Positions 1 to 55,735 of a stretch of DNA of 55,735 nt are shown here, piece after piece. The stretch is from contig JAHFLD010000003.1 of the NCBI GenBank assembly GCA_023245035.1, positions 1 through 55,735 on the forward strand. Direction: 5' to 3'. A program made the translations under genes and the position numbers. The notes under the pieces are model-generated. The model searched no databases and was not told the origin of the DNA. It saw only the letters and a list, made by a program, of their open reading frames with translations. This DNA is from Candidatus Harrisonbacteria bacterium (lineage in GTDB: Bacteria > Patescibacteriota > Minisyncoccia > UBA6257 > 1-14-0-10-40-38). How positions within the stretch are numbered: position 1 is the stretch's first letter; each line of letters opens with the position of its first letter.

Positions 1-257
1 AGAACAATACCCTAGATTTTCACTTTCTGGATACGGAGGTGCACAGGGCAAATACTGATTGGTGGTGTAACCACAATCTGCGACGGCCAAGGCCGGCTCC
101 GGATCCTCCGGATCCGACTTGATATTTTTGTTGGTTATTTTATCTCTTTTGGAGGCAAGTGTTTTTTTCTAGTTATAAACTAAGATAATCGGATCTAGGT
201 TTTATTGGAATTTTCTTTGCGCTTTCAGTTATTATTTTGATTGGTTATATTAGTGGC

Positions 258-887
258 ATGGATCTTGCTAAGAATGAGGCGTTGAGGATGCTAGCGAATC
301 GTTTGCAAGATGATCTTACTCTGCCTCTCCGCGAGTCAAATTTGGTTTTTGGCGAAGGTGACATTGATGCCCAGGTTTTGTTTATCGGCGAGGCGCCGGG
401 GATGAATGAGAATTTGCAAAAGCGCCCTTTTGTGGGGCGGGGAGGGCAGTTGCTTAATAAGATGCTGGAACATATTGGGTGGAGGCGAGAGCAGGTTTAT
501 ATTACCAACATTGTAAAGCGCCGACCGCCGGATAACCGCGACCCATTTCCGGAGGAGATCGCGGCCTATAAGCCCTATCTTACCGAGCAGATCCGGATCA
601 TCAATCCGAAAATAATCGTAACACTTGGGCGTTTTGCCATGAACTATTTTTTACCGATGGCAAAAATTACCCGAGATCAAGGCAAGGCTTTTCAATTGCA
701 GGGAAAATTATTGGTGCCGATATTGCATCCGGCGGCGGCTTTGCGTGGCAATGAGGCGATGGCGATGTTTAGGGCTAGCTTTGAGAAATTGCCGTTAATC
801 ATTAAGAAGCGGGAGTCTTTGATCGCGGAAGCGGCCTCGAAAAACCAAGCAAAAGACGAGACTTCAATACAGGAAAAATTATTTTAG
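258..887 (+). CDS. Uracil-DNA glycosylase, family 4-like (no cysteines)
   Basis: GEAPGMNE motif 1, PFVGRGGQLL, NIVKRRPPDNRDPFPEE, HPAAALR motif; ATG at 258 preferred over TTG 237. Confidence 0.88.
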   Translation: MDLAKNEALRMLANRLQDDLTLPLRESNLVFGEGDIDAQVLFIGEAPGMNENLQKRPFVGRGGQLLNKMLEHIGWRREQVYITNIVKRRPPDNRDPFPEEIAAYKPYLTEQIRIINPKIIVTLGRFAMNYFLPMAKITRDQGKAFQLQGKLLVPILHPAAALRGNEAMAMFRASFEKLPLIIKKRESLIAEAASKNQAKDETSIQEKLF

Positions 888-937
888 GTCTGTCTATAGG
901 CCGCAAAGTCAACTTGTCATATAATAATAGCTGATTT

Positions 938-1279
938 ATGCCTTCAGCTTTTGGCTACTTAGCGCAGAGATTTTTCCATTCGCTATGGTTATTTCTCTAT
1001 GATTGGTTTGCCGGCGGTTTTTTGACGATTTGGCATCTGGCGCGGCAGATCGTTTTTTGGTTTGATCGACGCTTGGCTCTTGGGATAACTTTGCGCCATT
1101 TTTTTGAGCCGATGTTCGGGGATTTCGCGTTTTTGGGCAGAATCTTGGGATTTGGCTTTCGGGTCGCGCGCGTCGGTCTGGCCATGATTCTTTATTCGGT
1201 CATCGCCATACTAGCTGTCGCGTTTTATTTTTCCTGGCTACTTTTTCCGTTTGCTTTATTTTATTTGGCACTGCGATGA
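938..1279 (+). CDS. Small integral membrane protein, ATGA overlap with next gene
   Basis: Hydrophobic 113-aa ORF; TGA stop overlaps ATG of downstream clp-like gene. Confidence 0.6.
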   Translation: MPSAFGYLAQRFFHSLWLFLYDWFAGGFLTIWHLARQIVFWFDRRLALGITLRHFFEPMFGDFAFLGRILGFGFRVARVGLAMILYSVIAILAVAFYFSWLLFPFALFYLALR

Positions 1280-3744
1280 GCGATCAAGCAAAATTCTTTT
1301 ATCTTGAACAGCGGTTGGCGATGAGTTTTTTTGGGCGTTTTTTGGTTCGGCTGGTTTTGCTGGTTTTTTATTCGGTGCTTATCGCGGCAACTTTTATTTT
1401 TTTGCTGTCCGATGTCGCTGAACTTAGGCTTGCCGGCACCATTTTCTTTTTGTTTTTACTGCATCGAATTTTCCACATTGGGCGTCCAGATGCGCTAATT
1501 ACTTCTCGCGCGATTAAATATCCCGGCAATGTGGCTCGTTTCTTCGCGCCAGTTACTTATCGTTTTTTGGAACGCGCCCTGGATCGAGCTTTGACTCATG
1601 GCGGAGATGCTCGTTTGCACCTAATGTCTTTTTTGGTGGAGTTGCCCGCGGCTCACGATATTCTGGAGCGGCTTGAATGCGATGCCCACAGTTTTTCTCT
1701 TACGGTTCGCGAGACGCTTGCTCAAACGGCAACTCCGGTTGACGCTGTTGCCGTTTTGGCCCAACTCAATTCTTTAGCCGAGCTCTCTTTTCAATCTGCT
1801 TTGCGCCAGGGGGCAAGGGCGGTTTTGCCAGTGCATCTTTTTGCGGCTCTGGGCTCACTGGATGTTCAACCATTCGCCTCTCTTTTTCGTAAGTTTAATA
1901 TTGCCGAGGGCGATGTTTTTAGAGCCATGATGTTGCGGCGCGCGCTGGATTTGGTTCCTCGTCGCCCGATTTTGCGGGTAATGCCGAAGCATCGTTTTAT
2001 GAATCGGGCTTGGACGGCGCGGCCGACGCCGACTCTGGATCGTTTTTCCCAGGACTTTACCGATTTGGCGCGAATAGTGCCGGCTTCGCCCCTTTTCGGC
2101 CACGCGGTTGAGTACGAAAACATGCTGGGGATTCTTTCTAGGCCCGGCCGGGAAAATGTGCTTTTGGTCGGGGTGCCGGGAGTTGGAATGGATGATTTGG
2201 TAATGCATCTTGCTTATCTGATTACGCGAGATCAAGTGCCTTCCGGGTTGACTGATAAGCGCGTGGTCGTGCTGGATCTTGGCGCCCTTGCATCTGGCGC
2301 GCAACTTGGTGAGTTGCAGGAGCGCATTAAGACCGCGGTTCATGAAGCGATAGCGGCGGGCAACGTGATTTTATACGTTCCAAATCTTCATGTTGCCGTT
2401 CAGTCTGCCACTGGATACGGGTCTGTGATTGCCGAGACTCTCCTTTCGGCCGTGCGCAGCGATGCCTGTTCGGTTATTGGTTCAACTTATCCTTTGGAAT
2501 ACCGAACTATGGAAAGCGTTGGGATATTTCGCGATACTTTCCAAGTGGTGCGAGTTAAGGAGCTTGAGCAAGGGGAGGCGATGGAATTTTTGGTTTCGCG
2601 CGCCGCTGTTTTGGAGACCGGATCACGCGGAAAATTACGCGTCGGGTTCGTGGCAATTCGAGCCGCGGTTTTTTTGGGGCACGCTTATTTTCGAGAAAAG
2701 CCCTTGCCAGCTAGCGCCGAGGATTTATTAAATCAGGCTTTTGGCGAGGCTTTGCAACGTGGCGAGCGAATGCTCACGCGCGTTCATCTTGAGCGACTGG
2801 CCGAGCGGTTGAGCTCAATCCCAATTCACATTCCCGGATCAAAGGAGGCGGCCGACTTGCTGAACTTTGAAGCGCGAGTGCACGAAAAATTCGTAGATCA
2901 AGAGGAGGCGGTCGTATCTGTCGGGAAGGCGTTGCGCGAGTATCGGGCCGGACTTGCCCGTAAAGGCGTTCCGGTGGCGATATTTCTTTTTGTGGGTCCA
3001 ACCGGCGTTGGCAAGACCGAGCTCGCGAAACTGGTGGCGGAGTTTCAGTTTGGCAATCGGGAAGCGATGATTCGATTTGACATGACCGAGTATCAAGCAA
3101 CGGAAAGCATTAATGTTTTAATCGGTTCGCCGAATGGCGAGCGGCGCGGGACACTGACCGAAGCGGTACGCTTGCGGCCGTATAGCCTGCTTTTGTTGGA
3201 TGAATTTGAAAAAGCCCATCCCGATATTCTTAATCTTTTTTTGCAGGTGTTTGATGACGCGCGATTGACCGACTCAACCGGCGAGACGGTCGATTTTCAG
3301 AATACAATCATTATCGCCACCAGTAATGCTCATTCTGAATTTGTGAGATCTAAACTTGAGGCCGGACTTGCCATGGAAGCATTTACTCCAGAGCTTATAG
3401 CGAAGCTTGCCGATGTTTTTCGTCCCGAGTTACTGAATCGATTTTCCAGAATCGTCGTCTTCAAGGCGTTGTCTCCGGTGGATGTTGGTTTGGTGGCGAA
3501 ACTTAAACTTGATTCTTTGGCGAAGGCATTGCTTAACGAGCAGGGAATAACTCTTAGCTTTGACGAGGTGGTTGTAGAAAAAATAGCGACTATAGGTTTT
3601 GATCCGGCTTTTGGCGCGCGACCGCTTGATCGGGCGATTGCCGATTACATTAAAGATCCGTTGGCTCAAAAAATTTTGGCAGGAGGAGTTGCTCGCGGGG
3701 CGACGATTGTGGTTAAGGTTCACGAGGGAAAGATTGTTTTGTAG
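1276..3744 (+). CDS. Membrane-anchored ClpA/ClpB-like AAA+ ATPase
   Basis: N-terminal TM helices; second AAA+ with GPTGVGKTELAK and LLLLDEFEKAHP, arginine-finger region FRPELLNRF; first AAA+ degenerate. Confidence 0.85.
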   Translation: MSDQAKFFYLEQRLAMSFFGRFLVRLVLLVFYSVLIAATFIFLLSDVAELRLAGTIFFLFLLHRIFHIGRPDALITSRAIKYPGNVARFFAPVTYRFLERALDRALTHGGDARLHLMSFLVELPAAHDILERLECDAHSFSLTVRETLAQTATPVDAVAVLAQLNSLAELSFQSALRQGARAVLPVHLFAALGSLDVQPFASLFRKFNIAEGDVFRAMMLRRALDLVPRRPILRVMPKHRFMNRAWTARPTPTLDRFSQDFTDLARIVPASPLFGHAVEYENMLGILSRPGRENVLLVGVPGVGMDDLVMHLAYLITRDQVPSGLTDKRVVVLDLGALASGAQLGELQERIKTAVHEAIAAGNVILYVPNLHVAVQSATGYGSVIAETLLSAVRSDACSVIGSTYPLEYRTMESVGIFRDTFQVVRVKELEQGEAMEFLVSRAAVLETGSRGKLRVGFVAIRAAVFLGHAYFREKPLPASAEDLLNQAFGEALQRGERMLTRVHLERLAERLSSIPIHIPGSKEAADLLNFEARVHEKFVDQEEAVVSVGKALREYRAGLARKGVPVAIFLFVGPTGVGKTELAKLVAEFQFGNREAMIRFDMTEYQATESINVLIGSPNGERRGTLTEAVRLRPYSLLLLDEFEKAHPDILNLFLQVFDDARLTDSTGETVDFQNTIIIATSNAHSEFVRSKLEAGLAMEAFTPELIAKLADVFRPELLNRFSRIVVFKALSPVDVGLVAKLKLDSLAKALLNEQGITLSFDEVVVEKIATIGFDPAFGARPLDRAIADYIKDPLAQKILAGGVARGATIVVKVHEGKIVL

Positions 3745-3812
3745 AACGCAAACTGACGATCTCTTTGTGGAGATAATAATAAAAACCGCCGGATGTTCCG
3801 GCGGATCGCATT

Positions 3813-4574
3813 TCATTTCTGTAGCGGTAGGATGGCATACTTTTTTGGTACCCAATCCCAAGCATCGTTGGAATGAGCGAGGGCGAGATGGCAGAGCTCC
3901 AGAGTTCGCAATTCCCAGGGGACGTAGCGCAATGTTTCCGGTTTTTCTCGGATTACTCGCAGGCACAATTCCGGAGTTTTGAAGCTGTCGGGGATGGCCG
4001 CGAAGGCTTCAACTAAGTCAGATTCCAGAGCGAACTTCACCAGTTCGGGAGTGACCATCTCAAAAGGAATGAGGCGCAGGGCGCCGCCCCACTTGCCGAT
4101 TCCGGCTTTGGCGACTTCGGCGGTCATCAGTCGTTCGGGAATAAGGCTGAGCCGATGGGGATCTTTTTCCGCAAAAGCGATGGCAACTTCCTTGGTCCAC
4201 GACTTGTCGGGAATAATCGCGTCGTTGATTTCGATGTCTTGTTTTAAGGCCGCGAGACAAACTTCGGTGGTTCGCATCTTTTTCGGAATGGCTTCCAGGG
4301 ATTTTATCTCACCCTTTTTTACGCCGTTAAGGTACCAAACTTCATCGTGCGGTTCGGCAATTGCCGGTTCCAGGCCCTGCTTGGCTTCCGGTGGGGCATC
4401 GCCAGCTTCCTGCTCGATGTTCTCAACTGCTAACTGTGTTTTCGATGTATCGTGGCGCGGGACTTGGTCGTATTGGCGCAAGAAGCTGTTTTTCATACTT
4501 ACTGCGAGGACGACCAGCATTCCCCAAAGGCACATTCTTAAGCAGAGGAGGCCTATTTTTGGCCAGGTCTTCAT
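3813..4574 (-). CDS. Single-TM protein with ~26-aa helical repeats (DUF4116-like)
   Basis: Repeated IPxxxxTxExxxxAxxxxxxxLxxIP units after N-terminal TM segment. Confidence 0.55.
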   Translation of the reverse strand: MKTWPKIGLLCLRMCLWGMLVVLAVSMKNSFLRQYDQVPRHDTSKTQLAVENIEQEAGDAPPEAKQGLEPAIAEPHDEVWYLNGVKKGEIKSLEAIPKKMRTTEVCLAALKQDIEINDAIIPDKSWTKEVAIAFAEKDPHRLSLIPERLMTAEVAKAGIGKWGGALRLIPFEMVTPELVKFALESDLVEAFAAIPDSFKTPELCLRVIREKPETLRYVPWELRTLELCHLALAHSNDAWDWVPKKYAILPLQK

Positions 4575-4700
4575 GGCTTTCTCTCCGGTTGGTGTTAAAG
4601 AGCTGATTGCTTTTTTTAGTATCCGGCTTTTTTGGTTTTAGTCAATGTTTTAAATTTTGGTCCGTTTCAAAAGTATCGGCACTAGTGGTACACTTTTTGC

Positions 4701-5339
4701 ATGGCTTTTCAGGTTAAGACCAAGGTTAATTTTGTAATCAAACTTTTTGTTTTTGTGGATTTTTTGTATAACTTTGCTTTTGGCTCGTTCGGGCCGATTT
4801 TGGCGATTTTTGTGACGCAACAGATCAGCGGGGGCTCGGTGAAGGTGGCCGGTTTTGCCACGGCGGTGTATTGGGTGGTTAAGTCTTCGCTACAGTTGCC
4901 GATTGCTCGTTTTTTGGACAAGACCGACGGCGAGCGAGATGATTTTTGGGCGATGTTGCTTGGTTATTTTTTGAGCGGGGCGACTCCTTTTTTGTATTTA
5001 TTGGCGACTACTCCAACCGCCTTGTATTTGGCGCAGGCTTATCTGGGTTTTATGATGGCTTGGGCGGTGCCGGCGTGGTATGGCGTGTTTACCCGGCATC
5101 TAGACCGGCATGACGTGAGTTTTGAGTGGAGTCTGGAGAGTGTTTTCTCTTTGGGCATCGCGACGGCCGCGTCGGCTGCGTTAGGCGGTTTTTTGGTGGA
5201 TCGCTATGGTTTTCAGGTGGTGTTCATCGGCGCCGGAATTTTGAGCATGACTTCGTCACTTTGCTTGATTCCTTTGCGGAAGCACTTAATCCCAAAGATT
5301 CGTCACGGAAAGACCTTGCCCTTGGAGCATAAGTCATAG
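4701..5339 (+). CDS. Half-size MFS-like transporter
   Basis: 212 aa, multiple TM helices, MFS-like FLVDRYGFQVVFIGAGIL. Confidence 0.6.
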   Translation: MAFQVKTKVNFVIKLFVFVDFLYNFAFGSFGPILAIFVTQQISGGSVKVAGFATAVYWVVKSSLQLPIARFLDKTDGERDDFWAMLLGYFLSGATPFLYLLATTPTALYLAQAYLGFMMAWAVPAWYGVFTRHLDRHDVSFEWSLESVFSLGIATAASAALGGFLVDRYGFQVVFIGAGILSMTSSLCLIPLRKHLIPKIRHGKTLPLEHKS

Positions 5340-5349
5340 CAGATAATCG

Positions 5350-6231
5350 GTGATTAAAATGCGAACCCTACTTTTAATTGACGTCCATGCGTTGGTGCAC
5401 CGTTTTTTCCACGCCTTACCGCCGCTTACAAGCCCCGCGGGTGAGCAGGTAAACGCGCTTTATGGTCTGACGGGGATTTTGCTTAAGATTCTAAAACCCG
5501 ATGACGGCTCTTCGGCGCCGGATTTTATTGCCGCCGCCGCCGATCGGCCCGAGCCGACTTTTCGCAAACTCAACTACGATGCTTACAAGGCGACTCGGCC
5601 GGCGACCGATAACGCTCTGATTTCCCAGTTCAGGCATTTGCCGGCGCTTTTTGAATCTTTTGGCGTGCCATTTTTGTCGGTAGCGGGGTTTGAGGCGGAT
5701 GATGTTATTGGTACTTTGGTTGATCGTTTTGCCTCCGAGAGGGACTTGAAGATAGTGATGCTTTCGGGAGATCGCGATTTATTCCAATTAGTGTCCGATG
5801 ATCGGGTGGTGATGAATATTCTGCAAAGCGGCGGTGGAGCCACCAAACTGGCCAATGAGGAGTATGTGGTTAGTGAATATGGTGTTCCGCCGCGCCATTT
5901 TGTGGACTATAAGGGTTTGGTTGGCGATCCGTCGGATAACATTCCCGGCGCGCGCGGCATCGGCCCCAAGGCGGCGAGCGAGCTTTTGCGCGAATTTGTT
6001 TCTTTGGAGGGCATTTATGAGAATTTGGGATTGATTAAAAACAATCTGGCGGAGCGGCTGGAAGCTTCGCGCAAACAGGCTTTTATGTCTCGGGAGCTGG
6101 CTACGATTCGGCGCGACGTTCCGCTTGATGTATTTGCTCTGGATTTCTTGGTGACTCAAATGCCGCGCCGCGAAAAACTGGCGCCATTTTTGACCGAGTT
6201 TGGTTTTCAGAGTTTTTTGGCGCGGATTTAG
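5350..6231 (+). CDS. Stand-alone 5'-3' exonuclease (PolA N-terminal domain type)
   Basis: LLLIDVHALVHRFFHALPPL, GFEADDVIGTL, LSGDRDLFQLV, DYKGLVGDPSDNIPGARGIGPKAA; GTG or internal ATG start. Confidence 0.88.
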   Translation: MIKMRTLLLIDVHALVHRFFHALPPLTSPAGEQVNALYGLTGILLKILKPDDGSSAPDFIAAAADRPEPTFRKLNYDAYKATRPATDNALISQFRHLPALFESFGVPFLSVAGFEADDVIGTLVDRFASERDLKIVMLSGDRDLFQLVSDDRVVMNILQSGGGATKLANEEYVVSEYGVPPRHFVDYKGLVGDPSDNIPGARGIGPKAASELLREFVSLEGIYENLGLIKNNLAERLEASRKQAFMSRELATIRRDVPLDVFALDFLVTQMPRREKLAPFLTEFGFQSFLARI

Positions 6232-6272
6232 TCGCTTTATATTTCTGCTGGAATTGTTTGTGTTATCCTTAA

Positions 6273-7601
6273 ATGAGTTCAATGTCTGATTTTAAGAAAT
6301 ATTTGAGTTATCCGGAGATGCGGATGTTTTGGTTTTTCGCGATTTTCGCTCTTCTGGTTTCCGTGGCCGGATTTTTTTTCCTGGATCCGCTGGCCCATGC
6401 TCTGGTTTTTGGCGTGTTGGTCGTAGTCGGCGCGATGATTTTTGGCACCAGTGTTCGAGTGGCGCGATCGGCGCTTGATTTGCAGTTAGAACAACGGCGA
6501 TTGCAAACTATTATTGCCGATTTGAATGACGGCGTAGTGGCATATGATAACAATTTCAAGATGCTGGTTTTCAACAAGGCCGCCGAGCAGATTTTCAACG
6601 TTAAAGCCGACCGGATTCTACAGCAATCCTTTACTCTGCAGGTTAAAGAGCGTTTGCCGGCCGAGTATCGCTTGTTGCTCGCGGTCTTGTTTCCGGCGTT
6701 GGCCCCGATTGTGGTGCGGCGTTCCGAACCGGGGATTTATCCGCAAGTTCTGGATTTTACTTTCACGGAACCGGCGGTTGAGTTAAGAGTATCAACCAGT
6801 CGGATTTTAGGCGATGCCGACGAATCTTTGGGATTTATTAAAATCGTGCGTGACCGAACGCGGGAGATTGGCTTGTTACGCTCCAAGAGTGAGTTTATTG
6901 AAATTGCTTCGCATCAATTGCGAACGCCGCTAACCGGAATCGTGTGGGCCTGGGAGAGTTTGGTTAACGAGGAGCTTAAACCGGAGACGCACACGCTTGT
7001 TGTATCCGGCTTGCAGGCCACCAAACATCTTGGAGACATAATTGACGACATGTTGGACGTGTCCCGAATTGAAGAGGGGCGATTTGGTTATGATTTTGTA
7101 TCGCAAGATATTGTGGCTTTTTTGCAAAAAATCGTAGACGAAGCCAGTTTGGCAGCCACTAAATACCAAGTTAAAGTTTATTTTGATCGTCCGCCGGAAA
7201 AAAACATCGCCATTACTTTTGATCCAAAAAAATTGGCGATTGCCGTTTCTAATTTGATTGATAACGCCTTGAAATACAATGTAAAAAACGGCGAGGTGGT
7301 GGTGAAGGTGGAGTCGATACCCCAAGAGCCTTATATCAAGGTCAGTGTTCGCGATACCGGCATCGGTATTCCGGAGAAAGATCTGCCTAAGCTATTTGCC
7401 AAATTTTTTCGGAGTGACAACGCCTCGCGTTTTGCGACCGAGGGCACCGGTTTGGGAATTTATATTACAAAAAATGTGGTGGAGCGGCATGGCGGTAAGA
7501 TCTGGGTGGAGTCCGAGCTTAATCGGGGAACGACTTTTGCTTTCACCTTGCCGATTGATCCGGCTTTGATTCCGGTCAAAGAGCGAGTTTATGGGGAATA
7601 G
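6273..7601 (+). CDS. Membrane sensor histidine kinase with PAS domain
   Basis: Two N-terminal TMs, PAS-like region, EIASHQLRTPLTGI H-box, NLIDNALKY N-box, GTGLGIYI G-box. Confidence 0.9.
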   Translation: MSSMSDFKKYLSYPEMRMFWFFAIFALLVSVAGFFFLDPLAHALVFGVLVVVGAMIFGTSVRVARSALDLQLEQRRLQTIIADLNDGVVAYDNNFKMLVFNKAAEQIFNVKADRILQQSFTLQVKERLPAEYRLLLAVLFPALAPIVVRRSEPGIYPQVLDFTFTEPAVELRVSTSRILGDADESLGFIKIVRDRTREIGLLRSKSEFIEIASHQLRTPLTGIVWAWESLVNEELKPETHTLVVSGLQATKHLGDIIDDMLDVSRIEEGRFGYDFVSQDIVAFLQKIVDEASLAATKYQVKVYFDRPPEKNIAITFDPKKLAIAVSNLIDNALKYNVKNGEVVVKVESIPQEPYIKVSVRDTGIGIPEKDLPKLFAKFFRSDNASRFATEGTGLGIYITKNVVERHGGKIWVESELNRGTTFAFTLPIDPALIPVKERVYGE

Positions 7602-7632
7602 GGTGGTGATGTTGCGAAGGGAGGATTGAATT

Positions 7633-7662
7633 AAAAAACCCGCGGAGTGTTTCCGCGGGTTT
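7633..7662. terminator. Bidirectional intrinsic terminator
   Basis: aaaaaacccgcgga-gtgt-ttccgcgggttt hairpin with A/T tracts. Confidence 0.8.
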
Positions 7663-7673
7663 GGGTTGCTGGT

Positions 7674-8003
7674 TCAGCGTTGCGTCGGCGAACTCGTGGT
7701 TCGCGACTCGGCCTTGTTCGGCTCGATCGCTTCGGCGACCTTGTTCAGTTCGGCGTTGAGCCGGTTGGTCTTCTCGGCGAGTCCTTCGAAGCTTCGGTTC
7801 ATCTTCGCGAGGGCCGCGACGATCTCTTCGTTCTCTCCGGTGATCGTTCGCGCCTTCTCGAGCGCCGCGGTGTCCGTCTTGCTCTGGCTAGCGAGAGTCG
7901 TGGGGTGGTGCTTGGCTTTGGTCTTTTCCACACCGGACTTCACCACAATGGCGAAGCAGAACAGAAGGGCGAGAGCGCCGACGATACCAATGTACTTGCG
8001 CAT
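7674..8003 (-). CDS. Small membrane-anchored coiled-coil protein
   Basis: MRKYIGIVGALALLFCFAIVVKSG TM; SD aaggagac upstream of ATG at 8003 (shorter than ORF track). Confidence 0.6.
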   Translation of the reverse strand: MRKYIGIVGALALLFCFAIVVKSGVEKTKAKHHPTTLASQSKTDTAALEKARTITGENEEIVAALAKMNRSFEGLAEKTNRLNAELNKVAEAIEPNKAESRTTSSPTQR

Positions 8004-8066
8004 GAAGTCTCCTTGAATTGAGAAAGAGCTGTTTTCTATCGCCAAGTCCTTAACTTGGTTGATTGT

Positions 8067-8096
8067 ATTGTAGCATACTATCTGGCTATTTGTCAA
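8067..8096 (-). promoter_or_regulatory. Sigma70-type promoter with extended -10
   Basis: TTGACA-N18-TACAAT with TGC before the -10 on minus strand. Confidence 0.65.
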
Positions 8097-8142
8097 TAGC
8101 GGTGAAAAGGGCTGTAGAATAGGGGTTTTTTGCTGGTGTGGA

Positions 8143-8171
8143 TAAAAAAGCCCCCGCTTTTTGGCGGGGGG
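8143..8171 (-). terminator. Intrinsic terminator downstream of 8213..8605
   Basis: cccccgc-cttttt-gcggggg with T-run on minus strand. Confidence 0.75.
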
Positions 8172-8212
8172 ATTGAGACGTGGTGGGTTGTGACGCGATG
8201 GGAGTTTGGCTT

Positions 8213-8605
8213 TCACTCAACCGGCGTTACGCTGATGAAGAGAATCGGCGGGAGGTCTTTTCGACAGGACATGTTGACTCTCATCAGTTTGACCTTGGTG
8301 CCGACCTTGAGCGAGCAAGGCATGGAGACCACAGCACCAACGAAGAACTCATCGCCGCCCTTCGCTACGTACTGGGAGTGTTTCACGATGAGACGTCCCA
8401 GGCCGGATGATCCGATTGCTTCGACTTCACGGGCAACCACGAAGTCAAATTCTTGGAGCATGGAAGCCGTGATGACTGGTTCCAGAACCGGGTTGCTTGA
8501 GTCGTAGGATTCGGTGCACAAGGTCGTCGAAGCGAGGAAGAGCATCAGAGCCAAGAACGCGAAGAGACAGAGCACCCAGAGTATTTTCACCTTGTCGTTC
8601 TCCAA
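8213..8605 (-). CDS. Small secreted/membrane-anchored hypothetical protein
   Basis: N-terminal TM ILWVLCLFAFLALMLFLAS; own promoter and terminator. Confidence 0.6.
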   Translation of the reverse strand: MENDKVKILWVLCLFAFLALMLFLASTTLCTESYDSSNPVLEPVITASMLQEFDFVVAREVEAIGSSGLGRLIVKHSQYVAKGGDEFFVGAVVSMPCSLKVGTKVKLMRVNMSCRKDLPPILFISVTPVE

Positions 8606-8666
8606 TTGGAAGGCGATTGAGGTTTGAGTTGTTGAGGTGCTGGATCCTGACTTTCAGGCTTTTGCC

Positions 8667-8696
8667 ATTCTAGCATACTATCTTGCTATTTGTCAA
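8667..8696 (-). promoter_or_regulatory. Sigma70-type promoter with extended -10
   Basis: TTGACA-N18-TAGAAT with TGC before the -10 on minus strand; paralogous to 8067..8096. Confidence 0.65.
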
Positions 8697-8773
8697 TAGC
8701 GGTAAAAATGGCTGTAAAATAGGGGGTTTTTGCCTACTTTACCCTAAACCCTTTACCCTGTACCTTAATTCAT

Positions 8774-9649
8774 ATGCCCGAACTTCCGGAGGTGGAGACT
8801 GTGGTGCGAGATTTGCGGAGGAAGTTAATAGGCCAAGCCATAACCGACTTGTGGCAGGACCAAACGATGATTATTAAGGATTGGCGTAAACAGAGGAGGC
8901 GAGTTTTTGATCCAGTCCTTATTAAAAGATTTCGGCGGGATGTTTTGGGGAAGAGGGTTGTCGCGGTTCAGCGGCGAGGCAAGAACATTCTGATTTTTCT
9001 TGAAGGCGATATTTGTTTATTGGTTCATTTGAAAATGACGGGGCATTTTTTATTTGGCGATTGGAGCGATGGCCAGCGCCGCGCCGAAAATTATATCCAC
9101 GTGGTGTTTAATCTGGATTCCGGAACGGATTTGGCTTTTTCCGATGTGCGGAAGTTTGGCAAGATCTTGTGGGGGGCAGCTAGCGAAATTTTGAATTTGC
9201 CGGAGATTGTGAAGTTGGGTCCGGAGCCGATGGAGGATTCTTTTACGCGCGAGGTCTTGAGTTTGCGACTGATTGGAGTGCGGACGCCGTTGAAGCCGGT
9301 TTTGATGGATCCAAAAAGAATTGCCGGTATCGGCAACATCTATGCCGATGAGATCTTGTGGCGAGCGAGAATCAGCCCTTATCTTTCGGCGAGAGATCTT
9401 AAATCGTCGCAGATTAAATCTTTGCATGTGGCTATTCGCGCCGTCTTGTCTAGGGCGATAGATTTGCGGGGAACTTCCATGCGTGATTATCGCGACACCA
9501 GCGGGGAAAAGGGGAGTTATTACGATGTTGTCTCGGTTTATGGTCGGCATGGCAAGCCGTGCCGACGTTGTCGAACGCAAATCGTTCGCGAGGTTTTGCG
9601 GGGACGTTCAACTCATTTTTGTCCGCGGTGTCAGCCGAGATTGGCGTAG
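8774..9649 (+). CDS. mutM: Formamidopyrimidine-DNA glycosylase
   Basis: MPELPEVETV start, PKRIAGIGNIYADEIL, C-terminal CxxC...CxxC zinc finger. Confidence 0.96.
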   Translation: MPELPEVETVVRDLRRKLIGQAITDLWQDQTMIIKDWRKQRRRVFDPVLIKRFRRDVLGKRVVAVQRRGKNILIFLEGDICLLVHLKMTGHFLFGDWSDGQRRAENYIHVVFNLDSGTDLAFSDVRKFGKILWGAASEILNLPEIVKLGPEPMEDSFTREVLSLRLIGVRTPLKPVLMDPKRIAGIGNIYADEILWRARISPYLSARDLKSSQIKSLHVAIRAVLSRAIDLRGTSMRDYRDTSGEKGSYYDVVSVYGRHGKPCRRCRTQIVREVLRGRSTHFCPRCQPRLA

Positions 9650-9669
9650 GTGCGGTATACTTTAAACAG

Positions 9670-10479
9670 ATGCTTATTTATCTTTATGGTCCCGACGCGT
9701 ATCGTCGGAGCGCTAAGGCGAGCGAGCTTATGGCGCGTTTTTCTAAAAAAAATCCTCCGGTTTTGAACGAGGTTTTTGCTTTTGACGATAGTCTGACCAC
9801 GGATCAGTTGCGCCAAGAGGTTGGCCGATGCCTTGCTTTTCTTGGCAATCAATCGCTTTTTGGCGGTGGTGTTTTGGCGCACATTACGGAGCTTAAGCAA
9901 ACCACGAAGGAGTTGCTCGGTGCCTTAAAGCGAGAGGCTTTGAACGAGGATGCGAATCGGTTGATTTTGGTCAGCGTTATAAAAAAATTGCCAAAAGAGT
10001 TCGCATTTTTAGAAAAGCCGCCGGCGCGGATTTATGATTTTCCCTTGCTTAGCGGAAAAAAATTTGTTGATTTCTTGAGAGACGAGGCGAAGCGGCGCGG
10101 TCTTTCCGTTAAGCCGATATTTTTTGATCAAGTGGCCAGGCAGTACGAGGGGGATTTGTGGCTGGCCTTAACCGAGCTTGAGCGATTGTCTCTTGGAGGC
10201 GGCTTTCAAGCTGGTCATCAGGCTCCAGATTTTTTTGCACTCATTCAGCGTATTAAAGGTACTTCGGCGCTTTCTACGAGACTTTCAGCGCTTACGATGG
10301 CTTTGGAAAAAGAGGAACCAGCGGCTATTTTTAACGTGCTGGCTTCACTGGTTTCCGGCGAAACCAAGGTTTTGATGGCCGACTATGATTTGGCGGTTAA
10401 AGCGGGAAAACTGGAATACGATGACGCTCTCTTAGACTTTGTTTTGGGCGGTCAGCTTTTTAGCGAGGCGAGACTTTAA
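9670..10479 (+). CDS. holA: DNA polymerase III delta subunit
   Basis: MLIYLYGPDAYRRSAKASELM, delta-type domain architecture; ATG 9670 preferred. Confidence 0.75.
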   Translation: MLIYLYGPDAYRRSAKASELMARFSKKNPPVLNEVFAFDDSLTTDQLRQEVGRCLAFLGNQSLFGGGVLAHITELKQTTKELLGALKREALNEDANRLILVSVIKKLPKEFAFLEKPPARIYDFPLLSGKKFVDFLRDEAKRRGLSVKPIFFDQVARQYEGDLWLALTELERLSLGGGFQAGHQAPDFFALIQRIKGTSALSTRLSALTMALEKEEPAAIFNVLASLVSGETKVLMADYDLAVKAGKLEYDDALLDFVLGGQLFSEARL

Positions 10480-10698
10480 GCGGCTAGCGCGATTTTTTTT
10501 GATGAACTTGGTTTTGAGAACTTTATCAATAACTTGATAGATGGTGCTTAAATAGGTCGCGGCTTTTTTGGGATCGGTCACGAGCAGGTGCCGATACTCT
10601 TTGATGGCCGCTTTGATTTTGGCCTTGTTTTCCAGGTTGGCTTCGTGGCGCTTTTTGTTTTGGCGCAGGGCTTTTTTGGCGGAGGTTGTTTTGGGCAT
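10432..10698 (-). CDS. rpsT: 30S ribosomal protein S20
   Basis: MPKTTSAKKALRQNKKRHEANLENK..., basic helical S20 pattern. Confidence 0.9.
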   Translation of the reverse strand: MPKTTSAKKALRQNKKRHEANLENKAKIKAAIKEYRHLLVTDPKKAATYLSTIYQVIDKVLKTKFIKKNRASRLKSRLAKKLTAQNKV

Positions 10699-10782
10699 AC
10701 TTTTAAGTTATTGCAGTATAGTTAAGGAATGATTTTTTGGCAAGGGGTATTTACTTCTTTTTCCCCTAATTTGGAAGAGTAA

Positions 10783-10812
10783 AAAAAACCGACCCAAGGG
10801 TGAGTCGGTGTG
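10783..10812 (-). terminator. Intrinsic terminator of 10834..11334
   Basis: CCGACTCACCCTTGGGTCGGTTTTTTTT on minus strand. Confidence 0.75.
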
Positions 10813-10833
10813 GCTTCGTTCTTGTCGCTTGGT

Positions 10834-11334
10834 CTATTTTTCTGTAAAGGAATCGTAAGGGCTATAAAAGGACTTATCCAAGAAGAGTGTCGCCGTAATG
10901 ATCTCGAAGTGAGTCTCACGTTCCAACTCTCCGGCGGTTTTACCTCCGCGATCGGGTGGAAGATATTTTCCCAAACCGAAGATGAGATATTGGAAAAATC
11001 GCGCCACAAACATTATCTTGCTTTTACTCTTTCGACGCGCTTGTTCTAAGGTAGCCGCGCGGCCACATTCCTTGAGTCTCATAAAGAGAAGGCCAATGCC
11101 TTCGTCGGAGGTCTTCTTTCGAGTCCCGCATCCTTCGCATATCAAGTGGCTATTCCGGGAAATCAGATCGAAGTGCCGGTCGTAACGATATGCTTTGCAG
11201 GTTCTGCAGAAGTGCAAAGCCATCAGGCTATCTTTGACGGCGTCTTTCATCCATTCTTTTGGCGGTCGCTCGATGATTGTGATCCGAAAAATCTTGACCA
11301 GCAGGCGCCGGAGGAAACTTGGACTGCATAGCAT
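10834..11334 (-). CDS. Zinc-ribbon-containing hypothetical protein
   Basis: CRTCKAY...CEGCGT motif; own promoter and terminator. Confidence 0.55.
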   Translation of the reverse strand: MLCSPSFLRRLLVKIFRITIIERPPKEWMKDAVKDSLMALHFCRTCKAYRYDRHFDLISRNSHLICEGCGTRKKTSDEGIGLLFMRLKECGRAATLEQARRKSKSKIMFVARFFQYLIFGLGKYLPPDRGGKTAGELERETHFEIITATLFLDKSFYSPYDSFTEK

Positions 11335-11366
11335 AGGCGGGATCTCCTTTTTGAGGAACTGTGACT

Positions 11367-11395
11367 ACATTAGGTTCCTCTATTTTTTCTGTCAA
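11367..11395 (-). promoter_or_regulatory. Sigma70-type promoter
   Basis: TTGACA-N17-TAATGT on minus strand, upstream of 10834..11334. Confidence 0.6.
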
Positions 11396-11452
11396 TGCAG
11401 TCTTGGGAACTAAACTTCACTCTTAGCTTTCTTTTTGTTAATATAGTCGTAT

Positions 11453-11797
11453 ATGAACTTGTCTACTTCCGAGGTGCAGAAATTTAAAAAGCGACTTATG
11501 GGGATGAGTCAGGATTTAGAGAAGCAGGTCACGGAATTGGAATCAAAGCCGGCTGATTTTGGCGACGACGTTGACGCGATGGATGAGGAGAAGAACGAGG
11601 CCGAGGCTTTTGGATCCCAGCTTGGGGTCGCGCAGGCGCTTCGGGAGAGACTAGCCAATGTTTTGTCTGCTTTGCAAAAAATTGAAAAAGGCGTTTATGG
11701 CGTTTGTGAAAAGTGCCAGGGACAAATTGAGCCCAGTATTTTAGATGTTGATCCCGAGACGCGTTTTTGCAAGGCGTGCAAGCTGGCGCGCCGTTAG
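11453..11797 (+). CDS. TraR/DksA-family zinc finger protein
   Basis: YGVCEKCQGQIEPSIL...FCKACKLARR C4 finger. Confidence 0.85.
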   Translation: MNLSTSEVQKFKKRLMGMSQDLEKQVTELESKPADFGDDVDAMDEEKNEAEAFGSQLGVAQALRERLANVLSALQKIEKGVYGVCEKCQGQIEPSILDVDPETRFCKACKLARR

Positions 11798-11814
11798 ATG
11801 GCGGTTGGGTTCAC

Positions 11815-13347
11815 ATGGCCACACTGGCAAAAGTATTTTCAGCGGAACTGGATGGAATCGAAGCGCGTTTAATTGAGGTTGAAACCGACATCAATGTCGG
11901 TTTACATAGCTTTACGATTGTCGGCTTGGCGGATAAGGCGTTGTCTGAAGCCAAGGAGCGAGTCAATTCGGCGCTTAAGAATATTGGTGTTAAAGCTCCC
12001 AACCGCGAAAATCGCCGAATTGTGGTCAACTTGGCTCCGGCGGATTTTAAAAAAACCGGATCGCATTACGACTTGCCAATAGCGCTTGGCTACTTGCGGG
12101 CCAGCGGGCAAATAAAATCCGTTGACGTGTCGCGTTCAATTTTTGCCGGCGAGCTTTCGCTTGACGGCTTGTTGCGTCCGATGAACGGCGCCTTAAGTAT
12201 GGCGCGAATGGCGAGGGTGTTTGGTTTTAATCAAATTTTTTTGCCGGAAAAAAACGCGTCTGAAGCGGCGATGATTCCCAATGTTAAGGTTTTTCCGGTG
12301 CGCGGACTTTCGGAGTTAATCGCTCACCTTGAAGGGCGGGCGCTGATTGCGCCCCAAACGCAAACCGAGGTCGCGGAGCATACGGATTTTCCATTGGTGA
12401 ACATTGGAGAGATTAAGGGTCAGGCGACCGCCAAGTGAGTTTTGTTAATCGCGGCGGCCGGCGGACACAATGTTCTGTTTGTCGGTCCTCCGGGAACCGG
12501 CAAAACCATGCTCGCCCAGGCTTTAGCTTCTATCTTGCCGGCGCCAACGCTGGATGAGGTTATTGAGATGACTCAAATTTACAGCGCGGCCGGAGAACTT
12601 GGCGATCGGCCATACGTGAATTACCGACCGTTTCGCGCTCCTCATCAAACGGCGTCGCTGGCCGCGATTATGGGCGGTGGACAGACACCGCGTCCCGGTG
12701 AGATTAGCTTGGCTCATCGCGGAGTTTTGTTTCTGGACGAACTGCCGGAGTTTCGACGCGATCTTTTGGAGGGCTTGCGACAGCCACTTGAGTCGGGTCG
12801 CGCCACAGTTACCAGAGTGCGCAGTACCTTGTCTTTGCCGGCAAGGTTTATGCTGGTCGCGGCCATGAATCCATGCCCTTGCGGATTTTATGGAGATCCA
12901 GAGAAAGCTTGCACCTGCGCGGCTTATGAGGTGTTGAAGTATCAAAAGAAGATTTCCGGACCATTGTTGGATCGAATTGATTTACAGATTACCGTGCCCA
13001 GGATTACCATTGACGAGCTTCGCGGTGATACCGTTAACGCCACGCTTGCGTCTTCAATGCGAGAAAAGGTGCGGGCGGCTCGTTTGACCCAGCATGAGCG
13101 TTTAGGACAGGCGAAGCGCAAGTTTACCAATGCCGAACTAAGTTCCGCGGAATGTGACCGTTTGATTAAAATAGATCCCGGGGCGGAGAAATTTTTGCGG
13201 ACCATGCTTCAGCGATCCATGCTTTCGGCGAGGGGCTATTATCGAGTTTTGAAGACCGCGCAAACTATTGCCGATCTTGAGGGTTCAAGCATTGTGCTTG
13301 AAGGGCATCTGGCGGAGGCTTTTGGTTATCGCTTGCGCGAGGTTTAG
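11815..13347 (+). pseudogene. comM: ComM/YifB-like Mg-chelatase family ATPase, interrupted by one in-frame TGA at 12436-12438
   Basis: N-terminal ChlI/S5-like domain (11815..12438) and AAA domain (12442..13347; GPPGTGKTMLA, FRAPHQTAS, MNPCPCG) lie in one frame separated by a single TGA. Confidence 0.8.
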
Positions 13348-13349
13348 CT

Positions 13350-14132
13350 TTGACTGTGTTCTGCCTTTCTGTTATTTTTGTTTTTAGCACCTTTTTAGGA
13401 GATTGTCTTTTGGCAGTTCCACCTTCCGATGATCGGAGTCGTGCGCGGAAGAAGCCGACATTTGGCTATCCGCCTTCGTATCGGGGATTAATGCCGCTTG
13501 AACAGCAGATAGATTTTCTGGTGAAGCTTTTTAAGCTTGATCCAGCGCCAACTTTAGAGTGGATGGAAGAGGTTTTGCGGCCGCGACTCAAGTTGCCGGA
13601 GACGCTGGAGAATTGGATCGCCGTTCCTCGATATCAATTTATTTCGCCAATCTATGCCGAAGCGGTCGCCAAGGTTTTTAGCCTGCTTGTTCATGGAAGG
13701 CGATTCGCGCCGTGTCGCGATAAGTTTTTCGCGCCGGGAAGACTTCGAAGAAGTCATCGCACCATTTCAATGCGGCGAAGGTTGAGTGATTCACAAAGAG
13801 GGTGTTCGATTTCGGTAATGCCGATTCAGCTTGGGCGCTTACACCCCGGAGTGTCGCCGGAGATAATGGCGAAGAGTTTTTCCGAAGCAGAGTTCGGTCT
13901 AACCTTGTTTGATGTAATCTGTATCTTGTTGGCTCATCCGCAACTTTGTGATCATGAGACCAACTTTGGCATCTATTGCCCGGGGGACGAGGGAAGGGAC
14001 GCGAGGCAGGGTGTTGATTTTAATCTGACGCCTCAGTTTCTTTTCGCTCAAGGTCGGGGAGATCTTGAATTTGAGCTTCCGACTAGCAGGTTTCCTTATT
14101 GCGGTTTCGCGACCGCCTTCTTGGTTGTCTAG
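13350..14132 (+). CDS. Hypothetical protein, possible N-terminal signal
   Basis: 260-aa ORF; hydrophobic N-terminus; start codon uncertain. Confidence 0.45.
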   Translation: MTVFCLSVIFVFSTFLGDCLLAVPPSDDRSRARKKPTFGYPPSYRGLMPLEQQIDFLVKLFKLDPAPTLEWMEEVLRPRLKLPETLENWIAVPRYQFISPIYAEAVAKVFSLLVHGRRFAPCRDKFFAPGRLRRSHRTISMRRRLSDSQRGCSISVMPIQLGRLHPGVSPEIMAKSFSEAEFGLTLFDVICILLAHPQLCDHETNFGIYCPGDEGRDARQGVDFNLTPQFLFAQGRGDLEFELPTSRFPYCGFATAFLVV

Positions 14133-14170
14133 CAGTAAAAAGCCCTTGGTGTTGATTGCTCTCTAAGCAA

Positions 14171-14197
14171 ACCCCGCGTCTAGCGGGGATTTTTTTA
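14171..14197 (+). terminator. Intrinsic terminator
   Basis: ccccgc-gtcta-gcggggattttttt. Confidence 0.75.
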
Positions 14198-14234
14198 TAA
14201 TCGAAAAAAAACAACACCTTCTAATCCAAGAGTG

Positions 14235-15176
14235 TTATAATCCAAGCGAATTTATCGCTTCTAATAATCCTTTATAAGAAGTGCTGACGATGAAATACTT
14301 ATCGCCAAAGATGCCGTAGTTAAGAGCAACCCCAGGTTTGGCGCCGGTAGCGTAACGAGTGGCAAAAGTCTTGATCTTGCCGTCTTTGAAGCTTCCGAAG
14401 CTGCCGGTCGGGGCTAGATAAAATTTGCTGATATCGGCTGTTTCTATGGCTTTCATGTCGGTCATAACCGTGGTTGCGGCGGAGTTCGGTTTGAGCATCG
14501 CGATATAGCCGGGCCAACTGCCTTTGTCGTCTTTAAAAACAAAGCCGGTGAAGTCGCTCGTGAAAGCACCTAATTTTTCTTCGCTGATATCGGTTCCGAA
14601 GACTTTGAAGTAATTTTGCCAGCTGGCCGGAGTGCCGTCCTGGTCAACTATGGCGATTTCTTTGAGAGTGCTGGTTCCGGTTAGAGTGGCGGCGTAGGAT
14701 TGAAGAGCAGTCGTGACACTTGAAAGGAGGAGGTTGTTCAAACGGATTTGGTCTTTGGGAATTGGCGCCTTAAAAAATGAGGTGTGGATTGGAGTTGTTG
14801 GTTTTGGAGTAGTAATCGGTGTTGGGGCAGGGGAGACGGGCGCGGTTTTTGGACGGAGAAGCGTAAAGTAGGCAACACCACCGCCAGCCAGAATTAAAAC
14901 GGCGAGGCCGGTCCAGATCAGCCACTTGCTGTTGGGTGATTTTACCGCGCCGTTATCGGGTGTTGCGGTTTCCGGAGAAAATATCGGTTCGTTTTGAATT
15001 TCTTTCGGCAGAACGGTTTCGGGCAAGGGAGTGGCGTCACCACGCTCAACGGATTTAATATCCGAGGCCATGGTTCTAATGTTGACTTCGGGAATTGGTG
15101 GAGGACCCACACGAGGAGCTCCGGAATCATTAGGAGAGGTTTCACCGCTTACCATGGGAAGTTGATTGTCTGGCAT
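14235..15176 (-). CDS. Single-TM protein with Pro/Thr-rich linker and extracytoplasmic domain
   Basis: TM WLIWTGLAVLILAGGGVAYF followed by PAPTPITTPKPTTP linker; ATG at 15176. Confidence 0.65.
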   Translation of the reverse strand: MPDNQLPMVSGETSPNDSGAPRVGPPPIPEVNIRTMASDIKSVERGDATPLPETVLPKEIQNEPIFSPETATPDNGAVKSPNSKWLIWTGLAVLILAGGGVAYFTLLRPKTAPVSPAPTPITTPKPTTPIHTSFFKAPIPKDQIRLNNLLLSSVTTALQSYAATLTGTSTLKEIAIVDQDGTPASWQNYFKVFGTDISEEKLGAFTSDFTGFVFKDDKGSWPGYIAMLKPNSAATTVMTDMKAIETADISKFYLAPTGSFGSFKDGKIKTFATRYATGAKPGVALNYGIFGDKYFIVSTSYKGLLEAINSLGL

Positions 15177-15290
15177 ATGGCATAAAGGTAACACGACCAC
15201 TCACAGAGTGGGTGTGGAGAAGTAAATTAAGACTTACGCTTTTGGCGCATTTTTCTGAACCCTTAACCCCATACCCTCGATTATTTTTTG

Positions 15291-17402
15291 CTAATTGACG
15301 TTTTTGAGCGAGAGGCCGATTTTTCCACTAACCGGATCAACTTTGACGATTTTGGCTTTGACGCGGTCGCCGACGCGAACGACGTCTTCCACGCGTTTTA
15401 CGAAACCCTCTTTGAGTTCAGAGACATGAATCATGCCGTCATGGTGCGGGCCTAATTCAACGATGGCGCCGAATTCCATGATTTTTACCACCGGACCTTC
15501 TATAATTTCGCCGATTTTGAACTCACGAACGATGGCTTTGACTTCGTTTAAAGCCGCCTCCGCCTTGGTTTTGTCGGAGCCGGCGACGAAGACATTGCCG
15601 TCTTCTTCGATGTCTATGGTGAGAGCGCCGGTTCGGGCGATGATGCCGTTGATGGTTTTACCTCCGGGGCCGATGACCTCGCCAATACGAGACGGATCAA
15701 TCTTGGTGCGGAGAATTACCGGGGCGTAGGGTGAGAGTTCGCGGCGCGCTTCAGGCAGGGTTTTGAGCATGGTCGCCAAAATGTGGAGGCGGGCTTTTTT
15801 GGCGTCGGCGAGCGCTTCGCCTAAGAGTTTTGGAGTGACGCCGTGGATTTTGACATCCATCTGAATGGCGGTGACGCCACTATCGGTACCGGCAACTTTC
15901 AAGTCCATATCGCCGTAGTGGTCTTCGGGGCCTTGAATGTCGGTTAAGATTTTGTATTTGCCGGTGGTATCATCGGTCATCAATCCCATGGCAATGCCAG
16001 CGGCCGGTTTTTTGAGGGGAACACCAGCGTCCATTAACGAGAGAGTACCGCCGCAGACCGTGGCCATTGAGGAGGAACCATTGGAGGAGAGAATCTCGGA
16101 AACTAGGCGGATAGTGTAGGGAAATTCCTCGGCGGATGGTATCAAGTTGCGCAGAGCTTTGGCAGCCAAGTTGCCATGTCCGATTTCGCGCCGGCCGGGG
16201 CCGCGGAAGGAGCTGATTTCGCCGACGGAATAGCCGGGAAAATTATAGTGCAAGAGGAAGCGCTTTTTTCCGGAAAACTCCATGGTTTCCACCAACTGCT
16301 CGGCGTTCGGCGGGGCGAGGGTGGTAATGACCAGGGCTTGGGTGTTGCCGCGAACAAAAATGGCCGAACCGTGAATGCGCGGAAAGAGTCCGACTTCGGC
16401 GTGCAGTTCGCGAACTTCGTCGAGGCGCCGCCCATCGGGGCGTTTTTCTTTTTCAATAATATTTCGGTGAACGGCTTCGTCGATGGATTCTTCGTAAAAA
16501 TACTCGGCGGCGGCAAGTTCTTTTTCCGAAAGCTTTTCTTCTTTGAGAGCGGACATGACTTCGCCTTTGAGGGATCCCAGGGCGGCGGCGCGCTCCATCT
16601 TGTCTTTGATGTAAATGGCGTTTTCCAACTTGCCCGCGGTCATCTTTTTAACCTTGGTTTCCAATGATTCGCTATATTCTTTGAAGCTGTAGGTTGTTTT
16701 TTTGGCGCCGATCTTGCTGATGATCTCTTTTTGCCAAGTTACGAGGCGCTTGATTTCATTCCCGGCGTGCTCCATGGCGCGAATGGCGTTTTTTTCGGAG
16801 ACTTCCTTGCCTTCGAGTTCAATCATGTTGATTTTCTCGTCGGTGCCGGAAACGAAAGTGATCATCTCCCAGGGCTTGGCTTTGAGCGCGCTTTCGGTCG
16901 GGTTGGTCACAAAATCTGGGGATTCAAAAAACTTGCCGATTTTAACGCCGGCGACCGGGCCGTTCCAGGGAATTCGAGAGATGCCCAGGGCAACGGAGGC
17001 GGCGAGCATGCTGATAAAATCCGGATCGTTTTCCTCGTCGAGCGAAAGAATGGTGATGACTACCTGGACCTGGTTGCGCATCCGGTGATCAAAAAGCGGG
17101 CGGATGGTTCGGTCAATGAGACGTCCGGAGAGAACGGCATCTTCGGAGGCGCGACCTTCGCGGCGCATAAAGCGGCTGCCGAGGATTTTGCCCACGGCAT
17201 AAAAACGTTCTTCATAATCCACCATTAGCGGAAAGTAGTCGCCCTTTTTTTCTTCATCGGTTATGACGACTGTGGCCAGGACCGAGGTTTCGCCGTAACG
17301 GCCCAAGACCGCGGCGGTGGCTTGTTCGGCCAGGCGGGAGATCTCTATTTCTAGCGGTCGACCAGCGAAATCGGTTTTAAATTTTTGTCTTTGTAGGTCC
17401 AT
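15291..17402 (-). CDS. pnp: Polyribonucleotide nucleotidyltransferase
   Basis: Two RNase PH domains, KH (IGPGGKTINGI) and S1 domain at C-terminus. Confidence 0.96.
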   Translation of the reverse strand: MDLQRQKFKTDFAGRPLEIEISRLAEQATAAVLGRYGETSVLATVVITDEEKKGDYFPLMVDYEERFYAVGKILGSRFMRREGRASEDAVLSGRLIDRTIRPLFDHRMRNQVQVVITILSLDEENDPDFISMLAASVALGISRIPWNGPVAGVKIGKFFESPDFVTNPTESALKAKPWEMITFVSGTDEKINMIELEGKEVSEKNAIRAMEHAGNEIKRLVTWQKEIISKIGAKKTTYSFKEYSESLETKVKKMTAGKLENAIYIKDKMERAAALGSLKGEVMSALKEEKLSEKELAAAEYFYEESIDEAVHRNIIEKEKRPDGRRLDEVRELHAEVGLFPRIHGSAIFVRGNTQALVITTLAPPNAEQLVETMEFSGKKRFLLHYNFPGYSVGEISSFRGPGRREIGHGNLAAKALRNLIPSAEEFPYTIRLVSEILSSNGSSSMATVCGGTLSLMDAGVPLKKPAAGIAMGLMTDDTTGKYKILTDIQGPEDHYGDMDLKVAGTDSGVTAIQMDVKIHGVTPKLLGEALADAKKARLHILATMLKTLPEARRELSPYAPVILRTKIDPSRIGEVIGPGGKTINGIIARTGALTIDIEEDGNVFVAGSDKTKAEAALNEVKAIVREFKIGEIIEGPVVKIMEFGAIVELGPHHDGMIHVSELKEGFVKRVEDVVRVGDRVKAKIVKVDPVSGKIGLSLKNVN

Positions 17403-17462
17403 ACTTGTTTGATTGGTTTTTTGTTTAGATACAGCCTAGCGTACTTTATCGCTTTTAAGCAA

Positions 17463-17500
17463 TAAAAAGTCCCCGGCTACAAGCCCGGGGACTTTTTATT
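17463..17500. terminator. Bidirectional intrinsic terminator
   Basis: aaaaagtccccgg-ctacaag-cccggggactttttatt. Confidence 0.8.
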
Positions 17501-17511
17501 GACTGTCTGGT

Positions 17512-18075
17512 TTAGAGCTCCGCTGGTTTTTCTTCAACCGGTTCGGCGGGCGAGCGGCTTCCCGGGCGACGATTGCCGAGGAAGATGCGGGGCAGTTCTT
17601 CGATGCCGGTAAAGAGGTCGGCAACCTCTTTTAATTTACCGGAGGTGGTTTTGCTGAAGGCGGCGACCTCTACCTGGCGGCCAAGGCCCCATTTTAGATA
17701 TTCTACGAGGGGTACAAAGTCGCCGTCGCCGGTAACAAGCACGATCGCGTCCATAGAGCTCGCCATGCGGATAGCGTCCACGGCCATGCCAATGTCCCAA
17801 TCGGCTTTTTTGGTGCCGTCGGCGTTGATTTGAATATCTTTCATCCGGAGTTCGATGCCGGCTTGTTTTAAAGCGTCAAAAAATGAAGATTCGCCAAGGG
17901 TGGTTTCGGTTTTGACGACATAGGCGATGGCGCGAATCAGCTTGCGTCCGCCGACGATGGATTTGATGAGTTCCTTATAGTTTACGCGGGAGTGATAGAG
18001 ATTTTTGGAAGAGTGATAGAGGTTTTGGATGTCAAGAAAGATGCCGACCCGCTGTTCTTTGTGTTGGAGGTTCAT
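17512..18075 (-). CDS. NYN/LabA-like (DUF88) PIN-fold nuclease-like protein
   Basis: VGIFLDIQNLYHS, ADWDIGMAVDAIR, VLVTGDGDFVPLVEYL. Confidence 0.85.
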   Translation of the reverse strand: MNLQHKEQRVGIFLDIQNLYHSSKNLYHSRVNYKELIKSIVGGRKLIRAIAYVVKTETTLGESSFFDALKQAGIELRMKDIQINADGTKKADWDIGMAVDAIRMASSMDAIVLVTGDGDFVPLVEYLKWGLGRQVEVAAFSKTTSGKLKEVADLFTGIEELPRIFLGNRRPGSRSPAEPVEEKPAEL

Positions 18076-18080
18076 GCGAG

Positions 18081-18347
18081 TTACTTGTTTAGACCCATTT
18101 TTTTAATCAAAGCGCTGTGGCCTTTGGGATCGGTTTCCGCCAAATAGCTCAAGAGGCGGCGTCGTTTGCCAACCATTTTAATCAATCCGCGGCGAGAGTG
18201 ATTGTCTTTGGGGTGCGATTTTAGATGCGCGGCTAGTTCGTTAATGCGCTTACTGACCAAGCCGACTTGAATCGGCGTGCTGCCGGTGTCTTTGTCGTGG
18301 ATGGCGTGTTCTTTGACTACTAATTTTTTTTGCCTTGGAGTTAACAT
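18081..18347 (-). CDS. rpsO: 30S ribosomal protein S15
   Basis: GSTPIQVGLVSKRINELAAHLKSHPKDNHSRRGLIKMVGKRRRLLSYL. Confidence 0.96.
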   Translation of the reverse strand: MLTPRQKKLVVKEHAIHDKDTGSTPIQVGLVSKRINELAAHLKSHPKDNHSRRGLIKMVGKRRRLLSYLAETDPKGHSALIKKMGLNK

Positions 18348-18356
18348 AGCGTTACT

Positions 18357-19445
18357 TTATTTTTTTAATTTAAGGATAATTCTTTTTTCGGCCGGTTTAA
18401 CCGATTCTATTTTGAAGGTATAAGACTCGCCGAGAGTGAGCTTCTTTTTCATCTCTTCAACACCGCCGAATTCGGAAATGTGGATTAATCCCTGGATTTC
18501 CGGGTCCAATCCGATAAAAGCGCCGAAAGGATTGAAGCGAGTTACGGTTCCTTTAACTTCGGTTGCTTCTTTATACTTGGCATCGACTTTTTCCCAGGGA
18601 TCCGGTTTTAGGGCTTTAAGCGAGAGCGAGGCCCGACCGGCTTTGAGATCCACGATTTTGGCCTTGACCGCGTCGCCGATTTTGACGATCTCTTTCGGGT
18701 TTTCAATCAGCTTGTGATCAAGTTCGGAGATGTGGATTAGGCCTTCAATATTCGGATTCTCGGCAAAGCGCATAAAGGCGCCGAAGTCCGCTACGCCGGA
18801 AATAATGCCGTCTACAACTTGTCCGACGCTGTATTTATTCAAAACTTCTTCGCTGTTTTTTTCGACCATCTCGCGCTCCGAGAGAATCAGCTTGTTGCTT
18901 CGGGGTTTCAGATCCATAACCTTAACTTTCATGGTCGTACCGACGAGCTTGCGCAATTCATCCAGAATGCGGTTGCGATCGCCGTCGTCAACCCGCGGAT
19001 AGTGATCGGTCGCGAGGTGAGAGACCGGAATAAAAGCTTTAATGCCGTTTAGTTCGGTGACGAGGCCGCCGGAGTTGGCGCCGTTAATCTTGACTTCAAT
19101 AATAGTGCCTTGGCCTTGCAGGTCTTTAAGCTCTTCCCAAGATTTTTGCCGATCGGCATCGGCGAGCGAGAGCTCGACGAAGCCATCGTGGTTGTCTAGT
19201 TCAACGACTTTAGCGGTAATTTTGGCCCCAATCTCCAGATTTTTGATGATATGGGCGGCGTTCATGAATTCCACGCCATAGACCGTGCCGATGCCGAAGC
19301 GGCCAAGGTCAAAAAGGGCTTTTTTACTGCCGCGTTCGGTGATAATTCCTTCTACCAAGTCTCCCGGTTTTAAGATAGCCGCCAGTCCGGCGTTGTTTTT
19401 GAAAAGCTGGGTGAGCAATGAGTTATTTTTTTTAGTGGCGTTCAT
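18357..19445 (-). CDS. rpsA: S1 RNA-binding domain protein (ribosomal protein S1-like)
   Basis: Four tandem S1 domains. Confidence 0.88.
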   Translation of the reverse strand: MNATKKNNSLLTQLFKNNAGLAAILKPGDLVEGIITERGSKKALFDLGRFGIGTVYGVEFMNAAHIIKNLEIGAKITAKVVELDNHDGFVELSLADADRQKSWEELKDLQGQGTIIEVKINGANSGGLVTELNGIKAFIPVSHLATDHYPRVDDGDRNRILDELRKLVGTTMKVKVMDLKPRSNKLILSEREMVEKNSEEVLNKYSVGQVVDGIISGVADFGAFMRFAENPNIEGLIHISELDHKLIENPKEIVKIGDAVKAKIVDLKAGRASLSLKALKPDPWEKVDAKYKEATEVKGTVTRFNPFGAFIGLDPEIQGLIHISEFGGVEEMKKKLTLGESYTFKIESVKPAEKRIILKLKK

Positions 19446-19580
19446 GCGCTTGTTTAAAATTGGATTATAGAAGTCTAGAAAAAAAGGCCTAAAAAGTCAA
19501 CTCCTTTTGAAGCCGGTCGGGGCGATGTTTTTAGCTTGAACTCCGCGGCTTTTTTTGTTATACTCAAGTCCAGACTTAAT

Positions 19581-20195
19581 ATGAACATCCAATGGTACGG
19601 CGAAGGCTGTTTTAAGATTCAGACTGGCGAGGCGGTTCTTTTGACCGATGTTTTTGAGGCTTCTTCGGGACTTACGCCGCCTAAGGTTAAGGCCGATATT
19701 TCACTGCGAACTTTGACGCCGATTCCATTTCCAGATTTTTTTGCTTCCGCGAAAACCGATATTACCGGAGGAGGAGAGTATGAGATAAAAGGCGTTGAGA
19801 TTCGCGCTTTTCAGCTGGTTAATGAGTCGACCGCGGAATTCGTTAAAACCATTTTTAAAGTCAAAGCCGATGATTTGTCGCTGGTTTTTTTGGGGCACAT
19901 TTCCGAAATGCCGGCGGCAGATGTGTTGGAGCAGCTTGGCGAGGTAGATATTCTTTTTATGCCGGTTCCCCAGGAGCATTTTTTACCAGCTGACAAGGCT
20001 TTGACCTTGGTGCGACAGCTTAATCCCAAAGTTCTCATTCTGTCTTTCTTTAAAGCGCCGGGTCTTAAGCGCAAGGCCGTTGATCCGCAAGAGTTTGCCA
20101 GCGAATTTGGCGGAGCGGTGCCGGCACCGGAAAAATTAGTTTTAAAAAAGAAGGAGTTGCCGGCCAAACTTCAAGTCTATGTTCCGAATCTCTAG
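19581..20195 (+). CDS. Metallo-beta-lactamase-fold protein (UlaG-like), degenerate metal site
   Basis: MNIQWYGEGCFKIQ start at 19581; no HxHxDH motif found. Confidence 0.6.
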   Translation: MNIQWYGEGCFKIQTGEAVLLTDVFEASSGLTPPKVKADISLRTLTPIPFPDFFASAKTDITGGGEYEIKGVEIRAFQLVNESTAEFVKTIFKVKADDLSLVFLGHISEMPAADVLEQLGEVDILFMPVPQEHFLPADKALTLVRQLNPKVLILSFFKAPGLKRKAVDPQEFASEFGGAVPAPEKLVLKKKELPAKLQVYVPNL

Positions 20196-20580
20196 CAATT
20201 TTATTTCCAGAGTTCGTGCCAGCGATGACGGCACCAAGCGGCGCTGGCTTTTTGTTTTTACCGTGCCTACAATGATCGTAGTTGTTTTTTTGTGGGTGAT
20301 GTATGTTCGGGCTTTTCTGCCGGAGAACGAGGGCGGAACGGAAGTCGCCCTGGCCGACGAGTCTTCGGGTACGTCGCTCACTTCATTTCGCGAGACCGCT
20401 TCGGTGTTGCGTACCGGGGCCGGAGTTGTTATCGGCGAGTTTTTGGCTCGAGCCGATCAGGCTTTTAAGCTGGTGGGCGCCAAATTGGCGGCGCGGAACG
20501 TGATTACCGTTCAGGTTCCGATTGAACCAAAATTTGTCGTGACTGATTTGCCGCCGATTCCGGTTACGCCGTTGCGCTAA
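20179..20580 (+). CDS. Single-TM hypothetical protein
   Basis: [21 protein letters not shown]. Confidence 0.5.
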
Positions 20581-20594
20581 AGTTATCTTTATTT

Positions 20595-23051
20595 ATGCAA
20601 GAAGACGATCAAAAATTTTCCAGAGTGGAAATTACCGCCGAGTTGCGGGAGTCTTATTTGGATTACGCGATGTCGGTTATCGTTTCCCGGGCGTTGCCCG
20701 ATGTTCGCGACGGTCTCAAGCCAGTGCAACGACGCATCTTGTGGGCGATGTGGGATAGCGGTCTTTCTTCGGACGCGAAGCTCAAAAAATCCGCCAATGT
20801 GGTTGGTGAGGTTATGGGTAAGTATCATCCGCACGGCGACGCGGCGATTTATGACACAATGGTGCGCTTGGCGCAGGATTTTTCCTTGCGCTATCCGCTA
20901 ATCATCGGCCAAGGAAATTGGGGGAGTGTCGACGGCGACGGGGCGGCGGCAATGCGCTATACCGAGGCGAAACTGGCTAAAATTTCCGGCGAGTTGCTGA
21001 CCGATATAGAAAAGGAGACCGTTGATTGGCAACCAAACTATGACAGTAGCCGCGAAGAGCCCAAGGTCTTGCCGGCCAAACTTCCGCACCTGCTGTTAAA
21101 CGGAGCGGTTGGTATCGCGGTTGGTATGGCGACCAATATTCCGCCGCACAACTTAAGAGAAATTATCGAGGCCACACTTCACTTGATTGATCATCCCAAG
21201 TCTACCGTTCCTGATTTGTTGCAATTTATTAAGGGGCCGGATTTTCCGACCGGGGGAGTGATTTACGACGCCAAGGGCATGGCCGATGTTTATGTTTCCG
21301 GTCGAGGGCCGATTACGATGCGCGCCTTGGCCGAGATCAAGGAGCGGCCGCAAGGACGGAACCAATTTGATATTGTGATTACCGAGATTCCATACCAGGT
21401 CAACAAATCGGAGCTAATTATTAAAATCGCCGAGTTGGTAACCGATAAAAGAATTCAGGGCATTCGCGATGTGCGCGATGAATCCGATAAGGATGGCTTG
21501 CGAATAGTGATTGAGCTTAAAAATGACGCGGCGCCCCAGAAGATTCTTAACCAGCTTTTTAAGTTCACCGATTTGCAAAAGGATTTTCACGTCAACATGA
21601 TCGCGCTTATAAACGGCTTGCAACCGCAAGTGCTTTCGTTGAAAGAGGTTCTACAGGCCTATGTGACTCATCGCGAGGAGGTGACTCGCCGGCGAGCGCA
21701 ATACGATTTGCGTAAGGCCGAGGAGCGAGCCCATATTTTAGAGGGTTTGCACAAGGCGTTGTCTTCTATTGATCGGGTAATCGCGACTATCAAGAAATCC
21801 AGCGATAAGGAGGCGGCGCACGAGAACTTGGTTAAGCAGTTTGATTTTAGCGACTTGCAGGCCAACGCCATTTTGGAGATGCGTTTGCAAACTTTGGCCG
21901 CGCTCGAACAGCAAAAAATCGAGGAGGAGCTCGCCATCAAGCGGACATTAATCGCCGAGCTAAAAGCGCTTTTGAAGAGTCCCGAAAAAATTAGAGGCGT
22001 TATTAAGACCGAGCTCAAGGAGATTTTGGCGGCTTACGGCGATGAACGCCGAACCAGAGTAATCGCTTCGCCACTCAAGGAATTCAGGGAGGAGGATTTA
22101 ATTCCGCAAGAGGAGACGGTCATCACTTTTTCCGAAAGCGGTTATATCAAACGTCTGCCGCCGGGAACCTTCCGCAGTCAAAATCGCGGCGGTAAGGGAC
22201 TGATCGGCTCAGAGGTAGGGGATGAGGATTTTTTGACCCAATTGATGACTGCCGGAACCCACGATAATATTCTATTTTTTACGACCCGTGGGCGGGTTTT
22301 TCAGACCAAGGTTTATGAAATTCCGCCGGCGAGCCGGACCGCCAAAGGCAAACCGATCCATAATTTTTTGGAGATTCCACTTGAGGAAAAAGTAAGCGCC
22401 ATTATTTCGTATCCCGTCTCCCAGAAAAAGGGCGTGGGCGAGGCTTATCTGGTGATGGCCACCCGACATGGATTGATTAAGAAAACGGCGCTGATGGAAT
22501 TTGCCAATGTTCGGCGGAGCGGCATTATCGCTCTATCACTCAAGAAGGACGATACCTTGAACTGGGTGAGTCTTTCTTCGGGGTCGGATGAGGTGATTAT
22601 CGCGACCGACCAAGGGCAGGCGATTCGTTTTAAGGAAACGACAATTCGAGCCATGGGGCGCACGGCATCAGGTGTTCACGCCATTCGTTTGCGTAAAAAT
22701 GATTTAGTCAGTTCAATGAACGTGATTACCGGCGGGCCAACTGTCAACAAGACGCACAAGCTTTTGGTTGTGATGGCTAACGGTTTTGGCAAGCAGACGC
22801 CACTTAGTGAATACAAGGTTCAGGGACGCGGCGGATCGGGTATCAAGACCGCCAATATTACCGCCAAGACCGGCATTCTAATGGCGGCACGATTGGTTTC
22901 GGATCAGAAGGAACTTTTGGCGCTGTCGGCGAAGGGGCAGGTTATTCGCACCCAGTTGACCGACGTTAGAACGGCCGGACGGGCAACGCAGGGAGTCAAG
23001 ATTATGTCGCTAAATTCGGGGGATAAGCTTATTGGGATTGTTTGCTTTTAG
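20595..23051 (+). CDS. gyrA: DNA gyrase subunit A
   Basis: [47 protein letters not shown], GyrA-box-like [10 protein letters not shown]. Confidence 0.96.
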
Positions 23052-23182
23052 TGGGAGCTTGGGTATGGCCTGAAGATGCTTCGTAAGAGTTTGAAGCGGT
23101 GCTCGCGAGTTTTATCCGAAAGGTGGGGTTCAATCTAGTTTTTTTGTTGGCTTGATTTGGTTTTTGCTATACTTAAAGCGAT

Positions 23183-24466
23183 ATGTCACTCACTAGAGTT
23201 CAAATCGCGATCGGGGGCGCGGTTTTAGCCGTAGTCTTATTTTTCGTCTTGCTGTTTTTGCGGGTGATTCCCGGACTTCGCGATTCGGGATCCAATACTC
23301 AACTGCCGACCATTGAAGTCTGGGGCGTCTTTGAGGATTCCCAGGTTTTGGGAGAGCTCAAGTCGCTCGTTCCTTTTAGATTTCGCAATTTTGATCCGGC
23401 GACTTATGAGGCTGATTTAGTGAACGCGCTCGCGGCCGGTACCGGGCCAGATGTGTTTATGATTCACAACACCTGGTTGCCCAAGCATTTTGACAAGTTG
23501 AGCCCGATTCCGGAAAAACTTCTGCCTTATGCCTCCTTCCAAAACATTTTTCCCGAGGTGGTGCGGCAGGATTTTGCCCCAAACGCCGCCGTCTATGCCT
23601 TGCCCCTTTATATTGATACGCTCGGAATGCTTTACAACAAGGATATTTTTGACGCTAAGGGAATCGCCTTGCCGCCCAAAACCTGGAGTGATTTTTCCGC
23701 GCTAATTCCCTCGCTCCGTGAGCTTGATAGGCAGGGAAGGGTGGTTAAGGCGGCGGCCGCCATTGGCGGTTCGGCGAAGAGTATTAATCGCGCAACCGAT
23801 TTGTTGAACGCGCTCATGCTTCAGTCGGGTGTGGCAATGGTCTCCGATGATTTTGGCCGGGCTACTTTTGCTGATCGCGGTAAGCAGGCATTTAGTTTTT
23901 ATCTTAGTTTCGCCAATCCGGCGAATACCGCTTTTACCTGGTCGGAGGACTTTCCCTATTCCATAGATAGTTTTGCCGACGAATCCACGGCGGTAATTTT
24001 TAATTATTCCTACCAGCGAGCGGCTCTAAAGCAGAAGAATCCGTTTTTGCGGGTTGGCGTGGCGCCGTTACCGCAACCAAGCGCGGCTTCCCGTCCGGTT
24101 ACCTTTGCCAATTATTGGGGTTTTGCCGTATCGGCGCGGAGTACGCATAAGGACGCGGCGGCGCGTTTTGTGGTGGATCTAGCGACCGACCAGGCGCGAG
24201 CTAAAAAATATTTTGACTTGACGGAGAGGCCTTCGGCTTTGCTGACTTTAATTGACACCGAACTCAACTTGCCGGATGTCGGCGTCTTCGCGCGACAGGC
24301 GCTCACGGCGCGTTCTTGGCCGCAAATCGACAATGCCTTGGTGGAGCGCGCCTTTTCCGAGGCCATTGCCTCGGTGCTTGCGGTACGGCTGACTCCAGAG
24401 GAGGCGCTCGCGAACGCCGAGAATCAGATTAGCGAGGCGATGGAGCGGCGGAAATCCAGTCAATAG
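23183..24466 (+). CDS. Extracellular solute-binding protein, family 1 type
   Basis: N-terminal TM; IEVWGVFEDSQ, GTGPDVFMIHNTWLP, YALPLYIDTLGMLYNKDIF, AARFVVDLAT. Confidence 0.8.
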   Translation: MSLTRVQIAIGGAVLAVVLFFVLLFLRVIPGLRDSGSNTQLPTIEVWGVFEDSQVLGELKSLVPFRFRNFDPATYEADLVNALAAGTGPDVFMIHNTWLPKHFDKLSPIPEKLLPYASFQNIFPEVVRQDFAPNAAVYALPLYIDTLGMLYNKDIFDAKGIALPPKTWSDFSALIPSLRELDRQGRVVKAAAAIGGSAKSINRATDLLNALMLQSGVAMVSDDFGRATFADRGKQAFSFYLSFANPANTAFTWSEDFPYSIDSFADESTAVIFNYSYQRAALKQKNPFLRVGVAPLPQPSAASRPVTFANYWGFAVSARSTHKDAAARFVVDLATDQARAKKYFDLTERPSALLTLIDTELNLPDVGVFARQALTARSWPQIDNALVERAFSEAIASVLAVRLTPEEALANAENQISEAMERRKSSQ

Positions 24467-24474
24467 TTCTTAAT

Positions 24475-24963
24475 ATGCGCAAAAATTACTTATTAATCTT
24501 TGGCCTGGTTTTGCTCTTATTTACTGTGGCACCTATGGTTTCCAGCGCCGCTTTTGGCAATCTATTGCCTAATTGCGACCCGGCCGGTCCGCTTAGCACT
24601 GGCGGGTGCGGGCTTAAATCGTTTTTGGAATTTATCAACAACATTATTGTTTTTTTGATGAAGGCGACCTTCTTTGTGGCTCCGCTCTTTATAGTTTACG
24701 GCGGGTTTGTTATGCTTACCTCCGGAGGTAATAGTGGCAAGTTTGATCAAGGAAAGGACATCATCAGAAGCGCGCTCGTGGGCATCGTAATCGCGCTCAT
24801 CTCCTATCTTTTGATAACGGTTCTTTTTAGGATTCTGCAGGTCACTTTTCCTTTTCAGCAAAAGGAGATTGATATTACAAATACTAATACTCCTTCAGCT
24901 AATCCTAATTCGAGTTTTGGGGGCGGGAGTGGGGGTGGCGGCGGTTTTGGCGGTGGATGGTGA
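24475..24963 (+). CDS. TrbC/VirB2-like (T4SS pilin-like) membrane protein, Gly-rich tail
   Basis: Signal plus two TM helices flanking a GGxxxDQGKD segment; GGGSGGGGGFGGGW tail. Confidence 0.65.
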   Translation: MRKNYLLIFGLVLLLFTVAPMVSSAAFGNLLPNCDPAGPLSTGGCGLKSFLEFINNIIVFLMKATFFVAPLFIVYGGFVMLTSGGNSGKFDQGKDIIRSALVGIVIALISYLLITVLFRILQVTFPFQQKEIDITNTNTPSANPNSSFGGGSGGGGGFGGGW

Positions 24964-24978
24964 TATATTTATATTATC

Positions 24979-25305
24979 GTGATTACTTTTTTAAAAATTT
25001 TTGTTTTAAAGGCCTTGGCGGAAACTGGTTCTGTGGGCGGCAATTCCGCCATACAGTTACCCAATCCTTTGGGTATTAGTAGTTTGGAGGCGCTTTTGGA
25101 TCGGATTGTTACGGGACTCATCTATATAGCTATTCCGGTGGTTACGCTGATGATTTTGATTGGCGCTTTTAAGATGCTTTTTTCCGGCGGGAGTTCCGAT
25201 AAGTTTAGTGAAGGCAAGGACACTATTGTTTATGCTCTAATTGGTTTGGTGGCGGTTCTGCTGGCTCGGGGGGTCGCCGATATTATCGTCTTTATTTTCC
25301 GCTGA
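24979..25305 (+). CDS. TrbC/VirB2-like membrane protein
   Basis: Two TM helices around FSGGSSDKFSEGKDTI; paralog of neighbours. Confidence 0.65.
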   Translation: MITFLKIFVLKALAETGSVGGNSAIQLPNPLGISSLEALLDRIVTGLIYIAIPVVTLMILIGAFKMLFSGGSSDKFSEGKDTIVYALIGLVAVLLARGVADIIVFIFR

Positions 25306-25308
25306 TTT

Positions 25309-25710
25309 ATGCGTTTGATTCTTATTTCGATTTTGGGAGTGCTTGGTTTGGTTTTGTTCGTGCCCGCTCTTTCCCAGGCGGAGACTGGGATTGTATTGCC
25401 GACAGCTGTGGCAACTCAACTGGCACAGGATAATTTCGGTTTTTCGGTTCCAGCGGGTACCGGCGACATTCGTACCAAGGAAGATGTAGTGCGGGTGGTT
25501 AATCGGGCGATTAATATTCTGTTCGGTTTTTTGCTTTTGCTGGCGGTGGTTTTTTTGTTAATCGCGGCTTACTATTTTCTTTTTGCCGGCGATGATTCCG
25601 GCAAAATCGAAACCGCCAAGACTATGATTCGTTATACGGTTATCGCTATTTTAATAGGGGGGTTATCTCGCGCCATCGTTTCGCTAACGCTCTATCTGAT
25701 AGAACTTTAA
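25309..25710 (+). CDS. TrbC/VirB2-like membrane protein
   Basis: ILFGFLLLLAVVFLLIAAYYFLFAGDDSGKIETAKTMIRYTVIAILIGGLSRAIV. Confidence 0.65.
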   Translation: MRLILISILGVLGLVLFVPALSQAETGIVLPTAVATQLAQDNFGFSVPAGTGDIRTKEDVVRVVNRAINILFGFLLLLAVVFLLIAAYYFLFAGDDSGKIETAKTMIRYTVIAILIGGLSRAIVSLTLYLIEL

Positions 25711-25797
25711 TTCTGGGGATACACTTTGGGTTGGCTATCGTTTATAATGGGACTAATTGTTTGTTAAAGGTCGTTTTGGCTGTAGGCATGTCTTTCA

Positions 25798-26160
25798 ATG
25801 AATATCTTCAAGAAAATTACTAGTTTCGCACTGCTTACTATATCCGGATTGGCTCCGCTTGTTGGTTTGGCCCAGAGTGTTGGCGGGGTTCCGAATGTAC
25901 CGCCGCTTTCCGGGGGCGTTAACGTTTTGGATATCATCACCAAGGTTATTAACTATGCCTTTGGTTTTCTTCTCCTGCTAGCAGTCGTCTTTATTATCTA
26001 TGCCGCCTATCTTTATTTGATTGGCGACGATAAGGAAAAGGCGAAGAAGCTTATTATTGACGCGGTGTGGGCGATTGTAATCGGCGCTTTAGCGCGGGGT
26101 ATTGTTTTTATCGTTTCCAATTTGATCGGCGTTAATTCAAGTTCGGTGACTGGCGGGTAA
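25798..26160 (+). CDS. TrbC/VirB2-like membrane protein
   Basis: INYAFGFLLLLAVVFIIYAAYLYLIGDDKEKAKKLIIDAVWAIVIGALARGIVF; paralog of preceding gene. Confidence 0.65.
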   Translation: MNIFKKITSFALLTISGLAPLVGLAQSVGGVPNVPPLSGGVNVLDIITKVINYAFGFLLLLAVVFIIYAAYLYLIGDDKEKAKKLIIDAVWAIVIGALARGIVFIVSNLIGVNSSSVTGG

Positions 26161-26182
26161 GTCTGGGTTTCCTGGTTTTAAT

Positions 26183-26219
26183 CATAAAAATCTCCGATGT
26201 TATATCGGAGATTTTTATG
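26183..26219. terminator. Bidirectional intrinsic terminator
   Basis: aaaaatctccgat-gtt-atatcggagattttt. Confidence 0.75.
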
Positions 26220-26223
26220 ATTA

Positions 26224-26241
26224 GTGCCCTCGAGAGGATTT
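26224..26241 (-). repeat. Duplicated tRNA-Leu 3' end (18 bp exact, gtgccctcgagaggattt)
   Basis: Identical to 26415..26432 in the tRNA-Leu 3' end, offset 191 bp. Confidence 0.85.
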
Positions 26242-26349
26242 TCACTACTCGTCCTTCGCTATACCTCGGACTGCGCTTTAAAAACCCTCGGTTTTTAATA
26301 TTTTCCGACACGGAAGGGACGTGGTTACTTCCCTTCCGATCCATCCCTC

Positions 26350-26363
26350 GTTCAAATCCTCTC
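26350..26363 (+). repeat. Inverted 14-bp copy of the tRNA-Leu T-arm
   Basis: gttcaaatcctctc is the exact reverse complement of 26423..26436. Confidence 0.8.
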
Positions 26364-26415
26364 AAAAACAAAGATTACAAAGAAACCGGATGATACCGGA
26401 GATTTTTTTTAATTG

Positions 26416-26497
26416 TGCCCTCGAGAGGATTTGAACCTCTAATCCTTTCGGAACGTGGTCCTAAGCCACGCGCGTATGCCAGTTCCGCCACGAGGGC
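26416..26497 (-). tRNA. tRNA-Leu(TAG)
   Basis: GCCCTCG/CGAGGGC acceptor, CGTGG-CTTAGGA-CCACG anticodon arm, long variable arm, GAGGTTCAAATCCTC T-arm. Confidence 0.93.
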
Positions 26498-26573
26498 CTT
26501 AGTTTAGCGTAAATGGTTTGACGGTTGAGGTAAAGAGCTTTTCTTTTTTACTCAGTTTGAGTAGAAGCGGTAA

Positions 26574-27476
26574 TCATTTATTTTTTCCGTGGAATGCCTT
26601 GTGGATGTCTTTAAGTCCCTTGTTGGTTACGTGCGTATAGATTTGAGTGGTGCCGATGTTTCTGTGTCCGAGGAGCTCCTGTACGGAGCGCAAGTCGGCG
26701 CCGTTGATTAATAAGTCGGTGGCGAAGAGGTGTCTTAGTTGATGGGGAGTTACGTGCCTTGGGATTCCGCTTACTGTCGCGTAATGGCTAACCAGGCGTT
26801 CAACGGCGCGGGGTGTAATGCGCCCGATAACTTGAGGAATTTTGGATTTTTTGAGACTAATAAACAGGGCTTCTTCCACATCACCACGCAAGGCCTCGTA
26901 GTTTTTTAGAGCGTTGCGGGCGCTATCGGATAGGAAGACCAGGCGAATTTTTCCTCCCTTGCCGCGGACGCTGATCTCACCACGCTTGAAATCGAGATCG
27001 CGGTTGAGGCCGCAGAGTTCCGCGAGGCGGAGGCCGGTAGAAAAGAGCATTTCCAAAATGGCGCGATCGCGGGCGGCGCGCAGAGTGTTGCCGCGCGGGG
27101 CTTTGAGCAGGCGATCCAGATCGTGGTGTTCCATGATTTCAATTTGCCGCTGTTCAACCCTGGGAAGCTCTATCTTGTCCGGCGAAATTGCCGGGTATCC
27201 TTTTTTGATTAGGTATTTCAAAAAATTGCGGATGGCGATGACATAGTAGCTTTGAGTGTTTTTTTTAAGCTCAGCGCCATTTACGCGTTCGCGGGCGAGC
27301 GCGAGCCGAAAACGGCGAATGTTTTCTTCGGTTAGGTCTTTGATGGTGTTGATTTTTGTTTGGGCAATAAAGCGTTGCAGGTAGCGCTCGTAGTTGTCGC
27401 GAGTTTTAACCGAACGGTTTTTTTCGATCTCCAGATATTCGCAATATTCCTTGAGGGCTTTTTCGATCTCGTTCAT
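26574..27476 (-). CDS. Tyrosine recombinase XerC/XerD-like
   Basis: FSTGLRLAELCGL, HVTPHQLRHLFATDLL, LLGHRNIGTTQIYTHV (R-H-R-H-Y set). Confidence 0.92.
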   Translation of the reverse strand: MNEIEKALKEYCEYLEIEKNRSVKTRDNYERYLQRFIAQTKINTIKDLTEENIRRFRLALARERVNGAELKKNTQSYYVIAIRNFLKYLIKKGYPAISPDKIELPRVEQRQIEIMEHHDLDRLLKAPRGNTLRAARDRAILEMLFSTGLRLAELCGLNRDLDFKRGEISVRGKGGKIRLVFLSDSARNALKNYEALRGDVEEALFISLKKSKIPQVIGRITPRAVERLVSHYATVSGIPRHVTPHQLRHLFATDLLINGADLRSVQELLGHRNIGTTQIYTHVTNKGLKDIHKAFHGKNK

Positions 27477-27545
27477 CTTTCTATGATACCTAATAATATC
27501 CCGATCGGATAATTGTTTTTATCGCCGTTAGCTGGTGATTGGGAA

Positions 27546-27572
27546 AATAAAAAACCCCGCACGAGCGGGGTT
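27546..27572 (-). terminator. Intrinsic terminator
   Basis: aaaaaccccgc-acga-gcggggtt; same as at 29514..29539. Confidence 0.75.
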
Positions 27573-27993
27573 AGGGAAAGACCAAAAGTTTTGCTGGGCA
27601 GTTGATGCCATTCAAGCGAAACTTCCGATCTAGTAGCTTGATGTTTGGGTTGCCAACGGGTGATCTAATCGTTCTCCCATTGGAGAAATCAAAGTTCACC
27701 ATGTCAGGAGACTTGTAGTCGAATTGCAAACTAAAATCACTTGCCTCCGGCAAAATGAGCCACGGAGTCCATTCAGATTCACGAATCTGAAGTTGAATCT
27801 CCTCACCCCTGTGGAGCGTGATGTACGCTGGCGGGGGCGGGGATATCACTTCTCGGGATTCCGGCTGGGATCTTGGGAGGTCTTGGATGACCTTGAACCC
27901 CCAAATACCGATTGAAATAACCGAAATGAAGAGCAGGAGCTTGATGAGTTTTCCTGAAACCCTGAAGCCGACTGTTTGCGGGCCGTGGGGCAT
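27571..27993 (-). CDS. Small single-TM protein with PPPP linker, SPFH-module partner (copy B)
   Basis: Paralog of 29538..29960; shared SREVISPPPPAYITLHRGEEIQLQIRESEWTPWLILPE. Confidence 0.7.
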   Translation of the reverse strand: MPHGPQTVGFRVSGKLIKLLLFISVISIGIWGFKVIQDLPRSQPESREVISPPPPAYITLHRGEEIQLQIRESEWTPWLILPEASDFSLQFDYKSPDMVNFDFSNGRTIRSPVGNPNIKLLDRKFRLNGINCPAKLLVFP

Positions 27994-27995
27994 GG

Positions 27996-29348
27996 CTAAT
28001 CTCCTTTTTTGCTACTCTTGTCCGCGAGATACTTGGCGAGTGCGGCGGAGGTAAGGTCAGTACCCTTTGCCTCCACGATTGTGGTGCTTGGTTTTTCTTT
28101 CATTCCCAGCGTCACTTCAATACCAGTCAAGATTCCTTCTCGTATTCTGGGATCATCCCAGTCGGGTCCGGCTTTGATTTTTGCTTTCTCAACCAACTCG
28201 CCATATTTTTTGCTCAATTCTTCGGCGGCGTCGGCGGTGTTTTCCGCCAGGCGACGCTTTTCGATGGCTTCCCTGACTTCCTTGGAGAAGTTGATTTCGG
28301 TCAAGTCAAATTCCATCACTTCAATACCAAATTGGCGTTCAACTGCGGATGGCGATCCGCGTTCCACTGCCAGCAATTCAGTAACTAGATTTCTATATTC
28401 CGCGTATTTCCGGGGACAATCTTCTGGCTTCCAACCACACCTATTGTGCGGTGTCTCGCTCAAGCGCAGGACGCAGTTGATGAAGAGCTTTAGAGCTTCT
28501 CGATTCTCAATGAAGTCGTCTACCAGAGAGGCGCCAGCGATTTCTCCCAGAGCGCTCGCGATACTACCGCGCAATCCCTTGGTTGTGGTTTCCGGACTCA
28601 TCTCAACAAAAAGCACCTTGCCTTTTTTGTTGACGATATCCGGAGACGGCCGTTTGCGCAGATTGCCTTTGACGGTGATCGCCACCTGTCCAAATTTTTG
28701 TCCGTCCTTGCCCTTGCCGCCGGTCGTTACACTAACTTCGATTGGGTCGGTGTCTACTTGGTAGTCCAAATACTCTACCGCATCAATGAAGGGGATCAGG
28801 AAGTAGGGCCCGCCTTCGGACAAGTATCCTTTGAGACGCATTCCGAAGCGAGTAACCACCCCAAATTGCGCCGGTCGGATGATGACGAGGCCTTTGGCGA
28901 GGATGATGGTAAGGAAGAGTCCAATAAATCCAATCCATGAAAAGATTGCTCCAGGTTCTTCACCTTCTAGTAGACTTACTATCCAAAAAATCGCTGCTCC
29001 AGCGATCGCATAAACCAGTAAAACCGGAATGAAGTTGAAACCCGGCGCTCTTTGCGCTTGTCGAGCTTTCTTTTTCGCCTGGCCGATCAAGTCATTGAGT
29101 TGATCAATCTCGGTTTGGGGCGAAGCGGTTATAGCTATTGCCGGCTGATCGAATAGCGTTTTGAGTACTTTTAGACCTAATGCTAAGCAGAGACCAATGC
29201 CGATGACGGTGGATATTGCGATAACTTTGTCTTCCCAGAGCTTGTAGCCAGCAAAGATTATTGCCGTTATAGCGACGAGCCAGCAACAGAGGTACGAGGC
29301 GTGTTTGGCGGTTTCTCGGAAATCTTGCTTGAACTTTCTAGTGAACAT
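27996..29348 (-). CDS. SPFH/Band 7 family membrane protein (copy B)
   Basis: N-terminal TMs then GLVIIRPAQFGVVTRFGMRLKGYLSEGGPYFLIPFIDAVEYLDYQ, coiled-coil C-terminus. Confidence 0.8.
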   Translation of the reverse strand: MFTRKFKQDFRETAKHASYLCCWLVAITAIIFAGYKLWEDKVIAISTVIGIGLCLALGLKVLKTLFDQPAIAITASPQTEIDQLNDLIGQAKKKARQAQRAPGFNFIPVLLVYAIAGAAIFWIVSLLEGEEPGAIFSWIGFIGLFLTIILAKGLVIIRPAQFGVVTRFGMRLKGYLSEGGPYFLIPFIDAVEYLDYQVDTDPIEVSVTTGGKGKDGQKFGQVAITVKGNLRKRPSPDIVNKKGKVLFVEMSPETTTKGLRGSIASALGEIAGASLVDDFIENREALKLFINCVLRLSETPHNRCGWKPEDCPRKYAEYRNLVTELLAVERGSPSAVERQFGIEVMEFDLTEINFSKEVREAIEKRRLAENTADAAEELSKKYGELVEKAKIKAGPDWDDPRIREGILTGIEVTLGMKEKPSTTIVEAKGTDLTSAALAKYLADKSSKKGD

Positions 29349-29513
29349 GGCCTACCTTTCTTTGTATTTCTTTTTCAAAGAACTCGAATCCTTACAGGGG
29401 ACTCGCTGTTTATAGAATTCACCTAAATATATAGAGCTGTCAATATTTGATTCGTTTTTGGTTTTGCGGGCGAGCTTTTTGGCATCCTCATCTTTTTTTT
29501 GACTGTTGGCGTA

Positions 29514-29539
29514 ATAAAAAACCCCGCACGAGCGGGGTT
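29514..29539 (-). terminator. Intrinsic terminator
   Basis: aaaaaaccccgcacgagcggggtt. Confidence 0.75.
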
Positions 29540-29960
29540 AGGGAAAGATCACGAACTTTGCGGGCGATTCAATTCCACGCAGACGAAATGTTCTGTCGGG
29601 AAATCTACCAAGAGCAGCTTCTCGATTGGATGACACGATAGTCATCCCATTCAAAAATCCAAAAGTTATCGTGCCATTCTTGCTTGTTCGTAGATCGAAC
29701 TTGCCCGATTCCGGCAAAATGAGCCACGGAGTCCATTCAGATTCACGAATCTGAAGTTGAATCTCCTCACCCCTGTGGAGCGTGATGTACGCTGGCGGCG
29801 GGGGCGGGGATATCACTTCTCGGGATTCCGGCTGGGATCTTGGGAGGTCTTGGATTTGCAGAAATCCACATATTCCAACGATGAAGATTCCACAAAATAA
29901 CATAAGTTTGGTGAGTTTTCCAGAAATCTGAAATCCAGTGGATTGCGGATTGTGTGGCAT
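29538..29960 (-). CDS. Small single-TM protein with PPPPP linker, SPFH-module partner (copy A)
   Basis: Paralog of 27571..27993. Confidence 0.7.
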   Translation of the reverse strand: MPHNPQSTGFQISGKLTKLMLFCGIFIVGICGFLQIQDLPRSQPESREVISPPPPPAYITLHRGEEIQLQIRESEWTPWLILPESGKFDLRTSKNGTITFGFLNGMTIVSSNREAALGRFPDRTFRLRGIESPAKFVIFP

Positions 29961-29962
29961 GG

Positions 29963-31372
29963 CTAATCTCCTTTTTTGCCACTCTTGTCGGTGACGTACT
30001 TGGCAAGCGCGGCGGATAGCAAATCACCACCTCTGACGTCAACACTGGTTGCGTTGCTGGTTGCGATGGTTGTTGCTGTTGGCTTTTCTCGGAGTCCCAA
30101 CATCACGCCAATTTCGAGTAGTGCCGTCTTTCGTACTTCCGGATCATCCCAGTCTTTGCCAGCTTTTATCTTTGCCGCTTCAATTAGGTTGTTGCGTCTA
30201 GTGCTCAATTCCTCGGCGGCGTCAGCAGTACTTTCCGCCAGGCGGCGCTTTTCGATGGCTTCCATGACTTGCTTGGAGAAGTTGATTTCGGTCAGGTCAA
30301 ACTCAATCACTTCAATACCAAATTGGCGTTCAACCGCTGAGGTCGATCCACGTTCCAGTTTAAGGAGTTCAGTGATTAGTTGGCTGTGTTCCACGTACTT
30401 TGACAAGCAAATTTCTGGTTTCCAACCACAGGTGCCGTGCGGGGTCTCGCTCAATCTTAAGACGCAGTTGATGAAAAGCTTCAAGGCCTCGCTATTTTCA
30501 ATGAAATCATCTACCGACGAGGCGCCGGCGACTTCCCTGATAGCGCTGGAAATTTTACCTTCCAACCCATCGGTGATGGTCTTAAGATTGATCTCAATAA
30601 AGAGGACCTTGCCGTTGTCGTTGGGGACGTTGGGAGACGGCCGTTTACGCAGATTGCCTTTGATGGTGACCGTTGCTTGACCAATCTTCTTTCCAGCCGT
30701 TGCTGCCGCAGTGCCCTTGCCGCCGGTCGTTACACTAACTTCGATTGGGTCGGTGTCTACTTGGTAGTCCAAATACTCTACCGCATCAATGAAGGGGATC
30801 AGGAAGTAGGGCCCGCCTTCGGACAAGTATCCTTTGAGACGCATTCCGAAGCGAGTAACCACCCCAAATTGCGCCGGTCGGATGATGACGAGGCCTTTGG
30901 CGAGGATGATGGCAAGGATTATAATTCCGATACCGATTTGGCCCAAAAACTTGGGCTTTAGGTATTGATTGGCCAGCCAGAGACTCCCCAAAATCACGAT
31001 GGCGTAAACCAGCAAAACCGGAATGAAGTTGAAACCAGGCGCTCTTTGCGCTTGTCGAGCTTTCTTTTTCGCCTGGCCGATCAAGTCATTGAGTTGATCA
31101 ATCTCGGTTTGAGGCGAAGCGGTTGATGTTGTCTGTGAAGTTGAAGCCGGACTTCCGGTTGGCAACTTCTTCTTGAGCAGTGTGTTGAGCAGAGTAGCTA
31201 CGAAGACAAAGCAGGCGCTAAGAACAGTAACCGCGGCGATCGCGATTGGGATGTTGTCCCAGAACCTTCGGCCCAGGTAGAGCAGAGTCGCGACGGCGAG
31301 GATGGCATAGGCCACCCAGGCGAGGCGTCTCGTGACCACCTTGAGATCTTTCTTGAATTGAGCACCGAACAT
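29963..31372 (-). CDS. SPFH/Band 7 family membrane protein (copy A)
   Basis: Paralog of 27996..29348. Confidence 0.8.
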   Translation of the reverse strand: MFGAQFKKDLKVVTRRLAWVAYAILAVATLLYLGRRFWDNIPIAIAAVTVLSACFVFVATLLNTLLKKKLPTGSPASTSQTTSTASPQTEIDQLNDLIGQAKKKARQAQRAPGFNFIPVLLVYAIVILGSLWLANQYLKPKFLGQIGIGIIILAIILAKGLVIIRPAQFGVVTRFGMRLKGYLSEGGPYFLIPFIDAVEYLDYQVDTDPIEVSVTTGGKGTAAATAGKKIGQATVTIKGNLRKRPSPNVPNDNGKVLFIEINLKTITDGLEGKISSAIREVAGASSVDDFIENSEALKLFINCVLRLSETPHGTCGWKPEICLSKYVEHSQLITELLKLERGSTSAVERQFGIEVIEFDLTEINFSKQVMEAIEKRRLAESTADAAEELSTRRNNLIEAAKIKAGKDWDDPEVRKTALLEIGVMLGLREKPTATTIATSNATSVDVRGGDLLSAALAKYVTDKSGKKGD

Positions 31373-31449
31373 CGGCCACCTCTCTTTCTATTTTTGATTT
31401 TGGCTGATTTTCAAAGGGCGTGGATCCCAACAAGGGACTCACTGGCTGT

Positions 31450-31479
31450 ATGATATACATATATCTGTATGTCTGTCAA
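31450..31479 (-). promoter_or_regulatory. Sigma70-type promoter for SPFH module A
   Basis: TTGACA-N18-TATCAT on minus strand. Confidence 0.5.
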
Positions 31480-31614
31480 GGGCGCTGGGTGGCGTGCTAT
31501 CTAAAATAGCGAAAGGCAGACTTGGGAAGATTGTCGCTTTTGCTTAAGACTTTTAGCTGTCGAGACGTATTGGATGGACTTTCCAGCTTTTTTCCTTTAT
31601 CATATTCACTACCT

Positions 31615-33453
31615 ATGAAACTACTTTCCAAGAATATCGTGTGGGCGATTGGGGCATTGCTGGTGGCGACTTTGCTTTTTTCGGCTGTTTTTGAAACGAG
31701 CAATAGTCCTACTCCGCTGACCATTGATGGATTGGCCAAAAAAATTATTGCCGGAGAGGTCCAAAAAATTGTTGTGCGGGGCAATGAGTTGCTGGTGGAT
31801 TTGAAGGACGGAGGCAAGGGCTTGGCGCGGAAGGAGAACGAAGCGGGATTTACCGAGACCTTAAAAAATTATGGAGTCTCCGGCGAAGCTTTGCAGGGAG
31901 TGGCGTTTGAAATTAAAGACGAGTCCGGTTTTCGTTTTTGGCTGGGAGTTTTGGTGCCGACAATTTTGCCACTGATTGTTATTATCGCGGTTTTTTGGTT
32001 TGTGTTTCGGCAGGCAAAGGCCGGTTCCTCGCAGGCTTTTAATTTTGGGCGTTCCAACTTGCGCCTTTTTGGATCGTTCAAGGAAAAAATCTCATTTAAG
32101 GATGTGGCGGGACTTCACGAGGCTAAGCAGGAATTGGAAGAAGTGGTGGATTTTTTGAAGCATCCGAAGAAGTTTTCCGACATGGGAGCCCGAATTCCCC
32201 GAGGCGTTTTGTTAATGGGTAGTCCGGGAACGGGAAAAACTCTTTTGGCCCGCGCGGTGGCGGGGGAGAGCGGTGTGCCGTTTTTTCATATTTCCGCTTC
32301 GGAATTCGTGGAGATGTTTGTGGGGGTTGGCGCCGCGCGAACTCGAGACGCCTTTGCCACGGCCAAGAAGGCGGCTCCGGCCATTTTATTCGTTGATGAG
32401 ATCGACGCGGTTGGTCGCGAGCGGGGGACCGGACTTGGTGGCGGGCATGACGAACGAGAACAGACTCTTAACCAGATTTTGGTGGAAATGGACGGTTTTG
32501 ATCGCGAGACGCAGGTAATAGTGCTCGCGGCCACCAATCGCCCCGATGTTTTGGATCCGGCCTTATTGCGTCCGGGCAGATTTGATCGAAGGGTTTTTTT
32601 GGATTTGCCGGATATTAAGGATCGCAAGGATATTTTGGCGATTCATGCCAAAAACAAGCCGATGGCCGAAGATGTTAATTTGGAGAGAATTGCCGTGCGG
32701 ACACCGGGTTTTTCCGGCGCGGATTTGGCGAACATCGTTAACGAGGCTGCTATCTTTGCGGCTCGTCACGATCGAAAAAAGATTCTTCAAGCCGATTTAT
32801 ATGAGTCAATAGAAAAAGTTTTGCTGGGACCGGAGCGGCGCAATAGAGTAATTGTTGAACAGGAGAAAAAAATTACCGCTTTTCACGAGGCCGGTCACGC
32901 GCTAGTGGCTTCCAGTCTTAAAGACGCCGATCCGGTTCACAAGGTTTCCATTATCGCGCGCGGGCGAGCCGGCGGGTATACTTTGAAATTGCCCATTGAA
33001 GAAAATCGACTCAAGACCAAGTCGCAGTTTTTGGCGGACTTGGCGGTAATGCTAGGCGGTTATGTTGCCGAGCAAGAGGTGTTCAACGAGCTGACGACCG
33101 GCGCCTCTAGTGATTTGAAACAAGCCTCGGAGCTTTCGCGGAGGTTGGTGACGCATTATGGCATGAGCGAGCTGGGGCCGATTGTTTTTGGTACGGGCGA
33201 GGATGCGGTTTTTTTGGGGCGAGAGCTTGGTTCGCATCGAAACTACTCCGAAGAAATGGCGGCTAAGATTGATCAGGCGGTTTCGGCATTTATTCAAGCC
33301 GCCCAACAGAACGCGAAAAAAATTATTTCTTCCCGTCGGAAGATTTTGGACGCGATTGCCAAAACTTTGCTAGAGAAGGAGACTCTGGAACAGGATGAGT
33401 TCAAAACGCTGGTTGATTCCTTTAAGGTGAAGCCGGTGGCCTTTCAGATGTAG
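31615..33453 (+). CDS. ftsH: ATP-dependent zinc metalloprotease FtsH
   Basis: [16 protein letters not shown] region, HEAGH protease motif, N-terminal TMs; ATG at 31615. Confidence 0.96.
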
Positions 33454-33515
33454 ATTGCTTGAGGGGGCGGCCTTTTTTGTGGATACTATAGTAGTCTTCG
33501 CTGGCTATAGTATTC

Positions 33516-33588
33516 GCGCCTGTAGCTCAATTGGTAGAGCAACCGTCTTATACACGGTAGGTTCCTGGTTCGATTCCAGGCGGGCGCA
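33516..33588 (+). tRNA. tRNA with TAT anticodon (Ile)
   Basis: GCGCCTG/CGGGCGC acceptor, ACCGT-CTTATAC-ACGGT anticodon arm, CCTGG-TTCGATT-CCAGG T-arm. Confidence 0.88.
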
Positions 33589-33671
33589 CAAAATTTTTGT
33601 TGCTACTATCTAGTTTGAAAAGGATTTTTCGTGTGTTAGACTGAACTAAAGTTTAAAAAAAGACTAAAAAT

Positions 33672-34142
33672 ATGTCATTGCCAAATATTCAGCAAGAGTC
33701 GGAAGTCGCGGTTGGGTCATTGCCCAAAAAAGGAAGGAGCAAGCTGTGGAAAGTTCTTGGTGGCGTCGCGGTTTTTGTTGTTGTATTGATTTTGGTGGTT
33801 AACTGGGCCAGTCAAGGAGCTCTTAAGGCTAGTGACCAATTTATAGCCGATTTGCAAGACCTTAATGCCGATTCGTCATATGATTTATTTAGTATTAAGG
33901 CTAAAAGCGCAGTTTCTCCGGTTCAATGGAATACAGCTGTTAAACAAGCCGGGCCAATTTTAAGCGGTAAGCCTAAAGTTACCCATAAAGAAGTAAGTAC
34001 CTCAACCGAGAAGGGTTCGGAAGCGACCATCTCTTATGAGATTATTGGTAGTGATAATATCGTCTACAGCATCGCTGTTAGTTTGGTTAAAGAAAATGAT
34101 ACTTGGAAAGTTCTAGATTTTGGAAGTAAGAGAAAGCAATAA
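33672..34142 (+). CDS. Single-TM hypothetical protein with extracytoplasmic domain
   Basis: TM VLGGVAVFVVVLILVVNW; DUF4878/NTF2-like feel. Confidence 0.55.
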   Translation: MSLPNIQQESEVAVGSLPKKGRSKLWKVLGGVAVFVVVLILVVNWASQGALKASDQFIADLQDLNADSSYDLFSIKAKSAVSPVQWNTAVKQAGPILSGKPKVTHKEVSTSTEKGSEATISYEIIGSDNIVYSIAVSLVKENDTWKVLDFGSKRKQ

Positions 34143-34190
34143 AGAGAATTGATCTTGAGCAATTAAGGGGTGAGTTAAATTTTAAAACTT

Positions 34191-34589
34191 ATGGACAAAG
34201 TTCAACATTTTGAGATTCCGGTTGACGATATTGCGCGGGCGATGAAGTTTTATGAAGCGTCGTTTGATTGGAAGACGATGGAGTTTCCAATGCCGAGCGG
34301 CCGGTATGTTGGCTTGCATACCGGGCCGGTAGATGAGAAGAATATGTGGAAGGAGCCAGGGTTTATCAACGGCGGGATGTTTGAGAGAAGCGCTAAATTT
34401 CCGGTTACTGGCCCAACGGTTGCGATGACGGTGGCGGATATTGAAGCGACGCTTAAAAAAGTTCAGGTGGCCGGCGGTACGGTCATGATGCCAACGCAAA
34501 AGATTGCCGATATGGGGCTTTATGCGTATGTTAAAGACACCGAGGGAAATGTGATTGGTGTTTGGCAGAATCTAAAGGAGATGAAGTAA
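34191..34589 (+). CDS. VOC (glyoxalase/bleomycin-resistance) family protein
   Basis: HFEIPVDDIARAMKFYEASFDWK ... YAYVKDTEGNVIGVWQ. Confidence 0.85.
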   Translation: MDKVQHFEIPVDDIARAMKFYEASFDWKTMEFPMPSGRYVGLHTGPVDEKNMWKEPGFINGGMFERSAKFPVTGPTVAMTVADIEATLKKVQVAGGTVMMPTQKIADMGLYAYVKDTEGNVIGVWQNLKEMK

Positions 34590-34624
34590 GAATCTTCCGG
34601 CGATTTTTCCTCTATTGCCGAAAT

Positions 34625-34690
34625 GGCGCGCTTAGCTCAGTGGCACCCGCCCGAATGACTGAAGTCATTCAGTCGGGCGGGGAGCGACTT
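34625..34690 (+). repeat. tRNA 5'-half fragment fused to long imperfect palindrome
   Basis: gcgcttagctcagtgg (tRNA D-arm-like) followed by CCCGCCCGA-ATGACT-GA-AGTCAT-tcag-TCGGGCGGG. Confidence 0.6.
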
Positions 34691-34763
34691 GTTTACTTTG
34701 GATTTGTCAGAAAGTTCAAGCTTGCGTAGAATTTCAAATAGAAATCGTAGTCCTGCTTAAAGT

Positions 34764-34835
34764 GGGCGTTTAGCTCAGTGGTAGAGCACTTCATTTACAC
34801 TGAAGGGGTCACAGGTTCAAATCCTGTAGCGCCCA
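34764..34835 (+). tRNA. tRNA-Val(TAC)
   Basis: GGGCGTT/AGCGCCC acceptor region, CTTCA-TTTACAC-TGAAG, ACAGG-TTCAAAT-CCTGT. Confidence 0.93.
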
Positions 34836-34857
34836 CTTTGTGCGGGAAATTTCCAGT

Positions 34858-35607
34858 CTAGATGTTAGCGGTTATAACACTCCCGATAATCAAAAGCGAG
34901 GCAAGGACCAGGAGAACTTTATCCAACCAAAAAACGCCCATCGAGAAGGCCGCTGTCCAACCGTTGCGGTTGGTCATGCTTACAATCGGGTTCAAAATAC
35001 TATTACTGTTGTAGGTTAGATTTTTGACGATAATTTTTGGCTTGCCGTTCACTATTTCAAACGAAGGGACGATTGTGGTTTCGTATTCCATCGGTATGCC
35101 CTGGTAAAAGCGAAGATTGAAAGCAAAGCCGTCAATGCCCGCGGACCAGTTAATATTTTTTTCCGTAGTTACTATTTTGAGAGTTTTATTTTCTGGGTTG
35201 AAATAAAGTTTGAAAACGGATTTTTTGCTGATATTGCCGATTGAAACGACTTGATTGTATTTAAGCTCTCCGGACCAGGTTACGGTTGAGTAATTTTTTC
35301 CGGCGTGGTTTTCGAATACTTTGCCGCCGCTATTTGCCGAATCAAAATATCCAAAAATCTCTTGACGGAGCTCTTCCTCGCTCTGAATCGGCATTCCTTT
35401 TTTTGGTGGGAAGCGAAAGAGGTGATCTGAAAGCTTGATAAACATTACTCCAACCAGGGCGCAGTAGGCCAAGAGACTCAATGTGGCTGGCAGCGGTTTG
35501 AGGCCGAGAACGGTGTCTTGATCGTGGGGCAGAAGCCACATGGCGGCGAAGGCGATACCAGTGGCCGCGATCATGGCGCTGAATAATTTAAAAAATTTTA
35601 AAATCAT
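34858..35607 (-). CDS. Membrane protein of unknown function
   Basis: N- and C-terminal TM helices with central soluble domain. Confidence 0.55.
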   Translation of the reverse strand: MILKFFKLFSAMIAATGIAFAAMWLLPHDQDTVLGLKPLPATLSLLAYCALVGVMFIKLSDHLFRFPPKKGMPIQSEEELRQEIFGYFDSANSGGKVFENHAGKNYSTVTWSGELKYNQVVSIGNISKKSVFKLYFNPENKTLKIVTTEKNINWSAGIDGFAFNLRFYQGIPMEYETTIVPSFEIVNGKPKIIVKNLTYNSNSILNPIVSMTNRNGWTAAFSMGVFWLDKVLLVLASLLIIGSVITANI

Positions 35608-35668
35608 TTTTTTGGCTGTATTTATTTATCTTGCTATTTATTTGAGTATATCCTTTCGCTCAAAACAA

Positions 35669-35700
35669 CCAAAACCCCCGCTTATCGGCGGGGGTTTTGG
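35669..35700. terminator. Bidirectional intrinsic terminator
   Basis: ccaaaacccccgc-ttatc-ggcgggggttttgg. Confidence 0.8.
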
Positions 35701-35720
35701 TTTGCTAGAACGCGCTTAAT

Positions 35721-36167
35721 CTACAGGACCACAATTTCGGCGTATTTTTTGCCGAACTTGGTGGCGGTTGTCCGATCGGCGAACCAAATGTCCATACGGG
35801 TTTGGTAGCGGCGATTCATCCGGTCTTCCACGACGAATACTTTTTCACCGAAGAGGGCCGGAATCTTGATCTTGGTATGCAGGGGCAAGATGTTGGTAGC
35901 CACGACGCCGTCGCGAACAGTGGTATTGGCGGCTGTGGTGAATGGAGTGTCGTCGGTCTGGTCCGGCGTTGAAGAATAGGCGGTAATTGTCAGTTTCATC
36001 TTTTTGACTCCGGTTTCCAGCTGAGTTTTGGCGGTAACCGCGGTTTCTTTGATTGTTGGCGTTTTTACCGCGGCGAGGGCCACGGTGGCTACTGGAGCAG
36101 TGGCGCCAAAAAGCATATTCAACGCCACGGCAAGAGCGATTATTTTCAAGCCTTTTTCTTGGTTCAT
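35721..36167 (-). CDS. Secreted 3D-domain protein
   Basis: Signal peptide then LTITAYSSTPDQTDDTPF ... VFVVEDRMNRRYQTRMDIWFAD; ATG 36167 preferred. Confidence 0.75.
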   Translation of the reverse strand: MNQEKGLKIIALAVALNMLFGATAPVATVALAAVKTPTIKETAVTAKTQLETGVKKMKLTITAYSSTPDQTDDTPFTTAANTTVRDGVVATNILPLHTKIKIPALFGEKVFVVEDRMNRRYQTRMDIWFADRTTATKFGKKYAEIVVL

Positions 36168-36207
36168 ATGGTTGTAGGTGTTTTTTGGGCGACTGCTTTT
36201 AACCAAC

Positions 36208-36229
36208 AAAAAACCGCCTTTTCAGGCGA
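36208..36229 (-). terminator. Intrinsic terminator
   Basis: CGCCT-GAAA-AGGCGGTTTTTT on minus strand. Confidence 0.65.
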
Positions 36230-36248
36230 TCTTTAGGTTGTGGCGTCT

Positions 36249-36277
36249 AGTCTAGCAGGTAAGGGTCTACTTGTCAA
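36249..36277 (-). promoter_or_regulatory. Sigma70-type promoter with extended -10
   Basis: TTGACA-N17-TAGACT with TGC before the -10 on minus strand. Confidence 0.6.
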
Positions 36278-36306
36278 GTAGTGGCAAATATGTCTTTGTA
36301 TAAGGC

Positions 36307-36780
36307 TTATCCGGCGCGAACTTTGAGTTTTTTTGATTTTTCCTTCTTGAGTTTGGGCAGGTGAACCACAAGAACGCCTTTTTCCATGGCGGCGGAGGCG
36401 TTTTCGGCGTCAATTTCTTGGGGAAGGGTTATTTGGCGTTCAAACTTGCCCCAAAAGCATTCTTCCAGATAAAAGTCGGAACCTTTGACCTTATTTTTTC
36501 TCTCGCGAGCTCCTTTGATGGTTACGGTATCGTTGCCGATGGCAACGTCAATGTCGTCGTCGGAGACGCCGGCGATTGGCGCCTCGATTATGATCTCGTC
36601 GGGTGTTTGATAAATGTCGATCGTGAGTTCGCCGATATCGTCTACAACATCGCTGCCGACTTGTTCCTTCCGGCGTGCTGTCACCGGGCTGGATTTAACA
36701 AATTCAGCTTCCACCTCTTTGTTGATTTCCTGGGCCGAGCTGGAGAGTTCGGTAAAGAATTTTTTAGTTTCTTCGTCCAT
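36307..36780 (-). CDS. Hsp20/alpha-crystallin family small heat shock protein
   Basis: GELTIDIYQTPDEIIIEAPIAGVSDDDIDVAI ... ENASAAMEKGVLVVHLPK. Confidence 0.9.
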   Translation of the reverse strand: MDEETKKFFTELSSSAQEINKEVEAEFVKSSPVTARRKEQVGSDVVDDIGELTIDIYQTPDEIIIEAPIAGVSDDDIDVAIGNDTVTIKGARERKNKVKGSDFYLEECFWGKFERQITLPQEIDAENASAAMEKGVLVVHLPKLKKEKSKKLKVRAG

Positions 36781-36812
36781 GTTTATTGGTCTTATTATAG
36801 CACAGAGGCTTT

Positions 36813-37493
36813 TTATCGGCGTTCAAATTTTTTCAAGAGTTCGAAATCGTGGAGTACGAAAAGCGAGATAAAGATAAGAAAAGCGATGGGGTAGGTGATC
36901 GGTCCGGTTTGAATCACGAGGTAGTTAAAAATCGCGTGGACGACGGTGGCGACCGCTATGCCGAAGATGATAAAAGTGGCGTAGTGCCCGTGTTCGGAAA
37001 AAGCCTTGCCCCAATAGTAGCCGACAATACCCGAGGCCAGAGTGTGGAGAAGAGTGGCGCCAACAAAGCGCAGAATCGTGGATTCAAAAAAGACACGGGT
37101 GATTTCGCTGTGGGTATTGTAGAGCGAGGCGATGTTTTCCAGCGCGGCAAAACCAAGGGCCGAGACGATCATGTAGATCATCGGATGAATGGGTTCAAAG
37201 GTGAAGGCGTTGGCTTTGCGAATAAATAGGAAGACGACGAAAAACTTGGAGATTTCTTCCAAGGCGGCGAGTGCTAAAAAGGTGCGCAGGTCAAATTGAC
37301 CAATGGCCAGTTTTTGAATCCACTGGTTAAAGACGATTTGAAAGGGAAGAACGAGTATGGCGCTTATGGCGCCGACAAAAAAGGTGAGCGCCACCAAGGA
37401 GCGCGGTTCGGGGTGGCGAAAATCTTCGTGGAGATAAAAAATGAGCCAAGCGAAGCTGGGAATCAGGCCGACCAAGATGGCAATCAGAAGCAT
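36813..37493 (-). CDS. PrsW-family intramembrane metalloprotease
   Basis: FYLHEDFRHPEPRSLV, ALEEISKF (EExxK), HTLASGIVGYYWG. Confidence 0.85.
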   Translation of the reverse strand: MLLIAILVGLIPSFAWLIFYLHEDFRHPEPRSLVALTFFVGAISAILVLPFQIVFNQWIQKLAIGQFDLRTFLALAALEEISKFFVVFLFIRKANAFTFEPIHPMIYMIVSALGFAALENIASLYNTHSEITRVFFESTILRFVGATLLHTLASGIVGYYWGKAFSEHGHYATFIIFGIAVATVVHAIFNYLVIQTGPITYPIAFLIFISLFVLHDFELLKKFERR

Positions 37494-37546
37494 TTGTTTT
37501 TAGTATAGCAGTTTGTGCGACCCGCAGATGAGGATAATTTTGCTAG

Positions 37547-38632
37547 TTATAAATTCAAGGTTGAATCTGCTTTAAGGGCAAGGTTTTTGTTTTGCAAGAA
37601 ACTAATGTAGCCGGCTATGCCAATCATGGCGGCGTTGTCGGTGTTAAAGGCGAAGTCGGGGACGTAGAGTTGAATTTCTAAGCTCTCGCTCGCAGTGGAG
37701 AGTGCTTGGCGCAGAGTTTTACTCGCGGCAACACCGCCAGAGAGCAAGATGCTTCTGGCGCTAAATTCTTGCGTGGCGCGGATAGTTTTTTTGGCCAAAA
37801 CCTCGAAGGCGGCGGCTTGGAAGCTCGAGGCGATGTCGGATTTTTGATTAGGGTTTAGAGTGGACGGCGAAGGGCTAAGGGTTTGATCTTGAATATGGTA
37901 GAGGACGGCGGTTTTTAATCCGGAAAAGCTAAACTCGTAATTTTTTTCGGCGAGCATCGGGCGAGGAAAATTAATTGCTTTTGGATTGCCCTCTTTGGCA
38001 AGTTTTTCTATTTCCGGTCCGCCCGGGTAGGGGAGGCCGAGCATTCTTGCTACCTTGTCAAAGGCTTCGCCGACGGCGTCGTCTCTGGTTTCGCCCAACT
38101 TTTTCCATTCGGTGAGCGAATCCATTTTAATCAGAATAGTGTGACCACCGCTGACTAGTAGCGCTATTGCTGGAAAACTTGGATAAGCGTTAAGCGCAGA
38201 CTGACCAGTCTTTGTGTTAGAAGTTGCAGTTTTTTGCGTTAGCAAAAAACTGTAGAGGTGTCCTTCCAGATGATTTACTCCGATTATCGGTTTTTTTAGT
38301 TTTTCACCAAGCGACTTGGCAAATTCAATTCCGGCCCAGAGCGCCGGCTCCAGTCCGGGACCGACAGTGACGGCGATTAAATCTAGAGTTAAGTCTGTGC
38401 CTTTTTCTTTGCGCCATTCCGCCGTGATTTGCTGGTAGAGCTCCGGCAGATTTTTAATGTGTTCGCGCTTGGCGATATTCGGAACCACGCCACCGAAGGG
38501 GGCGTGAAGCGCGATTTGCGAGGAGATTATATTGGTTTCAACTTTGACTAATGGTTGTTCGGCTGGGCCATTCGCTTCAAGAATGGCTAGAGAAGTTTCA
38601 TCACAACTGGTTTCAATGGCGAGGATTTGCAT
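37547..38632 (-). CDS. tsaD: tRNA N6-adenosine threonylcarbamoyltransferase
   Basis: MQILAIETSCDETS, GVNHLEGHLYS, LLVSGGHTILI, LLSGGVAASKTL. Confidence 0.96.
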   Translation of the reverse strand: MQILAIETSCDETSLAILEANGPAEQPLVKVETNIISSQIALHAPFGGVVPNIAKREHIKNLPELYQQITAEWRKEKGTDLTLDLIAVTVGPGLEPALWAGIEFAKSLGEKLKKPIIGVNHLEGHLYSFLLTQKTATSNTKTGQSALNAYPSFPAIALLVSGGHTILIKMDSLTEWKKLGETRDDAVGEAFDKVARMLGLPYPGGPEIEKLAKEGNPKAINFPRPMLAEKNYEFSFSGLKTAVLYHIQDQTLSPSPSTLNPNQKSDIASSFQAAAFEVLAKKTIRATQEFSARSILLSGGVAASKTLRQALSTASESLEIQLYVPDFAFNTDNAAMIGIAGYISFLQNKNLALKADSTLNL

Positions 38633-38694
38633 GGTTCATAGCAAGGCTTTTTTATTTTTTCAAGACCTTTAAGAATCCTTGATTTAGGAAAATT

Positions 38695-39498
38695 TCAGAG
38701 CAGACTTTCACTCGCCTTTAACCGATATCCAAAAATGAAGTCATTAAGGGCGATATTTAAGATCTCCTCTTTGCTGGTTGGGATCCCAAAATCTTTTTCC
38801 CAATTCTTGTCTTTGATAACCTCATAGACTCCGGGGTATATTTTTTTCAGTGTTTCTAGGGTGGTTTTGTATGTATCTTCTGCAAATTGAGCTATGATTA
38901 CGTTCATTGTCTCTATTATTTCTTTTGATGGAAGTAAGAATATCTCCGAATCCCTGAGTGATTTGCAAAAAATATATATTTTTCTCTCTGTTTCTGACAA
39001 ATTCATTCCTTTGAGCTCTGTGTTGCTAATCTTTTTCCGGTTTACAATTTTTTCTATCTCTTCACTCTTCAATTTTTTTGATTTCTTTCCCGTGTATAGT
39101 TCTTCTGCGCACCGTAGTGCGTAACCACTCATCTTGTCTGAATTATAATGTTGGAATAGTTGTCTTACATCAGCATCCCAAATATTTTCATCTTCTATCT
39201 TTAAACTAGTTTTTAGTTCCATTATCCGAAAATGAATGTGTTCCAGGTCATCGAGATATTCTTTTTTATTTAATTGCGATAAGATTTCTTCACTATTTTT
39301 TATTATATATTTTTCTCTTTTGGGATTTGTTTTATCTATGAGAAGATTGTATAGGGCATTGAAAATATGCAGAAAATCGTATTCCTTGATCGCGTTTGAT
39401 TCTAAATCTATGTACATTGCCGTTCCACACTTTCCACAAAATCTATCAATCAGCCGAACGCTATTTCCGCATTTTCCACAATCTCTTATATGATCCAT
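38695..39498 (-). CDS. Hypothetical protein, N-terminal zinc ribbon plus helical domain
   Basis: CGKCGNSVRLIDRFCGKCGTAM; strikingly AT-rich coding sequence. Confidence 0.65.
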   Translation of the reverse strand: MDHIRDCGKCGNSVRLIDRFCGKCGTAMYIDLESNAIKEYDFLHIFNALYNLLIDKTNPKREKYIIKNSEEILSQLNKKEYLDDLEHIHFRIMELKTSLKIEDENIWDADVRQLFQHYNSDKMSGYALRCAEELYTGKKSKKLKSEEIEKIVNRKKISNTELKGMNLSETERKIYIFCKSLRDSEIFLLPSKEIIETMNVIIAQFAEDTYKTTLETLKKIYPGVYEVIKDKNWEKDFGIPTSKEEILNIALNDFIFGYRLKASESLL

Positions 39499-39501
39499 GA
39501 A

Positions 39502-39864
39502 TTATGATTTACCGTTTTTCCATATTTTATCGACGAGTTCTTGTGTCAGTTCTCTATAGTTCTTTCTTTCGTCATTTTTATGCCCGATTGAAATTTTTGA
39601 TTCATTGTTAAGGACGGAACCATTTTTTTCTTTAAGTTTGACGATTGCCATTAAGTCGTAGATTTTTTGCGGTTTTGGTTTTTTTGGATCATTTCCTGTT
39701 TTAACCTGAATGCATTTTATAACTTTGCCGCGAATTGCGATTAAATCATTGCCGGTATCTCTTAAAGGTCGAGCTGCCTGTACCCCGTATTCTAGTAAGC
39801 GTATTTGTACAAATAGTTCTCCAAGAGTACCTTTAAACATATTTTTTGGTAATGGGTTTCCCAT
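39502..39864 (-). CDS. PD-(D/E)XK nuclease-like protein
   Basis: GTLGELFVQIRLLEYGVQAARPLRDTGNDLIAIRGKVIKCIQVKTG (E...D...QVK pattern). Confidence 0.65.
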   Translation of the reverse strand: MGNPLPKNMFKGTLGELFVQIRLLEYGVQAARPLRDTGNDLIAIRGKVIKCIQVKTGNDPKKPKPQKIYDLMAIVKLKEKNGSVLNNESKISIGHKNDERKNYRELTQELVDKIWKNGKS

Positions 39865-39920
39865 AACTTTTTTTACTGGATCTGCTACGGTTTTTTTGAG
39901 TGTTAAATAGGAAAATCTGG

Positions 39921-39995
39921 TAGTCCCGACGGGATTTGAACCCGTGTTTCCGCCGTGAAAGGGCGATGTCCTAGACCAGGCTAGACGACAGGACC
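39921..39995 (-). tRNA. tRNA-Glu(TTC)
   Basis: Anticodon loop CTTTCAC, T-arm ACGGGTTCAAATCCCGT; CCA encoded at 39918-39920. Confidence 0.92.
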
Positions 39996-40040
39996 AATGA
40001 GGGAATTGTAATTAAATAAACCGGAAAAAGCCACTTTTGG

Positions 40041-40112
40041 TGTCCTCGCCCCGATTCGAACGGGGAATAACGGGTTCGAAGCCCGTTGTGATATCCATTT
40101 CACCACGAGGAC
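40041..40112 (-). tRNA. tRNA-Arg(TCG)
   Basis: GTCCTCG/CGAGGAC acceptor, AACGGG-CTTCGAA-CCCGTT; CCA encoded at 40038-40040. Confidence 0.92.
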
Positions 40113-40231
40113 TTGTTACTAATCGTACGGGCAAATAGGGCTAATATCAAATGCGATAAGATGCGTCAGAAGTTGCTTTATGATCCGGCTATTGGCTTCA
40201 ATTGGCGGCGAAATAAAGCTAGAATGTAGAG

Positions 40232-41728
40232 ATGAAGTTATTGGTACCCAAAGAGGTTGAGCAGATTGCCGCGATTTTAGAAGGCGCGAGTTATAAGGCT
40301 TATATTGTAGGCGGGTGTCTGCGCGATCTTTTGCTTGGCGTGGAGCCCAAGGATTGGGATCTGACGACTAACGCGCGACCCGAAAAAATTCAAGAGCTTT
40401 TTAGGACTTTTAACGGAGCGAATTTGGAAAAGCCGGCCACGGTTTATGAAAATACTTTTGGGACGGTAGGAATTAAGACCGGCTCCGCAAATCCAACATT
40501 AGCCATTGTGGAGGTGACGACTTTTCGGCTGGAGGTTGGCTATACCGACAAGCGGCATCCGGACGAGGTGAAATTTACTGATGACATTACGGAAGACTTG
40601 GCACGGCGTGATTTTACGGTCAACGCTATGGCTCTGCCGGCGCACGCGGGAACTCCGGCGGCAATTATTGATCCTTTTGACGGCAGAAAAGATCTCAAGG
40701 ATGGAATTATCCGTACCGTTCACAAGCCGGAGGATCGTTTTAACGAGGATGCTTTGCGTTTATTACGGGCGATTCGTTTTGCCGCTCAACTGGGTTTTGC
40801 GATTGAGGCCAAAACTTTAACCGCGATTCAAGCGCTGGCCGGACTTTTGGAGTTTGTCTCCAAGGAGAGAATTCGCGACGAGTTTGAAAAATTGCTGATG
40901 ACTTCGCACGCGACCGAGGGCGTGGAGCTTTTATTGCGTCTGGGATTGCTTAAGCACATCCTGCCGGAACTTTTGGAGGGCGTGGGAGTGGGACAGAACA
41001 AGCATCATATCTATACCGTGTTTGAGCATAATCTTCGCTCATTGGAATACGCGGTCAAAAAGAATTTTCCGCTGCATTTGCGCTTGGCATCCCTATTGCA
41101 CGATGTCGGCAAGCCGCGCAGTAAAAAAGGCGACGGGCCGGATTCAACTTTTTACGGACACCAAGTGGTCGGGGAGCGACTTGCCTTGCGAATGTTGGAT
41201 CGTTTGCATTTTCCTAAAAAGCTTACCGAGGCGGTGGCGCTTTTAGTGCGTGAGCATATGTTCGTTTATGATCCGGAGGTGGTGACTTTGGCCGGGGTGC
41301 GGCGGCTTTTGCGCCGGATTGGTCCCGAGAATGCCGATGATTTGATCAAGCTTCGCGAGGCGGATCGGATTGGCTCGGGAGTGCCCAAAGCCCAACCCTA
41401 TCGCTTGCGTCATCTACAGGCGATGATGGAAAAGGTTCAGCGGGATCCGGTTAGCGCCAAAATGCTGACCTTGCGAGGTGACGATGTGATGCGTTTGGCC
41501 GGTATTGCCCCCGGACCCCGAGTAGGTCATATTTTAGCGGTGTTGCTGGAAGAGGTTCTGGACTTGCCGGATTTAAACAACGCGGATCAACTTAGGGCGA
41601 GAATCTTGGAGCTTGCTAATTTGTCTGATGCTGATTTGCTTCAATTGGCGAAGCAGGCCAAGAAAAAAGCGACCGAGGCGCAGGAGCGAATTGATTCGGA
41701 AATCAAAGACAAGTATTCGGTGCAATAA
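40232..41728 (+). CDS. cca: CCA-adding enzyme / poly(A) polymerase family with HD domain
   Basis: YIVGGCLRDLLLGVEPKDWDLTT, RRDFTVNAMAL, LLHDVGKPRS. Confidence 0.92.
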   Translation: MKLLVPKEVEQIAAILEGASYKAYIVGGCLRDLLLGVEPKDWDLTTNARPEKIQELFRTFNGANLEKPATVYENTFGTVGIKTGSANPTLAIVEVTTFRLEVGYTDKRHPDEVKFTDDITEDLARRDFTVNAMALPAHAGTPAAIIDPFDGRKDLKDGIIRTVHKPEDRFNEDALRLLRAIRFAAQLGFAIEAKTLTAIQALAGLLEFVSKERIRDEFEKLLMTSHATEGVELLLRLGLLKHILPELLEGVGVGQNKHHIYTVFEHNLRSLEYAVKKNFPLHLRLASLLHDVGKPRSKKGDGPDSTFYGHQVVGERLALRMLDRLHFPKKLTEAVALLVREHMFVYDPEVVTLAGVRRLLRRIGPENADDLIKLREADRIGSGVPKAQPYRLRHLQAMMEKVQRDPVSAKMLTLRGDDVMRLAGIAPGPRVGHILAVLLEEVLDLPDLNNADQLRARILELANLSDADLLQLAKQAKKKATEAQERIDSEIKDKYSVQ

Positions 41729-41735
41729 ATAATTT

Positions 41736-42155
41736 ATGTTTAAAAAAATTGTGAACTTTTTTGATAAGCTGGAGGATCAGGTGCGAGCAAGGTTGAGCCG
41801 ACATCCGGTGATATACACGCTGATTGGCGGTTTCGCGATTGTTCTTTTTTGGCGGGGCGTGTGGATGATCGCCGACTGGTTTGAATTTTTGAATGGACCG
41901 GTCTCGCTGGTTATTTCAATTGTCGTTTTGCTTATGACCGGGCTTTTTGTTTCCTTCTTTATCGGGGATTCAATTATTATTTCCGGTTTGCGAGGGGACA
42001 AGAAACGGGTAGAGCGAGTTAAGACTCAATTGGAGAGCGAGATTAAGACCGAGACGATTACCTTGCGTCAGGTCAAAAACCAATTGGATCATATCGAAAA
42101 AGATTTGCATGATTTGAAGGTGGATGATGAAGCCAAACCGCCAGAAAAGCTGTAG
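41736..42155 (+). CDS. Two-TM membrane protein with coiled-coil tail
   Basis: TM helices then VKNQLDHIEKDLHDLK. Confidence 0.6.
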   Translation: MFKKIVNFFDKLEDQVRARLSRHPVIYTLIGGFAIVLFWRGVWMIADWFEFLNGPVSLVISIVVLLMTGLFVSFFIGDSIIISGLRGDKKRVERVKTQLESEIKTETITLRQVKNQLDHIEKDLHDLKVDDEAKPPEKL

Positions 42156-42184
42156 TATGAGTTGGGCGCTTGATTAAATTTTTT

Positions 42185-42598
42185 ATGGCAAGACTTGCTT
42201 CGTGGCTGGAAGGAGAGGGGATTTGGCGGGCGCTTGGTCATATTTGGACCTGGAGCTATTTGATTTTTATCGTTATAAATTTCGCGATTCAAGATCAGTA
42301 TCGTTTTATTATCGCGCCGTTTAGCGTGCTTTATGTCGGGATTTTGACGCTTTACGTTGGCACCAAGGAGTTTGATCGCTGGTACGAAACACATGAAAGT
42401 CATCGGCATCCCGGAGAGCTTTATGTAATCGCCTGGACGGCGGTGATGATCTCATTGGTTATCGCTAATGTTGTTTTGGGACCGAATTATACGATTCATT
42501 CCGACATTGTGGCGACATATATCGCGGTCTTGTCTATTTTCGCGGTGACTCAAAAAGCCAAGCAGTTGCATCGGTGCAAGCAGGAACTTCTAAAATAG
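42185..42598 (+). CDS. Integral membrane protein
   Basis: Multiple TM helices; ATG at 42185 preferred. Confidence 0.6.
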   Translation: MARLASWLEGEGIWRALGHIWTWSYLIFIVINFAIQDQYRFIIAPFSVLYVGILTLYVGTKEFDRWYETHESHRHPGELYVIAWTAVMISLVIANVVLGPNYTIHSDIVATYIAVLSIFAVTQKAKQLHRCKQELLK

Positions 42599-42675
42599 CT
42601 TTCTTTACCTTTTGGCGGATTTCTAATAGGCTGGTAGCAAAGTTTGAAGAATGCAAACTTGTTGTGGGTGATTAG

Positions 42676-42747
42676 ACGGGCTGTAGTATACCGGTAGTAC
42701 GTACGCTTCGGGTGCGTATAGACTGGGTTCGATTCCCAGCAGCCCGA
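42676..42747 (+). tRNA. tRNA-Pro(CGG)
   Basis: CGGGCTG/CAGCCCG acceptor, TACGC-TTCGGGT-GCGTA anticodon arm, TGGG-TTCGATT-CCCA T-arm. Confidence 0.9.
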
Positions 42748-42796
42748 CAAAAATAAAAATAGCTAGCTTGTCTAGTTGTTTTTATTTTTATGGATT
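42731..42796 (+). repeat. 66-bp direct repeat, copy 1 (tRNA-Pro 3' end plus downstream hairpin)
   Basis: Exact match to 42911..42976, offset 180 bp. Confidence 0.95.
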
Positions 42797-42801
42797 ATTT
42801 G

Positions 42802-42815
42802 GCTGGTAATCGAAC
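42802..42815 (-). repeat. Inverted copy (13/14) of the tRNA-Pro T-arm
   Basis: gctggtaatcgaac vs reverse complement of gttcgattcccagc (42727..42740). Confidence 0.75.
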
Positions 42816-42910
42816 GGGAAAGGGGTCGGGAAAACGGAAGTTTTACCGAGGCGGAAATATTAAAACCGCTGGGTTTTAAAACGGAGCGAGCGATAGCGAG
42901 TGAGTAGTGA

Positions 42911-42976
42911 GATTCCCAGCAGCCCGACAAAAATAAAAATAGCTAGCTTGTCTAGTTGTTTTTATTTTTATGGATT
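42911..42976 (+). repeat. 66-bp direct repeat, copy 2
   Basis: Exact match to 42731..42796. Confidence 0.95.
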
Positions 42977-43017
42977 GTGCTGGGGTTATTTCTTATCTAG
43001 GGCTTAGATCTTTGATG

Positions 43018-43047
43018 TTGACGATTTTTTGTTCAGCGTGTTATTTT
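43018..43047 (+). promoter_or_regulatory. Putative promoter of structured RNA
   Basis: TTGACG-N18-TATTTT. Confidence 0.4.
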
Positions 43048-43053
43048 ATGAGT

Positions 43054-43373
43054 AGCTCTTATTTTTACGCGGGGCGCCGTGGCGGGTGGAGCCGAACCCG
43101 TCTATATCATTTGTTTTAACACGGCAGATGATATCTGCTTTCGGGTATCGCTAACGTATTCAACCTCCGAAGTGCGGTTCGGGGTTGAGAAAAATCCGTG
43201 GCGTGTGCCATGCGCGGGTTTTTGGTCCGGAGACCAAATGCCACTCCCAGGGTGTTTAGGTCTGATCTACAGTTGGTGAATCCGTTAGTAGAGGAGTGCC
43301 GGTTCGGGGCGACTTTGCTCCGGCGTTCCGCCTTTTCTTTTTCGCCCCGACCTAAAGTTGGGGCGATTTTTTT
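43054..43373 (+). ncRNA. Candidate structured non-coding RNA or leader of unknown class
   Basis: Promoter-like motif upstream, multiple hairpins (TTTGGTC-CGGA-GACCAAA, GCAGAT-GAT-ATCTGC, GGAGTGCCGG...CCGGCGTTCC), ends in intrinsic terminator, no convincing ORF. Confidence 0.45.
43341..43373 (+). terminator. Intrinsic terminator
   Basis: tcgccccgac-ctaaag-ttggggcgattttttt. Confidence 0.85.
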
Positions 43374-43401
43374 GCTAATTACTTACCGCTATACTTTATT
43401 T

Positions 43402-44157
43402 ATGCCGAATAATTCAACGTCTTGGGGCAAGGTTGCCGCCTGGTATGACGATCTATTGGATGGTGATGATACCTATCAAAAGAAGGTTATTTTGCCGAAC
43501 CTAAAGCGATTGGCAGGTATTCAAAAAGGTGATCAAGTGCTGGATCTTGGTTGCGGTCAGGGATTTTTCGCGCGGGAGTTTGCGAAGGCGGGGGGGCGGG
43601 TTACGGGCGTTGACCTGGCTTCTGATCTAATTGATTTGGCGAAAAAAAATTCCGGAGCGGCGATTGAGTATCGGGTGGCTCCGGCAGACCAGTTGAACTT
43701 TTTAAAAAACGGAGGCGCGGATAAGATTTTTATTATTCTGGCTTTGCAAAACATGGAGAACGCGGGGGCGGTCATCAAAGAATGCCGACGGGTGATTAAG
43801 CCGTCCGGTAAAATTCATTTAGTTTTGAATCATCCAGCTTTTCGGATTCCCAAGGCGAGCGGCTGGGGCTGGGACGAGCGGCGGGGGATTCAATACCGGC
43901 GAATAGATGGATACTTGAGCGAGTCTAAAGAAAAAATCCAGATGCATCCAGGAAATGCCCCAAAGGATCATACTTTTTCTTTTCATCGCCCGTTGCAGTT
44001 TTATGCCAAAGTTTTGGGTAATAATGGTTTTGCCGTCACGCGACTTGAAGAATGGGAGTCGCATCGCAGGAGTCAGCCGGGGGCGCGAGCGGCGAGTGAA
44101 AATCGGGCGCGGCGCGAAATACCGCTTTTCCTGTATATTGAAGCGGTGGCGCTATAA
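43402..44157 (+). CDS. Class I SAM-dependent methyltransferase
   Basis: VLDLGCGQGFFAREFAKAGGRVTGVDLASDLI; ATG at 43402. Confidence 0.88.
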   Translation: MPNNSTSWGKVAAWYDDLLDGDDTYQKKVILPNLKRLAGIQKGDQVLDLGCGQGFFAREFAKAGGRVTGVDLASDLIDLAKKNSGAAIEYRVAPADQLNFLKNGGADKIFIILALQNMENAGAVIKECRRVIKPSGKIHLVLNHPAFRIPKASGWGWDERRGIQYRRIDGYLSESKEKIQMHPGNAPKDHTFSFHRPLQFYAKVLGNNGFAVTRLEEWESHRRSQPGARAASENRARREIPLFLYIEAVAL

Positions 44158-44183
44158 AAAATATTCAGGCATTGTATCTATAC

Positions 44184-44558
44184 ATGGTTACTATTGATGA
44201 TTTGGCGAAATTGGAGCTGGTTGTGGGGACGGTGCGCGAGGTTTTTCCAGTCGCCGGCTCAACGAAGCTTTTACGTTTGTTGATTGATTTGGGGGAGACG
44301 CGACAAGCGGAGGTCTCTCAACCTGATGAACAACCGATCGTGCCTCAACCAATGTTGCGCCAGATACTTTCCGGTATCGCCAAAAATTATACGCCGGAGA
44401 ATTTGCTCGGCAAACAAGTTTTGGTGATTGCCAACCTTGAGTCGCGGATGATGATGGGGTTTGAAAGCCGGGGCATGGTGCTCGCGGCGCATGGCGAGCT
44501 GGGGCCGGTGCTTTTGGGGCCGAATGGCCCGGTGCCACCAGGAGCGAAGATAAGTTGA
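44184..44558 (+). CDS. tRNA-binding domain protein (MetRS C-terminal/EMAP-like)
   Basis: LELVVGTVREVFPVAGSTKLLRLLIDLGE ... GKQVLVIANLESRMMMGFESRGMVLAA. Confidence 0.88.
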   Translation: MVTIDDLAKLELVVGTVREVFPVAGSTKLLRLLIDLGETRQAEVSQPDEQPIVPQPMLRQILSGIAKNYTPENLLGKQVLVIANLESRMMMGFESRGMVLAAHGELGPVLLGPNGPVPPGAKIS

Positions 44559-44574
44559 AAGCCTGAAATCAAGC

Positions 44575-44682
44575 ATGAAAAAAATTACCAGAATCATCTT
44601 GATGGCAATACTTGGTTCGCTCTTGGCTTTTTTGTTTACCACCGGTTTGGAAATTCTTTATTATCACTTCTTTTTGCGTTAG
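44575..44682 (+). CDS. 35-aa single-TM small protein
   Basis: MKKITRIILMAILGSLLAFLFTTGLEILYYHFFLR; read directly, below ORF-track cutoff. Confidence 0.45.
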   Translation: MKKITRIILMAILGSLLAFLFTTGLEILYYHFFLR

Positions 44683-44689
44683 CATTTTT

Positions 44690-45346
44690 ATGCCCGATGT
44701 TTTTGCTGTTTGGAAGCCGAAGGGGCCGAGTTCTAACCAATTTCTTAACCGAATTCGGGCGGCTACCGGCGTGCGGAGTATTGGGCATGCCGGAACATTA
44801 GATCCTTTGGCCGAGGGTATTTTAGTTGTTGGGATTGGCAGTCAAGGAACTAAGGCGTTGGCCAGTCTGGTGGCTAATGAAAAGGAGTATCAGGCGCTGG
44901 TTCGCTTGGGTGTTTCGAGTACGACTGATGATGGCGAGGGACAAAAAACCGAGATGCCAATGGCCAAGCAGCCGACTAAACTTGAAATTGTCACGATATT
45001 GCCCAAGTTTATTGGTATCATCAATCAGGTGCCGCCGATTTTTAGCGCGATTAAGGTTTCGGGGAAGCGGGCTTATGAGTTGGCTCGAGCCGGAAAAGCA
45101 CCGGAACTCCAGTCTCGCCCGATACTAATCAAGGAATTGGAAATTATAGACTACACTTGGCCGAGACTAAAAATTCGAGTAGTGACCGGCCCGGGTGCCT
45201 ATATTCGAGCTTTGGCTCGTGATCTGGGGGTGGCTTTGGGCGGCGGCGCTTACCTGGAAGGATTGGTCAGAACTCGCGTGGGTTCATTTGCCAAAAGCGA
45301 GGCAGTTTCACTCGATGAGCTTGCGGAGCGTTTCCGAGTCGGCTAA
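44690..45346 (+). CDS. truB: tRNA pseudouridine(55) synthase
   Basis: WKPKGPSSNQFLNRIR, GHAGTLDPLAEGILVVGIG; ATG at 44690. Confidence 0.93.
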   Translation: MPDVFAVWKPKGPSSNQFLNRIRAATGVRSIGHAGTLDPLAEGILVVGIGSQGTKALASLVANEKEYQALVRLGVSSTTDDGEGQKTEMPMAKQPTKLEIVTILPKFIGIINQVPPIFSAIKVSGKRAYELARAGKAPELQSRPILIKELEIIDYTWPRLKIRVVTGPGAYIRALARDLGVALGGGAYLEGLVRTRVGSFAKSEAVSLDELAERFRVG

Positions 45347-45359
45347 TTTTAAGAATCTT

Positions 45360-46256
45360 ATGCTTTTTCGTATTTGCTTTGTTTCACTTCTAATTTTTTC
45401 TCTGGCAGGGGCGGTTTATTTTTTTACCCATCAACCGCCGAATTATTTGATTACTTCTTTTGCGGACTGTGTGGCCCACGGTTTTCCGGTTACCGGTTCG
45501 GCTCCGCGTCTTTGCGCCGCGCGAGGCGCGATTTTTGCCGAATCTCACTCTTCGGCGACCGCGGAGATCTATTTAACTTCTCCGATATCTCATGAGGCGA
45601 TTGCTTCGCCGGTTATTTTGCGTGGCGCCTTTCTGGCTTCAACGCCACGCGTGGCTTACCGAATCAGGGACAGCGCTAATACAATTTTAGCCGAAGGACC
45701 GATTGTAGCTGGTGCTTTGGACGGGCGCGGATTTGCCTCTTTTGAAACAACTATCGGATTTGCCGATCCGCGACTGCCCGAGGGATTTGTTGAGGTTTTG
45801 ACCTATACCAGTGACAATGTGTTATTGCGCGCCGCTTCAGTTCCGGTAAATTTTTCCGCGGTGGAACGCCGGGCGCTCAGTGTGTTTTTTTCCAATCGAG
45901 TTCAAGATCCTCAATCTTTGGATTGCGCCAGGGTTTATCCGGTAAGCAGAGAAATTACGATTTCTAAGGATGTCCAGCAAGTGGCGCTTGCGGCTTTGCT
46001 TTCGGGTCCAACTTCGGAGGAGGCGGCAAGGGGTTATTTTACTCATCTCAACGATAAAATTACCTTGTTGTCGCTTAAAATTCGGGGTTCGGTGGCTTAC
46101 GCGGATTTTGATGAGCGTTTGGAGTACCACGTTGGCGGTTCCTGTCGGGTTGGCGCTATTCGGGCGCAGATTACCGAGACCTTGCTTCAATTTCCCGAGG
46201 TGAAAGAGGTGGTAATTTCAGTTCGCGGGCGGTCGCGGGATATTCTTCAGCCCTAG
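45360..46256 (+). CDS. Secreted Gmad2 / GerMN-domain protein
   Basis: Signal anchor; SPISHEAIASPVILRGAF Gmad2-like; VFFSNRVQDPQSLDCARVYPVSREI...ALLSGPTSEEAARGYFT GerMN; ATG at 45360. Confidence 0.78.
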   Translation: MLFRICFVSLLIFSLAGAVYFFTHQPPNYLITSFADCVAHGFPVTGSAPRLCAARGAIFAESHSSATAEIYLTSPISHEAIASPVILRGAFLASTPRVAYRIRDSANTILAEGPIVAGALDGRGFASFETTIGFADPRLPEGFVEVLTYTSDNVLLRAASVPVNFSAVERRALSVFFSNRVQDPQSLDCARVYPVSREITISKDVQQVALAALLSGPTSEEAARGYFTHLNDKITLLSLKIRGSVAYADFDERLEYHVGGSCRVGAIRAQITETLLQFPEVKEVVISVRGRSRDILQP

Positions 46257-46334
46257 TTGCCAAAAATATTCTTTTTTGTTATTTTTTTGGCGTGAGGCGT
46301 TTTCCCGCACTTTGACCTTTAAGGAGGACACTTG

Positions 46335-46544
46335 ATGCCGGAACTGATTCGATTCCTTGGCTACACGACTGTGCGCGGTGAGCGACTGGCGATCTTTGCC
46401 GATCCGGAGCGGAGGTATGCCCTTAATGGAGGGGGGCGTATCTTGCTGACGAAGGAGCATTGTGCTCAACGTCTTAAGGTGCTCAAGGCCCGAGGAGAAA
46501 GCCATGAAGAGACGGAGCGCGCTCTCAGCGAATGGCCGGAGTAA
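46335..46544 (+). CDS. Small hypothetical protein
   Basis: 69-aa ORF with aaggagg SD and downstream terminator. Confidence 0.5.
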   Translation: MPELIRFLGYTTVRGERLAIFADPERRYALNGGGRILLTKEHCAQRLKVLKARGESHEETERALSEWPE

Positions 46545-46558
46545 CCGGTCTTCCCATG

Positions 46559-46592
46559 AGGCCGGAAGCGTACAACGCATCCGGCCTTTTTA
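46559..46592 (+). terminator. Intrinsic terminator
   Basis: aggccgga-agcgtacaacgca-tccggccttttt. Confidence 0.75.
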
Positions 46593-46603
46593 ATTAAGCT
46601 ATA

Positions 46604-46888
46604 ATGATTAATATGAAAGAGGATCTTTCCAGGAGAAAAATTTGGTTTAAGGCGAAAAGTTATGGTTGGGGCTGGTATCCAGCGAGTTGGGAGGGGTGGC
46701 TCGTGGTGTTGGGATATCTAGGTCTCCTGCTGGCGCTGTTTTTAAGAATTGACGCCCGATCCCACTCTGGTAGCGATACCCTGATTGCCTTCGCGCCATT
46801 TTTTATTTTGGCCACGGTAACTTTGGTAGCGGTCTGTAGCGCGAGAGGTGAACCGGCCAGGTGGCGATGGGGGAGGCGAAGGCGTTAA
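46604..46888 (+). CDS. Two-TM membrane protein
   Basis: 94 aa, two hydrophobic segments. Confidence 0.5.
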   Translation: MINMKEDLSRRKIWFKAKSYGWGWYPASWEGWLVVLGYLGLLLALFLRIDARSHSGSDTLIAFAPFFILATVTLVAVCSARGEPARWRWGRRRR

Positions 46889-46958
46889 GGCGTTCTAGAT
46901 GTTGCGACGGCGAAAATTTTTTTAGCGAAGGTGCTATTAGCGGGGATTTTTCAAAATT

Positions 46959-47558
46959 ATGATAATCAGCAAAGGGTTTCAACCAAAGCGGGCGCGCAAT
47001 GACCGCTTGCCGCCGGGTCAGTACGAGACCCGGGATTTTCCGGTTTTGTCTTTAGGGCCGACGCCAGAGGTTGATTTGAGTACCTGGAAATTGGAGGTTC
47101 GTGGTTTGGTTGAGAAGCCGTGTGCTTGGAGTTGGCAAGAGTTTAATGATTTGCCGCAAGAAAATATTGTACGCGATATTCATTGCGTGACTAAGTGGTC
47201 AAAGTTTGATACTCGCTGGCGCGGGGTTTCTTTGGACTATTTAATGGAAGTAGTCGGCGTGTCGCCAGAGGCAACGCATTTAATCGCGCACTCTTACGAT
47301 GGGTACACGACGAATTTGCCACTAGAAGATGTTGTAAGCGGAAAGGCGATGGTGGCGCTTACATATGACGATGCGCCAATTGCGGCCGAGCATGGCGGAC
47401 CGGCAAGGCTTTTGGTGCCACACTTATATTTTTGGAAGAGCGCCAAGTGGGTGAAGGCGCTGGAGTTTGTAGACGCGGATGAGCCGGGTTTTTGGGAGGT
47501 GCGGGGGTATCACAACTATGGAGATCCGTGGAAAGAGCAGAGGTATACGAATGATTAG
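46959..47558 (+). CDS. Sulfite-oxidase-like molybdopterin-binding oxidoreductase
   Basis: RDIHCVTKWSKFDTRWRGVSLDYL (Moco Cys), YDGYTTNLPLEDV, GGPARLLVPHLYFWKSAKWVKALEF. Confidence 0.92.
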   Translation: MIISKGFQPKRARNDRLPPGQYETRDFPVLSLGPTPEVDLSTWKLEVRGLVEKPCAWSWQEFNDLPQENIVRDIHCVTKWSKFDTRWRGVSLDYLMEVVGVSPEATHLIAHSYDGYTTNLPLEDVVSGKAMVALTYDDAPIAAEHGGPARLLVPHLYFWKSAKWVKALEFVDADEPGFWEVRGYHNYGDPWKEQRYTND

Positions 47559-47565
47559 GCTTAGC

Positions 47566-47674
47566 TTTTTCTCGCATTTAGTTGTCGCAAACTTGCGTTT
47601 CTCGCTCACTGTACATCTGTCGAAGAAGTACAGCTCGCTCGCTACTCGTTTACTCCTAGAACTGCGAGAAAAAT
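47566..47674 (+). repeat. ~105-bp foldback element
   Basis: tttttctcgca ... tgcgagaaaaa terminal inverted repeats with internal ctgtac/gtacag hairpin. Confidence 0.6.
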
Positions 47675-47869
47675 CTTAAGCCTTCAGCTCCTTAACTTGC
47701 TCGCGCCTAGCATTTCGTAAAAGGAGAAAAGTGTTTTTTTGGCGCTTTTTTCTTATTCGTATATTCGTAATAGATTCCTAACCCAAATGTACTCATTTGG
47801 CCGGACGAACAATGAGTGCATTGTTTTAGTCGTTATTCGTTGATGAAAATCATGTGCTATGATTTTCCT

Positions 47870-48589
47870 ATGCAGGACTGGCAGGTCGGGAAACTTATCA
47901 AAAAAGAAATGGCGGCGAGCGACGTGACGGGTTTAATTTTTTCCTTGCCTCGTTTTCAGAAGGCCATGGCTGGGCAACATTACGATATCCGGCTGACCGC
48001 CGAAGGGGGATATGTTGCCGAGCGCAGTTATTCCTTGGCCTCGCCCCCGGAGGAGGTTGGGGTGGCGGAGTTTGGGGTTCAGTTTGTGGAGAATGGCGAG
48101 GTCTCTGGCTATTTGCGAGAACTTTCTTTGGGCGCGGAGGTGGAAATGCGCGGGCCGTTGGGCGGACACTTTGTTTGGTGTCATACCATGCCGGGGCCGC
48201 TGGTTTTAATCGGCGGGGGAAGCGGAATGGTGCCTTTGATGAGTATGCTTCGGCATCACGTGCGGAATTTTGTGCCGCGGGAAGTTATTTTTTTGGTCAG
48301 CGCCAAAACGGTTGATCGGATTTTATATCGCGAAGAGCTTTTAAAATATGCGCGAGAGGTCGCGGGATTTCGTTTCGTGGAGGCGATTACGGATATGGCG
48401 CCGGAGGGTTTTGGCGGATATACCAGGCGAGTGGATTTGCCGATGCTCAAAGAAGTCTTTGGAGGCTTGGCCTACAAGATGCCAATGGCCTATATTTGCG
48501 GACGCACCGGTTTTGTGGAGGCGGTGACGCCGGGTTTGATTCAGTTGGGATTCAATTCGCACGAAATCAAAACCGAGCGTTTTGGTTAG
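47870..48589 (+). CDS. FAD/NAD(P)-binding ferredoxin-reductase-like oxidoreductase
   Basis: ERSYSLAS FAD motif, LIGGGSGMVPLMSMLRH NAD motif; no 2Fe-2S domain. Confidence 0.88.
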   Translation: MQDWQVGKLIKKEMAASDVTGLIFSLPRFQKAMAGQHYDIRLTAEGGYVAERSYSLASPPEEVGVAEFGVQFVENGEVSGYLRELSLGAEVEMRGPLGGHFVWCHTMPGPLVLIGGGSGMVPLMSMLRHHVRNFVPREVIFLVSAKTVDRILYREELLKYAREVAGFRFVEAITDMAPEGFGGYTRRVDLPMLKEVFGGLAYKMPMAYICGRTGFVEAVTPGLIQLGFNSHEIKTERFG

Positions 48590-48678
48590 TTGCCGACTTG
48601 ATTTTTAGATTGAGTCGCTTAAGACTATCTGTAGAACCTTGTAGTTTTTTTAAACACGGTTTTTTTGCGGAGGATTAT

Positions 48679-49176
48679 ATGTCGGAGGAGGAGCAGAGAG
48701 TCAGGATTCCCGAAGTTTTGCCGGCGCGCGACTTGCTGATTGCCCGTACTTTCCAGCCGGAATTGCACGATTTGTTGCGAGTGATCGTGGGGCGGCTTGA
48801 GATTATACAGTCGTGTGTTGAGGCCTCGGTTCGAGTGGTGAAGCTAATGGGGCTAATCTTGCTGGTGGTCGTTCTGATTGCTTTGGATAAAACTTTGGGT
48901 TTGGCGGAATTCTTTAGGCAGTTTGGATGGTTTGCTCTGCTCTTGTTTCCGACCGCGATTTTCTTTTGCCAGGACCTGTTTTGGCTTTTGGTGAAGCTGG
49001 TTTGCCTTAAGCTTTATAGAGACGATGCCACGCAGGCGGCCAACGAGATTATGGCAATGATTGATGGCTTTCCCCCGATTCGGAAGCCGTTTGTCGCTCT
49101 TTATGATATTGGTTTTGGGTTCAAGCGAGCTACCTGGGAGATGATTGATGTTGCCTATCGCATCCATGGGCAATAA
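48679..49176 (+). CDS. Membrane protein of unknown function
   Basis: MSEEEQRVRIPEV..., two TM helices; ATG at 48679 with aggag SD. Confidence 0.5.
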   Translation: MSEEEQRVRIPEVLPARDLLIARTFQPELHDLLRVIVGRLEIIQSCVEASVRVVKLMGLILLVVVLIALDKTLGLAEFFRQFGWFALLLFPTAIFFCQDLFWLLVKLVCLKLYRDDATQAANEIMAMIDGFPPIRKPFVALYDIGFGFKRATWEMIDVAYRIHGQ

Positions 49177-49177
49177 G

Positions 49178-49207
49178 TCCGGCCCTTTTCAAGGGCCGGT
49201 TTTTTTA
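49178..49207 (+). terminator. Intrinsic terminator
   Basis: ccggccctt-ttc-aagggccggttttttt. Confidence 0.85.
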
Positions 49208-49248
49208 TCTGGTGATTTTGCGTGATGGCGCTATACTGTAAGTGTTGT

Positions 49249-50001
49249 ATGAAACGTTTTTTAGCAATTCCATTTTTGCTTTTTGTGGCTATTGTAGCTG
49301 GTTTTACCGTTAGTGATTCAAAAAATAATCAGATTTCTCCGGCGCAGAATGTTTCGCTTGTAACTGGCGACAAGGTGAAGTTAGCCGGAGATTATTATCC
49401 GGGTACTTCGCGTAACGGCGTGGTTTTGTTGCATATGATGTCGGAGACGAGACGTTCTTGGGTTGATTTTTCTCGTGCTCTCCAGGCGAGGGGGTTTTCG
49501 GTTTTAGCTATTGATTTGCGAGGACATGGGGAATCAGAGGGCGGGCCGTCGGGTTATCGTTCTTTTTCCGATCTGGAGCACCAGAAGAGTATTAACGATG
49601 TCGCCGCCGCGGTTGATTTTTTGAAAGATAGGGGCATAGTCGCGGGGAATATTACCTTGGTTGGAGCTTCGATTGGCGCCAATCTGGTTTTGCAATACGT
49701 CGCCGAACACCACGAAATTTTTTCGGCGGTGATGCTTTCTCCGGGACTTGATTATCGAGGCGTCAAGTCGTTGCCGGCTGTCTCTGTTTTAATCGGAGGC
49801 CAGCGGATTTTTATCGCCGCTTCCGACGATGATGATCTTGGCAATGTATCCGCGACCACCGTGGCTCGCGCCATAATGGGTCAACTTCCGAGGGGGGTGG
49901 AGGGCAAGCTTTTAACTTTTGCCGAGGCGGGGCATGGCACTCGTTTATTTAGCGCGACTGAGCCGAATCTTACCGTGGAACTTCTTGATTGGATTCATTA
50001 A
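49249..50001 (+). CDS. Secreted alpha/beta hydrolase
   Basis: Signal peptide; VVLLHMMSETRRSW, LAIDLRGHGESEG, LVGASIGANLVLQY (GxSxG), GHGTRLF. Confidence 0.88.
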   Translation: MKRFLAIPFLLFVAIVAGFTVSDSKNNQISPAQNVSLVTGDKVKLAGDYYPGTSRNGVVLLHMMSETRRSWVDFSRALQARGFSVLAIDLRGHGESEGGPSGYRSFSDLEHQKSINDVAAAVDFLKDRGIVAGNITLVGASIGANLVLQYVAEHHEIFSAVMLSPGLDYRGVKSLPAVSVLIGGQRIFIAASDDDDLGNVSATTVARAIMGQLPRGVEGKLLTFAEAGHGTRLFSATEPNLTVELLDWIH

Positions 50002-50019
50002 GTCAGCCCATCATCTTTT

Positions 50020-50682
50020 ATGAGTGTTTTAGCCAAGCCGGTTTTGGGAACTTTGGCTGTTAGGCGAGCAAGGGTTCGTCGCGCCATTTCCGTGCTCAAA
50101 AAAATTTTTCCTTTGGCGGGGATGCAATTGCGCTATCGAATGCAGTGGGAGCTTTTGGTGGCGGTGATACTGTCGGCGCAGTGCACCGATAAGAAGGTGA
50201 ACGAGGTGACGGCGAAGCTTTTTAAAAAGTATCCCAGACTGGAAGATTATGTTTTCGCCAAACCGCGTGAGTTTGAAAAAGATATTTATCAAACCGGTTT
50301 TTATAGATCAAAAACAAAAAGTATTTTAGCGGCGGCGAGGTTGGTTAAGCAGAGGTTTAAGGGAAAGTTGCCACGCACTATGTCCGAAATGTTGACTATT
50401 CCCGGGGTTGGGCGTAAAACGGCCAATGTGGTTTTGGGCAATGCTTATGGCGTGGTGGAGGGGATCGCGGTGGATACGCATGTGCGGAGGCTGGCGCGCC
50501 TGTTAGGGTTAACAGGTGAAAGCGACCCCAACAAAATCGAGCGAGATTTGATGGAGATTGTTCCGAAAGAGAATTGGTTTCAATTTACTTATCTAATGAT
50601 TGAGTATGGGCGGAAATATTGTTCGGCCAGGAGGCACAATCACGCCAGTTGTCCGCTGGCAAAAGTTGGCGCTTCCCAATAA
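50020..50682 (+). CDS. nth: Endonuclease III with partial loss of Fe-S cysteines
   Basis: MLTIPGVGRKTANVVLGNAYG (catalytic Lys), GIAVDTHVRRLARLLGL (catalytic Asp). Confidence 0.93.
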   Translation: MSVLAKPVLGTLAVRRARVRRAISVLKKIFPLAGMQLRYRMQWELLVAVILSAQCTDKKVNEVTAKLFKKYPRLEDYVFAKPREFEKDIYQTGFYRSKTKSILAAARLVKQRFKGKLPRTMSEMLTIPGVGRKTANVVLGNAYGVVEGIAVDTHVRRLARLLGLTGESDPNKIERDLMEIVPKENWFQFTYLMIEYGRKYCSARRHNHASCPLAKVGASQ

Positions 50683-50683
50683 G

Positions 50684-51676
50684 TTAATTTTCGCAGGATA
50701 GCTCCGCGATTTTTTTGCCGTTGGAGTTGTCGCTTATAGTTACGTTGAGCAGTTTAGGATCGCTGCCGGTTGTGATATTTAACTTGTCGTTGCTTTTTGC
50801 AACGGTGATGATTTGCACCGGCTCGCTAACGGTTGCTCCAAAAACGGCGAGTGATGAGGTGAATTGGGCTTTGAGAGCGAGTGGACTTGAAGCGAAGAAC
50901 TGGCTGACCGGCGCCGAAATAGTTTTGCCGGAGCATTTGGCATTGCCCAGAACTATCGGGGGCAGGTTGTTTACGGCCTGCGCCGCGCCATCGGTTATTT
51001 CGGTTGCTGATTTTAATTCCAGCGTGCCTTTGGGCGTGGCCACGAGCGCAAGAATCGTACGACCGTGGAACTTTTCCACGCAAACCGTGATGTTACCGTC
51101 TCGAGTCCCGGTGTAGCAGGTCGCGGTAGCGCCGGCGATTTCTTTAATGCCGCTTCGACTCCAGTCTTTGGTCTCATCACTTAGGGCGTTGCCTTTGTCG
51201 GTAGTGTCGATGGGGCGAATGATTTTGAAGTAAGGCATTTTGGCGCCTTCGTTTTTAAGGGAGGCGCAGGAGATCTGGTTTTTTCCGGAACAGAAAACGG
51301 CTTCGTTTTCTGCGGTTTTGGCGTAGACTTCGTTTATTCTCTCTACGGTTTCCGTAAGCAGACGGCTCGGACTTGTGGCGCTAAGAACGCGACCGACAAC
51401 CGCGCCTGAGGAATCGGTTTGGATTTTGGCGTTGATAATGATTTTAAGGTCTTTGTTTTTGGCGTCAGCGGAATTAACGGTAATCTCGTAGACGTTCTCT
51501 AGATTTTTTGGCGAGCGTGCTTCGCGCAAATCGTTTTCGATATTGCTTTGGAAGAAGGTTAGGGCTAGGTATTTGGCGCCATCGGTGAAGGTATAAACAA
51601 TAGTCGCGCCGATAACCAAGGTGGCGATTAGAATGGCGGTCAGGGTGCGTGGGGCAATAGCCGTATTTATATTCAT
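50684..51676 (-). CDS. Single-TM hypothetical extracytoplasmic protein
   Basis: N-terminal TM RTLTAILIATLVIGATIVYTF; ATG at 51676. Confidence 0.55.
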   Translation of the reverse strand: MNINTAIAPRTLTAILIATLVIGATIVYTFTDGAKYLALTFFQSNIENDLREARSPKNLENVYEITVNSADAKNKDLKIIINAKIQTDSSGAVVGRVLSATSPSRLLTETVERINEVYAKTAENEAVFCSGKNQISCASLKNEGAKMPYFKIIRPIDTTDKGNALSDETKDWSRSGIKEIAGATATCYTGTRDGNITVCVEKFHGRTILALVATPKGTLELKSATEITDGAAQAVNNLPPIVLGNAKCSGKTISAPVSQFFASSPLALKAQFTSSLAVFGATVSEPVQIITVAKSNDKLNITTGSDPKLLNVTISDNSNGKKIAELSCEN

Positions 51677-51680
51677 TTTT

Positions 51681-54077
51681 TTAGCGGTTGATGTTGTTGG
51701 TGTCCGACATTTTCCAGCCGAAGCGGTTGCCGTTTTCACCGACCCAAGATCCAAGGTGCTGATTTTGGTTAGTTGGATCGGAAATCACATCAACGCGGTA
51801 AAGTTGGTTTCGGTTAATGGCTAGAATATTAAGACTGCTGTCGGTACTTGGGTTGCCGTCGAGATTGGTGGCCTCCAGAGCGAAATCGGTTGGTGACTCC
51901 GGCCAAATGGCACCGCTTATGGGATATGGAGGAAGAGCGAGCGGGATCACTGTTTCTACCACGGTTTGATTGCCTGTTTGGTTAGCTCTAATAAACTTGA
52001 TTTCCGATTGTTGTGCCGCTCCGCCATATTGACTCCGCAAAACGACTAATCCTTCGTAGCCGGATTTATTGTAATCAAGAGTGATGAGCTTGCGAATCGC
52101 GGAGATACTGCCCCCGCCAACTCCGGGTTCGATGTTATAGCTTTGGATTGGTTGCAGGGTATTTTCGTTCAGCGTTTTGAAGAGAGTGTTGCCCATATAT
52201 CCGATTTGGCGCGCGGGCGAGTTTTGGAATTTGCCAAGCTTGAGGCCGTCGATATTGGAATTGTAGGCATAACCGGAAAATGTGTCACTCGCGCCAACAG
52301 ATCCGGTTGAAGTGAATCCGGCGAAGCCGCTTTGGATGTTGGTTGGCGCGGTGGATTGTGCCAGAAAAATGGCGAACTTTTCGATGGATCCGTTAGCGGT
52401 GAGCGCGGTGGTAATTTCTTGATCGCCAATATAATTATTGGCCACAGCGGGAAAGCCGGCGGGCATTGGCAGGGGATTGGCGACGCCGACAAATCCGGCT
52501 GGGTTGGCTTCCGGTTTAAAAGTTCGGAGGTGAGCTCCGGTGCCAAGAGTCGGGTTGGCGACGTTTGCCAGGAGTTTGAATTTTTCTAGACAGGCAATTT
52601 CGCCGTCGGCTGGAGTTGCTCCGGGCGCGTAAGCTAATCGGCACTTGCCCCGAAAGCTGGAGAACGGCCCAGTTTGGTTAAAGGGAACGACAACCGGGAA
52701 ACCACTTGAGGTTCCGATGGTTGGATTTCCGCTGGCGTTGGTGCTGACATCCAGTCTAGTTAATTGATAGGCGACTCCGGGCGTAAAGGCCGTACCCCAA
52801 GTTGTTGGTGGATTGGGTGGAACGGTATAATAGGTGCCCATGTAATTAACGCAGCCGATAACGAGGTCTTTTTTGTTTGGCGTCGGGCTTTCAACGGCCA
52901 TAATTTCGAGACATTCCTGATTGGCCGGAGAGGTGTTAAAAGAGCCGGCGGGAAAGGTCGCGTTTTGGACAAAGGTAAGAATTGAGACGCTGGTTAAGGC
53001 CACGCCGGTGAGCGGAATATCGTAGGTGGTATGGGCGCCGTTATTTTTGATAACGGTTACCGACTTGCGGTTGTGCAATAAAATTATTTCTTCGTTCACA
53101 TCGGCATCAATGTTGGCGACGATGATTTTGGTGTCTTGGAGTCCAAGCCCGGGAGCGCCTCCAAGATTGTCCGGCGGTGAGTCAATTTCTATCGGGAAAC
53201 CATTAAGGGTTTTGCCGGTAGCGGTATAGGCGGTTACTCGAATCTTATAGTTTTGCCCGTTGGTATTATTGATATAGGAGAAATATGGGGTTACCACGAT
53301 TATGTGATTTTCCGAACCACTGTTTAAGTGGCCGGAGCGAACAATGGAAGCTTTGACCACCGGCACGTTGAGCGGCGATGGCAAGTTGATGGTGGCGCTT
53401 GGTGTGGGCGGCGCGATATCGATTGAGGGGAATCCTTGGTTGACCAGAACGCCGCTAAGATAAGCAAAGCCGTTCGTGGTGGTCTGGGTTGATGGAGTTC
53501 CAATAAGTTGAATGCCGCTTGGTCCGACAACGGGGAGAAGGTAGTCCTGAGGATCTATTTTGAGAACTAACGAGAGATTGGCAATCGGATAGGGGATGAG
53601 CGCCGGATTCGCATTAAAAAAAGCAAAGAGTTCAGATTTGGTAAAACTACTGGTCGCGCCAGTGGCCGAAACCAAGACTTTGATTTTGGTTGATTCGGGA
53701 AGGGAGTTTAGGACTACCGGCAGAAGAATTTTGCTAACACCGGATTCGGTAATCGCCGTTGATTTATATTCATTTGGCGCTCCGACCTGCGGATCATTCA
53801 AGGGGCTGGCTTTGCCGCCGGTATAGACGCTAGGCGCTGTTCCGCTTCCGTTGGGATTAGTAAAAATCGCGGGGCCGGCTGTGCTGTAGCTTGAGGCGGC
53901 CAGGAGGCCTTCGATTTTTTCGCCGTCGGGCTTGATGATGGTGAGGCGCGGGGTTTGCGGGTCCGCGGTATTAAAAATAGTGAAGGCTTGAGCCGGAGCG
54001 AGTGGAATGAACCCGACGGCAACCCAAATAGCGATAATGGCTATAAAACGATAGCTGTTTTTTTGTTTGGAGGACAT
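51681..54077 (-). CDS. Large secreted FG-GAP/VCBS-like beta-propeller protein
   Basis: Signal peptide ending APAQA; repeated IVANIDADVNEEIILLH, TLDYNKSGYEGLVVLRS, ATNLDGNPSTDSSLNILAIN; ATG at 54077. Confidence 0.7.
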   Translation of the reverse strand: MSSKQKNSYRFIAIIAIWVAVGFIPLAPAQAFTIFNTADPQTPRLTIIKPDGEKIEGLLAASSYSTAGPAIFTNPNGSGTAPSVYTGGKASPLNDPQVGAPNEYKSTAITESGVSKILLPVVLNSLPESTKIKVLVSATGATSSFTKSELFAFFNANPALIPYPIANLSLVLKIDPQDYLLPVVGPSGIQLIGTPSTQTTTNGFAYLSGVLVNQGFPSIDIAPPTPSATINLPSPLNVPVVKASIVRSGHLNSGSENHIIVVTPYFSYINNTNGQNYKIRVTAYTATGKTLNGFPIEIDSPPDNLGGAPGLGLQDTKIIVANIDADVNEEIILLHNRKSVTVIKNNGAHTTYDIPLTGVALTSVSILTFVQNATFPAGSFNTSPANQECLEIMAVESPTPNKKDLVIGCVNYMGTYYTVPPNPPTTWGTAFTPGVAYQLTRLDVSTNASGNPTIGTSSGFPVVVPFNQTGPFSSFRGKCRLAYAPGATPADGEIACLEKFKLLANVANPTLGTGAHLRTFKPEANPAGFVGVANPLPMPAGFPAVANNYIGDQEITTALTANGSIEKFAIFLAQSTAPTNIQSGFAGFTSTGSVGASDTFSGYAYNSNIDGLKLGKFQNSPARQIGYMGNTLFKTLNENTLQPIQSYNIEPGVGGGSISAIRKLITLDYNKSGYEGLVVLRSQYGGAAQQSEIKFIRANQTGNQTVVETVIPLALPPYPISGAIWPESPTDFALEATNLDGNPSTDSSLNILAINRNQLYRVDVISDPTNQNQHLGSWVGENGNRFGWKMSDTNNINR

Positions 54078-54140
54078 AGAGTTATTGTACCAAATTAGCG
54101 GTTTTTTACACCGTCTTTTTTTATTGATATACTCACGCAT

Positions 54141-54746
54141 ATGTTTATTATTGATCAAAAGTTTCCGGATTTTTTGCTAGAAGCATTTTTTCCCGCGACA
54201 AGCGAGACCGGTGTCGTGAGCTCTAAGCGGTTGCTGGGGGAGTGGTTGATCCTGTTTTTTTATCCGGCGGATTTTACCTTTGTTTGTCCGACGGAGCTTG
54301 CCGATCTGAACCGGAGATATGCAGAGTTCAAGAAATATAAGGCCGAAGTGGTGGCGGTCAGTACCGATACTGTTTACACGCACAAGGCCTGGCTGGAAAC
54401 AGAAAAATTACTTGAGGGTATTGCGTATCCTCTGGCATCCGATCACAACGGCAAGTTGTCGCGAGAGCTTGGCATTTATGACGAGACCAAGGGGTTGGCG
54501 CAAAGAGCCGTTTTTGTGATTGATCCCAAGGGTTTTTTGCGGGCGGTGGAGATTGTGGGTGACAAAATCGGCCGAAGCGCCGGGGAGGTTTTGCGCAAAC
54601 TAAAGGCGCTTTATTTTGTAGAGAACAATCCAGGATTGGTTTGTCCGGCGAGTTGGGACGAAGGAGAGAAGACTCTTTCCCCGTCGGTTAAAATTTCCGG
54701 CAAGGTTTATCAAGAAATTCATGGAACGCCGAAGCGGAAAAAATAA
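54141..54746 (+). CDS. ahpC: Peroxiredoxin, AhpC/2-Cys type
   Basis: FYPADFTFVCPTELADL, GLVCPASWDEGEKTL. Confidence 0.94.
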   Translation: MFIIDQKFPDFLLEAFFPATSETGVVSSKRLLGEWLILFFYPADFTFVCPTELADLNRRYAEFKKYKAEVVAVSTDTVYTHKAWLETEKLLEGIAYPLASDHNGKLSRELGIYDETKGLAQRAVFVIDPKGFLRAVEIVGDKIGRSAGEVLRKLKALYFVENNPGLVCPASWDEGEKTLSPSVKISGKVYQEIHGTPKRKK

Positions 54747-55735
54747 ATTTTTACGCTTATGGCTCCCGATGGCAATTTTTGCCGGTTCGGTTTTTGCTTT
54801 GCTGATCTATATTGTTTTAGCCAGAGCTTCATTGAGAAGCCGTTTGATAGCCGTGGCGCCACCGATTGATTTTTTAATCAGCGACATGCTGGCCAAGGAT
54901 CGTCCGCTACCGGAGCGGGAATTGCGTTTGCCGCCAAAAGTTGCGGAGGGCGATGTTGCTTCGCAAAAAGTTGATTCGGAAAAAAAGTTGGCAACCGCAC
55001 TACCGGCGCCATGTGTTGGTTCCTTGGCCAACGATTTTGATTGCTATGGCGATTATGTTAAAAAAATCGTTCGTGATCAGGGTATTCAACCGGCGTTTGC
55101 CTATTTGCGCTCGGCTTATGCCACTAATCCGTATGTGCGTTCCCAATGTCATCCGCTGACGCATTCTATCGGACAAGCGGCGGTGGAGAAATTTCCCACT
55201 ATTGCCGAGGCTTACCAGCATGCTGACAGTTTTTGTTGGTCGGGATATCACCATGGCGCTTTGGAGGGATTTGTGGGAATTGTCGGACGCGAGAAATTTT
55301 TGGCCGGGATTGACACTATTTGCGATGGCATTCCCGGAAAGGAGCGCTACTCTTTTGATTATTACAATTGCTTGCATGGCTTGGGGCATGGCGTGATGGC
55401 GCTCACGCAGACCGAGCTTTTTGAATCGCTCGAAATTTGCAATCGTTTGACCGGCAGTTGGCAAAGGCAATCTTGTTTTAGCGGAGTGTTTATGGAAAAC
55501 GTGATTGTGGACAATAAAAATCATTTCACTAAGTATCTCAAGCCCGCCGAGCCGCTGTTTCCCTGCACGGCGGTTGAAAGTCCATACAAACAAACCTGCT
55601 ATCTGATGCAGACTTCCTATATGCTCAAGGTGACGGGGCAGAATTTTGCCAAGGTCTTTGAGTGGTGTCAGATGGCGGACCCGGAATATATCAACACTTG
55701 CTATGAAAGTTTGGGGCGCGATGCTTCGGGTAAGA
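54721..55735 (+). CDS. Membrane-anchored Cys/His-rich protein, truncated by window end
   Basis: Open frame from ATG 54721 to window end (not in ORF track); TM then CHPLTHSIG, CWSGYHHG, CLHGLGHG motifs. Confidence 0.7.
   Translation, partial: MERRSGKNKFLRLWLPMAIFAGSVFALLIYIVLARASLRSRLIAVAPPIDFLISDMLAKDRPLPERELRLPPKVAEGDVASQKVDSEKKLATALPAPCVGSLANDFDCYGDYVKKIVRDQGIQPAFAYLRSAYATNPYVRSQCHPLTHSIGQAAVEKFPTIAEAYQHADSFCWSGYHHGALEGFVGIVGREKFLAGIDTICDGIPGKERYSFDYYNCLHGLGHGVMALTQTELFESLEICNRLTGSWQRQSCFSGVFMENVIVDNKNHFTKYLKPAEPLFPCTAVESPYKQTCYLMQTSYMLKVTGQNFAKVFEWCQMADPEYINTCYESLGRDASGK

Follow-up and report, generated by a model that had tools for sequence, protein, structure and literature searches.

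The unit described here, found in a window of 55,735 nucleotides that forms the whole stretch of Candidatus Harrisonbacteria DNA we analysed, belongs to what looks like an undescribed family of tiny gene-less mobile units in Patescibacteria. The family has a constant anatomy, an arm adapted to each target, hairpins that covary, empty sites among genus-mates, gene ends that diverged under coding constraint, and cores that have been re-targeted within genomes. In our opinion it is somewhat probable that these are non-autonomous, site-specific integrative elements of about 100-250 bp which bring their own gene end with them. Our searches of the open-access literature turned up no description of such units.

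The unit of the window lies at an intact tRNA-Pro(CGG) gene on the plus strand (42677..42748), identified by ARAGORN and by cmscan with the Rfam tRNA model RF00005 (57.6 bits); all of the features that follow are on the same strand. The 3' part of the gene, 42731-42748, is the proximal gene-end copy. It is followed by a spacer (42749..42801), made of a terminator-like hairpin with 18-bp arms (42749-42766 and 42772-42789) and a 12-nt linker, and then by a target-complementary arm, GCTGGTAATCGAAC (42802..42815), which is an inverted copy of the T-loop and 3' T-stem of tRNA-Pro matching at 13 of 14 positions. The conserved core comes next (42816..42881; 88.6 bits with our covariance model R1) and consists of GGGAAAGGGGTC, hairpin 1, GNGGCGGAAATA and hairpin 2. 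The GC-rich stretch at 42882..42906 differs between copies and, judging from the alignment, is probably a variable third hairpin region. The right end is the octamer GTGAGATT (42907..42914), which comparison of 76 tRNA units identifies as element-borne, and the distal copy (42915..42976) holds the tRNA 3' end (42915-42928) and then the downstream hairpin, as an exact repeat.

The original prediction had reported an exact direct repeat of 66 nt (42731-42796 and 42911-42976, spacing 180), an intact tRNA-Pro and a 13/14 inverted copy of its T-loop and T-stem, and all three were reproduced; chance origin of such a repeat is ruled out. It had also called the unit gene-less, and indeed no open reading frame fits it: the only long frame touching the stretch (42550-42750, minus strand) crosses tRNA-Pro and stops where the unit begins. 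At the gathering threshold Rfam finds only the tRNA in this stretch, and the unit matches none of its families. The further claim that both ends mirror the T-arm of the host tRNA holds for the left arm; the right end is the element's octamer and not a copy of the T-loop. The repeat appears to start at GATT only because GATT is shared, and the true gene-end copy begins after the octamer.

A second unit is present in the window, on the minus strand at tRNA-Leu(TAG) (26415..26497, ARAGORN). Its arm, GAGAGGATTTGAAC (26350..26363), matches the inverted T-loop and T-stem of tRNA-Leu at 14 of 14 positions, its core is divergent (26276..26349; R1 35.0 bits, E 2e-7), and the distal copy of the tRNA-Leu 3' end is AAATCCTCTCGAGGGCAC (26224..26241). 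Hairpin 1 has an unrelated sequence here, with pairing retained throughout (fully recompensated). When the genome of the window was reassembled from stretches, 11 of its 47 tRNA genes proved to lie within 260 nt of an inverted T-arm that matches at 12 or more of 14 positions and leads straight into a core start, in agreement with the R1 matches; the remaining tRNA genes have none above 11/14. A search with the inserted stretch gave further copies in this genome at tRNA-Met, -Arg, -Gly and -Gln and at one protein-gene 3' end.

The inter-repeat core of about 95 nt (42816-42910) is a member of a dispersed family of structured sequences. The R1 model covers only the 66-nt central part and contains no tRNA sequence. 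Of 246 genomes of the order, 122 have matches (up to 15 in one genome), as do 39 of a phylum-wide sample of 384; the inserted stretch itself finds dozens of copies in 60 relatives. A pattern scan of GTDB gave almost exclusively Parcubacteria-type records (Jorgensen-, Colwell-, Lipton-, Harrison-, Moran- and Berkelbacteria), along with two odd records that are possibly contamination. Viral contigs, phages and plasmid collections gave no match to the units, and a phage or plasmid origin was dropped on that ground.

The two hairpins show covariation. Among 104 distinct copies, 15 of the 17 pairs changed on both sides and 98.7% of cells pair; none of 500 shuffles reaches the observed value, the signal is lost when the partner is slid by one to three columns, and covariation is seen also in a 19-sequence version of the core alignment. 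These counts lean towards the structure, as the alignment was fitted to the R1 model; the second unit of the window, however, demonstrates the pairing directly, because its hairpin 1 is unrelated in sequence and still pairs. As RNA, the unit alone does not fold with unusual stability (z -1.1); as single-stranded DNA, the repeat unit does (z -3.4), the terminator contributing. Some cores (L003, L020, L041) have another dispersed GC-rich hairpin, of the CCTGCCGGCAGG type, inserted into them. An antisense peptide encoded in the core was also considered; since the core is open in every frame, varies in length and has covarying hairpins, we treat it as structure.

Among 108 distinct copies, 79 lie 10-240 bp downstream of a tRNA gene of the same orientation, and 18 isotypes are represented. 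The expectation that the core would be found at other tRNAs and in other genomes is therefore borne out by the covariance-model scan. Most other copies show the same anatomy at the ends of other conserved genes; several of the 108 have no assigned gene. The protein-gene targets, which we named by reading the translated ends, include EF-G, L11, BipA and RNase HI for antisense copies at 5' ends, and L33, Pgk, L11 and S9 for sense copies at 3' ends. Further targets are tmRNA, a tRNA-Leu that is met antisense at its 5' end, and a few tRNAs missed by ARAGORN. The entry position is identical each time in EF-G (three genomes), L11 (three), BipA and RNase HI (two each). The protein-gene targets begin with GCATC, GTCAA, GGCCC or GGCGG. 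In EF-G (L035, L059, L117) and BipA (L057, L091, L214) the place of entry is equivalent, beside the conserved AH-x-D / GKTT motif, and this equivalence suggests that the choice of target tracks sequence conservation.

That the units have moved is seen most directly where filled and empty sites can be compared. The L11 gene is filled in genomes G106 and G108, while in G107, of the same genus, a single gene start lies between the conserved flanks. EF-G is filled in G160 and empty in G159, G161 and G017, and is likewise filled in G153 and empty in G056. In another genus tRNA-Gly and tRNA-Ser genes occur both filled and unfilled among species, with downstream flanks that differ. Hence the empty sites anticipated in relatives do exist in genus-mates at two protein-gene targets, and tRNA genes without the unit are seen in genus-mates as well; together with the recurrence of the core they support the proposal that a gene-less unit was inserted at the tRNA.

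The cores are not tied to particular targets. Mean core similarity is 0.770 between different isotypes in the same genome, 0.724 between genomes at the same isotype, and 0.714 for unrelated pairs. In one genome the cores at tRNA-Met and tRNA-Val (L051 and L073) are 100% identical over 94/94 nt, and G288 carries one core at tRNA-Arg and tRNA-Glu in tandem and again at tRNA-His, each with its own spacer; tandem units are seen in G288 and L031. Re-targeting within genomes is therefore an observation.

Across copies the order of parts is constant: gene end, spacer (often a terminator), complementary arm, core, octamer, second gene end. The spacer ranges from about 10 nt to more than 100 nt and the duplicated gene end from under 20 to more than 60 nt. 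The arm shows a mean complementary run of 12.5 nt with its own tRNA versus 7.9 nt with other isotypes, and none of 2000 permutations was as good. Only 5 of 76 tRNA units have a right octamer identical to the T-loop octamer of the neighbouring, restored tRNA, although the tRNA end that follows this octamer is usually a 14/14 match. Where the two octamers differ (n=71), the arm is nearer the restored proximal T-loop in 69 cases and nearer the right octamer in one. Because of these comparisons we group the arm with the proximal gene end and regard the right octamer as the element's own.

Proximal and distal ends of protein genes differ at 60 synonymous nucleotides versus 11 amino-acid-changing codons (a count that leaves out the L33 row, which is mis-framed), and so both copies were once functional ends at several sites. 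At tRNA genes, identity between the copies ends within 4 nt of the tRNA end in 61 of 74 units. Terminator-like hairpins in the same number of units (n=74) follow the proximal copy in 30 and the distal copy in 15, with 4 in a control stretch. Since identity stops at the tRNA end and terminators follow distal copies, we are dealing with two separate gene ends. At L11, EF-G and BipA, and at one RNase HI site, the reading frame of the distal gene start continues across the core. In the L11 units at the 5' end (L056, L076), the displaced distal starts found in G106 and G108 specify one and the same peptide except for a GTG start, their other differences are synonymous, and their frame continues across the antisense core; such a displaced end may go on being translated, as a leader. 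In L002 and L003 the distal copy has a CCA that is absent proximally. A retro-origin through mature tRNA was considered for these and dropped: we find it more plausible that the distal copy is the end the host had originally, and such an end may encode CCA.

Synonymous divergence, the loss of identity at the tRNA end and the separate terminators are the reasons why we favour an element that carries its own gene end. It would consist of a gene-end copy, a spacer that frequently contains a terminator, an arm whose sequence is the complement of the beginning of this gene-end copy, and a structured core ending in the octamer. Integration would take place at a fixed position inside the target gene, the T-loop in the case of tRNAs; the element's copy would restore the gene and the host's gene end would be pushed downstream. 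Presumably the element passes through a circular or excised form. Cleavage and joining might occur beside the octamer by an enzyme supplied in trans, with the arm and the folded core acting as the recognition structure. Our guess for that step is the single host Xer recombinase, as the only broadly available candidate. Against this model stands the fact that no recombinase is linked to the units, and the units with long identity also fit duplication of host sequence. Plain site-specific recombination, moreover, leaves unaccounted for how a core gains an arm for a new target.

A bolder reading addresses the arm itself, and we offer it tentatively, as a possibility that falls short of being probable. 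The units would form a class of mobile DNA of their own, structured, lacking genes and moved by ordinary host machinery (the lone Xer, or repair or transformation), in which an arm rewritten for each target finds that target by base complementarity. If so, one core could colonise almost any tRNA isotype, and the ends of essential protein genes too, without breaking the genes.

A different way to obtain a new arm would be hairpin capping or template switching. Here the target would break and the core would link the two strands on one side of that break, so that inverted arm, core and gene end arise in a single step. Repair from the sister chromosome would then add a further upstream copy of the host gene end. 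With the host target as the source of the arm as well as of the duplicated end, any gene could be re-targeted. This accounts together for the adapted arm, its variable length and spacers of about 10 to more than 100 nt, and for identical cores with different arms in one genome. It also suits recent-looking copies: in nine or ten units, that of the window among them, the copies are identical far beyond the gene end, and in the EF-G unit of G153 they are identical over the whole gene end. Such units are recent, or come from a close relative, or are the product of host-sequence duplication. However, the excess of synonymous changes in protein genes (60 nucleotides against 11 codons) is not predicted, nor are separate terminators and the sharp loss of identity at the tRNA end, unless horizontal transfer later replaced one of the copies. 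We know of no enzyme that would do this, and consider the explanation unlikely.

Several known systems resemble these units in part. Genomic islands with tyrosine integrases enter tRNA and tmRNA genes, using the T-loop and the tRNA 3' end as the site (Islander, PMC4383910). In both cases the target is split and restored by sequence of the element, and a displaced host fragment marks the far end. Unlike islands, our units measure 100-250 bp, have no integrase or other gene, use one core for 18 isotypes as well as protein genes, and bear an inverted arm adapted to the target. In fungal mitochondria, gene-end mobile ORFs (Allomyces atp6; Glomus atp6, atp9, cox2 and nad3) encode homing endonucleases (PMC3630166). 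These too bring a foreign gene end, create a hybrid gene and displace the native end, with mostly synonymous differences between the copies; our units, in contrast, have no endonuclease ORF, also enter tRNAs, and possess a conserved structured core and an inverted arm. A target-adapted arm is not known from either system. The units thus act like tRNA islands or gene-end mobile ORFs but fail the defining test of each, because they encode neither integrase nor endonuclease.

The fungal case invites the idea that our units spread by homing. A nuclease encoded elsewhere would cut unoccupied genes, and recombination or transformation would copy in the occupied allele, so that a foreign gene end replaces the native one. 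The hallmark described for the mitochondrial ORFs is shared (a foreign end fused, the native end displaced, differences mostly synonymous; PMC3630166), and highly conserved target genes suit allele replacement between species. Still, the units carry no nuclease gene, a restored tRNA site is the same as an uncut site and hence would remain cuttable, and re-targeting is not accounted for. We find this doubtful, even more so than hairpin capping.

Among other short structured DNA, integron cassettes carry attC sites with conserved GTT/AAC boxes, have a gene as cargo and depend on an integron platform. Our units are similar in that a long stem enclosing a structured loop can form between arm and right end, and in forming tandems; they differ in having no platform, no GTT/AAC boxes at protein-gene targets, and a gene end as cargo. 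As to an integron integrase, most carriers have no second tyrosine recombinase, and the only one in the genome of the window passes a cut-off for a family that includes such integrases (see below). Elements of the REP/RAYT and IS200/IS605 types are short, structured, dispersed and gene-less, as are our units, whose ends, however, adapt to the target; most carriers have no RAYT-type transposase, and TnpB is absent. Rickettsia palindromic elements are gene-less, structured, about 100 bp long, multi-copy and tolerated in essential genes, but they lack the placement at gene ends, the spare gene end and the arm complementary to the target. Unlike MITEs, the units have no fixed terminal inverted repeats (the arms change with the target) and no fixed length of duplication.

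Very improbable, in our opinion, is that the units are not mobile at all, being instead a vertically inherited conserved RNA or terminator of tRNA transcripts with a role in regulation or processing. The covarying hairpins, and the position mostly on the same strand just downstream of tRNA genes, are what such an RNA would show; antisense copies at the 5' ends of protein genes and tandem arrays are not, and the idea is contradicted by the empty sites in genus-mates and by cores that group by genome and not by isotype. A one-off tandem duplication at tRNA-Pro, for which the 100% identity of the window copies over 66 nt might be quoted, is refuted, since this core recurs in hundreds of copies at different genes and in different genomes, and we give it practically no weight.

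Which enzyme would serve the favoured own-gene-end element was approached through the protein content of the genomes. Carriers and non-carriers alike have mostly one tyrosine recombinase, Xer. The sole one in the genome of the window (window 26622-27134, minus strand) has its best matches in Xer families (XerC/XerD/XerA-like) and passes the NCBIfam cut-off of NF040815 (tyrosine recombinase/integron integrase). Its gene lies just upstream of the tRNA-Leu that bears the second unit. TnpB (PF07282) is absent from all 30 genomes searched (0/30), and a TnpB-like guide RNA was rejected accordingly. The Y1 (RAYT) transposase PF01797 was found in 6 of 18 copy-rich genomes and is absent from that of the window, and reverse transcriptase PF00078 (E<=0.001) is missing from 9 of 18, which also sets the units apart from retroelements such as retrons and group II introns. 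A dedicated tyrosine integrase, a Y1 transposase and a reverse transcriptase were all rejected for inconsistent presence in copy-rich genomes. A motif search limited to the genome of the window found no serine recombinase there. The same genome has a lone retron-type reverse transcriptase (G000:C3:82200-83151; L287 around 2600-3550), preceded by a GC-rich structured stretch near two tRNA genes, possibly a retron.

Two cores without a nearby tRNA (in G119 and G242) were examined as possible autonomous parents, and this was rejected, as they turned out to have large upstream inserts instead. In G119 an 11.7-kb island (L276 5382-17190) with a large serine recombinase and a primase-like protein lies between tRNA-Glu and the unit. 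In G242 a 3.3-kb insert between tRNA and unit (L275 16060-19387) encodes a GIY-YIG domain protein and a second one that by eye we take to be NYN-type. In both, a degenerate remnant of a tRNA end is apparently present (by eye) just before the terminator of the unit, and because of this remnant the inserts look like separate elements nested in the same tRNA. Our leading guess for the enzyme is the host Xer acting on the folded arm and core, with host repair or transformation next.

Patescibacteria have very small genomes, and mobile elements are thought to be few in them. The tRNA 3' ends and gene starts of these genomes are often mosaic, and should be read with caution. The question now posed is how a DNA without genes changes its target specificity so that the arm always fits the gene that was entered. 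Should targeting be guided by the arm, the units would add one more to the nucleic-acid-guided insertion systems; if it is not, they would represent an unusual, repair-based way of spreading. If a mobile gene-less family of less than 250 bp is indeed present in about half of the genomes of the order and spread over the phylum, then much hidden change at the ends of tRNA and core genes would go back to it.

Follow-up and report, generated by a model that had tools for sequence, protein, structure and literature searches.

A stably folded, terminator-bounded orphan RNA candidate behind tRNA-Pro(CGG) in a Candidatus Harrisonbacteria genome

The candidate RNA described here is encoded in an intergenic region of Candidatus Harrisonbacteria, in a window of 55,735 nucleotides (the whole stretch of DNA that was analysed). 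It lies on the plus strand between the gene for tRNA-Pro(CGG) (42677-42748, +) and the gene for a class I SAM-dependent methyltransferase of the Methyltransf_11 family (43402-44157, +), both of which are context and stand outside the RNA. The upstream boundary is a promoter-like site, TTGACG-N18-TATTTT, at 43018-43047 (+), in which a TG located one base 5′ of the -10 hexamer gives an extended -10 element (TGtTATTTT). This motif, proposed in an initial sequence-only reading of the locus, is indeed present; however, sites of this type occur once where 1.2 ± 1.2 are expected in shuffled DNA, so that the motif by itself proves nothing, and it is its position that lends it credibility. The downstream boundary is a strong intrinsic terminator at 43342-43373 (+), TCGCCCCGAC-CTAAA-GTTGGGGCGA followed by T7, which forms a 10-bp stem (43342-43366) with a 5-nt loop at -18.4 kcal/mol, as the same reading had recognized. 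With the ends adjusted to these motifs, transcription would be expected to start at about 43053, from a sigma-70-type site, and to end at about 43373, yielding an RNA of about 320 nt. The one open reading frame wholly within the region (GTG start, 66 aa) has no Pfam match and no coding signal, in keeping with the earlier view that no plausible ORF is present. The candidate sequence occurs in a single copy in its own genome.

The core of the RNA (43069-43331, +; 263 nt, 105 pairs) is predicted to adopt one well-defined and unusually stable fold. Its folding energy of -125 kcal/mol corresponds to a z-score of about -6 against dinucleotide shuffles, and the longer segment 43050-43375 reaches a minimum free energy of -145 kcal/mol at z -6.2 to -6.5. 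The positional entropy of the core is 0.26, against 1.02 ± 0.33 in shuffled sequences; 68% of its positions are paired with a probability above 0.9, against 20%; and its ensemble diversity is 15, compared with 64. In none of these three measures does any of 300 shuffles reach the native value. The dense series of stable hairpins noticed at first sight is confirmed.

In the predicted structure (all coordinates on the plus strand), a GC-rich closing helix of 11 bp (43069-43079/43321-43331) has a pair probability of 1.0 and is followed by a second helix, CCGAACC/GGTTCGG (43092-43098/43301-43307, within 43092-43307; mean pair probability 0.98), which leads into an inner junction. An 11-bp hairpin (43105-43133; mean pair probability 0.96) would branch off at this first junction, and a rod of helices (43134-43292, paired as 43134-43158/43268-43292; helix probabilities 0.80-1.0) would continue up to a four-way junction. 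Three further hairpins are predicted to radiate from the latter, at 43160-43188 (6+5 bp), 43190-43223 (11+4 bp) and 43224-43267 (4+5+7 bp). Pairing extends to about 80% of the bases in the core, and the loops between are short.

Folding reaches z -6.2 on the plus strand but only z -3.6 on the minus strand, and the core contains 19 G-U pairs out of 105, which can form in the plus-strand RNA only; both observations favour the plus-strand RNA as the folding molecule. In a window-wide fold scan, which was coarse (1110 segments, only 12 shuffles per segment), the plus-strand segment at 43101 ranked fourth of 1110. The top-ranked segment (35.6 kb) holds a plain strong terminator hairpin, and the other two higher-ranked segments come from opposite strands of a single site at 26.0 kb that contains paired repeats and a terminator.

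A comparison with the 4227 families of Rfam gave no match that reached a gathering score, either in the region or in the window, and a permissive-filter search of the region at E 10 returned only sub-threshold matches to terminator tails, the best of which was to suhB (26.7 bits against a threshold of 41), the terminator tail of an unrelated small RNA. The statement that the sequence lacks the hallmarks of RNase P RNA, tmRNA, SRP RNA and 6S RNA is thus borne out by covariance models, and the Rfam scan places the candidate in no known family. A whole-genome model search located the genuine tmRNA on another contig (G000 C3:57884-58214), and the candidate RNA shows no match to the tRNA-like domain or the tag reading frame of tmRNA; an identity as tmRNA is therefore rejected. 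We take the outline of the candidate, with its closing helix, early hairpin, rod and four-way junction, to recall loosely that of a bacterial type A RNase P RNA. There is, however, no sequence or covariance-model match to this family (RF00010), the P4 motif is absent by inspection, and this identity is likewise rejected. A candidate RNase P RNA is encoded on another contig (G000 C4:190559-190976), with a score of 99 bits against a cut-off of 100. Neither the tmRNA nor the RNase P sequence resembles the candidate RNA more than shuffled sequences do.

The candidate RNA has no detectable relatives in the genomes searched. Searches with blastn in 150 relatives and 244 genomes of the order returned short chance matches only, as did searches of phage and plasmid records. 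A single-sequence covariance model incorporating the fold recovered only the candidate itself from 243 genomes, and nothing convincing from the fetched loci; a distant homologue could escape it, as the model is a weak one and a pre-filter was applied to the genomes. With about 240 genomes of the order yielding no homologue, there are no compensatory base changes to observe, no covariation and no sign of purifying selection. Thus, what had been put forward as a novel structured RNA holds as a real, stable fold that is bounded by a terminator and lies outside Rfam, but not as a conserved one; a lack of conservation among relatives was one of the outcomes that the initial reading had named as refuting it.

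The synteny of the locus is more informative. The order CCA-adding enzyme, tRNA-Pro(CGG) is kept in two genomes, G001 and G002, that belong to the same family, and the RNA is absent from both: in G001, a partial tRNA repeat, a small ORF and the methyltransferase gene come after tRNA-Pro(CGG), and in G002 an unrelated gene does. In two further genomes, G134 and G023, tRNA-Pro(CGG) is located immediately 5′ of the methyltransferase gene, again with no RNA in the slot. The slot behind tRNA-Pro(CGG) is therefore variable between relatives, and the RNA is best regarded as a recent, lineage-specific occupant of it. Homologues of the methyltransferase were found in 36 of the 150 relatives and on 22 public contigs and, among the matches listed, their upstream regions differ from the candidate.

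It is conceivable, if rather unlikely, that the candidate was left behind, or carried in, by a mobile or recombined segment inserted behind tRNA-Pro, and that its fold is a side effect of inverted repeats. The differing contents of the slot in relatives fit this explanation, as do a perfect 66-nt repeat of the tRNA-Pro 3′-end and a dispersed element flanked by T-arm sequences directly upstream of the RNA. However, the candidate is not repeated in the genome and bears no similarity to the adjoining T-arm-flanked element, its phage and plasmid matches are no better than chance, and the strand asymmetry together with the G-U pairs favours folding as RNA. It is far less probable still that the candidate is a housekeeping RNA that has diverged past recognition, such as an SRP RNA (RF00169, RF01854) or a 6S RNA (RF00013). 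Neither of these was detected in the whole host genome, which has 716 kb and is 99.4% complete, although a missing Rfam match is not proof that SRP RNA is absent. The hallmark of SRP RNA is helix 8 of the S-domain with its GNRA-type tetraloop and internal loops, and inspection of the candidate found no GNRA-type S-domain motif in any loop; nor did the SRP or 6S models match the candidate at the lenient setting of E 10 and permissive filters. 6S RNA is a rod with a single central promoter-like bubble, whereas the candidate fold has two branched junctions. Furthermore, the genome encodes tmRNA and RNase P RNA at other sites, and a housekeeping RNA would be expected in sister genera, in which the structure model finds none. 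With the motifs of both RNAs missing and no homologue in sister genera, we do not regard the candidate as SRP or 6S RNA.

The proximity of the terminator to the methyltransferase gene, 28 nt upstream of its ATG, had also raised the possibility of an attenuating, riboswitch-like leader, in which the segment 43303-43312 (TTCGGGGCGA) would pair with the 5′ arm of the terminator (43342-43351) and prevent termination once the rod opens. As in known attenuating leaders, a structured RNA and a terminator stand close upstream of a gene and an antiterminator can be drawn: the pairing comprises 9 unbroken bp with a duplex energy of -21.9 kcal/mol, and it appears in the lowest-energy structure predicted for a chain that stops at 43353, before the 3′ arm of the terminator emerges. 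This antiterminator is nevertheless marginal, because 2.2% of shuffled upstream sequences pair equally well (p 0.022), and the antiterminated full-length fold is 10 kcal/mol worse. The closing helix consists of 11 GC-rich pairs, and ligands usually control fewer than this. Unlike the genes behind such leaders, the methyltransferase gene has a likely -10 box of its own, TATACT (43391-43396, +), which ends 6 nt before the ATG, and it lacks a Shine-Dalgarno sequence; in relatives, its homologues occur with other upstream sequences that do not match the structure model, without the candidate attached. A -10-like hexamer is located 5-13 nt before the start codon in 9 of 36 genes of the window (the analyst's own selection of ORFs), where positions farther upstream would predict 1.7, which suggests that the window encodes many near-leaderless mRNAs; other genes of the window carry Shine-Dalgarno sequences. 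Because the methyltransferase gene combines its own -10 box with the absence of a Shine-Dalgarno sequence, it is most likely transcribed from a near-leaderless promoter past the terminator. The leader is therefore retained as a weak, minor and improbable alternative.

The explanation that we prefer, with a probability of roughly 0.55, is that the locus contains a stand-alone, lineage-specific noncoding RNA gene, which lies beside tRNA-Pro, is separate from the methyltransferase gene and probably encodes a protein-binding RNA. A fold beyond that of all shuffles, the strand bias, the terminator and a credibly placed promoter-like site speak for such a gene, whereas the lack of a homologue wherever one was searched for and the chance-level frequency of the promoter motif speak against it. 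The candidate shares with bacterial stand-alone structured noncoding RNA genes a promoter-like site, an intrinsic terminator, a stable closing helix, a well-defined fold and the absence of an ORF; unlike the known members of this group, it has neither an Rfam family nor known relatives. The transcript would form a closed rod that carries one hairpin at the inner junction and three arms at the four-way junction, and may act as a rigid, folded molecule that binds protein; an RNA with a core paired to about 80% and with short loops is likelier to be of this kind than an antisense regulator. It would have been gained, or have arisen, recently in this genus in the variable slot behind tRNA-Pro(CGG), and would be transcribed separately from the methyltransferase mRNA.

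The fold is thus real and unusual; the locus is very likely an RNA gene, and the RNA, although an orphan, is probably real. It is a well-founded candidate, short of a class. We regard it as doubtful that it represents a new class of large structured RNA, which would serve a dedicated function in the cell, be confined to a single lineage of ultra-small Patescibacteria and be defined by the rod and the three-armed four-way junction. Few noncoding RNAs are retained in genomes this small. To our knowledge, small RNAs are almost unstudied in Patescibacteria, and a literature search on noncoding RNAs of the CPR found nothing on point. If real, a strongly folded, separately terminated RNA of 320 nt with no counterpart in sister genera would be a rare case, in Patescibacteria, of an RNA gene specific to one lineage.

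The variable slot also holds a separate and more widespread element, a repeat whose conserved core spans about 110-140 nt. It has conserved hairpins, and its sequence is no more similar to the candidate RNA than shuffles are. Here, it is associated with a perfect 66-nt direct repeat (42731-42796 and 42911-42976) that comprises the 3′ half of the T-arm and the acceptor end of tRNA-Pro together with the terminator of the tRNA, and the 114 nt between these two copies of the tRNA 3′-end belong to a dispersed family. The window contains copies at 42800-42927 (+) and 26200-26420 (-). In this genome, the element follows at least six tRNA genes, those for tRNA-Met, tRNA-Arg(gcg), tRNA-Gly(tcc), tRNA-Gln(ctg), tRNA-Leu(tag) and tRNA-Pro(cgg), and one copy follows a protein gene; it is also located behind tRNA genes in three other genomes of the order. 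Each copy starts with the T-arm of its host tRNA in reverse complement and ends with the T-arm and acceptor end repeated in direct orientation. Between them, the core consists, in order, of AAGGGGTCGG, a GGGAAAC..GTTTCCC hairpin, GGCGGAAATATT, an AAAACC..GGTTTT hairpin and GTGAGATTC; it is conserved, also in the three other genomes, with compensatory changes in the first hairpin. A search of viral contigs with one strict pattern of the element gave no match. A tyrosine recombinase gene (Phage_integrase; 26574-27476, -) adjoins the tRNA-Leu gene that bears one of the copies. From its sequence organization, the element looks like a tiny mobile or recombination element that targets tRNA genes. 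Upstream of the methyltransferase gene in G134 (L041), a tRNA-Pro gene appears to be interrupted: its 5′ part (TCGGTCTGTCGTATAGCGGTAG) and its 3′ part (GGTCTGGGTTCAATTCCCAGCAGACCGACA) flank a complete second tRNA-Pro gene.
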